Below, in pieces: positions 1 through 64,000 of a stretch of DNA of 64,000 nucleotides. The notes beneath the pieces are model-generated. The model was not told where the DNA came from. It saw only the letters and a program-made list of their open reading frames with translations, and made no database searches. Every line of letters begins with the position of its first letter. Position 1 is the first letter of the stretch. The DNA is taken from contig NZ_BBJR01000047.1 in NCBI RefSeq assembly GCF_000739875.1, positions 1 through 64,000 on the forward strand, given 5' to 3'. The position numbers were made by a program, and so were the translations under genes. Source of the DNA: Comamonas aquatica NBRC 14918 (GTDB lineage Bacteria > Pseudomonadota > Gammaproteobacteria > Burkholderiales > Burkholderiaceae_C).

Positions 1-51
1 CCGCGCACATCCAGCAGGCCTGCTTTTGAGCGGCTGCCGCCACGAAAGTGC

Positions 52-87
52 CAGCCCCCGCGCACTGCGCCTGCGCGCCGGGGGCTG
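52..87 (-). terminator. Hairpin downstream of the pmd/lig operon
   Basis: A GC-rich hairpin pairs CAGCCCCCG (52-60) with CGGGGGCTG (79-87), with a further CGCA/TGCG pairing inside. It lies about 105 bases past the stop of ligC, the last gene of the leftward operon, so it may end that transcript. There is no clear U-run after it, so it could instead be a 3'-end stabiliser. The rest of the first 191 bases holds no gene that I can support. Confidence 0.4.
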
Positions 88-191
88 TGCGAAATGTGCC
101 GTTGTCGCACCCCGGCACACTCTTCATTCCATAGCTGCCAGCCCATACTCACATGGGCCAGCAGCCTATTTCACGCCTAAAACCCAACCGA

Positions 192-2559
<2,368 letters not shown>

Positions 2560-2622
2560 TCATTCACTGCGTGGGCGCTGGCCCTGCCCTGGTCGGCAGG
2601 TGCTGCGGACGCCCACCGGGGG

Positions 2623-3555
2623 CTACGCCTCTTGCGGCCAATACAGGCGCATCGGGTTGTCCACCAGCAGCTTGCGCTGCAGCTCGGCGGTCGGCGCGAT
2701 GTGCGGGATGAAGTCCACCAGCAGGCCGTCATCGGGCATGTGGTCCTTCAGATTCGGGTGCGGCCAGTCGGTGCCCCACAGCACGCGGTCGGGGAATTCC
2801 TCGACCACGCGGCGGGCGAACGGCACCACGTCGCGGTAGGCGGCCTGCTCACCATGAAGGGCCTGGGGGCCGGTGACGGACAGGCGCTCGGGGCAGCTGA
2901 CCTTGCTCCAGACGTTCGGGTGCTCGCGCATGAACTTCAGGAACAGGGCGAATTCTGCGCTGTCCACGCCCTGGCGCACGTCGGGGCGGCCCATGTGGTC
3001 CACGACCACGGTGGTGGGCAGGCGGGTGAAGAAGTCCCACAGCTCGGGCAGGTCCACGGCCTCGAAATAGATGACCACGTGCCAGCCCAGCTGGGCGATG
3101 CGCCCGGCAATCTCCATCAGCTCGTCCTTGGGCGTGAAGTCCACCAGGCGCTTGACGAAGTTGAAGCGCACGCCGCGCACACCGGCGGCGTGCAGCTGAT
3201 GCAGCTCGTCGTCGGTGATGGAGCGGCGCACCGTGGCCACGCCGCGCGCCCGGCCACCGCTGGCCAGGCAGGCATCGACCATAGCGCGGTTGTCGGCGCC
3301 GTGGCAGGTGGCCTGCACGATGACGTTGCGCGCAAAGCCCAGGTGGTCGCGCAGCGCGAACAACTGCTGCTTGCTGGCGTCGCAGGGGGTGTACTTGCGC
3401 TCGGGGGCGTAGGGGAATTCCGCCCCCGGCCCGAAGACGTGGCAGTGGGCATCGACCGCGCCGGCGGGCAGCTGGAAGCGCGGCCGGCTGGGGCCCCTGT
3501 ACCAGTCGAGCCAGCCGGGGGTCTTGGTGAAGTCACCGGTGGTGGGTGTGCTCAT
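2623..3555 (-). CDS. ligI: 2-pyrone-4,6-dicarboxylate lactonase
   Basis: This 310-residue amidohydrolase-family enzyme hydrolyses 2-pyrone-4,6-dicarboxylate to 4-oxalomesaconate (OMA). The sequence shows the N-terminal metal-site motif VDAHCHVFG, a VVDHMGRPD segment, and the C-terminal WGTDWPHP motif with its catalytic aspartate, all features of LigI/PmdD. The start at 3555 (MSTPTTGDF) was chosen over a much longer upstream extension because that extension would overlap ligK. It lies between ligK and the ligAB fusion, with gaps of 13 and 117 bases, and acts between LigC and the OMA hydratase. Confidence 0.93.
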   Translation of the reverse strand: MSTPTTGDFTKTPGWLDWYRGPSRPRFQLPAGAVDAHCHVFGPGAEFPYAPERKYTPCDASKQQLFALRDHLGFARNVIVQATCHGADNRAMVDACLASGGRARGVATVRRSITDDELHQLHAAGVRGVRFNFVKRLVDFTPKDELMEIAGRIAQLGWHVVIYFEAVDLPELWDFFTRLPTTVVVDHMGRPDVRQGVDSAEFALFLKFMREHPNVWSKVSCPERLSVTGPQALHGEQAAYRDVVPFARRVVEEFPDRVLWGTDWPHPNLKDHMPDDGLLVDFIPHIAPTAELQRKLLVDNPMRLYWPQEA

Positions 3556-3568
3556 CGCGGGCCTCCGT

Positions 3569-4252
3569 TCAGTCGATGTACTTGAGGCCGGCGGCTGCCA
3601 GCGGCTCGCGCATCTGGTACATGTCCAGGCCCAGCACGCCGTTGGCCAGCTTGGCGCGCTTCTCGCCTTCGAAGCTTTCGCGCTTTTGCGCGGCGGCCAG
3701 CACCTGGGTGGCGCGGGCGGCGGGCACGCAGACCACGCCGTCGTCATCGGCCACGATGACATCCCCCGGGGTGACGAGCTGGCCGGCGCAGACCACGGGC
3801 ACGTTGACCGCGCCCAGCGTGGCCTTGATGCAGCCCTTGGACGAGATCGCCTTGCTCCACACCGGGAAGTCCATGGCCTGCAGCGTCTTGACGTCGCGCA
3901 CGCCAGCGTCGATGACCAGGGCGCGGGCACCGCGGGCCTGGAAGCTGGTGGCCAGCAGGTCGCCAAAGTAGCCGTCGGTGCAGGGGCTGGTCACGGCGGC
4001 CAGCACGATGTCGCCGGGCTGAATCTGCTCGGCCACCACATGCATCATCCAGTTGTCGCCGGGCTGCAGCAGCACGGTGACGGCCGTGCCCGAGACCTGG
4101 GCCCCGGGGTAGATGGGTCGCACATAGGGTTGCAGCAGGCCGACGCGGCCCATGGCCTCGTGCACGGTGGCCGAGCCCAGGGCGCCCAGGCCGTCGGCCG
4201 CGGTGCGGTCGGCCCGTTGGATGTTGCGGTACACCACGCCAAGTTCGTACAT
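3569..4252 (-). CDS. ligK: 4-carboxy-4-hydroxy-2-oxoadipate (CHA) aldolase
   Basis: This 227-residue protein belongs to the RraA-like/HMG-CHA class II aldolase family. It cleaves 4-carboxy-4-hydroxy-2-oxoadipate to pyruvate and oxaloacetate, the last step of protocatechuate 4,5-cleavage, and commonly also decarboxylates oxaloacetate. The family signatures are visible: a GxxxVHEAMGR start (near residue 30), the [17 protein letters not shown]-like metal-binding stretch, and VIDAGVRD. The start MYELGVVY is preceded by AAGGAAAG; an upstream ATG seven codons earlier is less likely. A 120-base gap with large inverted repeats separates it from ligJ. Confidence 0.93.
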
Positions 4253-4278
4253 GGTCTTTCCTTGTCTTTTCAAAAGGT

Positions 4279-4356
4279 GAGCAGCTGGCGCTCGTCTTTG
4301 CTGGTTTTCAAGGTGTTTTCTATTGAAAACCCTTGATTGATGTGCGCCAGCAGCTC
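4279..4356 (-). repeat. Nested inverted repeats between ligJ and ligK
   Basis: The short gap between ligJ and ligK is almost wholly inverted repeat. An outer 13-base pair, 4279-4291 with 4344-4356, matches with one mismatch, and an inner nine-base pair, GGTTTTCAA (4303-4311) with TTGAAAACC (4323-4331), is perfect. In the leftward mRNA this would fold into a long double hairpin. It has no clear U-run, so RNA processing, stabilisation or partial termination are all possible. Confidence 0.6.
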
Positions 4357-4372
4357 TGGTTTTTATGTCGTC

Positions 4373-5401
4373 TTATTTGCCCTGGGCCTTCAGCGCCGCA
4401 TCCAGGCGCGTGAACACGCGGCGGGCGTTGCCTTCGTAGACCATGTGCTTTTCCTCGGCCGTCAGGTTCTGCGTGGCCTCGATGTAGCGCTTGGTGTCGT
4501 CGTAGTAGTGGCCGGTCTGCGGATCGATGCCGCGCACGGCGCCGATCATTTCGCTGGCGAACAGGATGTTCTGGGTGGGGATCACCTCGGTCAGCAGGTT
4601 GATGCCCGGCTGGTGGTAGACGCAGGTGTCGAAGAAGATGTTGTTCAGCAGGTGCTCTTCCAGCAGCGGCTTCTTCATCTCCTGCGCCAGACCGCGGAAA
4701 CGCCCCCAGTGGTAGGGCACGGCGCCGCCGCCATGGGGGATCAGGAACTTCAGCGTCGGGAAGTGCTTGAACAGGTCCGACGTCAGGCACTGCATGAAGG
4801 CCGTGGTGTCGGCATTCAGGTAGTGGCTGCCCGTGGTGTGAAAGCAGCTGTTGCAGCTGGTGGAGACGTGGATCATCGCGGGTATGTCGTACTCCACCAT
4901 CTTTTCGTAGATGGGGTACCAGCTGGGGTCGGACAGCGGGGGCGACGTCCAGTGGCCGCCCGAAGGATCGGGGTTCAGGTTGATGCCCACGTTGCCGTAC
5001 TGCTCCACGCACTTGACCAGCTCAGGGATGCAGGTGGCAGGGTCCACGCCGGGCGACTGCGGCAGCATGGCCGCGGGAATGAAGTGGTCGGGGAACAGCT
5101 GGCTGACGCGATAGCACAGCTCGTTGCAGATGGCGGCCCAGGTGCTGGAGGTCTGGAAGTCACCAATGTGGTGGGCCATGAAGCTGGCGCGCGGGCTGAA
5201 GATAGTCAGGTCCGAGCCACGCTCTTTCATCAGGCGCAGCTGGTTGGTCTCGATGGTCTCGCGGATGTCGTCGTCGCTGATGCGCAGGTCGCTGGCCTGG
5301 GGGGTCAGGGCCGGGTCTTTCAGGCCGGCGATCTGCAGATCGCGCCAGGCGCCCAGGGCGGCCGGGGCGGTGGTGTAGTGGCCGTGTACGTCGATGATCA
5401 T
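4373..5401 (-). CDS. ligJ: 4-oxalomesaconate (OMA) hydratase
   Basis: This 342-residue amidohydrolase-superfamily protein would hydrate 4-oxalomesaconate to 4-carboxy-4-hydroxy-2-oxoadipate. The metal-binding start MIIDVHGHYTTAP (His6, His8) and the FLIPHGGGAVPYHWGRF segment match LigJ/PmdE and related ACMSD-type enzymes. The start at 5401 is supported by GAGGA and by the family's usual N-terminus; the open frame extends further upstream without a good ribosome site. It is followed by ligK, the next enzyme, and preceded by the transporter gene. Confidence 0.92.
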   Translation of the reverse strand: MIIDVHGHYTTAPAALGAWRDLQIAGLKDPALTPQASDLRISDDDIRETIETNQLRLMKERGSDLTIFSPRASFMAHHIGDFQTSSTWAAICNELCYRVSQLFPDHFIPAAMLPQSPGVDPATCIPELVKCVEQYGNVGINLNPDPSGGHWTSPPLSDPSWYPIYEKMVEYDIPAMIHVSTSCNSCFHTTGSHYLNADTTAFMQCLTSDLFKHFPTLKFLIPHGGGAVPYHWGRFRGLAQEMKKPLLEEHLLNNIFFDTCVYHQPGINLLTEVIPTQNILFASEMIGAVRGIDPQTGHYYDDTKRYIEATQNLTAEEKHMVYEGNARRVFTRLDAALKAQGK

Positions 5402-5468
5402 GGGGGAAGTCCTCGCAAAAAAGTGGAAGAACCCAGTCGGGGTGGTGGCAGGCCGGGGCGGCCTGCCC

Positions 5469-6824
5469 TCAGTGCCCGTCCTTGGGGCTGGTGGCTTGCT
5501 TGATGACCAGGGCGGCCGTCGCAATCAGGCCTGGAATGGCCACCACGGTGAAGATCTGGCTGAAGCCCAGGTGGCGCGCCGTCAGCTCGGCCACCAGGAA
5601 GGACCCGGCAATGCCGCCGAAGCGGCCAATCCCCAGCATCCACGCCACCCCGGTGGCACGGCCACTGGTGGGATAGAAGGCCGCGGCCAGCGCGGGCATG
5701 GACGACTGGGCCGTGTTCATCAGGGTGCCTGCCACAAACACCGCCACCACCAGCCAGCCCAGGCTGCCCGCCTCCTGGCCGATCCACCAGATGGAAGCCG
5801 CCGTCAGCGCATAGCCCACGGCAATGATGCGATTGGCGTTGAAGCGATCCATCAGCCAGCCAAAGAACACCGCCCCGACGCCGCCCAGCGGGAACAGGGC
5901 CGCCACCAGGGTGGCCGTCTGCGGCTCCAGCCCGCCTTCCTTGAACAGCACCGGCATCCAGTTCATCAGCGCGTAGAAGATGACCAGGCCCATGAAGTAC
6001 GCCAGCCACAGCATGAACGAGCCCAGGCGGTAAGGCTTGGACAGGACTACGCCCATGCCGCTCTTGCCGGCCACGGCCGCCTTGCGCTCCGTCATCACGA
6101 ACTGCTGCACCTGCAGCACAGCATCGCCGGCTATGCGCGCCAGCGGCTTGCGGATGCGGTCTGCCGCATAGCCCCGGGTCACCATGTAGCGCACCGACTC
6201 CGGCAGCACCAGCACCAGCAGCACCACGACCAGCAAGGGCACGACGCCGCCCAGGTGCAACACGCTGCGCCAGCCGAAATGCGGGATCATCCAGGCCGCC
6301 AGGAATCCACCCAGGGCCGCGCCCAGTGGAAAGCCGCAGAACATGGCATTGGTCAGCATGGCGCGGCGCGCGTCGGGGCAGTACTCGCTCATCAGCGTCA
6401 CCGCGTTCGGCATGGCCGCCCCCAGCCCCAGGCCGGTGACAAAGCGCAGCGCGGTCAGGGTCTGCAGATCGTGCGCATAGCCCGATGCCAGGCAGCCCAC
6501 AGCAAACACCAGCACCGACCCCACCAGCACCGCCTTGCGGCCAAAGCGGTCGGCCAGCGGGCCGGAGCACACGGCACCGCCGGCCAGGCCAAACAGTGCC
6601 GCGCTGAGCACGGGCGCCAGGTCGGGCTTGCTCAGGCCCCACTCGGTCAGCAGCGACGGCGCGATGTAGCCGATGGCGGCCGTGTCGAAGCCGTCCAGCA
6701 GCACGATGACAAAGCACAGGGCAAAGATCGCCCATTGGAAGCGGGAGAACGGGTGCTCGTTGAGCACGGTCTGCACATCGGCGGTCAGCGCAGCAGCGCC
6801 TGGGGCCTGGGGAACTTGTCGCAT
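5469..6824 (-). CDS. MFS aromatic acid:H+ symporter (PcaK/PmdK type)
   Basis: This 451-residue protein is a 12-helix major facilitator of the aromatic acid:H+ symporter family. The DGFDTAAIGYIAPSL stretch in helix 1 and GPLADRFGRKAV in the loop after helix 2 are its family motifs. It likely imports protocatechuate, 4-hydroxybenzoate or a related acid across the inner membrane. It lies second in the operon, 67 bases ahead of ligJ, the place occupied by pmdK in described Comamonas clusters. The exact substrate is inferred from context only. Confidence 0.9.
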   Translation of the reverse strand: MRQVPQAPGAAALTADVQTVLNEHPFSRFQWAIFALCFVIVLLDGFDTAAIGYIAPSLLTEWGLSKPDLAPVLSAALFGLAGGAVCSGPLADRFGRKAVLVGSVLVFAVGCLASGYAHDLQTLTALRFVTGLGLGAAMPNAVTLMSEYCPDARRAMLTNAMFCGFPLGAALGGFLAAWMIPHFGWRSVLHLGGVVPLLVVVLLVLVLPESVRYMVTRGYAADRIRKPLARIAGDAVLQVQQFVMTERKAAVAGKSGMGVVLSKPYRLGSFMLWLAYFMGLVIFYALMNWMPVLFKEGGLEPQTATLVAALFPLGGVGAVFFGWLMDRFNANRIIAVGYALTAASIWWIGQEAGSLGWLVVAVFVAGTLMNTAQSSMPALAAAFYPTSGRATGVAWMLGIGRFGGIAGSFLVAELTARHLGFSQIFTVVAIPGLIATAALVIKQATSPKDGH

Positions 6825-6931
6825 GGGAAAACCTAGCTTGTCTCTGGTGTTATAGGTGGTGCTGGCTTGCCGAAGGCCTGTGCCCGCCCTCGCAGGCAGG
6901 CGGCCGGGCGCACGCGGCGCCCTCGGCGGTT

Positions 6932-7639
6932 CTAGAGGGTGGCGGGGACGGCGGCCGGCGCCATGCCCTGCTGGTGCTTGGCCGCCGCGGCAGCCTCGGA
7001 GGCCATGAAGGCCAGCAACTGCTGCACGGCCTGCGCCTGGGCAGAACCCGCCACCACGGCGCCGGAAAAGATGGTGTCGATGGCCACGGCGTCCGGCAGC
7101 GGCCCCACGATGGTGATGCCGGGCACGTGGATCAGCTCGCTCAGTTGCTGGAAGCCCAGGGCCACCTCGCCATCGGCCACCAACTGGCCCACGGGCACGC
7201 CGGGGCGGGCCTGGACCAGGCGTGGCTGCAGCTGCTCGGCCACGCCCCAGGCTTGAAACAGTTTTTGCAGCGCCACGCCGCTGGGGCCGGTGGAATAGCC
7301 GATGCTGGGCGCGGCCAGCACGGCATCGCGCAGCGCGGCTTCGGTACCGATGTCGGGCGGCTCGGTGCCCGCCAGCACGGCCACGGCCGTGCGGGACAGC
7401 ACCAGGTCCACCTTGCTGCCGGCCACGGCATGGCCGCTGGCGATCAGCTGGTCAATCGCGTCCGAGGCCAGGAACACGGCGTCAAAGGCTTCGCCGGCCT
7501 GCACGCGCCGGGCGGCATCCACGCCGCCCACCGATTCCAGGGCCAGGGCCGCGCCCCCGCGCGCCTGCCAGGCCTGCGCCAGCTCGGCCAGCACCCGGCG
7601 CGTGGCCATGGAAGAAATGCCTGTGATTGCGGTGTGCAT
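6932..7639 (-). CDS. ModA-like binding-fold protein without signal peptide
   Basis: This 235-residue protein resembles molybdate-type (ModA/PBP II) solute-binding proteins: it starts MHTAITGISSMATRRVL, then has VGGVDAARRVQAGEAFDAVF and VALGFQQLSEL stretches typical of that fold. It has no signal peptide or lipobox, so it is predicted to be cytosolic, and no ABC permease or ATPase is nearby. It is the first gene of the pmd/lig operon, where described Comamonas clusters have the poorly understood pmdU. The operon otherwise lacks an oxalomesaconate tautomerase (LigU/GalD type). A role as tautomerase or as ligand sensor is speculation. The start 7639 avoids translating the tandem repeat upstream. 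Confidence 0.75.
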   Translation of the reverse strand: MHTAITGISSMATRRVLAELAQAWQARGGAALALESVGGVDAARRVQAGEAFDAVFLASDAIDQLIASGHAVAGSKVDLVLSRTAVAVLAGTEPPDIGTEAALRDAVLAAPSIGYSTGPSGVALQKLFQAWGVAEQLQPRLVQARPGVPVGQLVADGEVALGFQQLSELIHVPGITIVGPLPDAVAIDTIFSGAVVAGSAQAQAVQQLLAFMASEAAAAAKHQQGMAPAAVPATL

Positions 7640-7685
7640 GCCAATGTCTCCGATCGATGGTGCCTGCTGCTTCTCGACATGGCCG

Positions 7686-7738
7686 CAAGGCCATGGCGCA
7701 GGCTTTTCATGCAAGGCCATGGCGCATGGCTTTTCATC
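7686..7738. repeat. Tandem 26/27-bp duplication upstream of the pmd operon
   Basis: Two near-identical units, 7686-7711 and 7712-7738, abut each other; each reads CAAGGCCATGGCGCA then (T)GGCTTTTCAT and holds a GCCATGGC palindrome. The pair sits 47-99 bases upstream of the first gene of the leftward operon, so it could be a double operator or simply a local duplication. The remainder of 7640-7830 shows no gene. Confidence 0.7.
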
Positions 7739-7830
7739 CATTGTGAAGAGGTGCGTGCCCTGCGGCTAGCCAGGGGCACCGCTAGCAGCTATGCCCTGAA
7801 AGCATAGGACGCGACCACCCTCTCCCCGAT

Positions 7831-9120
<1,290 letters not shown>

Positions 9121-9145
9121 CGCAGAAGATCACGCTCACCCCCCC

Positions 9146-9919
9146 ATGCCCGACATCGCCCACGCGGATTACATCGCCGGACTGGCCAAAGGCCTGGCCG
9201 TGCTGGAAAGCTTCGACACCGAGCGCCAGCGCCTGAACGCCACCCTGGCGGCCCAGCGCGCCGGTATCACCCGGGCGGCGGCGCGGCGCCACCTGCTGAC
9301 GCTGGCCCACCTGGGCTACCTGGAAAGCGATGGCCAGTATTTCTGGCTGGCGCCCAAGGTGCTGCGTCTGTCGGGCAGCTACCTGGCCTCGGCCCGCCTG
9401 CCACGCACCGTGCAGCCCACGCTGACGCGCCTGGCGGTGCAGACCGGGCTGTCGTGCTCCGTCGTCGTGCTGGACGGGCCCGAGGTGATCATCGTGGCAC
9501 GCAGCGCCACCAGCGAACAGCCCGAGCGCCGCCTGGCCCACGGCCTGCACCTGGGCAGCCGCCTGCCGGCGCACGCCACCTCCACCGGCCGCGTGCTGCT
9601 GGCCAGCCTGGACGACGAGGCGCTGGAGCAGTGGCTGCGCCAGCACCCCTTGCCGCGCCTGACGGCGCACACCGTGACCTCGGCCCAGCACCTGCTGTCG
9701 CTGCTGTATGGCGTACGCCAGCAGGATTACTGCCTGGCCCGTGAGGAGCACGAGTTGGGCGTGCACGCCATCGCCGTGCCCCTGCGCAACCCGCTGGGGC
9801 ACACGCTGGCGGCGCTGAACGTGGTGTGTGCCCCGCAGCGCATGCCGGCAGAGGCCATGCTGCGGGATCTGCTGCCTTTACTGCAGGAAGCCGCACGGGA
9901 CCTGCGCCCCATGCTCTGA
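9146..9919 (+). CDS. pobR: IclR-family regulator of 4-hydroxybenzoate use
   Basis: This 257-residue protein has an N-terminal winged helix (residues about 10-70; LAVLESFDTERQRLNATLAAQ) and a C-terminal IclR effector domain with STGRVLLASL and EHELGVHAIAVPLRN. The family includes PcaR, PcaU and PobR of the beta-ketoadipate field. Its position divergent from pobA, with paired operator-like repeats between them, argues that it activates pobA with 4-hydroxybenzoate as effector. The start at 9146 (MPDIAHAD) was preferred over an ATG at 9107 because the latter lies inside the operator repeats. Confidence 0.88.
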   Translation: MPDIAHADYIAGLAKGLAVLESFDTERQRLNATLAAQRAGITRAAARRHLLTLAHLGYLESDGQYFWLAPKVLRLSGSYLASARLPRTVQPTLTRLAVQTGLSCSVVVLDGPEVIIVARSATSEQPERRLAHGLHLGSRLPAHATSTGRVLLASLDDEALEQWLRQHPLPRLTAHTVTSAQHLLSLLYGVRQQDYCLAREEHELGVHAIAVPLRNPLGHTLAALNVVCAPQRMPAEAMLRDLLPLLQEAARDLRPML

Positions 9920-9922
9920 TTT

Positions 9923-10813
9923 TTAAATCACCTGCTGGCTGAGCTGGCGCAGCACTTCCGCCGTGCGCTTGATCAGGGGCGTGGCCTGCTTCTTGGAGGA
10001 CTGCGCCAGGCACAGGGTGCTGACGATCTGCGGCTCCACCACCGGCAGCACGGCCAGGCCGGCATCGTCCGTGGCATGGTTCACGGCGCTGGCCGTCAGG
10101 GCCGCATAGCCGTAGCCGCTGCGCACCAGGTCCAGGATGGCAGGCACGCTGGAGACTTCCCAGACCACGTTCAGCTTGACCTGCGACAGCGTGGCCTGGG
10201 CCTCCATCAGCTTGCGGAAGATCTGGCCGCGCTGCGGCATGATCAGCGGAAAGTCCGACAGCTCACTGAACGCCACCTGCCGGCGACCCGGCAAGGCGCG
10301 GGCCGGGCCAATCAAGCACAGCGGCTCCTGCAGCACCGGCACCACCTCGATGTTGGGGTTGGGCTCCGGCGTGTAGACCAGACCCAGATCCATGCGCCCG
10401 GAGGTCAGCCACTCGGCGATGTTCACGGAAAAACCCTCCACCACGGCCAGGCGCGCCTTGGGCATCTCCTTGCTGAAGGTGTCGATCAGCGGCAACGTCA
10501 ACCGCCGCGCCAGGCTGGGTGGCAGGCCGACGACGATACGGCCCACGGGCTCGTCGCGGTGGCTGCCCAGGTCTTCCTTGGCCAGAGCCACGCGCTGCAT
10601 GATGGCGTGCCCATGCTCCAGCAGCCGCCGGCCGGCATCGGTCAAGGCCACGCCGCGCCCTGTGCGGATCAGCAGGGTTTCCCGCAGCTCGATCTCCAGG
10701 GCACGCACTTGGCGGCTCAGCGCCGGCTGCGCAATGTCCAGCAACAGTGCGGCCTTGCTGAAGCTGCCGGTCTCGGCGACATGTACAAATGTTTCAATCT
10801 GCTGCAGGTTCAT
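9923..10813 (-). CDS. LysR-type transcriptional regulator
   Basis: This 296-residue protein is a typical LysR regulator: helix-turn-helix near residues 18-37 (SFSKAALLLDIAQPALSRQV) and a periplasmic-binding-like effector domain from about 90. It faces the Bug-type binding protein gene across a 217-base gap, so it may control that gene, itself, or the aromatic operon; in Comamonas a LysR protein (PmdR) is reported to regulate pmd genes, from memory. Its 3' end is three bases from the convergent pobR stop. The effector cannot be read from the sequence. Confidence 0.88.
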   Translation of the reverse strand: MNLQQIETFVHVAETGSFSKAALLLDIAQPALSRQVRALEIELRETLLIRTGRGVALTDAGRRLLEHGHAIMQRVALAKEDLGSHRDEPVGRIVVGLPPSLARRLTLPLIDTFSKEMPKARLAVVEGFSVNIAEWLTSGRMDLGLVYTPEPNPNIEVVPVLQEPLCLIGPARALPGRRQVAFSELSDFPLIMPQRGQIFRKLMEAQATLSQVKLNVVWEVSSVPAILDLVRSGYGYAALTASAVNHATDDAGLAVLPVVEPQIVSTLCLAQSSKKQATPLIKRTAEVLRQLSQQVI

Positions 10814-11030
10814 GATTAAGGGAATGTACTAGCAAGCTATGCTAATCCGATATAGCTGTTAGCGGGTGTCACCCCTGGAAAGAATCATGCATCCTGAGAC
10901 AATCCGCTTGGATTTGATCTAAATCGGGTCAGCAGCCATACCCGCAACGCATGGCAGTCGCCCATCTGGCCCCATCCACCCCACAAGAAGGCTGGCCACA
11001 GCCTCGGGCCCTTGGCTTTCAGGAGACAAC

Positions 11031-12026
11031 ATGAGCACATCGGATTTCACACTGACACGCCGCCGCGCCGGCATGGCCCTGGGCGCGCTGGCTTTGGGCG
11101 CCGTGGGCGGCCTGCGCGCCCAGCCCCAATGGCCGACCAAGTCGGTGCGCATCATCAACCCCTTCCCCGTCGGCGGCGGTCCGGACGGCACCTCGCGCAT
11201 CCTGTCGGAGAAGCTGGGCCGCCTCTGGAACCAGCCCGTGGTGGTGGAAAACCGCCCCGGTGGCAACGGCTTCATCGCCATCGACGCCTTCAAGCGCGGT
11301 GCCACCGATGGCACGGACATCATCCAGCTGGACAACGTGCACATCGCGGCCTACCCTTCGCTGTTCAAGAAGCTGCCGTATGACGTGGCCCAGGACTTCA
11401 ACGTCGTGCTGCCGCTGTTCCGCACCTTCTTCTTCGTCTGCGTGGCCAACGACAGCCCGTACAAGACCGTGGGCGACCTGATTGCCGCGGCCAAAGCCCG
11501 CCCCGGCCAGCTGAACTATGGCTCGTGGTCCGTGGGCAACCCGGTGCACCTGGGCTCGGCCCTGCTGGAATCGCTGACCGGCACCAAGATGGAACACATC
11601 ATCTTCAAGGAGACCAGCCAGCTCTACACCAGCGTGGCCAATGGCGAACTGGCCTTTGCCCTGGGGTCCTCGGGCACGGCCGGTCCGCTGGCCCGCTCCG
11701 GCAAGCTGCGCTTCCTGGCCGTGATGGCCCCGCACCGCCTCAAGGGCTACGAAGACGTGCCCACGATTGCCGAATCGGGAGGCCCTGCCGATGCCATCGT
11801 GACCGGCTGGAATGCCCTGGCCGTTTCGCCCAAAACGCCGGCCGAGGTGGTCGCCAAGCTGCGCCAGGACGTGACCAAGGTGCTGCACGACCCGGACATC
11901 CAGCCCAAGTACCAGACCTTCGGCTACGAGAGTTACTTCCCGACCGAGGCCGAGTTCAAGCAGTTCATGCTGGACGAGAGCAAGCGCTTTGGCGATGTGA
12001 TCCGCCGCGCCCAGCTGTCGCTCTGA
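11031..12026 (+). CDS. Tripartite tricarboxylate transporter binding protein (Bug family)
   Basis: This 331-residue protein is an exported Bug/TctC-type solute receptor. The N-terminus TRRRAGMALGALALGAVGG looks like a Tat-type signal. The mature part has the family landmarks VRIINPFPVGGGPDGTSR, VVENRPGGNG and the YGSWSVGNP region. Such receptors bind carboxylates or aromatic acids and normally work with TctA/TctB membrane proteins, which are absent here. AGGAG precedes the ATG. Divergence from a LysR gene and closeness to the aromatic operon suggest an aromatic acid ligand, unproven. Confidence 0.9.
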   Translation: MSTSDFTLTRRRAGMALGALALGAVGGLRAQPQWPTKSVRIINPFPVGGGPDGTSRILSEKLGRLWNQPVVVENRPGGNGFIAIDAFKRGATDGTDIIQLDNVHIAAYPSLFKKLPYDVAQDFNVVLPLFRTFFFVCVANDSPYKTVGDLIAAAKARPGQLNYGSWSVGNPVHLGSALLESLTGTKMEHIIFKETSQLYTSVANGELAFALGSSGTAGPLARSGKLRFLAVMAPHRLKGYEDVPTIAESGGPADAIVTGWNALAVSPKTPAEVVAKLRQDVTKVLHDPDIQPKYQTFGYESYFPTEAEFKQFMLDESKRFGDVIRRAQLSL

Positions 12027-12045
12027 GCCCTGCGGGCCTGGCAAG

Positions 12046-12079
12046 AAAAAAGGGGGCTCGCACCACGGTGCTGGCCCCC
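12046..12079 (-). terminator. Intrinsic terminator for the DUF4148 gene
   Basis: GGGGGC (12052-12057) pairs with GCCCCC (12073-12078) around an inner CACCACGGTG stem. Read leftwards it is followed by TTTTTTCTT, so it is a good terminator for the leftward gene 12200-12496; read rightwards it may also stop the Bug transcript. Confidence 0.75.
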
Positions 12080-12199
12080 TCTCTCCATCCCTGTGCCGAC
12101 CCGCTCATCCAGCAGCCATCGGCTGTGCATCCTGAACTTCAGAAGACTGGCACAAGGGCCCGCCCAGTGGGCGGTGCGTCTGCAAGTGCAGATCGGTCT

Positions 12200-12496
12200 T
12201 CAACGCTGTGGCTGCTCGGTCGTGGCAGCCAGGGTCTCGGACTTCTCGGTCTTGCTTTGTCGCATTTGCAGGTAGCGCTGGTACTCCGGGCGCAGCGCGC
12301 TGTCGCTGTAGCCCGAAGGATGGGGCATGAAGCTCATGCCCGCGGCATGCCACTGCTGCAGATCCTCCAACACCTGGGCACGGGTCAACTCCGGTGCCGT
12401 GCCGCGCGTTGAAGAGGTGGTGCTGCCTTCTGCGTGGGCGACTGAGACCAGGCCCAGTGCCAGCGCAGCACATGAAAAGATACGGTGGTAACGCAT
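12200..12496 (-). CDS. Small exported DUF4148 protein
   Basis: This 98-residue protein has a classical signal peptide (MRYHRIFSCAALALGLVSVAHA) and a short mature part containing LTRAQVLEDLQQWHAAGM, the hallmark of DUF4148, a family common and multiply copied in Burkholderiales. The function is unknown. The start at 12496 is preceded by AAGGAG; a frame start 12 codons upstream is not supported. A terminator follows, so it is probably monocistronic. Confidence 0.85.
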   Translation of the reverse strand: MRYHRIFSCAALALGLVSVAHAEGSTTSSTRGTAPELTRAQVLEDLQQWHAAGMSFMPHPSGYSDSALRPEYQRYLQMRQSKTEKSETLAATTEQPQR

Positions 12497-12636
12497 TTGA
12501 AACTCCTTGACTGCCACCGAGTCAGCAGACAACGTCGTCTGGACTCCATGGCGTCGAAGTTTCTTATAGAGACGGTTTTGCGTCTGTGCGTTTTCTCACG
12601 TTACAGATGTAATTGCGCCTGCGCGCACCACCCTGC

Positions 12637-13338
12637 CTACTGCGCCTCCACCAGCGCCAGCAAGCCATCCAGATTGCTGAGGAAAATGCTGCGTCCCTGG
12701 CGCTGCAGCAGCCCCAGGCGCATCAGGCGCGACATCTCGCGGGCCACCTCTTCCCGGGTGGTGCCCAGGTAGGCCGCCAAGCTGGCCTGGGTGGGGCTGG
12801 GGGACAGCAGCACCTGGTTGCCCTCCACACCCTGGCGCTGCGCCAGGGCCAGCAGGCGCATGTGCAGGCGACTGCGGACATTCAGCGTCCCCATCTCGAC
12901 CACACGGGCCACCAGCTGCCACAGCAGGTCGGTGACGTTCTGCAAGATGCCCAGCACCATGGCGCTGTCGTGGTACAGCCATTCCTGCACGATCTGCCCC
13001 TCCATCACCGCCAGCAGCGTCGGCTGGGTGGCCTCCATGCGCACGCCTTGGGGCATGGCCTTGCAGGACAGCGCATTGCCGAACATTTGCCCGGGCAGCA
13101 GCTCGCCCAGCAGCAATTCCCGGCCCTGCACATTCGCGCAGCACACTTGCACCTGGCCGGACAGCAGCAGGTGGATGCGCGTGTCGCTGAATGGGCAAGG
13201 CACAGGCTCTCCAGCGGCCAACACGCGCCACTGCACGCGGTCGGCCAGCCAGCGCAGGCGCTCGACGTCCAGGTGCGCCAGGGCCGGCATGGTTCGCAAC
13301 AATTGCCAGGAAGCCGTGGGGGTGTCTGTGTGCATCAT
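12637..13338 (-). CDS. Crp/Fnr-family regulator
   Basis: This 233-residue protein has an N-terminal cyclic-nucleotide-binding-like barrel (about 15-130) and a C-terminal winged helix (TQASLAAYLGTTREEVAREM as recognition unit, about 180-200). The N-terminal cysteine cluster of FNR is absent, so it is not an oxygen-sensing Fe-S type of that kind; the effector is unknown. It starts nine bases after the M48 protease stop and is likely co-transcribed with lemA and that protease. Confidence 0.85.
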   Translation of the reverse strand: MMHTDTPTASWQLLRTMPALAHLDVERLRWLADRVQWRVLAAGEPVPCPFSDTRIHLLLSGQVQVCCANVQGRELLLGELLPGQMFGNALSCKAMPQGVRMEATQPTLLAVMEGQIVQEWLYHDSAMVLGILQNVTDLLWQLVARVVEMGTLNVRSRLHMRLLALAQRQGVEGNQVLLSPSPTQASLAAYLGTTREEVAREMSRLMRLGLLQRQGRSIFLSNLDGLLALVEAQ

Positions 13339-13346
13339 CAACCTTG

Positions 13347-14372
13347 TCAAAAACCATCGGCCTCGCGCACCACCGGCGTGGCCTGCAACGGCAGGGGCCG
13401 CATCGGCCGGCCGTAGATGCGGGCCACCCGCAGCTCCAGGGGCGGATGGGCGTCCAGCCAGTGCTCCAGCCGGCTGCTGTCGGGGGTCTCGGCCAGCAGC
13501 ATGTGCTGCACCAGCGGATGGTGCAACCCGCTGTGGCTGCGGTGGTCGGCCCGCCAGCCGCCGCGGTGGCGCGCGGCCTCCTGGCGCTGCGTCATCACCT
13601 TGCGCAGCACGCCGCCCAGGGCATCGCGGCTGCGCGTCCATTGCACGGCACGGGCATCGGCCAGCAATTCGCGCTGGCGCGCAACCGCAGCCTTCAGCAG
13701 GCGCCCGCTGCACCAGCCCACAAAACCCGCCGCCATGACCGCATTGCCAAACCACCAGGCCAGGCCGCCGCGCTCACGCAGGGTTTCGCCAAAGTGGTAG
13801 ACCAGCTCCAGCCCGCTGACCATGCCGGCCAGCTGCATGTTCAGCCGGGTGTCGCCCTCCTTGAGGTGCGAGAGTTCGTGCGCCACCAGTCCCTGCATTT
13901 CATCGCGCGTCAGGTAGTCCAGCGCCCCCTGCGTGACAGCGATCACGGCATCGTCCGGCTCCCAGCCGGCCGCAAAGGCATTGATGGCATCGGCACGCGC
14001 CAGCACCACCACCTGGGGCGGCAGCATCTGCGCGGCCACGCACAGTTCCTGCACGATGTTGCACAGCTGCTGCTCGGCCGGGGTGCTGCCCGGCCGGGCC
14101 TCACGCGCCCCGATGCGCTGCGCCAGCTGGCGCCCCCCGGCACTGAGCTGTTCGTGCGTCAGCCACCAGCCGCCGAGGATGAGAAACAGGGTCACCCCCA
14201 CATTCACGGCCACAAAGCCCTTGGGATAGTCCAGGTGCGCAAACAGCAGCCGCCAGGCCAGCGCCAGGCCACCATGCACGGCCGCCAGCGCGGCCAGCAC
14301 GCACAGGCCGAACAGCAGCACCAGCCAGCGCGTGGTGCGCCGGGCATCGGTTTGCCAGTCCCAGAAACGCAT
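13347..14372 (-). CDS. M48-family membrane zinc metalloprotease
   Basis: This 341-residue protein has two N-terminal transmembrane segments (about 15-40 and 52-72), then the zinc-protease motif HELSH (in GLVAHELSHLKEGD) and a further pair of hydrophobic segments near 195-225. The downstream RQRELLADARAVQ carries the expected third-ligand glutamate region. It resembles HtpX-like M48B proteins involved in membrane protein quality control. It follows lemA by 14 bases, a pairing seen widely, and precedes the Crp-type regulator. Confidence 0.9.
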   Translation of the reverse strand: MRFWDWQTDARRTTRWLVLLFGLCVLAALAAVHGGLALAWRLLFAHLDYPKGFVAVNVGVTLFLILGGWWLTHEQLSAGGRQLAQRIGAREARPGSTPAEQQLCNIVQELCVAAQMLPPQVVVLARADAINAFAAGWEPDDAVIAVTQGALDYLTRDEMQGLVAHELSHLKEGDTRLNMQLAGMVSGLELVYHFGETLRERGGLAWWFGNAVMAAGFVGWCSGRLLKAAVARQRELLADARAVQWTRSRDALGGVLRKVMTQRQEAARHRGGWRADHRSHSGLHHPLVQHMLLAETPDSSRLEHWLDAHPPLELRVARIYGRPMRPLPLQATPVVREADGF

Positions 14373-14386
14373 GGGGCCGCCGGGGC

Positions 14387-14977
14387 TCAGAACCGCACCT
14401 GGGGCGTGGCGCGCTCCTGCGCATTGGCCGTGGACTGCAGCATATCCAGGTGCATGAAGCCCAGCAGGCGGGCCCAGAGCAGGTCCGGAAACTGGCTGGC
14501 CCGGTCATTGAATTCCATGACCTGGTCGTTGTAGGCCTGGCGGGCGAAGCCAATGCGGTTCTCGGTGCTAGCGATTTCTTCGGCCAGGCGCTGCATCTGG
14601 GCGTCGGCCTTGAGTGCGGGGTAGGCCTCCATCACCGCCATCAGCCGCCCCAGGTTGCCTCCCAGCACCTGTTCGGCCGCCGACAGGGCGGCCAGGGCCT
14701 GGCCGTCTCGCGCACGATGGCGCACGGCATCGCTGGCCGCCACCGCCTGGCTGCGTGCGCGCGCCACGGCTTCCAGGGTGGAGGCTTCGTGCTGCAGGTA
14801 GCCCCGCGCCACCTCCACCAGGTTGGGAATCAGGTCGTAGCGCCGCTTGAGCTGGACGTCGATCTGCGACCAGGCGTTGTCCACACGGTTGCGCAGCTGG
14901 CGCAGGCGGTTGTAGACCGCGATGCCCCACAGCGCCAGCACGGCCACGATGGCCAGCAAGCCCCACAGTGTCGTCAT
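14387..14977 (-). CDS. lemA: LemA-family membrane protein
   Basis: This 196-residue protein has one N-terminal transmembrane helix (residues 4-22) and the LemA core: YNRLRQLRNRVDNAWSQIDV, LKRRYDLIPNLVEVARGY, then a helical bundle ending with YNDQVMEFNDRASQFPD. LemA proteins occur beside M48 proteases in many bacteria, and this gene is followed by one. Biochemical function is not established. The region upstream (14978-15203) shows no gene. Confidence 0.93.
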   Translation of the reverse strand: MTTLWGLLAIVAVLALWGIAVYNRLRQLRNRVDNAWSQIDVQLKRRYDLIPNLVEVARGYLQHEASTLEAVARARSQAVAASDAVRHRARDGQALAALSAAEQVLGGNLGRLMAVMEAYPALKADAQMQRLAEEIASTENRIGFARQAYNDQVMEFNDRASQFPDLLWARLLGFMHLDMLQSTANAQERATPQVRF

Positions 14978-15203
14978 TGGCAGCTTCCTCTCACGGTTGG
15001 TTGGTGCCGGCTATCTTAGTGGAGCGGTGGGCCCGCACCTGGATTGCGTCTGCGGCACCGCTGCAGGCCCGCGGCGGCGCCAGCACATGCCCTGGGTGAG
15101 CGGATGCGGAGCTGGTCGCCGGTGAAGCGCGCGGGCCGCACCAGGCCGTGGCCGGGCGCCCGTGGTACCGCCCTGGCACACCCGCAGGCCGCCAAGGACC
15201 GGC

Positions 15204-15608
15204 TCACACGCCCTTGTTGCGCATCCAGTCGGCCGTCTGCATGAAGCTGCTCTTAAGCCGCACGCGCAGGGCCTCGGGCACCTCGGTCTCCTGCATGGCC
15301 TGGTCCATGCACGCTACCCACTGGTCGCGCTCCAGGATGCCGATGGCGAACGGCATGTGGCGCATGCGCAGGCGCGGGTGACCAAAACGCTCCACATAGT
15401 GGTCGGGGCCGCCCAGCCAGCCGCACAGGAACCAGAACAGCTTCTGGCGCGCATCCTCCAGCGTGCTGCCGTGCGAGGCGCGCAGCTCGGCGTAGCCGGG
15501 CTCCAGGTCCATCAGGTCGTAGAAACGATCCACCAGGCGGCGCACGGGGGCTTCCCCGCCAATCCATTCAAACGGTGTGTCGTACGGGGGCTTTTCTTCT
15601 ATCTGCAT
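15204..15608 (-). CDS. Group II truncated haemoglobin
   Basis: This 134-residue protein is a 2-on-2 globin of group II (trHbO type). The stretch KLFWFLCGWLGGPDHYVERF followed by GHPRLRMRHMPFAIG is diagnostic, with the histidine of RMRHMPF as the likely proximal haem ligand and Trp in the WLGG region shaping the distal pocket. It would bind O2, NO or peroxide-type ligands in the cytoplasm. The start MQIEEKPPYDTPFEWIGG was chosen over one 14 codons upstream because it matches the family. Not obviously in an operon. Confidence 0.93.
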   Translation of the reverse strand: MQIEEKPPYDTPFEWIGGEAPVRRLVDRFYDLMDLEPGYAELRASHGSTLEDARQKLFWFLCGWLGGPDHYVERFGHPRLRMRHMPFAIGILERDQWVACMDQAMQETEVPEALRVRLKSSFMQTADWMRNKGV

Positions 15609-15799
15609 GGCACGGACCCAGAAATACAAACCAGCCTGCAGGGCAGGCATCCATGCCTGGCAGTGTGCCAGCTGTACCGCGCCGGGGTGGACCAGGGGTT
15701 AAGTCTCGGCCCTGCCCCGGCGCCGGCGCCCGGCTGGCAGGGGGCCTGGGCTACCGTACAGGCCCGCACCGCCACGGTGGCACGCCAGCGGCTGCAGCC

Positions 15800-16171
15800 C
15801 TATGCTTTGGCCTCCAGCTTGGTCTGGCACTGGATGCAGCGTTTGGCCGAGGGGAAGGCCTGCAGGCGGGGCACGGCGATCGCCTTGCCGCAGACTACGC
15901 ATTCGCCGTAGCTGCCATCGTCCAGCCGCTGCAAGGCAGCGCGCACGTCCTGCAGTTCCTGCTGGTCGCGCACGGCTTCGGCATAGCGCACCTCGCGGTC
16001 GGCCGTCTCGTGGGTCTGGTTGGCGTCGGGCTCCGGCGGCATGTCCTCGGCGTCCTCGGCCTGCTGTTCCTGTTCCTGGTGCGCGGCCGCCAGCTCCTGC
16101 CGCAACTGCTGTTCACGCTGCTGCAGGAGATGGCGAAACGTCTGGAGTTGGGTGTGTGTGAGTGCAGTCAT
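15800..16171 (-). CDS. TraR/DksA-family zinc-finger protein
   Basis: This 123-residue protein has an N-terminal Gln/Glu-rich coiled-coil (about 5-85) and a C-terminal four-cysteine zinc finger, CVVC (residues about 90-93) and CIQC (about 111-114). This is the DksA/TraR layout, shorter than true DksA (about 150). It may bind RNA polymerase through the secondary channel. Acidic residues sit in the coiled-coil tip region (EDAEDMPPEPDAN), but whether they act as in DksA is unknown. Monocistronic by position. Confidence 0.88.
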   Translation of the reverse strand: MTALTHTQLQTFRHLLQQREQQLRQELAAAHQEQEQQAEDAEDMPPEPDANQTHETADREVRYAEAVRDQQELQDVRAALQRLDDGSYGECVVCGKAIAVPRLQAFPSAKRCIQCQTKLEAKA

Positions 16172-16382
16172 GCAGCCATGATTGCCAAGCGGCGTCCGCC
16201 CCCCGGGTCAGCGCGCAGCGCATCCGCACGTCAGCCAGAACGGCGGGGCCGCTGCACGGCGGCGGCGCACCCGCCTCTTCAAAGATGAGAGCTGCCGGCG
16301 CTCGCCCATCCACGCTTTCGAACGCCAAGCACCCTGCAGCGGTCTATCCACATGCGCCAAACGCTATGTATTTTGCATGCCC

Positions 16383-18914
16383 TCACTCTGCGGCGGCACG
16401 CAGGCTGTGCATCACCGGGCGCTGCAGCACTTCGCGCAGGCCCCACCAACCGGCCCCCAGGGCCAGCGTGGCACCGGCCAGTGCCCCGGCCAGCGGCACC
16501 CACCAGACGGCTGTCCAGGCAAATTCGAACACCCAGCGCGCCAGCGCCCAGCCCACCAGCATGGCGACGCAGCTGGCCAGGAAGCCCGCCAGCAGGCCCA
16601 CGCCCGCCAGCTCGGCCCGCTGCACCTGGCGCAGCAGGCGGCTTTGCGCGCCCAGGGCCCGCATGATGGCGTACTCCCGCGCGCGTTCCTCGCGCGTGGC
16701 AGTGACGGCGGCAAACAGCACCACCAGCCCGGCCGCCAGCGTGAAGGCAAACAAAAACTCCACCGCGCGGATCACCTGGTCCAGCACGCGCTGCACCTGG
16801 GCAATGGTGCTGTCCAGGTCCACGTTGGTGATGTTGGGAAACTGGCGCAGCAAGGCATTGTCAAAGCCCGCCTGCGCCGGCGCGCGGTAGGCCGCCATGT
16901 AGGTGGTGGGCACATCGGGCACGCTGGCCACGGGGAACATGATGAAGAAGTTGGCGCGCATGCTGCCCCAGTCCACCTTGCGCAGGCTGGTCAGGCGGGC
17001 GCTGTGGCGCACGCCGCCGATGTCGAACACCAGGGTGTCGCCCAGATGCAGGCCCAGGGTCTGGGCAATGCCGTCCTCCACGCTGGCGCCATCGGCCTCG
17101 CCCGCCACCCACTGGCCGGCGGTGACGGTGTTCTTGTCGGGCATGGCCAGGGCGTTGGAGAGGTTGAACTCCCGGTCCAGCATGCGCTGGGCCCGGTCGT
17201 CGGTGTAGTTCTCGGGGCGGACGGCCTGGCCGTTGACCTCCACCAGCCGCCCCCGGATCATGGGGAACCAGTCGTAGCCCTGCACCCCGGCCTGCTCCAG
17301 GTGGCTGCGGAAGGCCTGGGCCTGGTCCGGCATGATGTTGATCACAAAGCGGTTGGGGGCATGCGCCGGCGTGGCCTGGCGCCAGCTGCTGACCAGGTCG
17401 GTGCGCAGCAGCACCAGCAGCACCAGCAGCACCAGGGCCAGCAGGCCCACGGCCAGGCTGCTGACCTGGACCACGGCATAGCCCGGCCGCGCCGCCAGCT
17501 GGCGCGTGGCCAGGATCAGCCAGCGTGGCGCGGCGTTCTCGCGCACCAGGCGCCGCAACAGCCAGACAGCCACCCAGGCCAGTGCGGCAAACAGCAGCGC
17601 GGCCGCCGCAAAGCCGCCCACGGCGATCCCGCCCAGCCTGGGGTCGCGGCTGACCACCATCAGCAGCGCGCCAAAGCCCAGCACGCCCACACCCAGCACC
17701 CCAGCCGAGAGGGGCTTGATGGCCCCCACATCGCGGCGCAGCACGCGCAGCGGCGGCACCTGGGCCAGCTGCAGCACGGGCGGCAGGCCAAAGGCCAGCA
17801 GCAAGGTCATGCCCATGCCTACGCCAAAACCCACGGGCCACAGATTGGGCGGCGGCAGGCCATCGGCCACCAGGCCCGCCAGCAGCCAGACAAACGCGTG
17901 GTGCACGCCCCAGCCCAGGGCCACGCCCAGCAGGCTGGCCAGCAGGCCGACCACGGCGAACTCCAGCGCATACGCGGCGGCAATCCGGCGCTGGGGCAGG
18001 CCCAGCACGCGCAGCATGGCCGCCACATCGAGGTGCCCCTGGGCAAAGGCCCGTGCCGCCAGGGCCACGGCCACGGCCGACAGCAGCGCCGCCAGCAGGG
18101 CCACCAGGCTCAGGAACTTCTCGCCCCGCTCCAGCGTGCGGCGCATTTCGGGGCTGCCGCTGTCCAGCGACTCCAGGCGCAGCCCTGCCCGCCGCCCCTT
18201 GCCGATCTGGGCCTGGGCCCAGGCCGCGTAGCGCGCCACGGTCTGGGCGTCCTCGCCGGCCACGGCCAGGCGCCAGGTGATACGGCTGGCGGGTTGCACC
18301 AGGGCGGTGGCCGCCAGGTCCTGGGCATGGATCATGACGCGCGGCGCAAAGCTCATGAAGCCGCCGCCACGGTCGGGCTCGGCCGTGATCACCTGGGCGA
18401 TGCGCAGGCTGGCATCGCCCAGCAGCAGGGTGTCTCCCACCTGCAGCTCCAGCGCCGACAGCAGGGCCGCATCCACCCAGGCCTGGCCGGGGGCGGGAAT
18501 CTCAGCAGTCACCCGGTCTGCAGCGCCCGCGGCATCGGCCACCTGCAGACGGCCCCGCAAGGGGTAGCCCTGGTCCACCGCCTTCAGCGCCACCAGCTTG
18601 GCCATGCCGCCGCGCGCCTCGGTGGCTCGGCCCATGGTGGGAAAGACCAGGGTCGTGACATGGCGCAGCCCCAGGGCCTGGGCCTGGTCGACAAAGCGCT
18701 GCAGCTGCCCGTCGTCGCTGGCGATCACCACATCGCCGCCCAGCAGCTGGCGCGCATCGCGCTGCAAGCCGGCTTCCAGCCGGTTGGCGAAGAATGCGAC
18801 CGAGGTCAGCGCCGCCACCGCCAGCGTGACCGCCACCCACAGCAGGCGCAACTCGCCCGCACGCGCATCGCGCCACAGCGTGCGCCATCCCAGTTGCCAG
18901 AAGCTCATCGTCAT
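16383..18914 (-). CDS. Large FtsX-type ABC transporter permease (YbbP-like)
   Basis: This 843-residue protein has an N-terminal transmembrane helix, a large periplasmic domain, a core of several helices, a second periplasmic domain and a final trio of helices near 715-840, i.e. two FtsX/MacB-like units as in YbbP. Such permeases act with an ATPase (YbbA type) in export or envelope processes; no ATPase gene is adjacent here. Start MTMSFWQLGWRTLWRDARAGEL at 18914 is probable, with MSF at 18908 as an alternative; neither has a strong ribosome site. It ends before a convergent gene-poor gap of 211 bases. Confidence 0.88.
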   Translation of the reverse strand: MTMSFWQLGWRTLWRDARAGELRLLWVAVTLAVAALTSVAFFANRLEAGLQRDARQLLGGDVVIASDDGQLQRFVDQAQALGLRHVTTLVFPTMGRATEARGGMAKLVALKAVDQGYPLRGRLQVADAAGAADRVTAEIPAPGQAWVDAALLSALELQVGDTLLLGDASLRIAQVITAEPDRGGGFMSFAPRVMIHAQDLAATALVQPASRITWRLAVAGEDAQTVARYAAWAQAQIGKGRRAGLRLESLDSGSPEMRRTLERGEKFLSLVALLAALLSAVAVALAARAFAQGHLDVAAMLRVLGLPQRRIAAAYALEFAVVGLLASLLGVALGWGVHHAFVWLLAGLVADGLPPPNLWPVGFGVGMGMTLLLAFGLPPVLQLAQVPPLRVLRRDVGAIKPLSAGVLGVGVLGFGALLMVVSRDPRLGGIAVGGFAAAALLFAALAWVAVWLLRRLVRENAAPRWLILATRQLAARPGYAVVQVSSLAVGLLALVLLVLLVLLRTDLVSSWRQATPAHAPNRFVINIMPDQAQAFRSHLEQAGVQGYDWFPMIRGRLVEVNGQAVRPENYTDDRAQRMLDREFNLSNALAMPDKNTVTAGQWVAGEADGASVEDGIAQTLGLHLGDTLVFDIGGVRHSARLTSLRKVDWGSMRANFFIMFPVASVPDVPTTYMAAYRAPAQAGFDNALLRQFPNITNVDLDSTIAQVQRVLDQVIRAVEFLFAFTLAAGLVVLFAAVTATREERAREYAIMRALGAQSRLLRQVQRAELAGVGLLAGFLASCVAMLVGWALARWVFEFAWTAVWWVPLAGALAGATLALGAGWWGLREVLQRPVMHSLRAAAE

Positions 18915-18966
18915 GCCCAGGACGATAGCGCAAGCCCGCCCCGGGCGCTGCGCCCACCCCCAGGGT

Positions 18967-21525
18967 TCAGGGGGCTTCGACCGGACGCCCCAGCACGGCC
19001 GGGGGTGTTTGCTCCCAGTCCGGCGCCGTGCCGGGCGGTGGCGCCCACTGCTCCATCCAGGTATCCAGCGCATCGGAAGGCGGCAGCTGCGAAGCCGGCA
19101 GGGGCGGTGTGGACTCCTCGATCACGTCGCTGTCGGGCGCGGGCGTCACCGGGGCCGGCACGGCCACCGGCGGCGGTGTATGGCCCGGGACCGGCGCCGA
19201 TGGCTGGCGCTCCTCACCCCACCAGGCCTGCATCTGGCGGCGCACGCCATCGGCCAGCGAGGCCCACCAGTGCGACGACTCAGGCGGCGTGAAGCGCGCA
19301 TGGCGGTCCACCAGCTTGCTGCGCAAGGCCTGGGCAGTGAAATCCCCCACCATGGGCAGGGCGCTGCGGGCCCCCTGGCCCCAGTGGTCGCTGCGCAAGG
19401 TGATGCGCCCGTCGTTGAACCCGGCCCAGGCGCCCACCACCAGCTCGGGGTGCATCAGGATGAACCAGCCATCGGCGTTGTTCTGCGTGGTGCCGGTCTT
19501 GCCGGCCACGTCGTCCTTGATGCCCCAGCGGCGGCGGATGTCACGCCCCGTGCCTTTGTCCACCACCCCGCGCAGCATGTCAACCAGGGCGTAGTTCTCC
19601 TCCTCGTCCCAGACCTGCTCGGCCGGATGCGGGGCAAACTCGGCCAGCACCTTGCCCTGGCGGTCCTCGATGCGTGTGACCAGCAGGGGCGCGCGATACT
19701 GACCGCCGCGCGCCAGGCTGCCATAGGCGTTGACCATTTCCAGCAGCGACACCGGGCTGGCCCCCAGGGCCAGGGCCGGCACGGCCTCCAGCGGGCTGCT
19801 GCGCACCCCCAGGTTGCGCGCCAGGCGCGCCACCTTGGCCGGACCGACTTCCTGCACCAGCTGGGCGGTGATGGTGTTCTTGGAATAGGCCAGCGCATCG
19901 GCCAGCGTCATGCTGCGCCCGCTGGGCGGGCTGGCATCGCTGGGGCGCCACACCTCGTCCCCGGCCAACGTGATTTCCACGGCCTGGTCCACGCGCTGCG
20001 CATCGGCCGGCACGCCCGACTGCAGTGCGGCGCCATAGACAAAGGGCTTGAACGTGGACCCGGGCTGGCGGCGTGCCTGCTGCACGTGGTCGAACGCATC
20101 CTGGGCAAAGTCACGGCTGCCGACCCAGGCGCGCACGGCGGCCGTGCCGGGGTCCATGGCCAGAAAGCCGGCTTCCAGGCGCAGCTTGTCCTGGCGCAAT
20201 TGCTGCAGGAAGGCCTTGTCGCCCAGCAGCTCCTGCAGGGCCTCCTGGCTGCTGCGGCCTTTTTCCCGCAGGGCGGCATAGGCCGTGGTCTCGCGCACCA
20301 GGCTGTGCACCAGCGGGTTGTCGGGGTTCCAGCCGTCGCGCTTGCTCCAGTTGGTGTTGGCAATGCCTTGCAGCGTGCGCGTGTGGTTGCGCACCGCCTG
20401 GGTGGCCCAGGCCTGCATGCGGGCATCCAGCGTGGTGTGCACCACCAGCCCGTCGGCATAGATGTTGTAGCCATGGCTGTCGGCCCAGTCGATCAGCCAC
20501 TTGCGCACCTGCTGCGCAAAGTGCGGGGCCATGCCCGAAGGCATTTCCTGGCGTTCGAAGTCCAGGCGCAGCGGGCGCACCTTCAGACGTTCGAACTCGG
20601 CCGCGGTCAGCACCTCGCGCTTGACCATCTGCGCCAGCACCGTGTTGCGCCGCGCCACGGCGCGCTCGGGGTTGCGCACCGGGTTGTAGTAGCTGGTGCC
20701 CTTGAGCATGCCGACCAGGGTGGCCGCCTCCAGCACCGACAGCTTGGCCGCGGGCTTGTCGAAGTAGGTGCGCGCCGCCATCTCGATGCCCCAGGCGTTG
20801 TACAGGAAGGGCACGGTGTTGAGGTAGGTCTCCAGAATCTCTGGCTTGCTGTAGAGCGCCTCGATCTTGAAGGCCGTGATGGCCTCCTTGAGCTTGCGGT
20901 TCACGCTGGCAGAGCGCCCGATCTCCTCGGGGTACAGGTTGCGCGCCAGCTGCTGCGTCAGCGTGGAGCCGCCCTGCAGATCGCCGCGCAGCGAGTGCCA
21001 GACCGACGCCGCCGTGCGCCACAGGTCCATACCGTGGTGTTCGTAGAAGCGGTGGTCCTCGGTGGCGATCAGGGCCTGGACCACGGACGGGGCAATCTCG
21101 TCCAGGCCCACCCACTGGCGGTTGCTGCGCTTGAACAGCGCCATCTCCTTGCCGTCGGCCGTCAGCACCTGGGCGGGCTGCTCCAGCTTGGCCTTGCGGA
21201 TGTCACTGATGCTGGGGGTGAAGGGCACCAGCAGCAGGGCATAGCCCAGTGCCAGCGCGGGCAGCACCACCAGCCATTGCCAGCGCCAGCGGCGCATGCG
21301 CTGCACATGTGGTTGCAGCCATTCCCCCAGGGCCAGCAGGCGTGGGGACTGCGTGGCCCGCTGGCGCAGCAGCGCCCACCCGGACCGGGTCTGGCGGGCC
21401 AGCCGTTGCCCCCCCTGGACCAGGGGACGCAGCAGGCGGCGCCCAGCGCCAGCGGAATTTTCAGGCTCTTGTTCTTGCACGATCAAAAACAGCGCCCCAG
21501 GCGCTGCAACAGACAAAACGCGCAC
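18967..21525 (-). CDS. Class A penicillin-binding protein (1A-type)
   Basis: This 852-residue protein polymerises and crosslinks peptidoglycan. After a cytoplasmic lead and one transmembrane segment (about 84-102) comes a family 51 glycosyltransferase with EDHRFYEHHG and GGSTLTQQLARNLYPEE, then a transpeptidase domain with the active-site STFK, the SKN triad and KTGTTQNN. The C-terminal ~80 residues are Pro-rich and probably disordered. The start is uncertain: the frame opens with GTG at 21525 without a clear ribosome site, and internal ATGs exist before the membrane helix. A terminator for apbC lies immediately upstream. Confidence 0.92.
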   Translation of the reverse strand: MRVLSVAAPGALFLIVQEQEPENSAGAGRRLLRPLVQGGQRLARQTRSGWALLRQRATQSPRLLALGEWLQPHVQRMRRWRWQWLVVLPALALGYALLLVPFTPSISDIRKAKLEQPAQVLTADGKEMALFKRSNRQWVGLDEIAPSVVQALIATEDHRFYEHHGMDLWRTAASVWHSLRGDLQGGSTLTQQLARNLYPEEIGRSASVNRKLKEAITAFKIEALYSKPEILETYLNTVPFLYNAWGIEMAARTYFDKPAAKLSVLEAATLVGMLKGTSYYNPVRNPERAVARRNTVLAQMVKREVLTAAEFERLKVRPLRLDFERQEMPSGMAPHFAQQVRKWLIDWADSHGYNIYADGLVVHTTLDARMQAWATQAVRNHTRTLQGIANTNWSKRDGWNPDNPLVHSLVRETTAYAALREKGRSSQEALQELLGDKAFLQQLRQDKLRLEAGFLAMDPGTAAVRAWVGSRDFAQDAFDHVQQARRQPGSTFKPFVYGAALQSGVPADAQRVDQAVEITLAGDEVWRPSDASPPSGRSMTLADALAYSKNTITAQLVQEVGPAKVARLARNLGVRSSPLEAVPALALGASPVSLLEMVNAYGSLARGGQYRAPLLVTRIEDRQGKVLAEFAPHPAEQVWDEEENYALVDMLRGVVDKGTGRDIRRRWGIKDDVAGKTGTTQNNADGWFILMHPELVVGAWAGFNDGRITLRSDHWGQGARSALPMVGDFTAQALRSKLVDRHARFTPPESSHWWASLADGVRRQMQAWWGEERQPSAPVPGHTPPPVAVPAPVTPAPDSDVIEESTPPLPASQLPPSDALDTWMEQWAPPPGTAPDWEQTPPAVLGRPVEAP

Positions 21526-21532
21526 AGCATGC

Positions 21533-21563
21533 CGGAAAAAAAGCGCCCCGGCTGAACCGGGGC
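21533..21563 (-). terminator. Intrinsic terminator of apbC
   Basis: GCCCCGG (21545-21551) pairs with CCGGGGC (21557-21563) around a five-base loop. Read leftwards the stem is followed by a run of seven T bases, making a strong terminator 56 bases past the apbC stop and just ahead of the penicillin-binding protein gene. Confidence 0.85.
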
Positions 21564-21618
21564 ACTTTGCCTAAGTTTTAAGCAGGGCTTCCCGCCCGGC
21601 CGGCCACCTGCGGTGGCA

Positions 21619-22713
21619 TCAGGTGTTCTTGCTGATGGTGATGGTGGGGAACTTGCTGGAGAAGTCCTTGGCCTTCAGCGCAATCTTCACGGCCACATCG
21701 CGCGCCAGCTTCTTGTAGATCAGCGCGGCTTCGCTGTCGGGCGCGGCCACCACGGTGGGCTTGCCGCTGTCGGCCTGCTCACGGATGCTCATCGACAGGG
21801 GCAGCGAGCCCAGGAAGTCCATGTTCCACTCCGCCGCCAGGTGCTTGCCGCCGTCCTGGCCAAAGATGTGCTCCACATGGCCGCAGTGGGTGCACACGTG
21901 CATGGCCATGTTCTCCACCAGGCCCAGGATGGGCACGCCCACCTTCTCGAACATCTTGATGCCCTTCTTGGCATCCAGAAGGGCGATGTCCTGGGGCGTG
22001 GTCACGATGACGGAGCCGGTCATGGGCACCTTCTGGCTCAGCGTCAGCTGGATGTCGCCCGTGCCGGGGGGCAGGTCGATCAGCAGATAGTCCAGGTCCT
22101 TCCAGTTGGTGGAGCGCAGCATCTGCTCCAGCGCCTGCGTGGCCATGGGGCCGCGCCAGATCATGGCCTCGTTGGGGTTGTTCAGCAGCAGGCCGATCGA
22201 CATCAGCTGCACGCCGTAGTTCTCCAGCGGCTCCATGGTCTTGCCGTCGCTGCTCTCGGGCTTGCCGCTGACGCCGAACATCATGGGCACGCTGGGGCCG
22301 TAGATGTCGGCATCCAGCACGCCCACACGGGCGCCTTCGGCGGCCAGGGCCAGCGCCAGGTTGGCCGTGGTCGTGCTCTTGCCCACGCCACCTTTGCCCG
22401 AGGCCACGGCGATGATGTTCTTAACACCTGGCAGCAGCTGCACGCCACGCTGCACGGCATGGGCCTGCACCTTGGTGCTGATATTGACCGACACGTTCTC
22501 CACCCCCGGCAGTGTCTTGGCCGCGGCAATGAAGGCCTTGCGCAGCTCGGGAATCAGGCTCTTGGCGGGGTAACCCAGTTCCACGTCGAAGGCCACGTCG
22601 CCACCGCTGATCTGCACATTGCGCACAGAGCGGGTGCTGACGAAATCGGTGCCGGTGTGCGGATCGTTCACGCTGGCCAGGGCAGCCAGCAAGCTTGGTT
22701 CGGTCAGGGACAT
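21619..22713 (-). CDS. apbC: Mrp/ApbC iron-sulfur carrier ATPase
   Basis: This 364-residue P-loop ATPase carries Fe-S clusters to target enzymes. Residues 1-90 form a MIP18-like domain; the deviant Walker A is SGKGGVGKST (about 105-114), followed by DADIYGPSVP and DLPPGTGD. The CTHC motif (in MHVCTHCGH) is the cluster-binding CxxC. Full-length and alone in its transcription unit, with a terminator after it and a divergent gene upstream. Confidence 0.95.
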   Translation of the reverse strand: MSLTEPSLLAALASVNDPHTGTDFVSTRSVRNVQISGGDVAFDVELGYPAKSLIPELRKAFIAAAKTLPGVENVSVNISTKVQAHAVQRGVQLLPGVKNIIAVASGKGGVGKSTTTANLALALAAEGARVGVLDADIYGPSVPMMFGVSGKPESSDGKTMEPLENYGVQLMSIGLLLNNPNEAMIWRGPMATQALEQMLRSTNWKDLDYLLIDLPPGTGDIQLTLSQKVPMTGSVIVTTPQDIALLDAKKGIKMFEKVGVPILGLVENMAMHVCTHCGHVEHIFGQDGGKHLAAEWNMDFLGSLPLSMSIREQADSGKPTVVAAPDSEAALIYKKLARDVAVKIALKAKDFSSKFPTITISKNT

Positions 22714-22858
22714 TGCTGTTTTGTACTTATGGATGGTGGGGTCTGAGAAAATCAGAAGACACTGAGTCTATCGGAGCCCCGCAACCCATATGGTCAGCGG
22801 GCTCTTGTTCCTGGGGCGCACCGGCGCCCGGTTTCCCCCCTTTGAAAGATCTGCCGCC

Positions 22859-23443
22859 ATGAAATTCAAAATGGCCGAAAACTCCCTGTTCGCCATCCTG
22901 CTGCGCTCGCGCTGGTGGGTGAGCTTTACCGTCGGCGCGGGCTGGGCCCTGCTGGCGGCAGCCCTGGTGCCCCAGCCCTACAAGATGGTCGCCATCCTGG
23001 GGTCGCTGCCCTTCTGGGCCCTGGGCTTTGTGGCCTTTGTGCGCCAATACGACCAGCCCACCCCGGCCCAGCAGCGCGCCCTGCTGGAGTCGGCCGCGCA
23101 GCAGAACTGGAACGAGTTTGCCCAGCACCTGGAACGCGCATGGGCCACCGAGGGCTACAGCGTCGCGCGCAGCAAGGATGCGGCCGCCGACTTCGTGCTG
23201 CAGCGCAATGGCAAGACCACGCTGGTGCTGGCCAAGCGCTGGAAGGCCGGCACCCATGGCGTCGAGCCGCTGCGCGCCCTGCACCAGGCCATGCCCACGC
23301 ACAACGCCCAGGAATGCGCGTATGTCTGCATCGCCCCGCTGCAGGACACGGCGCAGCGCTTTGCCGATGCCCAGCACATCGCCATCCTGCAGGGCCTGAC
23401 CCTGGCCACGCTGCTGCAAAAGCCGCTGATGGCCCAGCCCTGA
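22859..23443 (+). CDS. Membrane protein with restriction-endonuclease-like (Mrr_cat) domain
   Basis: This 194-residue protein has two hydrophobic helices (about 17-35 and 43-62) and a cytoplasmic domain that resembles the type IV restriction endonuclease (Mrr_cat) fold: [21 protein letters not shown], then [19 protein letters not shown]. The expected D...(Q/E)xK centre reads D...LAK here, so nuclease activity is doubtful. It is convergent with nothing and sits between apbC (divergent) and metG. Function unknown. The start follows GAAAGA; an upstream ATG 23 codons earlier is less likely. Confidence 0.7.
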
Positions 23444-23514
23444 GGCCTGCGCAGGCACCGCCCCGGCCGGGGAGGCCCGCGCACGGCGCTGGGGGCATTC
23501 AGGGTCAAAATGCC

Positions 23515-23553
23515 ATCCAGCCCTTATCCATATTGCGCTGACAGCTATCAAAA
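23515..23553 (+). repeat. Short dispersed intergenic repeat, copy A
   Basis: This 39-base stretch (CCAGCCCTTATC core, then ATTGCGC and AGCTATCAAA) recurs in the window at 32231-32269 and 57601-57637 and, more distantly, inside nrtB. It lies in the gap before metG. Short repeats with ATAGCT/AGCTAT ends look family-wide in Comamonadaceae; function unknown. Confidence 0.6.
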
Positions 23554-23605
23554 CCGGGAATCCGGGGCCATGCGCGCATTTACTGCACAGCGGTTTCAGG
23601 GCTTC

Positions 23606-23611
23606 TAGAAT
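23606..23611 (+). promoter_or_regulatory. Possible -10 element of metG
   Basis: TAGAAT lies 37 bases upstream of the metG start codon, in the right place for a sigma-70 -10 box. No convincing -35 box was found at 16-18 bases upstream, so this is tentative. Confidence 0.35.
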
Positions 23612-23648
23612 CGAGGGTTGCTTTTCACAGCCCAACGAGAAGGCTCCC

Positions 23649-25718
23649 ATGTCCCAACGCAAGATTTTCGCCACCACCGCCCTGCCGTACGCCAACGGCA
23701 ACTTCCACATCGGCCACATCATGGAATACATCCAGGCCGACACCTGGGTGCGTGCGCAGCGAATGCAGGGCCATGCGGTCAACTTCGTGGGTGCGGATGA
23801 TGCCCACGGCGCGCCCATCATGATTGCCGCCGAGAAGGCCGGCAAGACGCCCCAGCAGTTCGTGGCCGACATCGCCGCCGGCCGCAAGCCCTACCTCGAC
23901 GGCTTCCACATCGCCTTCGACAACTGGAGCAATACCGACAGCCCGGCCAACCACGCGCTGTCCCAGCAAATCTACCGCGACCTCAAGGCCGCCGGCTTCA
24001 TCGAGACGCGCACCATCGAACAGTTCTTCGACCCCGAGAAGAACATGTTCCTGCCCGACCGCTTCATCAAGGGCGAGTGCCCGCGCTGCCACGCCAAGGA
24101 CCAGTACGGCGACAACTGCGAAGTCTGCAGCTCGGTCTACGCCCCGACCGACCTGATCAACCCGTTCTCGGCCCTGTCGGGTGCCACGCCCGTGCTCAAG
24201 ACCTCGGAGCACTTCTTCTTCAAGCTGTCCGACCCGCGCGCCGTGGCGTTCCTGACCGAGTGGACGCAGAACGGCCAGCATGTGCAGCCCGAAGTGGCGG
24301 CCAAGATCAAGGAATGGTTCGGCGTGCGCACCAACCCCGATGGCTCGACCAGCGAAGGCCTGGACGACTGGGACATCAGCCGCGACGCGCCCTACTTCGG
24401 CATCGAGATCCCCGACGCACCGGGCAAGTACTTCTATGTCTGGCTGGACGCGCCCGTGGGCTACCTGGCTTCGCTCAAGGAACTGCTGGACCGCCGCGGC
24501 GAGGACTTCGACGCCTACATGGCCGACCCCGACCTGGAGCAGTACCACTTCATCGGCAAGGACATCATCACCTTCCACACGCTGTTCTGGCCGGCGATGC
24601 TGAAGTTCAGCGGCCGCAAGACGCCGACCAGGATCTGCGTGCACGGCTTCATGACCGTGAACAACGGCGAGAAGATGAGCAAGAGCCGTGGCACCGGCCT
24701 GGACCCGCTGAAGTACCTGGCCCTGAAGATGAACCCCGAGTGGCTGCGCTACTACCTGGGTGCCAAGCTCAACGGCAAGAACGAAGACATCGACTTCAAC
24801 CCGGAAGACTTCATGTTGCGCGTCAACTCCGACCTGATCGGCAAGTACGTCAACATCGCTTCGCGCGCTGCCGGCTTCATCAGCAAGCGCTTTGACGGCA
24901 AGCTGGGTGCGGTCAGCGACGACGGCCAGGCCCTGCTGGCCGCGCTGCGCGACGCCAAGGACAGCATCGTGGCCTCCTACGAAGCCCGCGACACGGCCCG
25001 CGCCGCGCGCGACATCATGGCCCTGTGCGACAAGGTCAACAGCTACGTCGACGCCAACAAGCCCTGGGAGCTGGCCAAGCAAGAAGGCATGGACGCCCGC
25101 CTGCAGGACGTGTGCTCCACCTGCATCGAGGCCTTCCGCCTGCTGACGGTTTACCTCAAGCCCATGCTGCCCGCCGTGGCCGAACAGGTGGAAGCCTTCC
25201 TGCACGTGCAGCCCCTGCAGTTTGCCGACGCCGACCGCCTGCTGGGCGCCGGCCACGGCATCGGCAAGTACGAACACCTGATGCAGCGCGTGGTGGTGGA
25301 GCAGCTCGACGCCCTGTTCGAGCCGCCCGCCGCCCCCGTGGTCGAGGCCGTGAAGCCCGGTGGCGAAGAGATTGCCCCCACCATCACCATCGACGACTTT
25401 GCCAAGATCGACCTGCGCATCGCCAAGATCGTCGAATGCAAGCCCGTGGAAGGCTCGACCAAGCTGCTGCAGCTGACGCTGGACGCCGGCGAAGGCAAGA
25501 CGCGCAATGTGTTCAGCGGCATCGCCAGCATGTACCAGCCCGAGCAGCTGCAGGGCAAGCTGACCGTGCTGGTGGCCAACCTGGCACCGCGCAAGATGAA
25601 GTTCGGCATCAGCGAAGGCATGGTGCTGGCCGCCAGCCACGCCGACGAAAAGGCCCACCCCGGCATCTATGTGCTGGAGCCCTTCCCCGGCGCCACGCCC
25701 GGCATGCGCATCGGCTGA
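23649..25718 (+). CDS. metG: Methionyl-tRNA synthetase
   Basis: This 689-residue enzyme charges tRNA-Met. The HIGH motif is at 20-23, the zinc-binding insertion has [17 protein letters not shown], and KMSKS is at 342-346. The C-terminal ~110 residues form an EMAP-II/OB-fold tRNA-binding domain ([16 protein letters not shown] onward), which mediates dimerisation in E. coli-type MetG. Full-length; the next gene begins 60 bases downstream. Confidence 0.98.
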
Positions 25719-25778
25719 TGGTCCGCACCCTGCAGGGCGCTGACACTGCGCCCAGGGCCCAGCGATGAGGCCGCCGAC

Positions 25779-26087
25779 ATGGTGATGGACTCACCTCGCC
25801 AGCCCCCACGGCGCCGTGCCCTGGGGGCTTTTCTTGGTCTGTGCAGCCTGTTGCTGCTGCCCGGCTGCACCGTGGTGACGGTCACTGCAACCGCGGTCAG
25901 CGTGACCGCGACGGCGGTGGGATTGGCCGCCGATGTGGCCGTGGGCACGGCCAAGGTGGTGGGCCACGGCGTGGGCGCCGCGGTGGATGCGCTGTCCGAG
26001 GACGGTGCCAACGCACAGCCCCCTGCGGCTCCCGCCCCCGCTGGCATGGTGCCGCCCGTCGCGCAACCATCTCCAATTTGGAATTAA
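25779..26087 (+). CDS. Small putative lipoprotein
   Basis: This 102-residue protein has an Arg-rich start, a hydrophobic segment and a lipobox LLPGC, with the lipid-modified Cys near residue 30. The mature part is a low-complexity Ala/Val/Thr run (TVTATAVSVTATAVGLAADV) and a Pro/Ala tail. It looks like a conserved small lipoprotein of this family of bacteria, function unknown. Its signal-peptide codons overlap a terminator hairpin (25801-25834), which is unusual. GAGG lies ahead of the first ATG; ATG at 25785 is an alternative. Confidence 0.65.
   Translation: MVMDSPRQPPRRRALGAFLGLCSLLLLPGCTVVTVTATAVSVTATAVGLAADVAVGTAKVVGHGVGAAVDALSEDGANAQPPAAPAPAGMVPPVAQPSPIWN
25801..25834 (+). terminator. 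Intrinsic terminator inside the lipoprotein coding start
   Basis: AGCCCCC (25801-25807) pairs with GGGGGCT (25823-25829), with ACGGCGCCGT stacked inside, and TTTTCTT follows. It is well formed and 83 bases after the metG stop, so it likely ends metG mRNA. It also lies within codons 8-18 of the lipoprotein gene, so a transcript of that gene must pass it. Confidence 0.7.
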
Positions 26088-26430
26088 GCCATCGCGCAAC
26101 GCGACATCCATTTCATTTACCCGACAACACCGATTCGCATAAAAAATCCGCAAAACGCTTGCTGAATAAGCGTCAGCAGCTCACCTTTTTAAGAACAAGC
26201 CTGCACGCACGCTCAACGCCCCGTCTTGCCCCCGGGGGGCGATGGGCGGCATATAGGCACAGCGCAGAAACTTCTAACCCGTTGTTGCAAGGTGTTACCT
26301 AGAATCCGCCGCTCTTGACCGTTGTTCCTGCGTGCAGGGCCACGGCGGTTGTTGTTGACACACATAGCACGTCCCCCACCTGCCCCACGAATGCAGCGCG
26401 GAGACTGGCTCAAGCCCCACAGGAGACTGC
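26088..26430 (+). other. Gene-free 343-base gap before fccA
   Basis: No gene was recognised. A TAGAAT hexamer at 26300-26305 could be the -10 box for fccA, leaving a leader of about 120 bases. An ACGCTT/AAGCGT hairpin followed by CTTTTT near 26147-26190 could be a weak terminator for the lipoprotein gene. Confidence 0.4.
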
Positions 26431-26772
26431 ATGCCTCTGTCACTTCCCCTGCGACCAGCCTTGCTGGCCCTGGCGCTGACAACGCCTTTCGCGGCCATGG
26501 CCGCCTCACCCACGCCCCCCGCCGCGGGTCCCAGCGTGCAGGACATCTCGGTCATCGCCGGCACCTGCGCCAACTGCCATGGCCCCAACGGCCAGTCCAC
26601 GGGCGGCATCCCCACCCTGCGCGGTGTGGGTGAACGCCACCTGCTGCTGCGCCTGCAGGCCTTCAAGGCCGGCACCGCCGCCGACGCCACGGTCATGACC
26701 CGCCTGATGAAGGGCTATGACGACGCACAAATCCAGGCGCTGGCCGAGTGGTTCAGCAAGGAGGCCCAGTAA
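26431..26772 (+). CDS. fccA: Cytochrome c subunit of flavocytochrome c sulfide dehydrogenase
   Basis: This 113-residue protein has a Sec signal peptide ending near AMAAS and a single class I haem-binding motif CANCH, with a distal methionine likely in VMTRLMKGYDD. It would accept electrons from the flavoprotein FccB in the periplasm during sulfide oxidation. The fit to FccA/SoxE-type monohaem subunits is good. Its stop overlaps the fccB start by one base (TAATG), so the two are coupled. AGGAG precedes the ATG. Confidence 0.9.
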   Translation: MPLSLPLRPALLALALTTPFAAMAASPTPPAAGPSVQDISVIAGTCANCHGPNGQSTGGIPTLRGVGERHLLLRLQAFKAGTAADATVMTRLMKGYDDAQIQALAEWFSKEAQ

Positions 26773-28049
26773 TGACTGTGAATCGCCGTACTGTTTTGGG
26801 CAGCGCCATGGCCGGCGCCGCCACGCTGGCCCTGCCGTCCATCGTGCAGGCCAAGGCCGGCTCCGCCCATGTGGTGGTGGTCGGTGGCGGCTTTGGGGGC
26901 GCCACCGCGGCGCGCTACCTGAAGCAGCGTGCCCCCCAGGTGCGCGTGACCCTGGTCGAGCCCGCCGAGCGCTTCTACACCTGCCCGTTCTCCAACCTGT
27001 ACCTGGCTGGCCTGCGCTCGTTCGAGAGCATTGGCCACGGCTATGACGGCCTGCGCAAGGCCGGCGTGGAGGTGGTCCACGCCCGTGCCGACGATGTGGA
27101 CACCGCAGCACGCAGCGTCAAGCTGTCGAATGGCAAGACCCTGCGCTACGACAAGCTGGTGCTGTCCCCCGGCGTGGACATGCGCTGGGGCGCGCTGGAA
27201 GGCTATGACGAAGCCGCCGCGCAGCTGGCGCCGCACGCCTGGAAGGCCGGCACCCAGACGCAGCTGCTGCGCCAGCAGATGGAAGCCATGGAAGACGGCG
27301 GCACCTTTGTGATGGTGATTCCGGCCAACCCCTTCCGCTGCCCGCCCGGCCCCTACGAGCGCGCGGCCATGGTGGCCCACTACTTCAAGCAGCACAAGCC
27401 CAAGAGCAAGATCCTGCTGCTGGACAACAAGGACGCCTTCTCCAAGCAGGGCCTGTTCCTGCAGGGCTACAAGGCGCTGTACGGCGACATGATCGAATGG
27501 GTCAAGCAGTCGGACGACGGCCAGGTCGTGCGGGTGGATGCCAAGCAGCGCGTGGTGGAGACCGCCTTCGGCACCAAGCACCAGGCCAGCGTGCTGAACG
27601 TCATCCCGCCGCAGAAGGCCGGCTTCATCGCCGACCGCGCTGGGGTCACGGATGCCAGCGGCTGGGTGCCGATCCAGCCCGACAGCTTCGCGTCCACCCT
27701 GGTGAAGGACGTCCATGTGCTGGGCGATGCCACCCAGGCCGCGCCCATGCCCAAGTCGGGCTTTGCCGCCAACACCCAGGGCAAGGTGGCTGCCGCCGCG
27801 ATTGCGGCCGAGCTGACCGGACAGCCCCAGCCCCAGGCGGCCTTCGCCAACACCTGCTACAGCCTGATCGGCACGGACTACGGCATCTCGGTGGCAGGCG
27901 TGTACCGCAGCGAGGCCGGCAAGCTGATCGAGGTGCCCGGCTCCGGTGGCGTCAGCCCGGCGAACGCCGATGCGGGCTTCCGCAAGGCCGAGGCAGTCTA
28001 CGGCGCGGCCTGGTACAAGGCCATCAGCACGGACATCTGGGACCGCTGA
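26772..28049 (+). CDS. fccB: Flavocytochrome c sulfide dehydrogenase, flavoprotein subunit
   Basis: This 425-residue FAD protein oxidises sulfide in the periplasm and passes electrons to FccA. The Tat signal NRRTVLGSAMAGAATLALP is clear; FAD motif VVVVGGGFGGATAARYL follows. The redox-active pair of FCSD corresponds to Cys71 (in YTCPFSNLYL) and Cys362 (in NTCYSLIG), both present. A FCSD C-terminal domain is recognisable (GISVAGVYR to the end). The start was set at 26772 for coupling with fccA. It is followed by a terminator and then the sulfur carrier gene. Confidence 0.93.
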   Translation: MTVNRRTVLGSAMAGAATLALPSIVQAKAGSAHVVVVGGGFGGATAARYLKQRAPQVRVTLVEPAERFYTCPFSNLYLAGLRSFESIGHGYDGLRKAGVEVVHARADDVDTAARSVKLSNGKTLRYDKLVLSPGVDMRWGALEGYDEAAAQLAPHAWKAGTQTQLLRQQMEAMEDGGTFVMVIPANPFRCPPGPYERAAMVAHYFKQHKPKSKILLLDNKDAFSKQGLFLQGYKALYGDMIEWVKQSDDGQVVRVDAKQRVVETAFGTKHQASVLNVIPPQKAGFIADRAGVTDASGWVPIQPDSFASTLVKDVHVLGDATQAAPMPKSGFAANTQGKVAAAAIAAELTGQPQPQAAFANTCYSLIGTDYGISVAGVYRSEAGKLIEVPGSGGVSPANADAGFRKAEAVYGAAWYKAISTDIWDR

Positions 28050-28446
28050 TGGCGACGCTCCTGGGGCGCTGATGCGCCCGCCCCCTTGGCGCACCACCCT
28101 GGGTGTGGCGGGAAGGGGATGTCGGGTGCCGCTGCGGGGCAGCCCTGGCTTGCTGGCCCTGGTGTCCCGGGGTGCGATCCAGGGCAACCGCAGGGGGCAT
28201 CGCCCTGCCGTGCGGGCCTGAGAATCAGAGCATTCAGGCCCCACCACGCCCAAGGAGCGTAGTGCGCGCTCCTTTTTTATGGGCTGGACCGCCCGATGGC
28301 GCTCGGGTCGGACGGGCTGGCACAGGACTGCGCCAACCACGGGCCTCCCCGCAAGGCGCCGGGGGATTGCTTGTCCGCCCCTGGCATGCGCGCCCTCTGC
28401 CCTGTGCCCCGCTTGGTTTAGCATGCGCGCTGCTTGAGGAATTGCT
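28050..28446 (+). other. Gene-free 397-base gap after fccB
   Basis: GC-rich sequence without a gene that I can support. It contains the fccAB terminator at 28252-28278. No promoter for the next gene was convincing. Confidence 0.4.
28252..28278 (+). terminator. Intrinsic terminator after fccAB
   Basis: AAGGAGCG (28252-28259) pairs with CGCTCCTT (28267-28274) around a seven-base loop, and the pairing runs into a T-rich tail. It probably separates fccAB from the YeeE/YedE gene. Confidence 0.8.
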
Positions 28447-29490
28447 ATGTTGTTGTGGTTGACCTTTTTCCTGGGCGTGGCCTTTGGTGTCGCCGCGCGC
28501 CTGGGGCGTTTCTGCCTGTTGCGCGGCCTGCGCCAGAGCCTGGGGCTGGATGGCGCCGAGCCCCGCGGCAGCGCGCCGGCGCTGCAGGCGTTCGCGCTGG
28601 CCGTGGCCGTGGCCCTGCTGGCCTCGCAGGGCCTGCAGTGGGCTGGGCTGGTGGACCTGGGCAAGGCCCAGATCGTGCGGCCCAACTTCTCCATCGCCGG
28701 GGTGTTCTTCGGCGGTGCCCTGTTTGCACTGGGCATGGTGCTGGCCAATGCCTGCGGTGCGCGCTCGCTGGTGCTGCTGGCCGGCGGCAACCTGCGCGCC
28801 CTCGTGACCGTGGTGTTTCTGGCCCTGGGCGCGCAGGCCAGCTCCACCGGCATCCTGGTGCCGCTGCGCCAGTGGTTCCAGGGCCTGGCGCCCACAGCCG
28901 CCGAACATGCCACCGTGTCCCAGGCCTTGCAGGCCCAGGGCTGGTCTGCCGGCGCCATCTATGCGCTGCTTGCTATCGTTCCTGCACTGCTGCTGATGGC
29001 CTATGCCCTGTACCGCCCGGCCTTGCGCCACAGCCCGGTGCAAGCGCTGTCGGCCCTGGTGATCGGCGCCCTGGTAGCCGTGGGCTGGTGGATCAGCGCC
29101 ACGGTCGGCGTCGACCCCTTCGATCCGGCCCGGCTGACCTCGTTGAGCTTCATCTCCCCCATCGCCGAGACGCTGCTGTATGTGCAGGTGGCCGTGGGCC
29201 GCGAGTTCGATGCGGCCTCGGCCATGGTGCTGGGCGTGCTGGTGGGTGCAGGGGCCGCGGCCCTGGCCAGCCGCACCGCACGCTGGGAAGGGTTCAACAG
29301 CCCCGCCCAGCTGGCCCGGAGCGCCATCGGCGGCTGGCTGATGGGCTTTGGCGGCCTGCTGGCCGCGGGCTGCTCCATTGGCCAGGGGCTGACCGGCATC
29401 ACCACCCTGGCCTGGGCCACCGGGCCGGCCGTGGCCGGCATCGTGCTGGGCAGCGTCCTGTGCCTGCAACTGTGGGGCCGGCGCACTTGA
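28447..29490 (+). CDS. YeeE/YedE-family sulfur-compound transporter
   Basis: This 347-residue protein has about nine transmembrane segments and the cysteine-bearing motifs of the YeeE/YedE (TsuA-type) family: GRFCLLRGL near residue 21, NACGARSLV near 100, and AAGCSIGQGLTG near 310. TsuA proteins carry thiosulfate through a relay of conserved cysteines. The setting between fccAB and sox genes supports thiosulfate or a related sulfur species. Exact substrate unknown. Confidence 0.85.
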   Translation: MLLWLTFFLGVAFGVAARLGRFCLLRGLRQSLGLDGAEPRGSAPALQAFALAVAVALLASQGLQWAGLVDLGKAQIVRPNFSIAGVFFGGALFALGMVLANACGARSLVLLAGGNLRALVTVVFLALGAQASSTGILVPLRQWFQGLAPTAAEHATVSQALQAQGWSAGAIYALLAIVPALLLMAYALYRPALRHSPVQALSALVIGALVAVGWWISATVGVDPFDPARLTSLSFISPIAETLLYVQVAVGREFDAASAMVLGVLVGAGAAALASRTARWEGFNSPAQLARSAIGGWLMGFGGLLAAGCSIGQGLTGITTLAWATGPAVAGIVLGSVLCLQLWGRRT

Positions 29491-29863
29491 CCGAGCGCAC
29501 CAGTTGCAATTGGTAGCTTTTTGCCCCCCCTGGTCTAGAATCGCGCCCCAGACAGCTCTGCTTGTGCCGCGTGACGGCTGAGAGGGATTTACCCATCCTT
29601 GCCCGCAAGTACCTGGTTGCCCCAGTGCTTGCGCCCAACGCTCAAGCCTGCGCCCTGAGTTTCGTTGACGCAATGGATGTGGCTCCTGCCACGCCAGGAG
29701 CCTGAACACTGCCCACCGCCCCGTGTTGTTGCACCAGCATGGTCATCCGGCATGGTCCTGCCCTGTTCCCTTTGCAATCTGGTCGCCGCAAGCCCTGCGG
29801 CGACACCTGCATGCACCGGCCTGTCGATTGGATTGACCCGATTTCCCACCCCAAGGAGGAACC
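29491..29863 (+). promoter_or_regulatory. Long leader and operator candidate upstream of the sox genes
   Basis: This 373-base gap holds no gene that I can support. A near-perfect 16-base palindrome, ACCAGTTGCAATTGGT, lies at 29499-29514, and a TAGAAT hexamer at 29536-29541 could be a -10 box just after it. That arrangement suits a repressor site of the ArsR/SoxR type overlapping a promoter. The remaining ~320 bases would be an unusually long untranslated leader. Confidence 0.45.
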
Positions 29864-31210
29864 ATGACCCTGCAACGACGCCACTTTCTGATGACCCCGC
29901 CCGCGATGGCCCTGGGGGCCGCTGCGGCGGCCGTGCCCATCGCCACGCTGGCCGCCCCGACCATCATGACGCCCCAGTCGCGCATCCTGCCGCGCGAAGG
30001 CAAGGGCCCGCGCATCGTGATCTGCGGCGGCGGCTGGGGGGGCATGACGGCCGCGCGCTACCTGCGCGAGCTGATCCCCAACTCCGACGTGGTGCTGCTG
30101 GAGCGCAACCCCACGTTCTGGTCCGGCCCCATGAGCAACAAGTGGCTGATCGACATCGTGAACACCGATTTCGTGAACCGCGACATGCTGCACCCCGCCA
30201 ACAAGTACGGCTACAAGCTGCTGCAGACCGAGGTCACCGGCTTCGAGCGCGACAAGAAGCTGGTGCGCACCGCCCACGGCCTGATCGAGTACGACTTCCT
30301 GATCCTGTCCGGCGGCATCCGCAACGACTACGAAGCCTGGTTCGGCAACGACCAGAAGGCCATCGACTACACGCGCAAGCACTTTCCCAACGCCTACATC
30401 CCCAACCAGGAGATGCTGGCACTCAAGAGCAAGGTCAAGAACTTCAAGGGTGGCACCCTGGTCATGACCCTGCCCCCGCCACCGCACCGCTGCCCGCCCT
30501 CGCCCTACGAGCGCGCCTGCCTGATCGCCTGGCACATCAAGAAGCACAAGATCCCCGGCAAGATCCTGATCCTGGACCCCAAGCCCAAGATCGCGCCCAT
30601 CGGCGTGGGCTACAAGCAGGCCTTCGACGAGCTGTACGCAGACATCATCACCCACGTGCCCAACGCCCGCGTGCAGGAGGTCGACCCCTTCAACAAGCGC
30701 ATCAAGACGGCGGCCGGCGAGTTCCAGTTCGACGACGCCATCCTCATGCCGCCCCACCAGGCCGCCGAGATGGTGTGGTGGGCCGACCTGATCGGCAAGA
30801 CCCCCGACGGCAAGCCCACGGGCTGGGCCGACATGAACGTGCGCTACTTCACCGCCAACAGCGACGACCGCGTGTACTTCGTGGGCGACCTGATGGGGGC
30901 CATCTCGCCCCAGTTCGGCCACTACCCCAAGAGCGCCCACGTGGCCAACTACATCGGTAAGATCGTGGCCAAGAACATCGCCCAGCGCGTGGCCGGCCAG
31001 GAGGTCACCCCGCTGCTGCCCGACAACCTGTGCTACATGATGGTCAATGGCGACCCACAGGAAGAAATCTCGGTGAAGTTCGAATACGAAGTGGACGCCA
31101 ACGGCCAGGTCAACCAGACCCAGATCGACATGGACGTGCGCACGCCCGATCTGGTCAAGGAAGACTTTGCCTGGATCAACGGCAAGTTCAGCGACTTCCT
31201 CGGCATCTGA
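29864..31210 (+). CDS. FccB/SoxF-like flavoprotein lacking one redox cysteine
   Basis: This 448-residue protein is paralogous to fccB: Tat signal (LQRRHFLMTPPAMALG), FAD motif IVICGGGWGGMTAARYL and a shared core including HRCPPSPYERACL and GDLMGAISPQFGH. At the position of FCSD Cys71 it reads FWSGPMSNKWL, so the first redox cysteine is replaced by Gly88, while the second (NLCYMMV) is kept. It cannot form the FCSD disulfide. It sits just before soxY and soxZ, like soxF in sox operons, and likely transfers electrons in Sox-linked sulfur oxidation. No cytochrome gene accompanies it. AAGGAGG precedes the start. Confidence 0.85.
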   Translation: MTLQRRHFLMTPPAMALGAAAAAVPIATLAAPTIMTPQSRILPREGKGPRIVICGGGWGGMTAARYLRELIPNSDVVLLERNPTFWSGPMSNKWLIDIVNTDFVNRDMLHPANKYGYKLLQTEVTGFERDKKLVRTAHGLIEYDFLILSGGIRNDYEAWFGNDQKAIDYTRKHFPNAYIPNQEMLALKSKVKNFKGGTLVMTLPPPPHRCPPSPYERACLIAWHIKKHKIPGKILILDPKPKIAPIGVGYKQAFDELYADIITHVPNARVQEVDPFNKRIKTAAGEFQFDDAILMPPHQAAEMVWWADLIGKTPDGKPTGWADMNVRYFTANSDDRVYFVGDLMGAISPQFGHYPKSAHVANYIGKIVAKNIAQRVAGQEVTPLLPDNLCYMMVNGDPQEEISVKFEYEVDANGQVNQTQIDMDVRTPDLVKEDFAWINGKFSDFLGI

Positions 31211-31302
31211 GCGCAGCGCGCCCTCCACCCTGCGGCCCCGGCCGGACGGTGGAGGCCCGCGACAGCCCCCACGCACCCTCCAGATCGTCTCCCCGCACTG
31301 AT

Positions 31303-31803
31303 ATGAAACCTGCACCTTCCCTGACCCGCCGCCACCTGGTGGCCGGCGCTGCCGCCGCAGGGGCCAGCCTGGCCCTGCCCGGTGCGGCGCTGGCCCAAGC
31401 CACGGCGAAAACGCCGCTGGTTGGTCCCCTGGCCCCCAACCCCGTGGAATTCAAGAAAACCATGGAGCAGTTCATCGGCAGCGCCACACCGCAGGCCGAA
31501 GGGCTGCAGCTGGACGCGCCGGTGCTGGCCGACAACCCCAGCGCCGTGCCCGTCAAGGCCAAGGTGACCCTGCCGATCACCGAGCAGGACTGGTGCGAGG
31601 AACTGATGGTGGTGGCCGAGCTCAACCCCATCCCGCTGGCCTGCCGCATGCGCTTCACCGCCGACACCGGCACGGCCGAGGCGGCCGTGCGCATCCGTCT
31701 GAGCCAGTCGCAGACCGTGCACGTGCTGGCGCGCATGAAGAGCGGCAAGGTCCTGGCGGCCAAGCAGGCCGTCACCGTGGCCGCCAGCGGCTGCGGCATG
31801 TGA
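31303..31803 (+). CDS. soxY: Thiosulfate carrier protein SoxY
   Basis: This 166-residue periplasmic protein has a Tat signal (TRRHLVAGAAAAGASLALPG) and the SoxY fold. In family members the C-terminal GGCGG arm holds sulfur as a cysteine adduct; here the arm ends SGCGM with Cys164 two residues from the end, so the swinging cysteine is kept but the glycines are changed. The start was placed at the Tat signal; the open frame extends far upstream into the flavoprotein gene. It pairs with SoxZ, 13 bases downstream. Confidence 0.93.
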   Translation: MKPAPSLTRRHLVAGAAAAGASLALPGAALAQATAKTPLVGPLAPNPVEFKKTMEQFIGSATPQAEGLQLDAPVLADNPSAVPVKAKVTLPITEQDWCEELMVVAELNPIPLACRMRFTADTGTAEAAVRIRLSQSQTVHVLARMKSGKVLAAKQAVTVAASGCGM

Positions 31804-31816
31804 AAGGAAGCACGCC

Positions 31817-32152
31817 ATGAGCATGAACAAACCGGCCCGCGTCTGGGTCAGCAATGAAAAGCCCAAGGCCGGCGACATCCTGCGCGTGCGCGCGCAGATG
31901 GAGCACGTCATGGAAACCGGCCTGCGCGTCGACCCCGCCACCGGCAAGGCCCGCCCGCGCCACATCCTCAGCCACTTCGAGGCCAAGCTCGGCGGCAAGC
32001 TGATCTTCACCTGGGACCCCGGCACCTCCATCGCCCAGAACCCCTACATCGAGTTCACCTTCAAGGCACGCCACAGCGGCGAGCTGACCATGTTCTGGAA
32101 GGACGACCAGGGCGCCACGCTGACGGCCAGCAAGACCATTACGGTGGGCTGA
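31817..32152 (+). CDS. soxZ: Sulfur carrier partner SoxZ
   Basis: This 111-residue protein matches SoxZ, the beta-sandwich partner that binds SoxY; RVRAQMEHVMETGLR and the C-terminal FWKDDQGATLTASKTI are typical. It has no signal peptide and would be exported as a complex with SoxY through Tat. It is the last gene of the flavoprotein-soxY-soxZ unit, with a strong terminator following. Confidence 0.95.
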   Translation: MSMNKPARVWVSNEKPKAGDILRVRAQMEHVMETGLRVDPATGKARPRHILSHFEAKLGGKLIFTWDPGTSIAQNPYIEFTFKARHSGELTMFWKDDQGATLTASKTITVG

Positions 32153-32179
32153 GCGCAACGCAGCCCATCCGGCCCAAGA

Positions 32180-32215
32180 AAAAGCCCCGCAGGTGTTGCG
32201 CCTGCGGGGCTTTTT
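32180..32215. terminator. Bidirectional intrinsic terminator after soxZ
   Basis: GCCCCGCAGG (32184-32193) and CCTGCGGGGC (32201-32210) form a perfect 10-base stem with A-run before and T-run after, so it can stop soxZ rightwards and the YitT gene leftwards. Confidence 0.9.
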
Positions 32216-32230
32216 ATGTATCAAATAGCC

Positions 32231-32269
32231 TTCCAGCCCTTATCTGGATTGCGCCATTAGCTCTCTTTA
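32231..32269 (+). repeat. Short dispersed intergenic repeat, copy B
   Basis: It matches copies at 23515-23553 and 57601-57637 through the CCAGCCCTTATC core and the ATTGCGC block, and overlaps the 3' end of the YitT gene. Orientation is the same as copy A. Confidence 0.55.
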
Positions 32270-32929
32270 TTGACCGGCATAGCGCCCGGGGCGGTGGCTG
32301 ACGGCCAGGAAAATCCCCATCACCACGGCCGCCAGCACCGACCAGGCCACGCGCTCGAAGGGCACCACCCACAGCGCCAGGGCTACCACCACGCAGTCGA
32401 TGACCATCTGCACCTTGCCCGCCGGGATGCCCCATCGGTCCTGCGCGTACAGCGAGACGATGGTGGCGCCCCCCAGACTGGAGCGGTGCCGCGCCAGGAA
32501 CAGCACGCCGGTGCCCATCAGCAGCCCGCCCGCGATGGCCGCAAAGGCAGGGTGCAGGTAATCGATGTGGATGAACTGCGGACCGAACTCGGTGATCACC
32601 GACAGCAGGGCCACCGACAGAAAGGTCTTGACCGTGAATTCCCGGCCCACGTACTTCCACGCGAACCAGTAGAACGGGATATTGATCAGGAAGTAGATGC
32701 CGCCGAAGGACAGGCCCGTGGCGTAGTGCAGCACGAAGGCCAGACCGGCAGTGCTGCCCGTCAGCAGCCCGGCCTGGGCGTACATCATCATGGTGATGCC
32801 GACGAACAGCGAGCCCGAGAACAGGGCCTGGGCATCTTCATAGCGGCCGTGCCGGGCGACCTGGACAGGGGCAGAGGCTGGCGCACTTAGCGCAGGCTCG
32901 GAAACGGGCGAAGTGGTGGTGGTGCTCAT
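32267..32929 (-). CDS. YitT-family membrane protein
   Basis: This 220-residue protein has five or six transmembrane segments and the YitT/DUF161 layout (GLLTGSTAGLAFVLHYATG; GGLLMGTGVLFLARHRSSLGG). The first ~35 residues are Ser/Thr/Pro-rich and cytoplasmic. Function in the family is unknown; some members are linked to transport. The start at 32929 was taken from the ATG with MSTTTTSPVS; a longer frame upstream is not supported. Confidence 0.85.
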   Translation of the reverse strand: MSTTTTSPVSEPALSAPASAPVQVARHGRYEDAQALFSGSLFVGITMMMYAQAGLLTGSTAGLAFVLHYATGLSFGGIYFLINIPFYWFAWKYVGREFTVKTFLSVALLSVITEFGPQFIHIDYLHPAFAAIAGGLLMGTGVLFLARHRSSLGGATIVSLYAQDRWGIPAGKVQMVIDCVVVALALWVVPFERVAWSVLAAVVMGIFLAVSHRPGRYAGQ

Positions 32930-33136
32930 GGCGGGTACCGTTTTTCTGCGGTGCCGGCTTGTGGCCACCCCGCACACATCAATGCTGCAATCAAGCAAGA
33001 AATGCGCCACCGGGATTTGCCCCAGGGGTGCAGGACTCACAACGCAGCACCGGGTCCCGGCGCTGACAGGCATTTTGTTGCAGCGCAGCAATTAGAGCAT
33101 TTTCCGCGTCTGCGCGCCATCACAGACCCTGGCCGC

Positions 33137-33640
33137 TCAACGGTCGCCTTGCTGCTGCTTGATGCGGCTGCCGCTCTTTTTCACGGTGCCATTCGCACCA
33201 AAAGTGACCGTGAACTCCATCTCCTGGTTGGGCGGATCGATCCAGTTCCAGTCCCAGTCGGTCTCCTGCTTGCGCTCGTAGGTCATGCGCTGGGCCGGCT
33301 TACCCAGCAGACGCCGCACCTGCTCCTGGGTCATGCCGGCTTGCACCTGCTCGAACACATGCGGGGTCAGCACCTGGCGCAGCGCCGTCATCACGCCATC
33401 CGGGCCTATGGTGATCATGTAATTGCGGTGCCCCATGGGCTGGCGGGGGTACTCGAAGGTGCGCGAACCATCGGTTTCGGGCCAGATGGTTTCGGGTTCG
33501 CCAAAGGCCTTGCGCACGTCGACCTCCGTCGACAGCCCCTCTTCCAGCGTGTCGATTTTCTGCTGGTCACAGCCCACCAGGGTCAGCACACAGGTGGCCA
33601 GCGCCGCCACGGTGGTTGTCAGACGGTTGAAAAAGTTCAT
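33137..33640 (-). CDS. BamE-like (SmpA/OmlA) outer-membrane lipoprotein
   Basis: This 167-residue lipoprotein has lipobox LVGC (lipid Cys near residue 24) and a BamE/SmpA-type domain (VFEQVQAGMTQEQVRRLLGKP). It is longer than BamE of E. coli (113) and lies away from the fur-recN context where Burkholderiales bamE is usual, so it is probably a second, paralogous member rather than the Bam complex subunit. Start at 33640 (MNFFNRL); it is divergent from the DUF3460 gene, with only 47 bases between starts. Confidence 0.75.
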   Translation of the reverse strand: MNFFNRLTTTVAALATCVLTLVGCDQQKIDTLEEGLSTEVDVRKAFGEPETIWPETDGSRTFEYPRQPMGHRNYMITIGPDGVMTALRQVLTPHVFEQVQAGMTQEQVRRLLGKPAQRMTYERKQETDWDWNWIDPPNQEMEFTVTFGANGTVKKSGSRIKQQQGDR

Positions 33641-33687
33641 GGACAGTGGTCCCGGTAGAATCCTTGATCCAGAGAGGTTAACAGTCC

Positions 33688-33891
33688 ATGTCCATTTTTG
33701 CCCGTCCCCACTACACATCCGAAGCCACCGATTTCATCAACCAGATGAAAAAGGACAAGCCCCAGCTGGAAGCCCAGCAACTGGCAGGCCGCGCCCTGCT
33801 GTGGGACAAGCAGGTGAACTACGAAGTGCAGGCCGACTCTGAGCAAGCCCGTGTGGCCCAACAGCCCTACGTCTACCAGAACCACAACTGA
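33688..33891 (+). CDS. Small DUF3460 protein
   Basis: This 67-residue soluble protein matches DUF3460, found mainly in beta-proteobacteria and often next to scpA. It has no membrane helix or signal; sequence MSIFARPHYTSEATDFINQM at the start is characteristic. Function unknown. It precedes scpA by 73 bases on the same strand. Confidence 0.88.
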   Translation: MSIFARPHYTSEATDFINQMKKDKPQLEAQQLAGRALLWDKQVNYEVQADSEQARVAQQPYVYQNHN

Positions 33892-33964
33892 AAGCACTTT
33901 GCCCGTGTTTTCATGGCCCGGCCCTTGCCCAGCAAGCGCCGGGCGCTCTTGTTGTTGAATCCGC

Positions 33965-34888
33965 ATGAGCGATAGCGCCCCCGACACCGCGCCTGCCGAG
34001 CTGCCTGCCACGGCGGCATCGGCCAACGCCGACCTGATGCCCGACGTGGTCGATCAGGTGGCTTTGGCGCGCCTGTACGGAGAGCCGCTGTTCAAGCTGC
34101 CGAACGACCTCTACATCCCGCCGGATGCGCTGGAGGTGTTCCTGGAAGCGTTCGAAGGCCCGCTGGACTTGCTGCTGTACCTGATCCGCAAGCAGAACTT
34201 CAACATCCTCGACATCCCCATGCTGGCGGTGACCCAGCAGTACCTGCGCTATGTGGACGAGATCCGCAGCCGCAACCTGGAGTTGGCGGCCGAGTACCTG
34301 CTGATGGCGGCCATGCTCATCGAGATCAAGTCGCGCATGCTGCTGCCGCCCAAGAAGAAAGAGGGCGAGGAAGAGGCCGAAGACCCGCGCGCCGAGCTGG
34401 TGCGCCGCCTGCTCGAGTACGAGAAGATGAAGCTGGCCGCGCAACAGATCAGCACGCTGCCGCAGTACGGGCGCGATTTTCTGAAGGCCCAGGTGCACAT
34501 CGAGCAAAGCCTGCAGCCGCGCTTTCCCGATGTGGCGGTGGGCGAGCTGCAAGCCGCCTGGCGCGACATCCTCAAGCGCGCCAAGCTGGTCCAGCACCAC
34601 CGCATCACGCGCGAAGAGCTGTCGGTGCGCGAGTACATGAGCCAGATCCTCAAGCAGCTGCAAGGCCAGCGCTTTGTGGAGTTCGAGCGCATCTTCGACC
34701 CCAGCAAGGGCAGCACCGTGTTGGTCGTCACCTTCATTGCCCTGCTGGAGCTGGGCAAGGAAACCCTGATCGAAATCACCCAGGCCGAGGCCTACGCCCC
34801 CATCTACGTGCGCCTGGCCTACCGCCCGGCCACGACGACCGCCAGCGCCCCGTTGGAACTCGAAGAAGAGCTGTACGAGCGCGACTGA
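33965..34888 (+). CDS. scpA: Segregation and condensation protein A
   Basis: This 307-residue kleisin-type protein joins SMC and ScpB in chromosome segregation. Landmarks are FEGPLDLLLYLIRKQNFNIL, the helix AEYLLMAAMLIEIKSRMLLPP and the C-terminal winged helix (VTFIALLELGKETLIEI). The ~35-residue Ala-rich N-terminal lead and the acidic EGEEEAEDP linker are unremarkable. No scpB is in the window. Confidence 0.95.
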   Translation: MSDSAPDTAPAELPATAASANADLMPDVVDQVALARLYGEPLFKLPNDLYIPPDALEVFLEAFEGPLDLLLYLIRKQNFNILDIPMLAVTQQYLRYVDEIRSRNLELAAEYLLMAAMLIEIKSRMLLPPKKKEGEEEAEDPRAELVRRLLEYEKMKLAAQQISTLPQYGRDFLKAQVHIEQSLQPRFPDVAVGELQAAWRDILKRAKLVQHHRITREELSVREYMSQILKQLQGQRFVEFERIFDPSKGSTVLVVTFIALLELGKETLIEITQAEAYAPIYVRLAYRPATTTASAPLELEEELYERD

Positions 34889-35716
34889 GGCGACCGGGCG
34901 CGCATGGCGAGGCACTGGCCCGCGCAGCGCTCCGTCGGGCATCGCCGCCACCACCTCCTCCGTAAGACGCCCCCCTTCCACCCGGACACCGTTGCACGCT
35001 GCGCGCGGCCACCTGGGACCCCGACCAGCCCCACGGTTCACCGTGCACTCCGATTCCCGCACGGGGCATCGCCACACCACCCGGTTGCCGGCCAGGCTGG
35101 CGCCGGCCTGCCCGCCTCCCCCACAGTCTCCCCTGCTGCTGCGGCGCTGACGGCGCCATTGCCGCCGCTACCCCAGCAAGACCGCCAGGCCTTGTCGGCC
35201 GGGTGACGCACACCCAGCCCCCATATGCACCGTGCAGTCAACATCAAAACCAGCTCTATGCCTTACAAAATCTAAGCTTCAAGCTATTTTTTTAAACACT
35301 TAGGCAGCACACCACAATTCCCCATTAATTCACTCAACTTTCATCCACTGTTTTTCAGGGGCAGCAGTTTTTTTCATTTCACCATACAAAATATTTTGGA
35401 TATTTTTGCCAAAAAACCGTAACTACCGCCAATTCATGCCGATAAGTACCGTCTTTCTGCAGCAATTGGCGCAACTGCGGTCCGCCCACTTCCTGCAATT
35501 GCACGCCAATCGCTGCACGTTGCACACAAAAGCCAAATCCCGCTGAGAACGCACCGCAAAAACCAGCCAACTTCGCTCATTCACCCATCAAAAATAACCC
35601 AATCTCCACCATCTCCTGGCAAACCACAGCCTCAACAAATCTCCACAGACTTTCGATTTTTTTGTGCTGACAATGAATGGCATCCCTGCTTGCAGGCTTT
35701 TCGAGGAACCATTCCC
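34889..35716. other. Gene-free 828-base gap; sharp GC change
   Basis: 34889-35225 is GC-rich and has short frames but nothing recognisable. From about 35226 to the bioB start the composition drops sharply to AT-rich, with many A/T runs, a perfect palindrome CAAAATATTTTG at 35387-35398, and no gene. The AT-rich half would contain the bioB promoter; I could not place a BirA-type operator with confidence. It may mark the edge of a past insertion or deletion. Confidence 0.5.
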
Positions 35717-36757
35717 ATGTCCCACCCCAGCGAGACTTGCGCCCCCCCTGTGGCCCAGCCCATGCACTGGCACCAGCCTGCCGCCCCCGTCGCCGACAGC
35801 GGCCACCAGCGCTGGTCGGTCGAGGCCGTCCAGCAACTGCTGGACCTGCCCTTCATGGAGCTGCTGTACCGCGCCCAGACCGTGCACCGCCAGCACTGGC
35901 CCGATGGCGAGATCGAGCTGGCCACGCTGCTGTCGGTCAAGACCGGCGGTTGCCCCGAGAACTGCGGCTACTGCCCGCAGGCGGCCGAGTTCGACACCGG
36001 CGTGAAGGCCGAAAAGCTGATGAGCGTGGAGGAAGTCACCCGCGCCGCCAAGGCCGCGCAGGATGCCGGTGCCACCCGTTTTTGCATGGGCGCCGCCTGG
36101 CGTGCGCCCAAGGACCGCGACATCGAGAAGATGAATGCGCTGATCGGCGCGGTGAAGGGCCTGGGCCTGCAGACCTGTGCCACGCTGGGCATGCTGCAGC
36201 CCCACCAGGCCCAGTCGCTGCGCGAGGCAGGGCTGGACTACTACAACCACAATCTGGACACGGCGCCCGAGTACTACCAGGACGTGGTCAGCACCCGCCA
36301 GTACCAGGACCGCCTGGACACCCTGGCCGCCGTGCGCGGCGCCGGCATCAGCGTCTGCTGCGGCGGCATCATCGGCATGGGCGAAGCGCCCGTGCACCGC
36401 GCTGGTCTGATCGCGCAGCTGGCCAATCTGAATCCCTACCCCGAGTCCGTGCCCATCAACAGCCTGGTGCGCGTGCCCGGCACGCCGCTGGCCGACAGCG
36501 AACCGGTGGACCCTTTGGACTTCGTGCGCGTGATTGCCGTGGCCCGCATCACCATGCCCACCGCGCGCGTGCGCCTGTCGGCCGGCCGCCAGCAACTGGG
36601 CGAAGCCGTGCAGACGCTGTGCTTCATGGCCGGCGCCAACTCCATCTTCTACGGCGACAAGCTGCTGGTAACGGGCAACCCCGATGTGGAGGCGGACACC
36701 ACGCTGCTGCGCAAGCTGGGGCTGCAGGGGTTGAAGACCACGACCACGGCGGAATGA
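35717..36757 (+). CDS. bioB: Biotin synthase
   Basis: This 346-residue radical-SAM enzyme inserts sulfur into dethiobiotin. The CxxxCxxC cluster motif reads [10 protein letters not shown], followed by the [10 protein letters not shown] and [10 protein letters not shown] segments. The start at 35717 follows GAGGAA; an ATG nine codons earlier is weaker. It is separated from bioA by a 664-base gap holding a repeat element, so the biotin genes are probably not a single simple operon. Confidence 0.97.
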
Positions 36758-37421
36758 GGATGGCTTGAAAAAGAGGAGCTGGTTGCGCTGATGGTTATTG
36801 GGTTTGACGCTGATTTGGTTTACATCCTTCCATGCTCCATTCAGGGGCTGAGACCGGGAGTTCGCCCCGGCGGGCGACCTCCTTTCATTTGTCTCGCCCA
36901 ACGCAAGGAGGCAAAGCAAAAGCGACTCTGCCAAGTGCTTCGCCGTGGAACTCGCTGCGCGCTGGCAGCGCTTCGCTCAGACAGCCACGGCGAGTCAGGT
37001 GGCGGATGGCATGCCTGTCTCGCAGCAAAGCTGCGGCAGGCCTGCGGGAAGAACCAGCACCGTGATGAAGCATGCACAGCGCAAGTGGCGCAGCGCCGCC
37101 TGCGCGCGTAAGCGTCGTGCACTGGGTGGTAGTCCTTCTGACTTCCGGCGGCTGTGTGAGCGAAGCGCTGCCAGCGCGCAGCGAGTTCCGCCGGACAGCC
37201 GTCGGCAGACGCGCTTCTTTGGTGACTTTCTTGTCGCGGACAAGAAAGTCACTCGGCCGCCGGGACGAACTCCCGGCCTCTGTCTTCAAAGCAAAAACAG
37301 CCTCTAAAAAAATTAAAGACTTTTATCCATGAACCCAAATACCAGCAAGCGCCAAAAGCTCTAGTTTTTTAGAGCCCCCCTTTGAACAAGCCATACCGCT
37401 GCCAGCCAAGGAGTCATTCAC
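36758..37421 (+). other. bioB-bioA gap with repeat element
   Basis: It contains repeat element copy 1 (36852-37282), then about 139 AT-rich bases before bioA, with a GCTCTA/TAGAGC hairpin (37358-37375) and AAGGAG just upstream of the bioA ATG. Several frames in the element look like proteins but lie in repeat sequence. Confidence 0.7.
36852..37282 (+). repeat. ~430-bp dispersed element, copy 1 (flanks bioA, left)
   Basis: The left and right ends are inverted copies of each other: GACCGGGAGTTCGCCCCGG at the left, CGGGACGAACTCCCGGCC at the right. Just inside each end is a hairpin (CCTTTCATTTG...at left; GACTTTCTTGTC...GACAAGAAAGTC at right) and the flanking ~100 bases also pair imperfectly. 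It carries no transposase frame. Its partner at 38819-39255 is in reverse orientation. Confidence 0.85.
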
Positions 37422-38753
37422 ATGAACTCATCCGACCTCGCCACCCGCAGCCTCGCGGCCGTCTGGCACCCCTGCACCCCCATGAAGCGGCACGAGACCG
37501 AGCCCCTGCTGGCCGTCGCACGTGCGCAAGGGCCGTGGCTGTATGACACCGCAGGCCACCGCTACCTGGATGCCATCAGCTCCTGGTGGGTCAACCTGTT
37601 CGGCCACAGCCACCCACACATCCGTGCCGCGCTGACCGATCAGCTGCAGCAGCTGGACCACGTCATGCTGGCCGGCTGCACCCACGCAGCCGTGGTCGAG
37701 CTGTCAGAAAAGCTGGCCGCGCTGACCGGCCTGGGCCATGCCAGCTATGGCAGCGATGGCGCGTCGGCCACCGAAATGGCGCTGAAGATGAGCACCCACT
37801 ACTGGCGCAACGTCGGCCGGCCCGAAAAGAACGGTTTTGTCGGCATGGCCGGCGGCTACCACGGCGAGACCGTGGGGGCGCTGTCCGTCACCGACGTACC
37901 CATCTTCCGCAGCGCCTACGCGCCCCTGGTGCGCCTGTCCGCCACCGTACCCAGCCCCGATGCGCGCGCCGCCCTGCCGGGTGAAACCGCCGCCGACGTG
38001 GCCCGGCGCGCCGCTGCGGCGCTGGAGGTGTGGCTGCAGCAGCACCACGCCCAGACCGCCGCGCTGATCGTGGAGCCACTGATCCAGTGCGCCGCCGGCA
38101 TGGCCATGTACGACCCTGCCTACCTGCGCCAGGCCCGTGCGCTGTGCGACCGCTACCAGGTGCACCTGGTGGTCGACGAGATCGCCACCGGCTTTGGCCG
38201 CACGGGCAGCCTGTTCGCCCACCAGCAAGCCGGCATCACGCCGGATTTCATCTGCCTGTCCAAGGGGCTGACCGGCGGCACCCTGCCGCTGTCGGCGGTG
38301 CTGACCACAGACGCCGTGTACCAGGCCTTCTACGGCACCGAAGCGGCACGGGCCTTTCTGCACTCGCACTCCTACACCGGCAACCCGCTGGCCTGCCGCG
38401 CCGCGCTGGCCACGCTGGAGCTGTTCGAGCAGCTGGACACCCTGCAGGCCAACCGCGCGCTGGCGGCGCAGCTGACCTGCGCCTTCGCCCCGCTCAGCAA
38501 CCACCCGCGCGTGCACCACGCCCGCCAGATGGGCATGGTCTGGGCCTGGGACATTGCCACCACCCTGCCCGACTTTGCCCAGCGCTACCACGCCGCCGCG
38601 CGCGCCCGTGGGCTGCTGCTGCGGCCCATCGGCCACACGCTGTACTGCATGCCACCGTATGTGCTGGATGCCGACGAGGTGCAGCACCTGGCGACCCAGG
38701 CACTGGCAGCGCTGGAGGACTGCTTGCTACAAGAAGCAGAGCTGCAGGCATAG
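37422..38753 (+). CDS. bioA: Adenosylmethionine-8-amino-7-oxononanoate aminotransferase
   Basis: This 443-residue class III PLP aminotransferase makes 7,8-diaminopelargonate. HPCTPMKRHE and SSWWVNLFGHSHP are BioA features, and the PLP lysine is in FICLSKGLTGGTLP. AAGGAG precedes the start. The gene and its leader lie wholly between the two inverted repeat elements. Confidence 0.97.
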   Translation: MNSSDLATRSLAAVWHPCTPMKRHETEPLLAVARAQGPWLYDTAGHRYLDAISSWWVNLFGHSHPHIRAALTDQLQQLDHVMLAGCTHAAVVELSEKLAALTGLGHASYGSDGASATEMALKMSTHYWRNVGRPEKNGFVGMAGGYHGETVGALSVTDVPIFRSAYAPLVRLSATVPSPDARAALPGETAADVARRAAAALEVWLQQHHAQTAALIVEPLIQCAAGMAMYDPAYLRQARALCDRYQVHLVVDEIATGFGRTGSLFAHQQAGITPDFICLSKGLTGGTLPLSAVLTTDAVYQAFYGTEAARAFLHSHSYTGNPLACRAALATLELFEQLDTLQANRALAAQLTCAFAPLSNHPRVHHARQMGMVWAWDIATTLPDFAQRYHAAARARGLLLRPIGHTLYCMPPYVLDADEVQHLATQALAALEDCLLQEAELQA

Positions 38754-39307
38754 TCCCTGCAAGCGCTAGAGGCCTAAAAGCTTTGTTTTCACTTTCCGAG
38801 GACGTGCCATGTTGAAGGACAGAAGCCGGGAATTCGTCCCGGCGGCCGAGTCGCTTTCTTGTCTGCGACAAGAAAGTGACCAAAGAAGCGCGTCTGCCGA
38901 CGGCTGTCCGGCGGAACTCGCTGCGCGCCGCAGGCGCTGCGCTCACACAGCCGCCGGAAATCAGAGGGACTTCCAGGCAGTGCGCGACGCTTGCGCGCGC
39001 ACGGGTGGCGCTGAGCCTCTTTACATCTGCATGCTTCGCCACAGCGCTGGCTCTTCCCGCAGGCCTGCCGCAGCAGCGCTGCGAGACAGGTCTGCCACCC
39101 GCCACCTGACTTGCCGCGGCTGTCCGAGCGCAGCGCCAACAGCGCGTAGCGAGTTCCACGGCCAAGCGCTCGGCAGAGTCGCCTTTGCTTTGCCTCCTTT
39201 CATTGGGCGAGACAAATGAAAGGAGGTCGGCCGCCGGGGCGAACTCCCGGCCTCTGCCGCCAACACCACACCCCACCTAAAAAATCACTGATCAGGAGCC
39301 CCCAACC
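38754..39307. other. bioA-bioD gap with repeat element
   Basis: The 554-base gap contains repeat element copy 2 in inverted orientation (38819-39255) and little else; about 50 bases lie between the element and bioD. A short dispersed-type repeat (GCAAGCGCTAGAGGCCTAAAAGC) is next to the bioA stop. No gene is supported. Confidence 0.7.
38819..39255 (-). repeat. ~430-bp dispersed element, copy 2 (flanks bioA, right)
   Basis: The reverse complement of this segment aligns along its whole length with copy 1, with the best matching at the outer ~100 bases of each end and more divergence in the middle. The ends again carry inverted CCGGGA(A/G)TTCG and the AATGAAAGGAGG/CCTCCTTTCATT and CAAGAAAGTGAC hairpins. 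Confidence 0.85.
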
Positions 39308-39982
39308 ATGATTGCCTGCTTTGTCACCGGCACCGACACCGGCGTCGGCAAGACCCTGTCCAGCTGCGCCCTGCTGCACGCCCTGGCGCAGCACCACCGC
39401 CGGGTGGTGGGCATGAAGCCGGTGGCGTCCGGCGCCGAGCCGGATGGCCAGGGCGGCTGGGCCAACGAGGACAGCCTGGCGCTGCGCGCGGCCTCCACCC
39501 TGGTGGTGCCACCACAGCTCGACAACCCGGTGCTGCTGCCCGACCCGGTCTCACCCCACATCGCCGGCGAACGCGCGGGCGTCACCGTGCAGCTGGCTCC
39601 AATCCTGCAGGCCTACCAACAGTTGGCGGCCCAGGCCGATGCCGTGGTGGTGGAAGGCGCAGGCGGCTGGCAGGTACCGCTGTCCCCCCACCTGCGCATC
39701 GCCGATCTGGCCGTGGCCCTGCAGTTGCCGGTGGTGCTGGTGGTCGGCCTGCGGCTGGGTTGCATCAACCACGCCCTGCTGACGGCCGATGCCATCCGCG
39801 CCAGCGGGCTGCCGCTGGCGGGCTGGATCGCCAGCCGCGTCGATCCGCAGATGCGCGAACCCGAGGCCAACCTGGCCTACCTGCGCCAGCACCTGGGTGC
39901 GCCGCTGCTGGCCGACATTCCCTGGCAAGCACAGCCCGATGCGCGCGCTGTCCCCGTCCAACTGCCCCTCGCGTGGCAATGA
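39308..39982 (+). CDS. bioD: Dethiobiotin synthetase
   Basis: This 224-residue P-loop enzyme forms the ureido ring of dethiobiotin from diaminopelargonate, CO2 and ATP. The Walker-type GTDTGVGKT is at 8-16, with GMKPVASGAE and VEGAGGW as further BioD marks. Next gene bioF starts 79 bases downstream. Confidence 0.96.
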   Translation: MIACFVTGTDTGVGKTLSSCALLHALAQHHRRVVGMKPVASGAEPDGQGGWANEDSLALRAASTLVVPPQLDNPVLLPDPVSPHIAGERAGVTVQLAPILQAYQQLAAQADAVVVEGAGGWQVPLSPHLRIADLAVALQLPVVLVVGLRLGCINHALLTADAIRASGLPLAGWIASRVDPQMREPEANLAYLRQHLGAPLLADIPWQAQPDARAVPVQLPLAWQ

Positions 39983-40061
39983 CAACTCCCTCCCACACCC
40001 ACCACGGCGTGCGGTCGCCGTGCCCTCCAGGGGCAGCGGCTGCTCGAAAGGACTCCCAGCC

Positions 40062-41285
40062 ATGAACACCCTCTCCCCCACCTCCTGGCTGCAGGCCCTG
40101 CCCCGACAGCTGGCGGCGCTGGATGCCCAGCAACTGCGCCGCACCCGCCGCACCGTGGCGCCGCAGCAGGGTGCACACATCACCGTCAACGGCCAGCCCA
40201 TGCTGCAGTTCTGCAGCAACGACTACCTGGGCCTGGCCCTGCACCCGGCACTGATCGAGGCCGCGCGCGATGCGGCGCTGCACTTTGGCGTGGGCTCGGG
40301 CGGCTCGCCGATGGTCAGCGGCCACAGCACGGCGAATGCAGCGCTGGAGCAGGAGTTGGCGCAGTTCCTGCAGCTGCCGCGCGCGCTGTACTTCTATGCC
40401 GGCTTTGCCACCAATGCCAGCGTCATCCCGGCCCTGGTCGGGGCGGACGATGGCATTTTTTCGGACGCGCTGAACCATGCCAGCCTGATCGACGGCTGCC
40501 GCCTGTCGCACGCCAGCATCCAGCGTTACCCGCATGGCGACCTGGCCGCCCTGGAAGCCCTGCTGGCGGCCAGCCCCTGCGCCCGCAAGCTGGTGGTCAG
40601 CGATGCCGTGTTCAGCATGGATGGCGATGTGGCCGACATACCCGGCCTGCTGGCCCTGTGCGAACGCTACGACGCCCTGCTGATGCTGGACGATGCGCAC
40701 GGCCTGGGCATCCGCGGCCCGCAGGGCCGGGGCAGCCTGGCCGCCGCGGGACTGACGGGCGCCCACGCCAGCCCGCGCGTGCTGTACATGGCCACGCTGA
40801 GCAAGGCCGCTGGCGCGGCCGGCGGGCTGGTGGCCGGCAGCGAAGACCTGATCGAATGGCTGCTGCAGACCACGCGCAGCTACACCTTCGCCACGGCCGC
40901 GCCGGCCCTGCTGGCGCGCGCGCTGCAGGCCAGCCTGCGGGTCATCGCAGACGGTGATGCCCTGCGTGCGCAGCTGCAGGCCCGCATCCAGCAGCTGCGC
41001 ACGGAGCTGCAGCCGCTGCTGGCGCGCACCGGCTGGCGCCTGCTACCCTCGGACACGCCCATCCAGGCCCTGGTCATCGGCGACAACGGCGCCGCCCTGG
41101 CGCTGATGGAGGGCCTGCGCCAGCGCGGCCTGTGGGTACCCGCCATCCGTCCGCCCACCGTACCGGCAGGCACGGCGCGCCTGCGCATCGCCCTGTCGGC
41201 CGCGCACACGGCCGCGGATGTGGCCGCCCTCGTGGATGCCTTGCAGGCCTTGGCCGATCAGGGGCCTGCCGCCGAGGCACAATGA
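40062..41285 (+). CDS. bioF: 8-amino-7-oxononanoate synthase
   Basis: This 407-residue alpha-oxoamine synthase condenses pimeloyl-CoA/ACP with alanine. CSNDYLGLALHP, the DDAHGLGIRGPQGRG substrate region, and the PLP lysine in ATLSKAAGAAGG support the call. The start at 40062 (AAGGA upstream) was preferred; the frame extends further into bioD. No bioC or bioH is in the window, so the pimeloyl precursor step lies elsewhere. Confidence 0.96.
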   Translation: MNTLSPTSWLQALPRQLAALDAQQLRRTRRTVAPQQGAHITVNGQPMLQFCSNDYLGLALHPALIEAARDAALHFGVGSGGSPMVSGHSTANAALEQELAQFLQLPRALYFYAGFATNASVIPALVGADDGIFSDALNHASLIDGCRLSHASIQRYPHGDLAALEALLAASPCARKLVVSDAVFSMDGDVADIPGLLALCERYDALLMLDDAHGLGIRGPQGRGSLAAAGLTGAHASPRVLYMATLSKAAGAAGGLVAGSEDLIEWLLQTTRSYTFATAAPALLARALQASLRVIADGDALRAQLQARIQQLRTELQPLLARTGWRLLPSDTPIQALVIGDNGAALALMEGLRQRGLWVPAIRPPTVPAGTARLRIALSAAHTAADVAALVDALQALADQGPAAEAQ

Positions 41286-41322
41286 GCGCCAACTTTTGCC
41301 CCTCAATTCCAGGAGACACACC

Positions 41323-41682
41323 ATGCCCCATATGTATGTGGAATACACCAACAACCTGCAAGGCCTGAACGAAGCCGCCCTGATGGAAGCACTGAACGCC
41401 ACCGTCTGCGGCCACCCCACCGTCAGCGACGAGGCCGATGTCAAGACCCGCATCGCCCAGGTGAGCCACTACCGCATCGGCCTGAACAGCGCTGGTCGCG
41501 CCTTCGCCCACGTGGAACTGCGCCTGATGGCCGGTCGCACGGCCGAAGTCAAGAAAGAGCTGTCCGATCGCATCGCCGCGGTGCTGAAGTCCGTGATTCC
41601 TGCGCAAGCCGGCCTGGAAGTGCAGCTGAGCGTGGACATCGTGGACATGGACAAGCCCAGCTACTTCAAGGGCAAGCTCTAA
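41323..41682 (+). CDS. 5-carboxymethyl-2-hydroxymuconate isomerase-family tautomerase
   Basis: This 119-residue protein matches the CHMI (HpaF) family of 4-oxalocrotonate tautomerase-like enzymes. Pro2, exposed after removal of the initiator Met, is the expected catalytic base. HYRIGLNSAGRAFAHVELRLMAGRT is typical. Its canonical role is in homoprotocatechuate degradation; no other hpa gene is here, so the substrate may differ. AGGAG precedes the start; it follows bioF by 37 bases. Confidence 0.85.
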   Translation: MPHMYVEYTNNLQGLNEAALMEALNATVCGHPTVSDEADVKTRIAQVSHYRIGLNSAGRAFAHVELRLMAGRTAEVKKELSDRIAAVLKSVIPAQAGLEVQLSVDIVDMDKPSYFKGKL

Positions 41683-41685
41683 GTC

Positions 41686-41715
41686 CTGCCCTGCCCTGCC
41701 CTGCCCTGCCCTGCC
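41686..41715. repeat. (CTGCC)6 pentanucleotide tandem repeat
   Basis: Six perfect copies of CTGCC lie between the tautomerase stop and the sigma-54 promoter of the NIT-ANTAR gene. The tract is non-coding and of a length prone to slippage, so its copy number may vary among strains. Confidence 0.9.
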
Positions 41716-41738
41716 CGGGCCGGGCCGCCGCAGCAGGG

Positions 41739-41754
41739 CGGCATGCGATTTGCA
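41739..41754 (+). promoter_or_regulatory. Sigma-54 promoter of the NIT-ANTAR gene
   Basis: CGGCATGCGATTTGCA has GG (41740-41741) and GC (41752-41753) exactly 10 bases apart and a TTGC -12 core, close to the TGGCAY-N5-TTGCW consensus. The predicted start near 41765 leaves a leader of about 24 bases. Confidence 0.75.
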
Positions 41755-41788
41755 TGGCAGCAGGCACCGACGCCCTGCCGTGACCACC

Positions 41789-43060
41789 ATGTCCACTGCC
41801 CTGCACTACCTGATTGCCGCCCGGCAATGCGAAATTGACGAACTGCACCGGCTGCAGCGCACCAGCACCCTGGTGCGCCAGCTGGGCGAGTTGATCCATG
41901 CGCTGCAGAAAGAGCGGGGCCTGTCCAACATCCTGCTGGCCAGCCACGGCCAGCGCGCCCGCCAGGCCCTGCACACCCAGATCCAGGCCAGCACACACAG
42001 CGCACGCGCGCTGCGCGGCGTGCTGGATTCGCTGGACCTGCAGGCGCTGCGCGGTAGCCATGGCGCACGCCTGTGCAACCACATTGCCTACGTGCTGCAG
42101 GGGCTGGATGCGCTGCCGGCGCTGCGCGCCCGCATCGCCGCGCTGGACCTCAGCCCCGATGCCGCCACCCAGGCCTACATCCGCCTGATCGCCGGTCTGC
42201 TGGCCGTGGTCTTTGAAGCCGCCGACAGCGCCACCCACCCCGACATCTCGCGCCTGCTGATTGCCATGCTGCACTTCATGCAGGGCAAGGAGCTGGCCGG
42301 CCAGGAACGCGCCACCGGCGCCACGGTCTTCAGCAGCGGCACCAGCACCGCCACCCGCCAACAGCACTGGCTGCACCTGATCGACTCGCAGGAGCGCTGC
42401 CTGCAGGTCTTTGCCGAATGCGCCCCCGCCACCCCGCTGGCCCTGTGGCAGGCCGCCTGCATGCACAGCCCCCACCTGACCACCATCGAGCGGCTGCGCC
42501 GCATCGGCTGCACCTCGCCCGCCGACGCCGCGCTGGACATGGAGCTGGGCGAGATCTGGTTTGATGCCTGCACCTTGCGCATGGACACCATGTACGAGAT
42601 CGAGACCACGCTGGCCGACGAGCTGCTGCAGCGCTGCCACACCCAGCTGCAGGCCGCCCAGGCGGCCCTGGCCCAGCCGCAAAGCATGCTGCACAGCGCC
42701 AGCGATGCGGCCGGGGCCCTGCCGGACTTCTTCAGCACCTCCAACACCAGCCTGGTGCTGCGCCCCGGCACCGACTACGCGCCCCAGCTGGGCCAGTCCG
42801 TGATGGCCCTGGTGCAGGAGCAGTCGCTGCGCCTGCAGGCCATGCACCATGAGCTGGAGACCGTGCGCACGGCGCTGACCGAGCGCAAGACCGTGGAGCG
42901 CGCCAAGGGCTTGCTGATGACCCACCGCGGCATGAGTGAGGCCGAGGCCCACAAGCTGCTGCGCCAGACGGCGATGAACCAGAACCGCCGCCTCATCGAC
43001 GTGGCCGAAGCCATGCTGGCCATGGCCGACCTGCTGCCCCTGCCCGGCCACGCCGGCTGA
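41789..43060 (+). CDS. nasR: NIT-ANTAR nitrate/nitrite-responsive antiterminator
   Basis: This 423-residue protein has an N-terminal NIT sensory domain (LGELIHALQKERGLSNILLAS, residues about 32-52, as its hallmark) and a C-terminal ANTAR RNA-binding domain (ALTERKTVERAKGLLMTHRG onward, about 360-415). This is the architecture of Klebsiella NasR, which binds nitrate or nitrite and prevents leader termination. It precedes the nitrate transporter operon, whose leader holds a candidate target hairpin. The start at 41789 was taken from the ATG 35 bases after the -12 element. Confidence 0.88.
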   Translation: MSTALHYLIAARQCEIDELHRLQRTSTLVRQLGELIHALQKERGLSNILLASHGQRARQALHTQIQASTHSARALRGVLDSLDLQALRGSHGARLCNHIAYVLQGLDALPALRARIAALDLSPDAATQAYIRLIAGLLAVVFEAADSATHPDISRLLIAMLHFMQGKELAGQERATGATVFSSGTSTATRQQHWLHLIDSQERCLQVFAECAPATPLALWQAACMHSPHLTTIERLRRIGCTSPADAALDMELGEIWFDACTLRMDTMYEIETTLADELLQRCHTQLQAAQAALAQPQSMLHSASDAAGALPDFFSTSNTSLVLRPGTDYAPQLGQSVMALVQEQSLRLQAMHHELETVRTALTERKTVERAKGLLMTHRGMSEAEAHKLLRQTAMNQNRRLIDVAEAMLAMADLLPLPGHAG

Positions 43061-43138
43061 GCCCGACAGCGCCTGCCCCCCGCGCACGCGGGGCATGCGG
43101 ACGGCCACGCACCAAAAACAGGCTGCTTCGGCACCACT

Positions 43139-43155
43139 TTGCTGCATTGCAGCAA
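43139..43155. promoter_or_regulatory. Palindrome upstream of the nrt sigma-54 promoter
   Basis: TTGCTGCATTGCAGCAA has perfect 8-base arms around one central base and lies about 55 bases upstream of the -24 element. Its TGC...GCA form and position suit an activator site such as NtrC, though it is not the exact TGCACC-N-GGTGCA consensus. Confidence 0.5.
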
Positions 43156-43209
43156 CCGCATGGGCTGCACCGGACCGCCCTGCCTGGGACTTTCAGGGCC
43201 AACGGCGGT

Positions 43210-43225
43210 TGGCACAGTTTCTGCT
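43210..43225 (+). promoter_or_regulatory. Sigma-54 promoter of nrtABD
   Basis: TGGCACAGTTTCTGCT has GG (43211-43212) and GC (43223-43224) with exactly 10 bases between, and the TGGCAC -24 half is perfect. It implies a leader of about 145 bases before nrtA. Confidence 0.85.
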
Positions 43226-43281
43226 TCTTACTTGGCGAATCTCGGCCAAAGGCGGTCAGGGATCCACCCATTCCCCCCTAT

Positions 43282-43333
43282 GGACAACGGCGTCCCCATC
43301 CCCTGCCTGCAGGAAGGATCGGGACGCCGTTGT
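43282..43333 (+). promoter_or_regulatory. ANTAR-type hairpin and competing long stem in the nrt leader
   Basis: GGAC-AACGGC-GTCC (43282-43295) is a four-base stem with a six-base loop having A at position 1 and G at position 4, the loop signature bound by ANTAR domains. Its strand also belongs to a perfect 13-base stem, 43284-43296 with 43321-43333, so the two folds exclude each other. The long stem is not followed by a U-run here, and a second six-loop hairpin is not obvious, so this leader is less complete than that of nirB. The whole gap 43061-43383 has no gene. Confidence 0.65.
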
Positions 43334-43383
43334 GCTTGGTGGGACCGTCTTTCGGTTTTGCCCACGCATTCAAGGAGCCCTCC

Positions 43384-44652
43384 ATGGCACAGCTCGCCCC
43401 ACACCGCCCCGCCGATCCCCAGGCCTCGCGCCGCCAGTTCCTGCGCCAGGCCGCAGGGGCCGCGGCAGGTACCGCCCTGTTCACCCAACTGGGCCATGGC
43501 GGCGTCTGGGCCGCCGGCTCCGACGCTCCGGAAAAGAAAGAGGTCCGGATCGGCTTCATCCCGCTGACCGACTGCGCCAGCGTGGTCATGGCCTCGGTGC
43601 TGGGGCTGGACAAGAAGTACGGCGTCACCATCGTCCCCAGCAAGGAAGCCAGCTGGGCCGGCGTGCGCGACAAGCTGGTCAATGGCGAGCTGGACTTTGC
43701 CCATGTGCTCTACGGCCTGGTCTATGGCCTGCACCTGGGCGTGGGCGGCCCCAAGAAGGACATGGCCGTGCTGATGGGCCTGAACCAGAATGGCCAGGCC
43801 ATCACCCTGTCCAAGGCCCTGGCCGACAAGGGCGCCGTGGATGGCCCCAGCCTGGCCAAGGCCATGTCCCAGAACCCGCGCGACTACACCTTTGCCGGCA
43901 CCTTCCCCACGGGCACCCATGCCATGTGGATGCACTACTGGCTGGCGGCCGCCGGCATCAACCCGCTGTCGGGTGCCAAGCTGATCACCGTGCCGCCGCC
44001 ACAGATGGTGGCCAACATGCGCGTGGGCAACATGGACGGCTTCTGTGTGGGCGAGCCCTGGAACCACCGCGCCATCATGGACGGCATCGGCATCACCGCC
44101 AACACCACGCAGGACATCTGGAAGGACCACCCCGAGAAGGTGCTGGGCGCCACAGGGGACTTTGCCAACCAGTACCCCAACACCTGCCGCGCCGTGATCA
44201 TGGCCATCCTGGAGGCCGGCCGCTGGATCGACGCCAGCCTGCAGAACAAGCTGAAGATGGCCGAAACCGTGGCCCAGAAGTCCTACATCAACACCAGCGT
44301 GGACGCCATCAACCAGCGCATCCTGGGGCGTTACCAGAACGGCCTGGGCAAAACCTGGGACGACCCCCACCACATGAAGTTCTTCAACGACGGGGCAGTG
44401 AACTTCCCTTACCTGAGCGATGGCATGTGGTTCCTGACGCAGCACAAGCGCTGGGGCCTGCTCAAGAGCCACCCCGACTACCTGGCCGTGGCCAAGCAGA
44501 TCAACCGCATCGACCTGTACACCCAGGCGGCCAGCCAACTCAAGGTGGCCGTGCCCAAGGACGCGATGCGCAGCAGCAAGCTCATGGACGGGGTGGTGTG
44601 GGATGGCAAGAACCCCGCGCAATACGCCGACAGTTTCAAGATCAAGGCCTGA
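43384..44652 (+). CDS. nrtA: Nitrate ABC transporter substrate-binding protein
   Basis: This 422-residue protein is an NrtA/NasF-type receptor for nitrate. The Tat signal SRRQFLRQAAGAAAG is clear; then VRIGFIPLTDCASVVMA, GTHAMWMHYWLAAAG and GFCVGEPWNHRAI mark the family. AAGGAG lies eight bases before the ATG, which is why this start was chosen over the long upstream extension. First gene of nrtABD. Confidence 0.93.
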   Translation: MAQLAPHRPADPQASRRQFLRQAAGAAAGTALFTQLGHGGVWAAGSDAPEKKEVRIGFIPLTDCASVVMASVLGLDKKYGVTIVPSKEASWAGVRDKLVNGELDFAHVLYGLVYGLHLGVGGPKKDMAVLMGLNQNGQAITLSKALADKGAVDGPSLAKAMSQNPRDYTFAGTFPTGTHAMWMHYWLAAAGINPLSGAKLITVPPPQMVANMRVGNMDGFCVGEPWNHRAIMDGIGITANTTQDIWKDHPEKVLGATGDFANQYPNTCRAVIMAILEAGRWIDASLQNKLKMAETVAQKSYINTSVDAINQRILGRYQNGLGKTWDDPHHMKFFNDGAVNFPYLSDGMWFLTQHKRWGLLKSHPDYLAVAKQINRIDLYTQAASQLKVAVPKDAMRSSKLMDGVVWDGKNPAQYADSFKIKA

Positions 44653-44678
44653 GGCCACCACGCTAACGGAGAACCCCC

Positions 44679-45620
44679 ATGGTCAGCGCCGTCTTCCACT
44701 CCCCGCGTGAGCGTTCCGCCCCCGGCGACGCCCTGAACGCCACCCCAAAATCCATAGCTACCAGCGCAGGCAGTACCTTATCCAAAGCCGGAAAACCCTT
44801 GACACCCACCGCACACGCCCGGCCCGGCGCACGCAGGCGGCTGGAGGCCCTGCTGGCCTGGGCCTTGCCACCGGCGCTGGGCCTGGCGCTGCTGATCGGC
44901 CTGTGGTCCGTGGTGGCCAGCAGCACCGGCCAGTCCATCCCCGGCCCGCAGGCCACCTGGGCCCAGGCCGTCGAGGTCTTCAGCGATCCCTTCTACCGCA
45001 ACGGCCCCAACGACCAGGGCGTGGGCTGGAACGTGCTGGCCTCGCTGCAGCGCGTGGCCCTGGGCTTTGGCCTGGCGGCGCTGGTCGGCATCCCGCTGGG
45101 CTTTGTGATCGGGCGCTTCAGCTTCCTGTCGCGCATGGTCAACCCGCTGATCAGCCTGCTGCGCCCGGTCTCGCCCCTGGCCTGGCTGCCCATCGGCCTG
45201 CTGGTGTTCAAGGGGGCCAACCCGGCCGCGATCTGGACTATTTTCATCTGCTCCATCTGGCCCATGGTGATCAACACCGCCGTCGGGGTGCAGCGCGTAC
45301 CCCAGGACTACATGAACGTGGCACGGGTGCTGAACCTGTCGGAGTGGAAGATCGCCACCACCATCCTGTTCCCGGCCGTGCTGCCCTACCTGCTGACCGG
45401 CGTGCGCCTGGCCGTGGGCACGGCCTGGCTGGTGATCGTGGCGGCCGAGATGCTGACCGGCGGCGTGGGCATCGGCTTCTGGGTCTGGGACGAGTGGAAC
45501 AACCTCAACGTCAAGAACATCATCATTGCCATCTTCGTGATCGGCATCGTCGGCCTGCTGCTGGAGTGGGCCCTGGTCAAGCTGGCTTCGGCCTTCACGT
45601 TCGAAGAGGTGAAATCATGA
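44679..45620 (+). CDS. nrtB: Nitrate ABC transporter permease
   Basis: This 313-residue inner-membrane permease has five to six helices and the binding-protein-dependent transport signature around LVGIPLGFVIGRFSFLSRMV and RLAVGTAWLVIVAAEMLTGG. The first ~50 residues are not conserved-looking and include a stretch (residues about 23-40, KSIATSAGSTLSKAGKP) encoded by a short dispersed repeat, which suggests that the repeat inserted into the gene start. GGAGAA precedes the chosen ATG. Overlaps nrtD by ATGA. Confidence 0.92.
   Translation: MVSAVFHSPRERSAPGDALNATPKSIATSAGSTLSKAGKPLTPTAHARPGARRRLEALLAWALPPALGLALLIGLWSVVASSTGQSIPGPQATWAQAVEVFSDPFYRNGPNDQGVGWNVLASLQRVALGFGLAALVGIPLGFVIGRFSFLSRMVNPLISLLRPVSPLAWLPIGLLVFKGANPAAIWTIFICSIWPMVINTAVGVQRVPQDYMNVARVLNLSEWKIATTILFPAVLPYLLTGVRLAVGTAWLVIVAAEMLTGGVGIGFWVWDEWNNLNVKNIIIAIFVIGIVGLLLEWALVKLASAFTFEEVKS
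44747..44795 (+). repeat. Short dispersed repeat inside nrtB
   Basis: CCATAGCTACCAGCGC followed by a TTATCCA block resembles the short intergenic repeat family of this window (same CCATAGCT(A/G)CCAGC start as at 131-145). It is in frame and translated near the nrtB N-terminus. Confidence 0.5.
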
Positions 45621-46429
45621 ATGCATCGCTGTCCACCAAGTACCTCGAAATCCAGGGCGTGGAGCAGACCTTCAAGACCGCCAAGGGCCTGTTTCCCGCG
45701 CTGCGGGGCATCGACCTGTCGATTGCCAAGGGCGAGTTCGTCAGCCTGATCGGCCACTCGGGCTGCGGCAAGTCCACGCTGCTGAACCTGATCGCCGGCC
45801 TGACCACGCCCACGGCCGGTGCCCTGCTGTGCGCCAACAAGGAGATCAAGGGCCCGGGGCCCGAGCGCGCCGTGGTCTTCCAGAACCACTCGCTGCTGCC
45901 CTGGCTGACCTGCTGGGGCAATGTGCACCTGGCGGTGGAGCGCGTGTTTGGTGCCAAGGAGAGCAAGGCCCAGCTCAAGGCCCGCACCGACGCGGCCCTG
46001 GAGCTGGTCGGCCTGGGCCATGCGGCGCAGAAGCGCCCCGGCGAGATCTCGGGTGGCATGAAGCAGCGCGTGGGCATTGCCCGCGCCCTGTCCATGGAAC
46101 CCCAGGTGCTGCTGATGGACGAGCCCTTCGGCGCCCTCGACGCCCTGACGCGCGCCAAGCTGCAGGACGAACTGCTGGAGATCGTGGCACGCACGCACAG
46201 CACGGTGGTCATGGTGACCCACGACGTGGACGAGGCCGTGCTGCTGTCCGACAAGATCGTGATGATGACCAACGGGCCGGCCGCCACCATCGGCGAAGTG
46301 CTGCACGTGCCCCTGGCCCGCCCGCGCCAGCGCGTCGCCCTGGCCGAGGACCGCGAGTACCAGCGCTGCCGCAAGGCCGTGATCGATTTCCTCTACACGC
46401 GCCAGGGGCACGTCGAAAAGGCTGCCTGA
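45617..46429 (+). CDS. nrtD: Nitrate ABC transporter ATP-binding protein
   Basis: This 270-residue ATPase has Walker A GHSGCGKST (about 49-57), signature ISGGMKQRV, and Walker B LLMDEPFGALD. It powers NrtAB. ATGA overlap with nrtB indicates coupling. A terminator follows directly. Confidence 0.95.
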   Translation: MNASLSTKYLEIQGVEQTFKTAKGLFPALRGIDLSIAKGEFVSLIGHSGCGKSTLLNLIAGLTTPTAGALLCANKEIKGPGPERAVVFQNHSLLPWLTCWGNVHLAVERVFGAKESKAQLKARTDAALELVGLGHAAQKRPGEISGGMKQRVGIARALSMEPQVLLMDEPFGALDALTRAKLQDELLEIVARTHSTVVMVTHDVDEAVLLSDKIVMMTNGPAATIGEVLHVPLARPRQRVALAEDREYQRCRKAVIDFLYTRQGHVEKAA

Positions 46430-46446
46430 CCCGGCCGCCGCCCCCC

Positions 46447-46477
46447 AAGCCCTGACGGCATGCCGTCGGGGCTTTTT
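46447..46477 (+). terminator. Intrinsic terminator after nrtABD
   Basis: A near-perfect 14-base stem, 46447-46460 with 46461-46474, is followed by TTTTTGT. It ends the nrt transcript and separates it from the convergent CBS-domain gene. Confidence 0.9.
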
Positions 46478-46637
46478 GTCTCTCCGCCTTTCGCCGCACG
46501 GCGCACAAAACCGGCACGCCCCAGGGCAGGGACGCGGCGCAAGGGCAGCACCACCGCGCTGGCGGTGTTGCCTTTGCCGAATTGCGCAGCCATCCGAGAG
46601 AAGGGAGAGCGCCCCCCGCGCAGGGGGCATTCCCGGC

Positions 46638-47078
46638 CTAGCGGCCGCCGCCGTTGATGTAGTGCTCGAGCTGCTCGATGATGAATTTCTGCTCGGAAAT
46701 GATGTCCTTGACCAGGTCCCCGATGGAGACCAGGCCCACCAGCTGGCCGTTGTCCACCACAGGCAGGTGGCGCAGGCGCTTGCTGGTCATGAGTTGCATG
46801 CACTCCTCGCTGGTCTGGCTGGGCTGCACGAACAGCACCGACGTGGTCATCACGTCACTCACCCGCGTCTGCGCCGAGGTGCGCCCCATCAGGGCAATCT
46901 TGCGCGCATAGTCGCGCTCCGTGAAGATGCCGACGATGGTCTCGCCGTCCTTCACCAGCAGCGAGCCGATGCCCTGCTCGGCCATCAGGCGCAGGGCCTC
47001 ATAGACCGTCGCCGTCGGGGCAATGGCAAACACCATGGAAGAGGTCTTGGACTTGAGGATCTCTGCAACAGTGGTCAT
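46638..47078 (-). CDS. CBS-domain pair protein
   Basis: This 146-residue protein consists of two CBS repeats (about 5-60 and 75-135; GSLLVKDGETIVGIFTERDY, then LRHLPVVDNGQLVGLVSIGD). Such stand-alone proteins bind adenine nucleotides and act as energy sensors. No effector partner is evident. The start at 47078 gives the family's usual N-terminus MTTVAEIL; longer frames upstream run through the nirB promoter region. It is divergent from nirB. Confidence 0.9.
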   Translation of the reverse strand: MTTVAEILKSKTSSMVFAIAPTATVYEALRLMAEQGIGSLLVKDGETIVGIFTERDYARKIALMGRTSAQTRVSDVMTTSVLFVQPSQTSEECMQLMTSKRLRHLPVVDNGQLVGLVSIGDLVKDIISEQKFIIEQLEHYINGGGR

Positions 47079-47348
47079 GGAACAGCTCCGGGCAAAAAAC
47101 ACAGATGTGAAAAACCATTTCAGCCCATCCGGGTGCGCCATGCAACCGGGCTTTATCCCCATGTCCCTGTCGTCCACCGGCGCTTGCCCCCTGCGCCGTG
47201 CCGGGCACACTGGCGCTCGGAGCCCCCCAGCATGGTGCAGTCCTGCCCCAGCGCGGCGCAGCCCGAGGTGCGGGCCGCCAGCCCAGGCGCCCCCTGACGA
47301 GAGCAGCTGCGCCACGCCCCCGGAGTGGCAGCGCGTTGCCCGCCATCC

Positions 47349-47364
47349 TGGCACGCAGCTTGCA
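47349..47364 (+). promoter_or_regulatory. Sigma-54 promoter of nirBD-nasA-ybiB-cobA
   Basis: TGGCACGCAGCTTGCA matches the -24/-12 consensus almost fully, with GG (47350-47351) and GC (47362-47363) 10 bases apart. The predicted leader to nirB is about 140 bases. The region 47079-47348 before it has no gene. Confidence 0.9.
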
Positions 47365-47403
47365 TAGCTAGCCTGCGGCCGATGCAGGCCGCGTGCGGGG
47401 CGC

Positions 47404-47491
47404 GTGCAACGGTGCACCAGTCTCGCAGGACGACGGCGTCCCCACGCAGCAGGCCTTTGGCCCGCCCCGCGTGTGGACGCCTTTTTGTTTT
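47404..47491 (+). promoter_or_regulatory. ANTAR antitermination leader of nirB
   Basis: Hairpin P1 is GTGC-AACGGT-GCAC (47404-47417), a six-base loop with A1 and G4. Ten bases later P2 is GGAC-GACGGC-GTCC (47428-47441), a six-base loop with G4 but G at position 1. A terminator follows: 47435-47447 pairs with 47469-47481 (seven plus five base pairs, one mismatch), then TTTTTGTTTT. The 5' arm of the terminator is the 3' half of P2, so binding of P1-P2 by an ANTAR protein would block termination. This is the established mechanism for NasR-type regulators; its use here is inferred. Confidence 0.88.
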
Positions 47492-47513
47492 GGCGAACTG
47501 CCTTGGGGGCACG

Positions 47514-50006
47514 ATGAAAAAATCCCAACTGGTGCTGGTGGGCAACGGCATGGCCGGTGTGCGCGCCCTGGAAGAGCTGCTGAAGATCGCACCCGATCTG
47601 TACGAGATCACCGTCTTCGGCGCCGAACCCCATCCCAACTACAACCGCATCCTGCTGTCGCCCGTGCTGGCGGGCGAGCAGACGCTCGACGAGATCGTGC
47701 TCAACGACTGGGTCTGGTACCAGGAGCACGGCATCACCCTGCATGCTGGGGTCACTGTGACCGAGGTCGACCGCGTGCGCCGCCTGGTGCACGGCGTGGA
47801 TGCCGAAGGCCGCCAGGTCAGCGCACCCTATGACCGCCTGGTGCTGGCCACCGGCTCCAACCCCTTCATCCTGCCGATTCCGGGCCACGACCTGCAGGGC
47901 GTGCTGGCCTACCGCGACATTGCCGACACCCAGGCCATGATCGACGCGGCCAGCCGCTACCGCCACGCCGTGGTCATCGGCGGCGGCCTGCTGGGGCTGG
48001 AAGCAGCCAACGGCCTGATGAAGCGCGGCATGCAGGTGACGGTGGTGCACGCCAACGAATGGCTGATGGAGCGCCAGCTGGACGATGTGGCCGGCCGGAT
48101 GCTACAGCAGTCGCTGGCCGAGCGCGGCATGCAGTTCCTGATGCAGGCCCAGACCCAGGAGCTGCTGGCGGGCGAGGGCGGCCGCGTGCGCGCCGTGCGC
48201 TTCAAGGATGGCAGCGAGGTGCCGGCCGACCTGGTGGTCATGGCCGTGGGCATCCGCCCCAACACCGCGCTGGCGCAGCGCATGCACCTGCATGTGGACC
48301 GCGGCATCGTGGTCAGCGACACGCTGCAGACCGTGACCGACCCGCGCATCTACGCCGTGGGCGAATGCGCCGCCCACCGCGGCGTGGCCTATGGCCTGGT
48401 GGCCCCGCTGTTCGAGCAGGGCAAGGTGCTGGCCAACCACCTGGCCGAATGGGGCATCGGGCGCTACCAGGGCTCGCTGACCTCCACCAAGCTCAAGGTC
48501 ACGGGGATCGACCTGTTTTCGGCCGGCAACTTCCAGGGCGGCGCGGACACCGAGGAAATCGTGCTGCGCGACCCCTCTGCCCCCGGTGGTGGCGTCTACA
48601 AGAAGCTGGTGATCCAGAACGACAAACTGGTCGGCGCCTGCCTGTACGGCGACACCGTCGACGGCAGCTGGTACTTCAAGCTGCTGCGCGAGGGCCGCTC
48701 CATCGCCGACCTGCGCGACCGGCTGATGTTTGGTGAATCCAACATCGGCGACACCGGCCACGAAGGGCACAGCAAGGCCTCGGCCATGGCCGACAGCGAC
48801 GAGGTCTGCGGCTGCAACGGCGTGACCAAGGGCGCCATCTGCAAGGCCATCCAGGAAAAAGGCCTGTTCACGCTGGACGAGGTGCGCAAGCACACCAAGG
48901 CAAGTGCCAGCTGCGGCTCGTGCACCGGTCTGGTGGAGCAGATCATCATGTTCACCGCCGGCGGCGACTACTCCGCCACGCCCAAGACCAAGGCCGTGTG
49001 CGGCTGTACCAGCCACGGCCACCAGGCGGTGCGCGAGGCCATCGCCCAGCACCACCTGCTGACCACGGACGCCGTCTTCCGCCACCTGGAATGGCGCACG
49101 CCCAATGGCTGCGCCACCTGCCGTCCAGCCGTGAACTACTACCTGGTCAGCACCTGGCCCAAGGAGGCCCAGGACGACCCGCAAAGCCGTGCCATCAACG
49201 AGCGCAGCCACGCCAACATCCAGAAAGATGGCACCTACAGCGTGATCCCGCGCATGTGGGGCGGCGAGACCACGGCCAGCGAGCTGCGCCGCATCGCCGA
49301 TGCGGTGGACAAATACCAGATCCCCACCGTCAAGGTCACGGGCGGCCAGCGCATCGACCTGCTGGGCGTGAAGAAGGAAGACCTGCAGGCGGTGTGGAAC
49401 GACATCGGCATGCCCAGCGGCCACGCCTACGCCAAGGCGCTGCGCACGGTGAAGACCTGTGTGGGCAGCGAATGGTGCCGCATGGGCACCCAGGACAGCA
49501 CCCAGCTGGGCAAGGACCTGGAGCGCGCCATGTGGCGCATGTACGCCCCGCACAAGGTGAAGTTCGCCGTCAGCGGCTGCCCGCGCAACTGCGCGGAATC
49601 GGGCATCAAGGACGTGGGCATCATCGGCGTGGACAGCGGCTGGGAGATGCACATCGCCGGCAACGGCGGCATCAAGACCGAGGTGGCGCATTTCTTCACC
49701 AAGCTCAAGACCGCCGAAGAGGTACTGGAGTACACGGGTGCCTTCATGCAGTTGTACCGCCTGGAAGGCTGGTACCTGGAGCGCACCGTGCACTACGTGC
49801 ACCGCGTGGGCCTGGACTACGTCAAGCGCCGCATCTTGGACGATGCGGCCGGTCGCCAGGCCCTGTGGGTCCAGCTGCAGTTCGCGCTGGATGGCGAGCC
49901 CGACCCCTGGTTCGAGCTGGACAAGGCGCACGTGGATGCGCGCCAGTTCCAGCGCGTGATTCCCATGATTCCCGCCCTGCCCGCGGGCCAGGCAGTCACC
50001 GCGTGA
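47514..50006 (+). CDS. nirB: Assimilatory nitrite reductase, large subunit
   Basis: This 830-residue enzyme reduces nitrite to ammonium. Order: FAD/NAD(P)H domain (1-~330; VGNGMAGVRALEELL, VVIGGGLLGLEAA), two BFD-type [2Fe-2S] segments (VCGCNGVTKGAI...CGSC and VCGCTSHGHQAV...CATC), then the siroheme/[4Fe-4S] region with TCVGSEWCRMGTQDS and VSGCPRNCAES. First gene of a nirB-nirD-nasA-ybiB-cobA unit behind a sigma-54 promoter and an antitermination leader. Start is the ATG 23 bases after the terminator U-run. Confidence 0.97.
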   Translation: MKKSQLVLVGNGMAGVRALEELLKIAPDLYEITVFGAEPHPNYNRILLSPVLAGEQTLDEIVLNDWVWYQEHGITLHAGVTVTEVDRVRRLVHGVDAEGRQVSAPYDRLVLATGSNPFILPIPGHDLQGVLAYRDIADTQAMIDAASRYRHAVVIGGGLLGLEAANGLMKRGMQVTVVHANEWLMERQLDDVAGRMLQQSLAERGMQFLMQAQTQELLAGEGGRVRAVRFKDGSEVPADLVVMAVGIRPNTALAQRMHLHVDRGIVVSDTLQTVTDPRIYAVGECAAHRGVAYGLVAPLFEQGKVLANHLAEWGIGRYQGSLTSTKLKVTGIDLFSAGNFQGGADTEEIVLRDPSAPGGGVYKKLVIQNDKLVGACLYGDTVDGSWYFKLLREGRSIADLRDRLMFGESNIGDTGHEGHSKASAMADSDEVCGCNGVTKGAICKAIQEKGLFTLDEVRKHTKASASCGSCTGLVEQIIMFTAGGDYSATPKTKAVCGCTSHGHQAVREAIAQHHLLTTDAVFRHLEWRTPNGCATCRPAVNYYLVSTWPKEAQDDPQSRAINERSHANIQKDGTYSVIPRMWGGETTASELRRIADAVDKYQIPTVKVTGGQRIDLLGVKKEDLQAVWNDIGMPSGHAYAKALRTVKTCVGSEWCRMGTQDSTQLGKDLERAMWRMYAPHKVKFAVSGCPRNCAESGIKDVGIIGVDSGWEMHIAGNGGIKTEVAHFFTKLKTAEEVLEYTGAFMQLYRLEGWYLERTVHYVHRVGLDYVKRRILDDAAGRQALWVQLQFALDGEPDPWFELDKAHVDARQFQRVIPMIPALPAGQAVTA

Positions 50007-50070
50007 TGCAGCACCCAATCGCCACCCAGCCCAATACCCACGAGCGCCAACAGCTCCCAAAGGAATAGCT

Positions 50071-50457
50071 ATGACCACCTGGCAAGCCATCTGCGCCGTC
50101 GACGACATCCCGGTCCTCGGCGCCCGCCGCGTCGCCCGCCCCCAGGGGCTGGACGTGGCCCTGTTCCGCAATGCGGACAACGAAGTCTTCGCCCTACTGG
50201 ACCGCTGCCCGCACAAGGGAGGCCCGCTGTCGCAGGGCATCGTGTTTGGCCACAGCGTGGCCTGTCCCCTGCACAACTGGACCATCGGCCTGTGCGACGG
50301 TCAGGCCGCCGCGCCCGACGAAGGCTGCACCCCCGGCTTTGCCGTGCAGGTGCAGGACGGCATGGTCTACCTGGATGCGGCCGAGCTGGCCACCAAGGCC
50401 ACCGACCTGGCGCGCCCCATCGCCGGGCCGGCGCGCCGCTGCGCACCCGCTGCCTGA
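50071..50457 (+). CDS. nirD: Nitrite reductase small subunit (Rieske type)
   Basis: This 128-residue protein has a Rieske-like [2Fe-2S] motif CPHKGGPL...CPLHNW, as in a subgroup of NirD proteins that keep the cluster ligands. It is 64 bases after nirB, preceded by AAAGGAA. Confidence 0.95.
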   Translation: MTTWQAICAVDDIPVLGARRVARPQGLDVALFRNADNEVFALLDRCPHKGGPLSQGIVFGHSVACPLHNWTIGLCDGQAAAPDEGCTPGFAVQVQDGMVYLDAAELATKATDLARPIAGPARRCAPAA

Positions 50458-50520
50458 AACCATAGCTGCCTGCGCCCGCCCCGCCTGCGCCAAAGCCCTC
50501 AAACACTGGAAATTCTCGCC

Positions 50521-53346
50521 ATGACCGAAACCCGTTCCACCTGCCCGTACTGCGGCGTCGGCTGCGGCGTGATCATCCAGTCCGAGGGGGCGCAGATCAC
50601 CGGCGTGCGCGGCGACCCGGACCACCCCGCCAACTTCGGCCGCCTGTGCAGCAAGGGCAACAGCCTGCACCTGACCGCCGCTGCTGCGCTGGCCCCGCAG
50701 ACCCGCTTGCTGCAGCCGCTGCAGCGCGCCCAGCGCGGTGCCACGCCCCAGCCCCTGGCCTGGGATGCGGCGCTTCATCTCGCTGCCACGCGCATCGCCG
50801 ACACCGTGCAGCAGCACGGCCCGGATGCCGTGGCCGTCTACGCCAGCGGCCAGTTGCTGACCGAGGACTACTACGTCTTCAACAAGCTGACCAAGGGCCT
50901 GCTGGGCACCAACAACCTGGACACCAACTCGCGCCTGTGCATGAGCAGCGCCGTCGCCGGCTACAAGGCCACGCTGGGGGCCGACGCGCCCCCGGCCTGC
51001 TACGACGACCTGCAGCACGCGGGCTGCCTGTTCATCACCGGCAGCAACACGGCCTGGGCCCACCCCGTGCTGTTTCGGCGCATCGAGGACGCCAAGGCCG
51101 CCAACCCGGCACTCAAGATCATCGTCGCCGACCCGCGCCGCACCGAGACCGCCGAGATCGCCGACCTGTTCCTGCCCCTGCAGCCCGGCAGCGATGTGCG
51201 CCTGTTCCACGGCATGCTGCACACCATGCTGTGGGAAGGCTGGATCGACAGCGCCTACATCGAACGCCACACCCATGGCTTCGACGCCCTCAAGACCCTG
51301 GTGCGCGAAGCCACGCCCGAACGTGTGGCGCGCGACTGCGGCCTGGACATGCAGGATGTGCTGCAGGCCGCCCGCTGGTTTGCGCTGGGCGGTGCGGTGG
51401 AAACGACGGCCCAGCGCGCGCCCACGCTCAGCCTGTACTGCCAGGGCCTGAACCAGAGCAGCAGCGGCACGGCCAAGAACGCCGCGCTGATCAACCTGCA
51501 CCTGGCCACGGGCCAGATCGGCAAGCCGGGCGCCGGCCCGCTGTCGCTGACCGGCCAGCCCAATGCCATGGGCGGGCGCGAAGTGGGTGGCATGGCCAAC
51601 TTGCTCAGCGCCCACCGCGACCTGGCCAACCCCGATCACCGCGCCGAGGTGGCCGCGCTGTGGGGCGTGGACGATGTGCCCGCCCAGCCCGGCAAGACCG
51701 CCATCGAGCTGTTCGAGGCCGCGGCCGACGGCCAGATCAAGACCCTCTGGATCGCCTGCACCAACCCGGCCCACAGCCTGCCGGACCAGGCCACCGTGCG
51801 CCGCGCACTGCAGCGGGCGGAGTTCGTGATCCTGCAGGACGCCTTCGCCACCACGGCCACCGCCGCCTACGCCGACCTGCTGCTGCCCGCCACCACCTGG
51901 GGCGAAAAGCTGGGCACCGTCACCAACAGCGAACGCCGCATCTCGCGTGTGCGTGCCGCCGTGCCCCCGCTGGGCCAGGCCCGGCACGACTGGCAGATTG
52001 CCACGCAGATCGCCCAGCGCCTGGAGGCCCGCCTGCGCCCCGGCCAGCCCAGCCTGTTTGCCTATGACACCCAGCACGCCGAGCTGGGCGCCGAGCAGAT
52101 CTGGAACGAGCACCGCGCCAGCACCCGCGGGCGCGACCTGGACATCACCGGCCTGTCCTGGGCGCTGCTGGACCGCGCCGGCCCGCAGCAGTGGCCGCTG
52201 CCCGAAGGCGCGCAGCAAGGCCAGGCCCGCCTGTATGCCGAGGGCGTCTTCCCCACGGCCGACGGCCGCGCCCGCTTTGCCGCCCAGCCCTGGCAGCCCG
52301 TGGCCGAACCGCGCAGCGCGCGCTTTCCCTTCAGCCTGAACACCGGCCGCCTGCGCGACCAGTGGCATGGCATGAGCCGCACCGGCCAGCTGGCCCGCCT
52401 GATGGCCCACGCGCCCGAGCCCGCGCTGCAGATGCACCCGCAGGACATGGAGCGCCAGCGCCTGCAGCCCGGCCAGCTGGTCGCCGTGCGCAGCCGCCAC
52501 GGCCAGCTGGTCGTGCCGGTGCAGGCCGATGCCGGCCTGGGCCTGTCCCAGGTCTACCTGCCCATGCACTGGGGCAGCGAATACCTGGGCGGGCGCAGCC
52601 ACGATGGCCAGGCCGTGGGCGGCGTGAACGCCGTGACCACGCCGGCGTTCTGCCCCCAGTCCAAGCAACCGGAACTCAAGCACGCTGCCGTCAGCGTGCA
52701 GGCGGTGGAGCTGCCCTGGCAATTGCTGGCCGCGGCCTGGCTGCCCGAAGAGCGCCTGCTGGCCGTGCGCCAGGCCCTGGCCGCGCTGCTGCCGCAGTGG
52801 GACTTTGCCAGCTGCGTGCCGTTTGCCGCGCCGGGGGCGCCCAGCAGCCCCGCACGCCAGGGGGTGCTGCTGCGCGCAGCCAGCGCCACGCCACCCGATG
52901 CGGCCCTGGTGCAGCAGGTCCATGCCCTGCTGGGCCTGGAAGGGGCCGAAGTGCTGCGCTATGCCGATGCCCAGCGCCAGCACCGCCGCAGCCTGGTGCT
53001 GCAGCATGCGCAGCAGCAGACCTGGCTGCAGGCCCTGGTGCTGTGCGGCCCCTCCGATGCCGGGCACTGGCTGCTGCCGCTGCTGCACAGCGCGCAGCCA
53101 CTGTCCCTGCCGGGCCACGCCCTGCTGCGCCCCCAGGCGCCCCCCGCCCAGGGCCTGCCCGCCGCGCCCGCCGCCCTGGTCTGCACCTGCCTGGGCGTGA
53201 ACGAACAGGCCATCACCCAGGCCCTGGACAGCGGCCTGCACTCCGTGCCCCAATTGCAGGACACGCTGCGCTGCGGCACCGAATGCGGCTCCTGCCTGCC
53301 CCGGCTGCGCCAGATGGTGCAGCAGCACGCGGCCCACAGCGCCTGA
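50521..53346 (+). CDS. nasA: Assimilatory nitrate reductase with C-terminal BFD domain
   Basis: This 941-residue molybdopterin enzyme reduces nitrate to nitrite in the cytoplasm. The N-terminal [4Fe-4S] ligands are Cys8, Cys11, Cys15 and Cys43; the Mo-bis-MGD domains follow, with the LNQSSSGTAKNAALINLHLA and GRLRDQWHGMSRTG stretches. The C-terminal ~55 residues form a BFD-like [2Fe-2S] module (CTCLGVNEQAI...CGTECGSC), as in one class of NasA/NasC that takes electrons directly from a reductase. The gene follows nirD by 63 bases. Confidence 0.95.
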   Translation: MTETRSTCPYCGVGCGVIIQSEGAQITGVRGDPDHPANFGRLCSKGNSLHLTAAAALAPQTRLLQPLQRAQRGATPQPLAWDAALHLAATRIADTVQQHGPDAVAVYASGQLLTEDYYVFNKLTKGLLGTNNLDTNSRLCMSSAVAGYKATLGADAPPACYDDLQHAGCLFITGSNTAWAHPVLFRRIEDAKAANPALKIIVADPRRTETAEIADLFLPLQPGSDVRLFHGMLHTMLWEGWIDSAYIERHTHGFDALKTLVREATPERVARDCGLDMQDVLQAARWFALGGAVETTAQRAPTLSLYCQGLNQSSSGTAKNAALINLHLATGQIGKPGAGPLSLTGQPNAMGGREVGGMANLLSAHRDLANPDHRAEVAALWGVDDVPAQPGKTAIELFEAAADGQIKTLWIACTNPAHSLPDQATVRRALQRAEFVILQDAFATTATAAYADLLLPATTWGEKLGTVTNSERRISRVRAAVPPLGQARHDWQIATQIAQRLEARLRPGQPSLFAYDTQHAELGAEQIWNEHRASTRGRDLDITGLSWALLDRAGPQQWPLPEGAQQGQARLYAEGVFPTADGRARFAAQPWQPVAEPRSARFPFSLNTGRLRDQWHGMSRTGQLARLMAHAPEPALQMHPQDMERQRLQPGQLVAVRSRHGQLVVPVQADAGLGLSQVYLPMHWGSEYLGGRSHDGQAVGGVNAVTTPAFCPQSKQPELKHAAVSVQAVELPWQLLAAAWLPEERLLAVRQALAALLPQWDFASCVPFAAPGAPSSPARQGVLLRAASATPPDAALVQQVHALLGLEGAEVLRYADAQRQHRRSLVLQHAQQQTWLQALVLCGPSDAGHWLLPLLHSAQPLSLPGHALLRPQAPPAQGLPAAPAALVCTCLGVNEQAITQALDSGLHSVPQLQDTLRCGTECGSCLPRLRQMVQQHAAHSA

Positions 53347-53360
53347 ACGGAGGTCTTGCC

Positions 53361-54284
53361 ATGCCCATCAGCCACTACCTCAAGGAAATCGGCCGCGGCG
53401 CGCGTGGCGCCAAGGCCCTGGACCGCCACCAGGCCCAGGACCTGTTCGGCCAGGTGCTGGACGGCCAGGTCAGCGACCTGGAGGTCGGCGCCTTCTGCAT
53501 CGCCATGCGCATCAAGGGCGAGACCGCCGAGGAGATGTGCGGTTTCCTGGATGCCGTGCACGCCCGTCTGCACACCGTGCCGGCCGGCCCCCAGCCCGTG
53601 GTGGTGCTGCCCAGCTACAACGGCGCGCGGCGGCTGCCGGTGCTGACCCCCCTGCTGGCCCTGCTGCTGGCGCGCGAAGGCCTGCCCGTGCTGCTGCACG
53701 GCATGCGCACCGAGGCCCGGCGCGTGCTGGCCTCGGACGTGCTCGAGGCCCTGGGCATGGCGGCCCAGACCACGCCCGGCGCCGTGGCGCCCGGCCAGGT
53801 GGGTCACATCGCCACCGACCTGCTGCACCCCGGGCTGGCCCGCCTGCTGGCCACGCGCGCCGTCATCGGCCTGCGCAACCCGGGCCACAGCGTGGTCAAG
53901 CTGATGAACCCCTGCGCCGGTCCGGCTCTGATCGTCAGCAGCTACACCCACCCCGAGTACCTGGACACGCTGCGGGCCACCTGCCAGGGCCTGGGCCTGT
54001 ACGCCCTGCTGTCACGCGGGCTGGAGGGCGAGGTCGTGGCCGACCCGCGCCGCCTGCCGCGCTACGACGGCTTTGTCGCCGGCGTGCACCAGGTGCTGGA
54101 TGAGCAACAGCCCGGTACGGCCAGCGCGATTGACGGCCTGCCCACCGCCATCGACGTGGCCAGCACCGCCGACTACACCCGCCAGGTGTTGGCAGGAAGC
54201 CTTCCTGTCCCCGAGGCCATTGCCCGGCAGGTCGCGCACATCTGCCAGCTGGCGCGCCAAATTCCCCCAGGAGAACAGCCATGA
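53361..54284 (+). CDS. ybiB: YbiB/TrpD2-family protein
   Basis: This 307-residue protein has the anthranilate phosphoribosyltransferase fold (GxxxLLP-like GARRLPVLTPLLALLLAREG; LRNPGHSVVKLMNP), but belongs to TrpD2/YbiB, whose members bind nucleic acids and are not Trp enzymes. Such genes often sit in nitrate assimilation operons of Burkholderiales; why is unclear. GGAGG precedes the ATG. It overlaps cobA by ATGA. Confidence 0.9.
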   Translation: MPISHYLKEIGRGARGAKALDRHQAQDLFGQVLDGQVSDLEVGAFCIAMRIKGETAEEMCGFLDAVHARLHTVPAGPQPVVVLPSYNGARRLPVLTPLLALLLAREGLPVLLHGMRTEARRVLASDVLEALGMAAQTTPGAVAPGQVGHIATDLLHPGLARLLATRAVIGLRNPGHSVVKLMNPCAGPALIVSSYTHPEYLDTLRATCQGLGLYALLSRGLEGEVVADPRRLPRYDGFVAGVHQVLDEQQPGTASAIDGLPTAIDVASTADYTRQVLAGSLPVPEAIARQVAHICQLARQIPPGEQP

Positions 54285-55096
54285 GCACCAATGCCACCTT
54301 CACCCTGCCCGCAACCGGCCGCTGCACCCTGGTGGGGGCCGGCCCCGGCGATCCGGAGCTGCTGACCCTCAAGGCCCTCAAAGCCATCCAGGCCGCCACC
54401 GTGCTGCTGGTGGACGACCTGGTGTCGCCCGCCATCGTCGCCCATGCCGCGCCCACGGCCCGGATCATCGACGTGGGCAAGCGCGGCGGCTGCAAGAGCA
54501 CGCCCCAAGCCTTCATCGAAAAACTCATGCTGCTGGCCGTGCGCGAGGGCGAGAACGTGGTGCGCCTCAAGGGGGGCGACCCCTTCATCTTTGGCCGGGG
54601 CGGCGAAGAGGTGGAACACCTGCGCGCCGCCGGGGTCGAGGTGCAGGTGATCAACGGCATCACCGCCGGCCTGGCCGGCCTGACCGCCCTGGGCGCCCCG
54701 CTGACCCACCGCGACCACGCCCATGGCGTGGTGTTCATCACCGGCCACGCCAAACCCGGCGACGCCGGCACCGACTGGCGCCAACTGGCCGCCACGGCCC
54801 AGGCCGCCAAGCTGACCCTGGTGGTCTACATGGGCGTCAGCGGCGCGGCCGACATGGCGCAGGAACTGCAGGCCGGTGGTCTGCCCGGCGACACCCCGGC
54901 GGCCATCATCCAGCACGCCAGCCTGCCCCAACAACGCCATGCCATCACCACGCTGGCGCAATTGCCCACCACCCTGGCGGACGAGGCCCTGGGCAGCCCC
55001 AGCGTGCTGGTGATCGGTGATGTGGTGCGTGGCGTGGCCGCCTGGGCGCTGCCCGCGGCCGAGACAGAGTCTTCAGACATCAGGAACTTCGCTTGA
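54281..55096 (+). CDS. cobA: Uroporphyrinogen-III C-methyltransferase
   Basis: This 271-residue SUMT makes precorrin-2 for sirohaem, the cofactor of NirB. VGAGPGDPELLTLKALKAIQ, the VRLKGGDPFIFGRGGEE box and GITAGLAGL are diagnostic. It is the stand-alone methyltransferase, not the CysG fusion. Last gene of the nitrite/nitrate operon. No strong terminator directly follows. Confidence 0.96.
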   Translation: MSTNATFTLPATGRCTLVGAGPGDPELLTLKALKAIQAATVLLVDDLVSPAIVAHAAPTARIIDVGKRGGCKSTPQAFIEKLMLLAVREGENVVRLKGGDPFIFGRGGEEVEHLRAAGVEVQVINGITAGLAGLTALGAPLTHRDHAHGVVFITGHAKPGDAGTDWRQLAATAQAAKLTLVVYMGVSGAADMAQELQAGGLPGDTPAAIIQHASLPQQRHAITTLAQLPTTLADEALGSPSVLVIGDVVRGVAAWALPAAETESSDIRNFA

Positions 55097-55315
55097 AACA
55101 AACCACAATCGCTGTTAAATCAAATAGCGGAGACGATAACGGCCACTCGCACGCATCATCTTTATGCACCAAATTTCAGATACAGCAGCTTTCCGCTTCG
55201 AAATGACAACTCACCATGGTGGCTGGCTGCAGGTACTCACAAAAAAGTAAGCAGTCCAAAATGTAAAGAGGCATCAAAAGCTTTTGATGCCTCATCAATG
55301 ATCAGTAAAGATCAG
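55097..55315. other. AT-rich gap with a 26-bp perfect palindrome
   Basis: Noticeably lower in GC than its surroundings. A perfect 26-base palindrome at 55268-55293 (GAGGCATCAAAAG and its complement) lies just past the leftward gene at 55316 and could be its terminator. It is not followed by a classic U-run on either side, only T-rich sequence leftwards. Confidence 0.6.
55268..55293 (-). terminator. Hairpin terminator for the Gly-rich gene
   Basis: Perfect self-complementary 26-base sequence 23 bases downstream of the leftward gene's stop, followed in that direction by CTTTACATTTT. A terminator role is probable but not certain. Confidence 0.55.
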
Positions 55316-55510
55316 TTATTTTTTGCCACCGTTACCTGCCGGAGCATTGCTACGTCCGCCTCCAGAAGGATTCCCTGTACCACTAGGCCATCCGCCTCCA
55401 TTCCCCTGACCACGCCCCCCTCCAGAGGAAGAACCGCCTTTGCTACCACCACTGCCTTGCGCCCCCCCTCCACGACCAGCACTAGCTCCACCATGGCCAC
55501 CTTTGCTCAT
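55316..55510 (-). CDS. Small Gly-rich protein
   Basis: This 64-residue protein is about half glycine with Ser, Lys and a final GGWPSGTGNPSGGGRSN pattern. No signal or membrane segment. AAGGAG sits at ideal spacing before the ATG, which supports a real gene. Similar short Gly-rich proteins occur in various proteobacteria without known function. It lies alone in an AT-rich patch between cobA and pabB, which suggests acquisition or a spared relic. Confidence 0.65.
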   Translation of the reverse strand: MSKGGHGGASAGRGGGAQGSGGSKGGSSSGGGRGQGNGGGWPSGTGNPSGGGRSNAPAGNGGKK

Positions 55511-55726
55511 AACAATCTCCTTGCCGGCATAGTGATCAGTACGCTGCGAGCCGACTTCTCAGCGTCCCGGTTTGATTTGATCTAGCAATATTTAGTGGAA
55601 TCCTTTAAATACGTTCTTTCAGTAAAGGATACGGAGCCATCCTCCGCCAAAGAGCAAGAACGCACAAGTAAAAACAGCTTAATCTCCAACAGCCTTTTCA
55701 CCTTGCACTCGCCAACCGCATAGAAA

Positions 55727-57535
55727 CTAAGAAAGGTGGCCCACCATCTGGCAGGCCACCCAGCCGCGCAGGCTGTTGATGAAGGCCCACTGCTGCACCC
55801 GGTGCAGGTCGTCGCGGTGGATCACGCCTTCCACCACCCGGCCCTCGGCCAGTGCCACCTGGCGACCCACGCCGTTGAGCAGGCCGCAGGCCAGGGCCGG
55901 CGTGACCCACTGCCCGTCGATCAAGGCGGCCACATTGCCGCGCGTGCCTTCGGTGATTTCACCGGCCTCGTTCCACAGGATGGTGTCGAAGATGTGGGTG
56001 TCCTTGGGGGCCCAGCGCTCGTAGTGCGCGCGGCGCGTGGTCTTGAAGCGCACGAATTCACCGTGCGCCTCGGCCAGCGGCTCGGGCGCCAGCTGCAGAT
56101 AGGCCTGCGGCGGTGACGGCGGGCAGACCACGGCCTGGCTGGCATAGAGGCCATCGCGGCCCAGTTGCAGGCGCACGCGCCACAGGCCGCTGGGGTGGGT
56201 GTCCTGCACCTGCTGCAGGGTCAGCTGCAGGGCAGCCTCGCTCCAGGGATAGCCAAAGTGCGCCGCCGCGGCCTGCATGCGCTGCAGGTGCAGGCCCAGG
56301 TGGCGAAAGCGTCCGTCCTCCAGCGCCAGGGTTTCGATCAGATCGAACGCCCTGCTCACACGCTCCACAAAGGCGCGCTTGGCGCGCCACTCGGCCCATT
56401 CGCCGGGTTCGGTGGCATCGGCGGTGATGCCGCTGCCGATGCCACAGCGCAGCGCACGGCCCTGCACCACCACCGTGCGGATCGGCACATTGAAGGTGGC
56501 ACGGAGGCCACCGGCCCCGTCGGGCCGCACCACGCCCAGGGCGCCGCAATACCAGCCGCGCGGCGCGGGCTCCAGTTGGGCGATGGCGGCCATGGCCGAG
56601 CGCTTGGGCGCCCCGGTGACCGAGCCGCAGGGGAACAGCGCGGTGAACACCTCGCGCAGGCCGGTGCCCTGGGGCAGACGGGCGCGCACATCGGAGGTCA
56701 TCTGCCAGACGCTGGGCAGGGCCTGCACGGCAAACAGCTGCGGCACCTCGACCGAGCCGACCTCGGCGATCTGCCCCAGGTCGTTGCGCAGCAGGTCCAC
56801 GATCATCACGTTCTCGGCCCGCTCCTTGGCCGCGGTCTGCAGGTGCTGCGCCTGGGCCGCATCCTGCTGCGGCGTGGCGCCGCGCGCGGCCGTACCCTTC
56901 ATCGGGCGGGTCAGGATGGGGCCGCTGCCCGTGGCGGGCTGGTGCCAGTCGAAAAACAGCTCGGGCGAGACCGAGGCCACCTGCTCGCCGCCCATGTCCA
57001 GGTACAGCGCATAGCCGCCGGGCTGCGCCTGCTGCAGTGCGGCAAACAGCGCCGCGCCCTCCACAGGGCGTGCGGCCTCGGCGCGCAGCTGCTGGGTGTA
57101 GTTGATCTGGTAGTACTGGCCGGCGGCAATCCCGGCATGGATGGCCTGCAGGCCGGCGGCAAAGGCGGCGCGGTCCAGGTCGGGCTGCCAGTCCAGCGTC
57201 GGCAGGCTGGATGCCTCGACAGACGCTGGCGTCGCCGGGGCATCGGCCTGCGGTGCGGGGTAGACAGCAAACCAGGCCAGCGGGCCCTCCTCGGCCGATG
57301 CCGTGTCCAGCTCGGGGCGCAGGCCGCTGGCGGCTTCATAGCGCAGGCCGCCCACGCACCAGTGGCCCTCGCGCGCGGCCTGTTCCACCCGTTCCAACAG
57401 CGGCCCCACCTCGGCCAGGAGGTGGGCCTGCAGCACGCGCAACGGGGCCTGCAAGCGGGCCTGCAGGCGGGCGGTGTCACCCTGCAAGGGCTGGCCCAGG
57501 TCGATCTGGGCCGGGAACGAAAAATGCGCACTCAT
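55727..57535 (-). CDS. pabB: Aminodeoxychorismate synthase fused to aminodeoxychorismate lyase
   Basis: This 602-residue protein makes 4-aminobenzoate for folate. Residues 1 to about 375 are PabB (chorismate-binding: QYYQINYTQQL, GTAARG, ENVMIVDLLRNDLGQIAEVG, CGSVTGAPK); residues from about 385 are a PabC-like class IV PLP lyase (FDTILWNEAGEITEGTRGNVAALIDG; catalytic lysine expected in RFKTTRR). The fusion is common in Burkholderiales. Start at 57535 (MSAHFSFP); an ATG four codons earlier is possible. A PabA glutaminase is not in the window. Confidence 0.93.
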   Translation of the reverse strand: MSAHFSFPAQIDLGQPLQGDTARLQARLQAPLRVLQAHLLAEVGPLLERVEQAAREGHWCVGGLRYEAASGLRPELDTASAEEGPLAWFAVYPAPQADAPATPASVEASSLPTLDWQPDLDRAAFAAGLQAIHAGIAAGQYYQINYTQQLRAEAARPVEGAALFAALQQAQPGGYALYLDMGGEQVASVSPELFFDWHQPATGSGPILTRPMKGTAARGATPQQDAAQAQHLQTAAKERAENVMIVDLLRNDLGQIAEVGSVEVPQLFAVQALPSVWQMTSDVRARLPQGTGLREVFTALFPCGSVTGAPKRSAMAAIAQLEPAPRGWYCGALGVVRPDGAGGLRATFNVPIRTVVVQGRALRCGIGSGITADATEPGEWAEWRAKRAFVERVSRAFDLIETLALEDGRFRHLGLHLQRMQAAAAHFGYPWSEAALQLTLQQVQDTHPSGLWRVRLQLGRDGLYASQAVVCPPSPPQAYLQLAPEPLAEAHGEFVRFKTTRRAHYERWAPKDTHIFDTILWNEAGEITEGTRGNVAALIDGQWVTPALACGLLNGVGRQVALAEGRVVEGVIHRDDLHRVQQWAFINSLRGWVACQMVGHLS

Positions 57536-57843
57536 GCGGCGAAGCATAGCGGCCCGGCTGCTGGCCCGGCCGTCGGCATGGAAATACACCACCAAACAGC
57601 CTGCAGCCCTTGCTATGCCTATGCAGACAGCTATCAACTTTAATGCACCGAGCCGGACCGTGACGCCGCGATGCCGGGCGGCAGGGGCAGCAGCCGCCTG
57701 GGCGGCACCCCTGCCCGGCCCACGCCGGGGCATGCCACACACCTGCCCGCCAACTTGACGGGCACCACACGGCCGGCCGCCGTGGATGGCACCGGCGATG
57801 CGGGCAGGCCCCGCACCCACCAACGGGGCGAGGTGGCCAAGGC
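57536..57843. other. Gap between sulfatase and pabB with short repeat
   Basis: This 308-base stretch has no gene. It contains short dispersed repeat copy C (57601-57637) and a GCCGGGC/GCCCGGC hairpin (near 57671-57715) downstream of the sulfatase that may stop its transcript. Confidence 0.5.
57601..57637 (+). repeat. Short dispersed intergenic repeat, copy C
   Basis: Matches copies A and B through GCAGCCCTT, a central ATGC segment and the AGACAGCTATCAA end. Confidence 0.5.
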
Positions 57844-59187
57844 CTACTTGCGCACGTGCCGCGCCAGGCGGCTGGGCACATAGCGGTCGGCCTGGATGTC
57901 GGGCGTGAGGCCGTGCGTGAAGGTCTGCGGGGTGATCTCCAGAAAGTCCTGGTTGCGCAGCTCCCACGCGGCCTTCAGGCGGGCAAACACCTCGGGCTGG
58001 CGCTCGCGCAGGTTGGCGCGCTCGCGCGGGTCGTCCACCACGTGGAACAGGAATTCGTGCTCGTTGATCTTCAGGTACTTCCAGTCCCCATCGCGCAGCG
58101 CCCGCTGCGACTGCGACTTGTAGCGCCAGAACAGCTGGCGGTGGTGCACGGGCTGCTGCCCCTGCAGCACCGGCAGCAGGTTCACGCCGTCGCTGGGGTA
58201 CTGCCCATCCACCGGGGCCTGGGCCGCGGCCAACAGCGTGGGCAGCCAGTCCATGGTGGCCGTCACCTGGGTCTGCACCTGGGGCTGCAGGCGCGCCGGC
58301 CAGCGCAGCAAGGTGGGCACGCGCAGGCCGCCTTCCAGCAGCTCGGTCTTCTGGCCGACGAAGGGCCAGGTGTCCGAAAAGCGCTCGCCGCCGTTGTCGC
58401 TGGTGAAGACGACGATGGTGTTCTCGGCCTGGCCCGTAGCCTCCAGCGCGTGCAGCACCTGGCCCACGGCCGCGTCCAGGGCCTGGACGATCTCGCCATA
58501 GGTGCGCTGCGTGCCGCCGTCGTAGTGGAACAGGTCCTTGAGCTGGCGCGACACCGCCTCGTCGTGCGGCCCTTCCCAGGGCCAGTGCGGCGCCGTGAAG
58601 TGCAGGGACAGGAAGAAGGGGTTCGCTTGCGTCGCACGTTCGCGCACGTACTTCTCGGCCTCGTCGGCCAGCACATAGGTGTAGTAGCCGGTGCGCTCGA
58701 CCGGCACCGTGCCCTCGTACAGGTCCGGCGCCAGGTCGTCGCCCACGCCGTTCTTGTGGGTGAAGTAGTCCACCACCCCACCCAGGTTGCCGAAGAAGCG
58801 GTCATAGCCGCTGTGCAGCGGGCCAAAGGCCGGCGGGCGGCCCAGGTGCCACTTGCCGATCAGCGCCGTGTCGTAGCCCGCCGCCTTCAGCAGCGAGGGC
58901 AGCGTGGGGTGCTCCGGCGGCAGGCCGATGTTCGCGGCATTGCTGGGAATGGGTTCCTCCAGTCCCGCCGCCAGGCGGTATTGGTAGCGGCCGGTGATCA
59001 GCGCCAGCCGCGTGGCCGAGCAGACGGCCGAATTCGCATAGGCCTGGGTGAAGCGCACGCCTTCGCCGGCCAGCCGGTCCAGGTGCGGGGTGGTGTAGTT
59101 GCGCTGGCCGTAGACGCTCAGGTCGGCATAGCCCAGGTCGTCGGCCAGGATGAAGACGATGTTGGGCGCGGTGGTGGCAGTGCTCAT
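57844..59187 (-). CDS. Sulfatase (alkaline phosphatase superfamily)
   Basis: This 447-residue sulfatase has the metal motif ADDLGYADLSVYG and the maturation motif CSATR, in which Cys56 would be converted to formylglycine; the central Pro/Ala position is Ala. FTSDNGG and GKWHLG (YDTALIGKWHLGRP) complete the site. It has no signal peptide, so it appears cytosolic, unlike most characterised bacterial arylsulfatases. A Bug-type binding protein gene lies 38 bases upstream in the same direction, suggesting uptake of a sulfate ester. Substrate unknown. Confidence 0.88.
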   Translation of the reverse strand: MSTATTAPNIVFILADDLGYADLSVYGQRNYTTPHLDRLAGEGVRFTQAYANSAVCSATRLALITGRYQYRLAAGLEEPIPSNAANIGLPPEHPTLPSLLKAAGYDTALIGKWHLGRPPAFGPLHSGYDRFFGNLGGVVDYFTHKNGVGDDLAPDLYEGTVPVERTGYYTYVLADEAEKYVRERATQANPFFLSLHFTAPHWPWEGPHDEAVSRQLKDLFHYDGGTQRTYGEIVQALDAAVGQVLHALEATGQAENTIVVFTSDNGGERFSDTWPFVGQKTELLEGGLRVPTLLRWPARLQPQVQTQVTATMDWLPTLLAAAQAPVDGQYPSDGVNLLPVLQGQQPVHHRQLFWRYKSQSQRALRDGDWKYLKINEHEFLFHVVDDPRERANLRERQPEVFARLKAAWELRNQDFLEITPQTFTHGLTPDIQADRYVPSRLARHVRK

Positions 59188-59225
59188 GGTCGGCAGATAG
59201 TGATCACAAAAAAGACGGGTGGCAC

Positions 59226-60257
59226 TCAGTCGGCCACAAAGCCGGAGGCGGCCAGGATGGGGCGCCACTTGGCGATGTCGGCCTGGCGCAGCTGCTCCAG
59301 CTCGTGGGGCTGGCTGTGCTGCGGCTCCAGCACCCAGTCGTGCATCAGCTGCTGCACCGGCTTTTCCTGCAGCACCTCGCCCAGGGCCTGGTTCAGGCGC
59401 TGGATGGTGGCGTCCGGCGTGCGGGCCGTCGTCCACAGGCTGTACCAGCCGCTGCCCTGCACCTCGGGGAAGCCCGATTCGGCAAAGGTGGGCACGTGGG
59501 GTAGCTGCTCCACGCGGTGCGTGGAGAACACGCCCAGCACCCGCAGCTTGCCGGCCTCATGCTGCTTGAGCAGCTCCTGCACCGTGTTGATGCCGGCGCT
59601 GAGCTGGCCGCCTATCAGGTCGTTGATCATGGCGGTGCCGCCCTTGTAGGGCACGTGCAGGAAGTCCACGCCCGCGGCCTTGCCCAGCAGCAGGCCAAAG
59701 AAATGTGGCAGGCTGCCCTGGCTGGGGCTGCCGTAGTTCGCCAGCTTGGGGTGGGCCTTGAGCCAGGCCACGAAGCCGGGGATGTCCTTGGCCGGGTGGC
59801 TGGCAGGCACCGCCAGGGCGAACTGGAAGTGCGCCACCAGGCCCACGGGCTTCATGTCCTTGCCCGGGTCATAGCCGGGGTTGCGGAACACCAGCTGCGA
59901 CAGCACCGGCGTCACCAGCGGCGCCAGCAGCAAGGTGCTGCCGTCGGGCGGCGCCTGGCGCAGCGCATCCACTGCCAGCTTGCCGGCGGCGCCGGGCTTG
60001 TTTTCGACGATGTAGTTGCTGGCCTTGTGGCTGCGCTCGGTCAGGCGGTCGGCCAGCAGGCGGGCCACCAGATCGCCGCCGCCACCGGCGCCGAAGCCCA
60101 CCAGGATGCGGCCGGTGGTGGCCGCCTGGGCGGGCACGGCCAGGGACGGCAGCAGGGCCGCGCCGGCGCAGGCCGCCAGCCCCTGGAGCCATTGGCGCCG
60201 GGGGAGCGACCCGCGGTCGGAAACCAGGGGGACGGGGGGTGCGTATCGGGAAGTCAT
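59226..60257 (-). CDS. Tripartite tricarboxylate transporter binding protein (Bug family)
   Basis: This 343-residue exported receptor has a Tat-type signal (LPRRQWLQGLAACAGAALLPS) and Bug features (ILVGFGAGGGGDLVAR, VENKPGAAGKLA, NYGSPSQGSLPH). It is co-directional with the sulfatase, which follows it. Start at 60257 with GAGAAAG upstream; a longer frame exists. No TctA/B genes are here. Confidence 0.88.
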   Translation of the reverse strand: MTSRYAPPVPLVSDRGSLPRRQWLQGLAACAGAALLPSLAVPAQAATTGRILVGFGAGGGGDLVARLLADRLTERSHKASNYIVENKPGAAGKLAVDALRQAPPDGSTLLLAPLVTPVLSQLVFRNPGYDPGKDMKPVGLVAHFQFALAVPASHPAKDIPGFVAWLKAHPKLANYGSPSQGSLPHFFGLLLGKAAGVDFLHVPYKGGTAMINDLIGGQLSAGINTVQELLKQHEAGKLRVLGVFSTHRVEQLPHVPTFAESGFPEVQGSGWYSLWTTARTPDATIQRLNQALGEVLQEKPVQQLMHDWVLEPQHSQPHELEQLRQADIAKWRPILAASGFVAD

Positions 60258-60503
60258 GGCTGCTTTCTCATGCCGTTTTACATATAAGAAAGTCAATCCT
60301 AAAAACCAAATCAACGGTATCCAAACAAGTTTTCCAACTTAGTACATGCGAAATTCCTGCTTGACAGCACCCGGCCTCCCGCAGCCAGCCACGCCAGGCC
60401 GCGGCCATGCCCCGCCACCGCAGGTGGCGGCCGACTTTCAAGCAAAATCGTGGCTCTGCCCTTGTCCCAGCAGCGCAGACCGCTATCAAGCTTGAGACCT
60501 GCC

Positions 60504-61166
60504 ATGCCCCCACGCCCCCTGTGCCCCGCCTGCCTGCGCCCTGCCGCCGCCTGCCTGTGCGGCTGCGTGCAGCCCGTGGTCAGCGCCGTGCAGGTGCTGG
60601 TGCTGCAGCACCCCCAGGAAGCCGGGCACGCCAAGAACACGGCGCGCCTGCTGCACCTGTGCCTGCCGGGCAGCCGCCTGGAAGTGGGGGAAGTCTGGGA
60701 TGCCGCCGCGCTGCAGGCCCTGCTGCACGCGCCCTGGCCCGGCCAGGCGCCGGGCGCCGCGGTGCGGCCGTTGCTGCTGTACCCGCCGACCCCGCCCGAT
60801 CCGCAGCTGCCCGTGCAACCGCCCCCCGCCCTGCCGCCGGACTGGCTGGCGCAGCCGCAGGCGCTGCGGCTGGTGGTGCTGGACGGTACCTGGCGCAAGA
60901 GCCGCAAGATGCTGTACCGCAACCCCGGCCTGCAGCAGCTGCCGCGCCTGGCGCTGCAGGACCTGCCGCCCGGGCGCTATGCCATCCGCAAAGCGCAGGC
61001 CCCGGACCAGCTGTCCAGCTTCGAGGCCGCGGCCCTGGCGCTGGCCCGGCTGCACGCCTGGGAGGCCGGGCACCCGGCCTGGGTGCAGTTGCTGCAGTCC
61101 TTCGAGGCGGCCATGGCCCTGCACCAGCGCCTGCAGGCCGCAGGCCGGGTGCCACCGGGCGATTGA
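60504..61166 (+). CDS. DTW-domain tRNA-uridine aminocarboxypropyltransferase
   Basis: This 220-residue protein matches the TapT family that adds a 3-amino-3-carboxypropyl group to tRNA uridine. It has an N-terminal cysteine cluster (CPACLRPAAACLCGCV, likely zinc) and the DTW region reads VLDGTWRKSRKML. The start was set at MPPRPLCPAC; an ATG 18 codons upstream is possible. Divergent from the Bug gene and alone on its strand. Confidence 0.88.
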   Translation: MPPRPLCPACLRPAAACLCGCVQPVVSAVQVLVLQHPQEAGHAKNTARLLHLCLPGSRLEVGEVWDAAALQALLHAPWPGQAPGAAVRPLLLYPPTPPDPQLPVQPPPALPPDWLAQPQALRLVVLDGTWRKSRKMLYRNPGLQQLPRLALQDLPPGRYAIRKAQAPDQLSSFEAAALALARLHAWEAGHPAWVQLLQSFEAAMALHQRLQAAGRVPPGD

Positions 61167-61318
61167 GGCCGGGCGCTCAGCGCCGCGTGGGAGGGTTTCA
61201 ACGGAAATACACAGGCCAAGCGCAGACAGCCCGGCAGCAACGGCAGGACGTCAGGGCCGGCCGGACGCTCGCCCCCCGTGCGCAACCGCCCGCATGATCG
61301 GGCGCTGGGGTTGCGGCA

Positions 61319-61705
61319 TCAGCACTGGTAGGCAGCGACTGCCGCGCCCTGCAGCGGGTGCAGCGACAGGCCCTGGCAGCGTGCGTGCAGCACGGTGCCC
61401 TGGTCGAACTCCAGCTCCATGGTGACCACCCCCTGCAACTCGCAGGGCACGGGCAGGCGCTGGATGCGCTGGCTGTGGTGCAGCACCAACCCCTGGCGCA
61501 AGCGCCCCAGGCTGGCGCCGGGCTCCTGGGCTTCCCAGGGCTCGACCCCTTCCAGGGTCAGCAGCAACGGGGCCCAGACGACTTCCTCGCCCTCGGCCCC
61601 CAGGCCCTGGGCGTCGATCATGCGGGCCGCCGAAAACCGCAGCTGCAGGCGCCCGTCGGCCCAGGTGCATTGGGCCACTTCCGAATCGGCAAATTCAAAA
61701 AGCAT
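61319..61705 (-). CDS. Hypothetical protein, translationally coupled to LysR
   Basis: This 128-residue protein is mainly beta-strand in pattern with several Cys and Trp; no signal or membrane segment. Its ATG overlaps the end of the LysR gene by 11 bases. I do not recognise a family with confidence. The gap from 61167 to 61318 has no gene. Confidence 0.6.
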   Translation of the reverse strand: MLFEFADSEVAQCTWADGRLQLRFSAARMIDAQGLGAEGEEVVWAPLLLTLEGVEPWEAQEPGASLGRLRQGLVLHHSQRIQRLPVPCELQGVVTMELEFDQGTVLHARCQGLSLHPLQGAAVAAYQC

Positions 61706-62618
61706 GCTGCGCCTCCTGTGTCAGTGCCTGCACCAGCCAGTCCACCTCGGGTGCGGTGGGTCGGTGCAATGGCAGCAGCATATGCACCTGGAAGGCAATC
61801 GCAAACTCCAAAGGTCTGACCACCATGTCAGCGCCCGCGCAAGCGCGGGCCGTCAGCGGGTTGACGATGGCCACGCCCAGGCCGCGCTGCACCAGGGCGC
61901 AGACGGCCACGGCGCTGTGGGTTTCCAGCAGCAGCTGGCGCTCCACGCCCGCGGCGGCGAACACCGCGTCGATCTGCAGCCGGTACGGATCGTCGCGCGC
62001 CAGGCTGATGAAGGGCTGGCCGGCAAAGTCCTGCACGCCCAGCACCGGCCGGGCCGCCAGCGGGTGGCGGGCCGGCAGCACGGCGACCTCGTCCATGGCC
62101 GGCAGGGACAGCACCCGCGTGCCGGGCGGGGCCTCGCCCAACTCCGTCAACCCCAGGTCAAAGCGCTGGGCGGCCATCCACTCCTGCAGCAGCGGCCCCT
62201 CCTGCGTGGCCACGCTGACGGCGACCGGGCCGTGGGCCGCATGCAGGCGCGCCAGGGCGCCGGGCAGCAGCGCGTGGCTCAGGGCCGGCAGGCACAGCAC
62301 GCTGAGGCTGGACTGGTGCGGCTGACCCAGGGCCATGGCGTGCTCCACCACCCGGTCCAGCCCCTGCCAGCTGCGCTGCACCTCCTCCCACAGCCGCAGG
62401 GCACGCGCCTGCGGGCGCAGCCGGCCCTGGGCGCGCTCGAACAGGGCGTAGCCCAGCAGCTGCTCCAGCCGCGCCAGCTCGCGGCTGATGGTGGGCTGCG
62501 AGGTGCACAGCAACTGCGCCGCACCGGTGGCACTGCCGGTGAGCATGAGGGCGCGGAAGACCTCGATGTGGCGGTGGCCGATGCGCTCGGGCAAGGCCGG
62601 GGGGGCGGGAGGGGTCAT
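61695..62618 (-). CDS. LysR-family regulator, divergent from lysA
   Basis: This 307-residue protein has a LysR helix-turn-helix (SATGAAQLLCTSQPTISREL, about 29-48) and an effector domain. Its divergence from lysA mirrors the E. coli lysR-lysA pair, where LysR activates the decarboxylase gene under low lysine. That makes it the likely lysA activator. It forms an operon with the small hypothetical gene. Confidence 0.88.
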   Translation of the reverse strand: MTPPAPPALPERIGHRHIEVFRALMLTGSATGAAQLLCTSQPTISRELARLEQLLGYALFERAQGRLRPQARALRLWEEVQRSWQGLDRVVEHAMALGQPHQSSLSVLCLPALSHALLPGALARLHAAHGPVAVSVATQEGPLLQEWMAAQRFDLGLTELGEAPPGTRVLSLPAMDEVAVLPARHPLAARPVLGVQDFAGQPFISLARDDPYRLQIDAVFAAAGVERQLLLETHSAVAVCALVQRGLGVAIVNPLTARACAGADMVVRPLEFAIAFQVHMLLPLHRPTAPEVDWLVQALTQEAQHAF

Positions 62619-62700
62619 GGCCTAAGCATATCCAGAATGAATTACCCACCCACAAACAAGCATTAGACTAAATAGCCAGCCACCCGCATCATGCAGACCT

Positions 62701-62738
62701 GCAGGAAGACGGCGTCCCCGGCCTTTCTGCCTGTTTTT
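62701..62738 (+). terminator. Terminator-like hairpin in the lysA leader
   Basis: GCAGGAAG (62701-62708) pairs with CTTTCTGC (62723-62730), one G-U pair, and CTGTTTTT follows. It lies about 55 bases before the lysA ATG, between the divergent regulator and lysA, so it would act as a leader attenuator rather than an end signal. It includes GGAAGACGGCGTCC, similar to the P2 arm of the nirB leader. Confidence 0.6.
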
Positions 62739-62791
62739 GCCCTGCAGCGCTGATGCAGCCTGCGCAGACTGCTCTGAAAGTTGAGAACCCC

Positions 62792-64000
62792 ATGTCCTGC
62801 TCCTTCTCGCCCGAACAACTGTGGAACCTGGCCGACACCTATGGCACCCCGCTGTGGGTCTATGACGCCCAGGTGATCCGTGCACGCATCGCCCAACTGC
62901 AGGCGTTTGACACCGTGCGCTTTGCGCAGAAGGCCTGCTCCAACATCCACATCCTGCAGCTGATGCGCGAACAGGGCGTGAAGGTGGATGCGGTCTCGCG
63001 CGGCGAAATCCTGCGCGCCCTGGCGGCCGGCTATGTGGCCGGCGGCGAGCCCTCGGACATCGTCTTCACCGCCGACGTGATGGACGCCGCCACCCTGGCC
63101 ACCGTGGTCGAGCACCAGGTGCCGGTGAACGCCGGCTCCATCGACATGCTGCACCAGTTGGGCGCGGCCTCGCCCGGCCACCACGTGTGGCTGCGCATCA
63201 ACCCCGGCTTTGGCCACGGCCACAGCAACAAGACCAACACCGGCGGCGAGCACAGCAAGCACGGCATCTGGCACACCGACCTGCACGCTGCGCTGGACGC
63301 CATCGCCCAGCACGGCCTGCACCTGGCCGGCCTGCACATGCACATCGGCTCGGGCGTGGACTACGCGCACCTGCAGGAGGTCTGCGGCGCCATGGTGGCC
63401 CTGGTCAAGTCGGCCAAGGACCACGGCCACGACCTGCAGGCCATCTCGGCCGGCGGCGGCCTGTCCATCCCCTACCGCGATGGCGACCCGACCATCGACA
63501 CCGAGCACTACTTCGGTCTGTGGAACGCAGCGCGCAAGCAGGCCGAGGCCATCGTCGGCCACCAGCTGGCGCTGGAGCTGGAGCCCGGCCGCTTCCTGGT
63601 GGCCGAATCCGGCGTGCTGCTGGGCACGGTGCGCGCCACCAAGGGTGCGGGCAGCAACCACTTCGTGCTGGTCGACACCGGTTTCAACGAACTGATGCGC
63701 CCCAGCATGTACGGCAGCTACCACGGCATGCACCTCCAGCGCCGCGGCGTGGGCGTGCTGCCCGCCGTGCGCGACAGCGTGGTGGCCGGCCCGCTGTGTG
63801 AGTCGGGCGACGTCTTCACCCAGGGCGACGGCGGCGTGGTGCTGCCGCGCGCGCTGGGCGATGCGCAGGTCGGCGACCTGCTGGTGATCCACGACACCGG
63901 CGCCTACGGCGCCAGCATGTCCAGCAACTACAACACCCGCCCGCTGGCGGCCGAGGTGCTGGTCGACGGCGCGCAGGTGCGCCTGATCCGCCGCCGCCAG
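62792..64000 (+). CDS. lysA: Diaminopimelate decarboxylase (3'-truncated by window)
   Basis: The 403 codons present match LysA, the PLP enzyme that makes lysine from meso-diaminopimelate. The PLP lysine is in RFAQKACSNIHIL, with HMHIGSGVD and the VELEPGRF-like LELEPGRFLVAESG and GPLCESGD stretches as other marks. Only a few residues at the C-terminus are likely missing; the frame is open at the window end. Confidence 0.95.
   Translation, partial: MSCSFSPEQLWNLADTYGTPLWVYDAQVIRARIAQLQAFDTVRFAQKACSNIHILQLMREQGVKVDAVSRGEILRALAAGYVAGGEPSDIVFTADVMDAATLATVVEHQVPVNAGSIDMLHQLGAASPGHHVWLRINPGFGHGHSNKTNTGGEHSKHGIWHTDLHAALDAIAQHGLHLAGLHMHIGSGVDYAHLQEVCGAMVALVKSAKDHGHDLQAISAGGGLSIPYRDGDPTIDTEHYFGLWNAARKQAEAIVGHQLALELEPGRFLVAESGVLLGTVRATKGAGSNHFVLVDTGFNELMRPSMYGSYHGMHLQRRGVGVLPAVRDSVVAGPLCESGDVFTQGDGGVVLPRALGDAQVGDLLVIHDTGAYGASMSSNYNTRPLAAEVLVDGAQVRLIRRRQ

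Follow-up and report, generated by a model that had tools for sequence, protein, structure and literature searches.

A ModA-fold protein as the proposed 4-oxalomesaconate tautomerase, and probable PmdU ortholog, in the protocatechuate 4,5-cleavage operon of Comamonas aquatica

The protocatechuate 4,5-cleavage operon of Comamonas aquatica NBRC 14918 raises the question of which protein interconverts the tautomers of 4-oxalomesaconate (OMA). In one published account LigU is listed as the OMA delta-isomerase and LigJ as the hydratase of 2-keto-4-carboxy-3-hexenedioate (KCH) (PMC6888825). Within the window, by which we mean the whole stretch of 64,000 nucleotides that was analyzed, the operon lies on the minus strand with the gene order ModA-fold protein, PmdK, LigJ, LigK, LigI, fused LigAB and LigC. 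The first of these genes (6932..7639) encodes a protein of 235 aa, which we treat here as a proposed OMA tautomerase and probable PmdU ortholog on the basis of its match to PF13531, its operon slot, the changes of slot occupant on a LigJ tree and its predicted fold.

The remaining genes of the operon are all encoded on the same strand. PmdK (5469..6824) is a PmdK/PcaK-like aromatic acid:H+ symporter of the MFS type, scoring below cut-off with both HbztTptrPcaK (499.7 bits, cut-off 770) and TIGR00895 (400.7 bits, cut-off 418.55). LigJ/PmdE (4373..5401) is a hydratase of the amidohydrolase fold (PF04909) that acts on the product of the tautomerase and was named through operon order and relatives; its five best named matches are all from Comamonas (C. 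testosteroni twice, C. terrae, C. composti and C. odontotermitis). It is followed by the CHA aldolase LigK/PmdF (3569..4252; TIGR02798, 411 bits, cut-off 304.5), the PDC hydrolase LigI/PmdD (2623..3555; PF04909, named via operon order), a protocatechuate 4,5-dioxygenase having the LigA and LigB domains in one frame (1144..2505) and the CHMS dehydrogenase LigC/PmdC (192..1151; GFO_IDH_MocA, named via operon order). The starts of LigJ, LigK, LigI and the fused LigA-LigB were inferred. The upstream neighbour, also on the minus strand, is the 4-hydroxybenzoate 3-monooxygenase PobA (7834..9003; TIGR02360, 677.7 bits, cut-off 538.7), beyond which come a plus-strand IclR gene of the PcaR/PobR type and then a LysR-type regulator on the minus strand (9923..10813), the latter identified by profile search.

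Several variations in related operons were seen along the way. The LigA-LigB fusion is also found in L118, L120, L150, L161, L163, L173, L234 and Arthrobacter plasmids, while LigA and LigB are two genes in L114-L117, so that the fusion looks recurrent. A metallo-beta-lactamase-fold gene with a signal-like N-terminus is positioned between the ligK and ligI homologs of C. testosteroni ATCC 11996 (L115:9891-10880), and a DUF1932 (6-phosphogluconate dehydrogenase-like) gene takes that position in Diaphorobacter (L207:11475-12407). A DUF1932 gene is likewise located in or near a protocatechuate operon of Methylobacterium (L196:1-448).

The ModA-like ORF reported by the initial annotation is real, lies on the minus strand and is the first gene of the pmd/lig operon. 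It starts with an ATG at 7639 preceded by GGAGA, its stop ends at 6932, and a profile search matched its 235 residues to PF13531 (SBP_bac_11) with E=1.9e-40. An alternative in-frame ATG is present 34 codons upstream, and the residues that it would add are not hydrophobic. With the NCBIfam modA equivalog model the protein scored 31 bits, below the cut-off of 62.5. We collected 28 relatives with 54-76% identity, a homology far above chance. The public annotation reads 'substrate-binding domain-containing protein'. A scan of 6700-7900 for sigma-70 promoters and a PHROGs search with the protein each gave no match.

The protein seems to stay inside the cell, without an export signal, as judged from the sequence of its N-terminus. 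The first strand of the AlphaFold2 model begins at residue 5, and the 13-aa hydropathy maximum of the N-terminus is 0.70, compared with 2.12 in a signal-bearing paralog and 1.91 in E. coli ModA. Across 20 of 20 clade sequences, the starts of which were chosen by homology and agree within one codon with those of annotated plasmid genes, this maximum ranges from 0.70 to 1.62, against 1.91 and 2.12 in the two exported proteins; export was judged here by hydropathy alone. The missing signal peptide pointed out in the initial annotation is thereby borne out, and the same holds for the missing transporter partners, given that the scan of ten window proteins turned up neither an ABC permease nor an ABC ATPase and the transporter that is present belongs to the MFS. 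The genome of NBRC 14918 also encodes an exported paralog (L002:1246-2079) with 41% identity and a signal peptide. The paralog directly follows an ORF that is also binding-protein-like but belongs to another family, and in the 3.6 kb examined we noticed no gene for an ABC partner.

The AlphaFold2 model has a pLDDT of 96.0 and a pTM of 0.90, and the best solved matches in Foldseek are ModA-like (E=1.3e-18 to 4kd5). By structure alignment the model superimposes on 7tav_E with Z 23.7 and rmsd 2.7 over 218 aligned residues, and on ModA (6nio) with Z 23.6 and rmsd 2.4 over 225. The molybdate ligands of E. coli ModA, which we take to be S12, S39, A125, V152 and Y170, align with A12, G39, S120, G147 and Q165, and thus are not kept. 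All 20 of the clade sequences aligned, which come from Comamonadaceae, Burkholderiaceae, Methylobacterium and Arthrobacter-group plasmids, share these five replacements. Residues M11, A12, T13, G39, V40, T117, G118, P119, W131 and G147 are invariant in the clade and differ in all three secreted relatives that were compared. Lys, His, Cys, Asp and Arg are nowhere invariant among these 20 aligned sequences, and of the ionisable residues just Y115 and E168 are conserved throughout; the secreted relatives have these two as well.

The initial annotation had further stated that neither LigU nor GalD is found in the operon and had called for a search of the rest of the genome. That search was run with PF04303 (the PrpF family), which we take to be the family of LigU and GalD, and it returned no match in the whole genome (3,732,350 bases, 99.99% complete). 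We use the term 'LigU-type' below for PF04303 members scoring 250-400 bits and mostly located beside ligJ, a class set by score and position and not by comparison with LigU of SYK-6 or GalD of KT2440.

What occupies the slot upstream of ligJ was determined in 53 genomes of the genus, in which 45 LigJ loci were counted at an identity of at least 75% (five rows under 75% were dropped). The ModA-fold protein is found within 6 kb at 26 of these loci and a LigU-type PrpF at 18, and the one remaining locus is broken by a contig end in a genome that carries the ModA-fold protein on another contig. The occupant of the slot lies 1.4-1.65 kb from ligJ at 25 of the 26 ModA-fold loci and at 12 of the 18 LigU-type loci, and in the loci that were read gene by gene this gap is filled by pmdK. 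Counted by genome, 27 of those with LigJ have the ModA-fold protein only, 18 have the LigU-type protein only, and none has both or neither (Fisher p=5.8e-13, uncorrected for phylogeny). Small or frame-split PrpF fragments in G446, G453, G460 and G474 and a 187-bit PrpF in G467 were dropped from this count, and homologs of the ModA-fold protein that scored no more than 128 bits, which are secreted or other paralogs, were left out of the genus and family counts alike. G446, which is 85% complete, holds a 49% relative of the ModA-fold protein together with its broken PrpF fragment and has no LigJ match.

The pattern extends through the family, sampled as 150 genomes, of which 89 have LigJ at an identity of at least 70% (seven rows under 70% were dropped). 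Among the 89, the ModA-fold protein is present in 79, PrpF only in nine and neither in one (G107); another genome (G147) has only a high-scoring PrpF, which is far from ligJ. By locus, the ModA-fold protein is within 6 kb of ligJ in 60 cases, PrpF in eight, both in none and neither in 21, and at 19 of these 21 the ModA-fold protein is encoded elsewhere in the genome. Forty-seven of the 60 linked copies lie within 82 bp of ligJ. Outside the 89 LigJ genomes the ModA-fold protein was found in only 2 of 61. The unlinked copies L107-L110 have no informative neighbours.

Beyond the family, 19 of the 21 LigJ genomes that lack the ModA-fold protein have a PrpF, 15 of them with it no more than 3 kb from ligJ. 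Across 80 named LigJ loci the ModA-fold protein was present at 29, LigU at 17, neither in the stretch examined at 34 (including L174, where a cut 89-aa piece of the ModA-fold protein was counted as neither) and both at none. On a LigJ tree with 98 labelled rows the occupant of the slot changed 16 times by parsimony, with at least seven of the changes forced by well supported (starred) branches; this is a quick tree with some long rows, 47 of its 95 inner branches are open, and its set is not random, as L210-L249 were chosen for known status and a few records are duplicated. In a distant genus of the phylum, six genomes (L101-L106, ORF near 7 kb) encode a further ModA-like cytosolic protein, about 230 aa long, with 32-36% identity and the N-terminus LSTLALKGA or LSTLGLMGA. 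They have no LigJ match, and no clear gene context was seen in the three that were inspected.

At the level of PF04303 as a whole the exclusion is not absolute, because 31 of the 89 family LigJ genomes carry the ModA-fold protein together with some PrpF. Some PF04303 member is present in 51 of the 53 genus genomes, nearly all of which have a high-scoring PrpF, as is expected from the methylcitrate cycle. Whether the distant PrpFs break the exclusion was examined by placing 19 of them, from 17 family or genus genomes with the ModA-fold protein, on a tree that left out five more of the same score range (G056, G074, G076, G116 and G143), and none fell in the LigU clade. Thirteen belong to a sister clade of LigU (42-47% identity to LigU) and six to PrpF-type or other branches, while a twentieth, from a genome without the ModA-fold protein (G338), groups with LigU. 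The sister subfamily (L251-L256, L258-L262, L264 and L265) is located away from ligJ in family genomes with the ModA-fold protein. The neighbours of one member (L258) include a family III CoA-transferase gene and one of the MaoC-like type, and another copy is found by an FAD oxidoreductase and a lyase.

Gallate operons allow the step to be narrowed down. In five plasmid records from Burkholderia, Paraburkholderia and Caballeronia (L198, L199, L200, L202 and L206) the ModA-fold protein comes after LigJ and LigK in an operon that also has a ring-cleavage gene. The ring-cleavage gene is annotated as gallate dioxygenase in four of these five records, the fifth being without annotation, and a tannase is sometimes present. 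Neither LigI nor LigC, searched with the window's proteins, nor LigU was found in the stretch of any of the five. On one plasmid from Comamonadaceae the ModA-fold protein accompanies gallate dioxygenase and LigJ, with no LigI, LigC or LigK matches. One family genome (L216) has a similar gallate-type operon in which a LigU-type PrpF is found together with LigJ, LigK and a ring-cleavage gene of that kind. OMA is described as the direct product of gallate dioxygenase in a recent paper (PMC12314914). The ModA-fold protein thus goes with the step that leads from OMA to LigJ rather than with the reactions before it.

Other arrangements were also recorded. Diaphorobacter has the order LysR, ModA-fold protein, LigJ, LigK, and Paraburkholderia caribensis has LysR, '4-oxalomesaconate tautomerase' (the annotation of its LigU-type member), LigJ, LigK. 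Three Arthrobacter-group plasmid operons carry the ModA-fold protein, with LigU not found there, and in Streptomyces (L205) the ModA-fold gene is divergent from the lig genes. In 12 of 14 plasmid neighbourhoods around homologs ligJ is located within 9 kb. The two plasmid homologs without ligJ nearby have 37% identity.

Reciprocal replacement in the same slot, together with presence in gallate operons, strongly supports the earlier proposal that the ModA-fold gene fills the tautomerase gap. We consider it likely that the protein is an OMA tautomerase, or 1,3-allylic isomerase, on a solute-binding fold and a non-homologous isofunctional replacement of LigU/GalD, the catalysis being what we infer from this exchange. 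Of the roles that the initial annotation had left side by side, the enzyme is thus favoured because the gene swaps with an enzyme gene, LigU, and the sensor and the substrate-channel protein have become less favoured. The substrate would be ketonic OMA, formed from PDC by LigI or from gallate by gallate dioxygenase, and the product would be its tautomer or allylic isomer KCH, which LigJ hydrates. The tricarboxylate may be held in the interdomain cleft by helix N-termini and by the loops of conserved motifs, namely SMAT (10-13), GGVxAA (38-43), YSTGPSG (115-121), PGxPV (146-150) and LGxQQxxE (161-168), whose placement in the cleft is putative, as is any catalytic role of their residues. The CH2 of OMA between ketone and alkene has an acidic proton that is easily lost; following its deprotonation the motif loops could stabilise the dienolate until the other allylic carbon is protonated. 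By contacting the three carboxylates and the enolate through loops and helix ends, the cleft might accelerate this double-bond shift with neither metal nor cofactor. We lean, with less assurance, towards the fuller account in which a binding-protein fold became a cofactor-free, convergent OMA tautomerase, with the helix-dipole and loop contacts of the anion pocket stabilising the dienolate, and was often swapped with LigU across Burkholderiales.

A cytosolic OMA-binding protein, serving as a sensor, a buffer or a channel to LigJ while tautomerisation occurs spontaneously or through LigJ or LigI, would agree with a fold that is that of binding proteins and with the lack of any clade-specific ionisable residue. 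In one NMR study, the related cleavage product of protocatechuate tautomerised in solution without an enzyme, but OMA from gallate cleavage was seen only as the keto form in the NMR tube (PMC8431788), which makes an enzyme plausible for the OMA step. When galD was deleted in Pseudomonas NGC7, induction by syringate was 15-fold greater, which the authors read as OMA being a strong inducer (PMC12314914). Repeated one-for-one replacement of LigU at the same place is moreover not what a sensor or buffer would lead one to expect, and we hold this reading to be unlikely. In Rhodopseudomonas palustris, knock-down of an annotated OMA tautomerase is described as having changed anaerobic growth on p-coumarate little (PMC12366328), a result that says little here because ring cleavage needs oxygen.

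The ModA fold, the position of pmdK next to the gene in most genus loci that were read, and the label 'ABC-type molybdate transport system' in Sphe3 could suggest instead that the protein takes part in uptake of an aromatic acid or a metal, as a binding protein without a signal peptide that serves the MFS symporter or an ABC importer. Such a role is extremely improbable considering that the N-terminus is not strongly hydrophobic in 20 of 20 clade sequences, that the molybdate ligands are replaced and that 47 of the 60 linked family copies end no more than 82 bp from ligJ. No ABC permease is annotated in ten plasmid neighbourhoods, the gene tables of which are incomplete; one has a 108-aa piece of an ABC ATPase 3.3 kb away. 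The one 37% relative that does lie beside an ABC permease and ATPase stands outside the clade. Since the operon has several tautomerising intermediates, the protein might also serve a different step near OMA, acting on CHMS or PDC tautomers or repairing an off-pathway isomer, with the absence of LigU coincidental. Its occurrence in gallate-type operons that have neither LigI nor LigC in the stretch, and the way in which it tracks the absence of LigU, make this very unlikely.

If the protein is indeed an OMA tautomerase, a well studied bacterial pathway for monomers of lignin and plastics relies on two unrelated enzymes at a single step, one of them hidden under a transport-like annotation in many Comamonadaceae, in some relatives of Burkholderia, and in Arthrobacter and Streptomyces. 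Pathway predictors that require LigU/GalD would score such pathways as incomplete. It would also be another binding protein turned enzyme, with a natural series of gene swaps for testing. A literature search, with most subscription journals outside its coverage, found no paper tying a ModA-like protein to OMA.

Compared with LigU of Sphingobium SYK-6 and GalD of Pseudomonas putida, the ModA-fold protein shares the slot next to ligJ and is mutually exclusive with the LigU type in the genus, so that the reaction is probably the same. However, it is a ModA fold of 235 aa and they are PrpF proteins of about 360 aa, with no homology to LigU detectable (no PF04303 match; hhalign probability of 0.1% against eight LigU-type sequences). 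The fold is shared with ModA over the whole chain (6nio) at 18% identity, yet ModA proper was rejected as an identity for a protein that is below the modA cut-off, lacks an export signal, has five ligands replaced and, in the set of genes scanned, has no ModB/ModC partners. A further member of the clade is PcaT of Pseudarthrobacter phenanthrenivorans Sphe3, 53% identical over residues 5-191 and located at the end of a protocatechuate 4,5-operon; its authors list it with the genes of that operon and gave it a molybdate transport name.

Like PmdU of Comamonas sp. E6, the protein is encoded by the first gene of a pmd operon, before pmdK. The name of the E6 operon is presumably pmdUKEFDABC. Strain E6 has an ANI of 98.57% to C. 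thiooxydans and 93.91% to C. testosteroni (PMC4472898), and in C. testosteroni ATCC 11996, a species close to E6, the ModA-fold protein is found directly before pmdK. In strain KF-1 the PmdK homolog PD1893 is given as 98% identical to E6 PmdK (PMC10154247), PD1895 is treated as PmdF, and pmdB is PD1898 (PMC3746432), numbering that fits the order K-E-F-D-A-B. Taken together with the occupant of the C. testosteroni slot, this order means that E6 PmdU is very probably a ModA-fold protein, and by slot and gene order the C. aquatica protein is very probably its ortholog. The role of PmdU, and hence part of the present reading, may have appeared in print in 2010, and a paper of 2025, some of whose authors also wrote on the pmd operon, groups ligU/pmdU/galD as one OMA step (PMC12314914).
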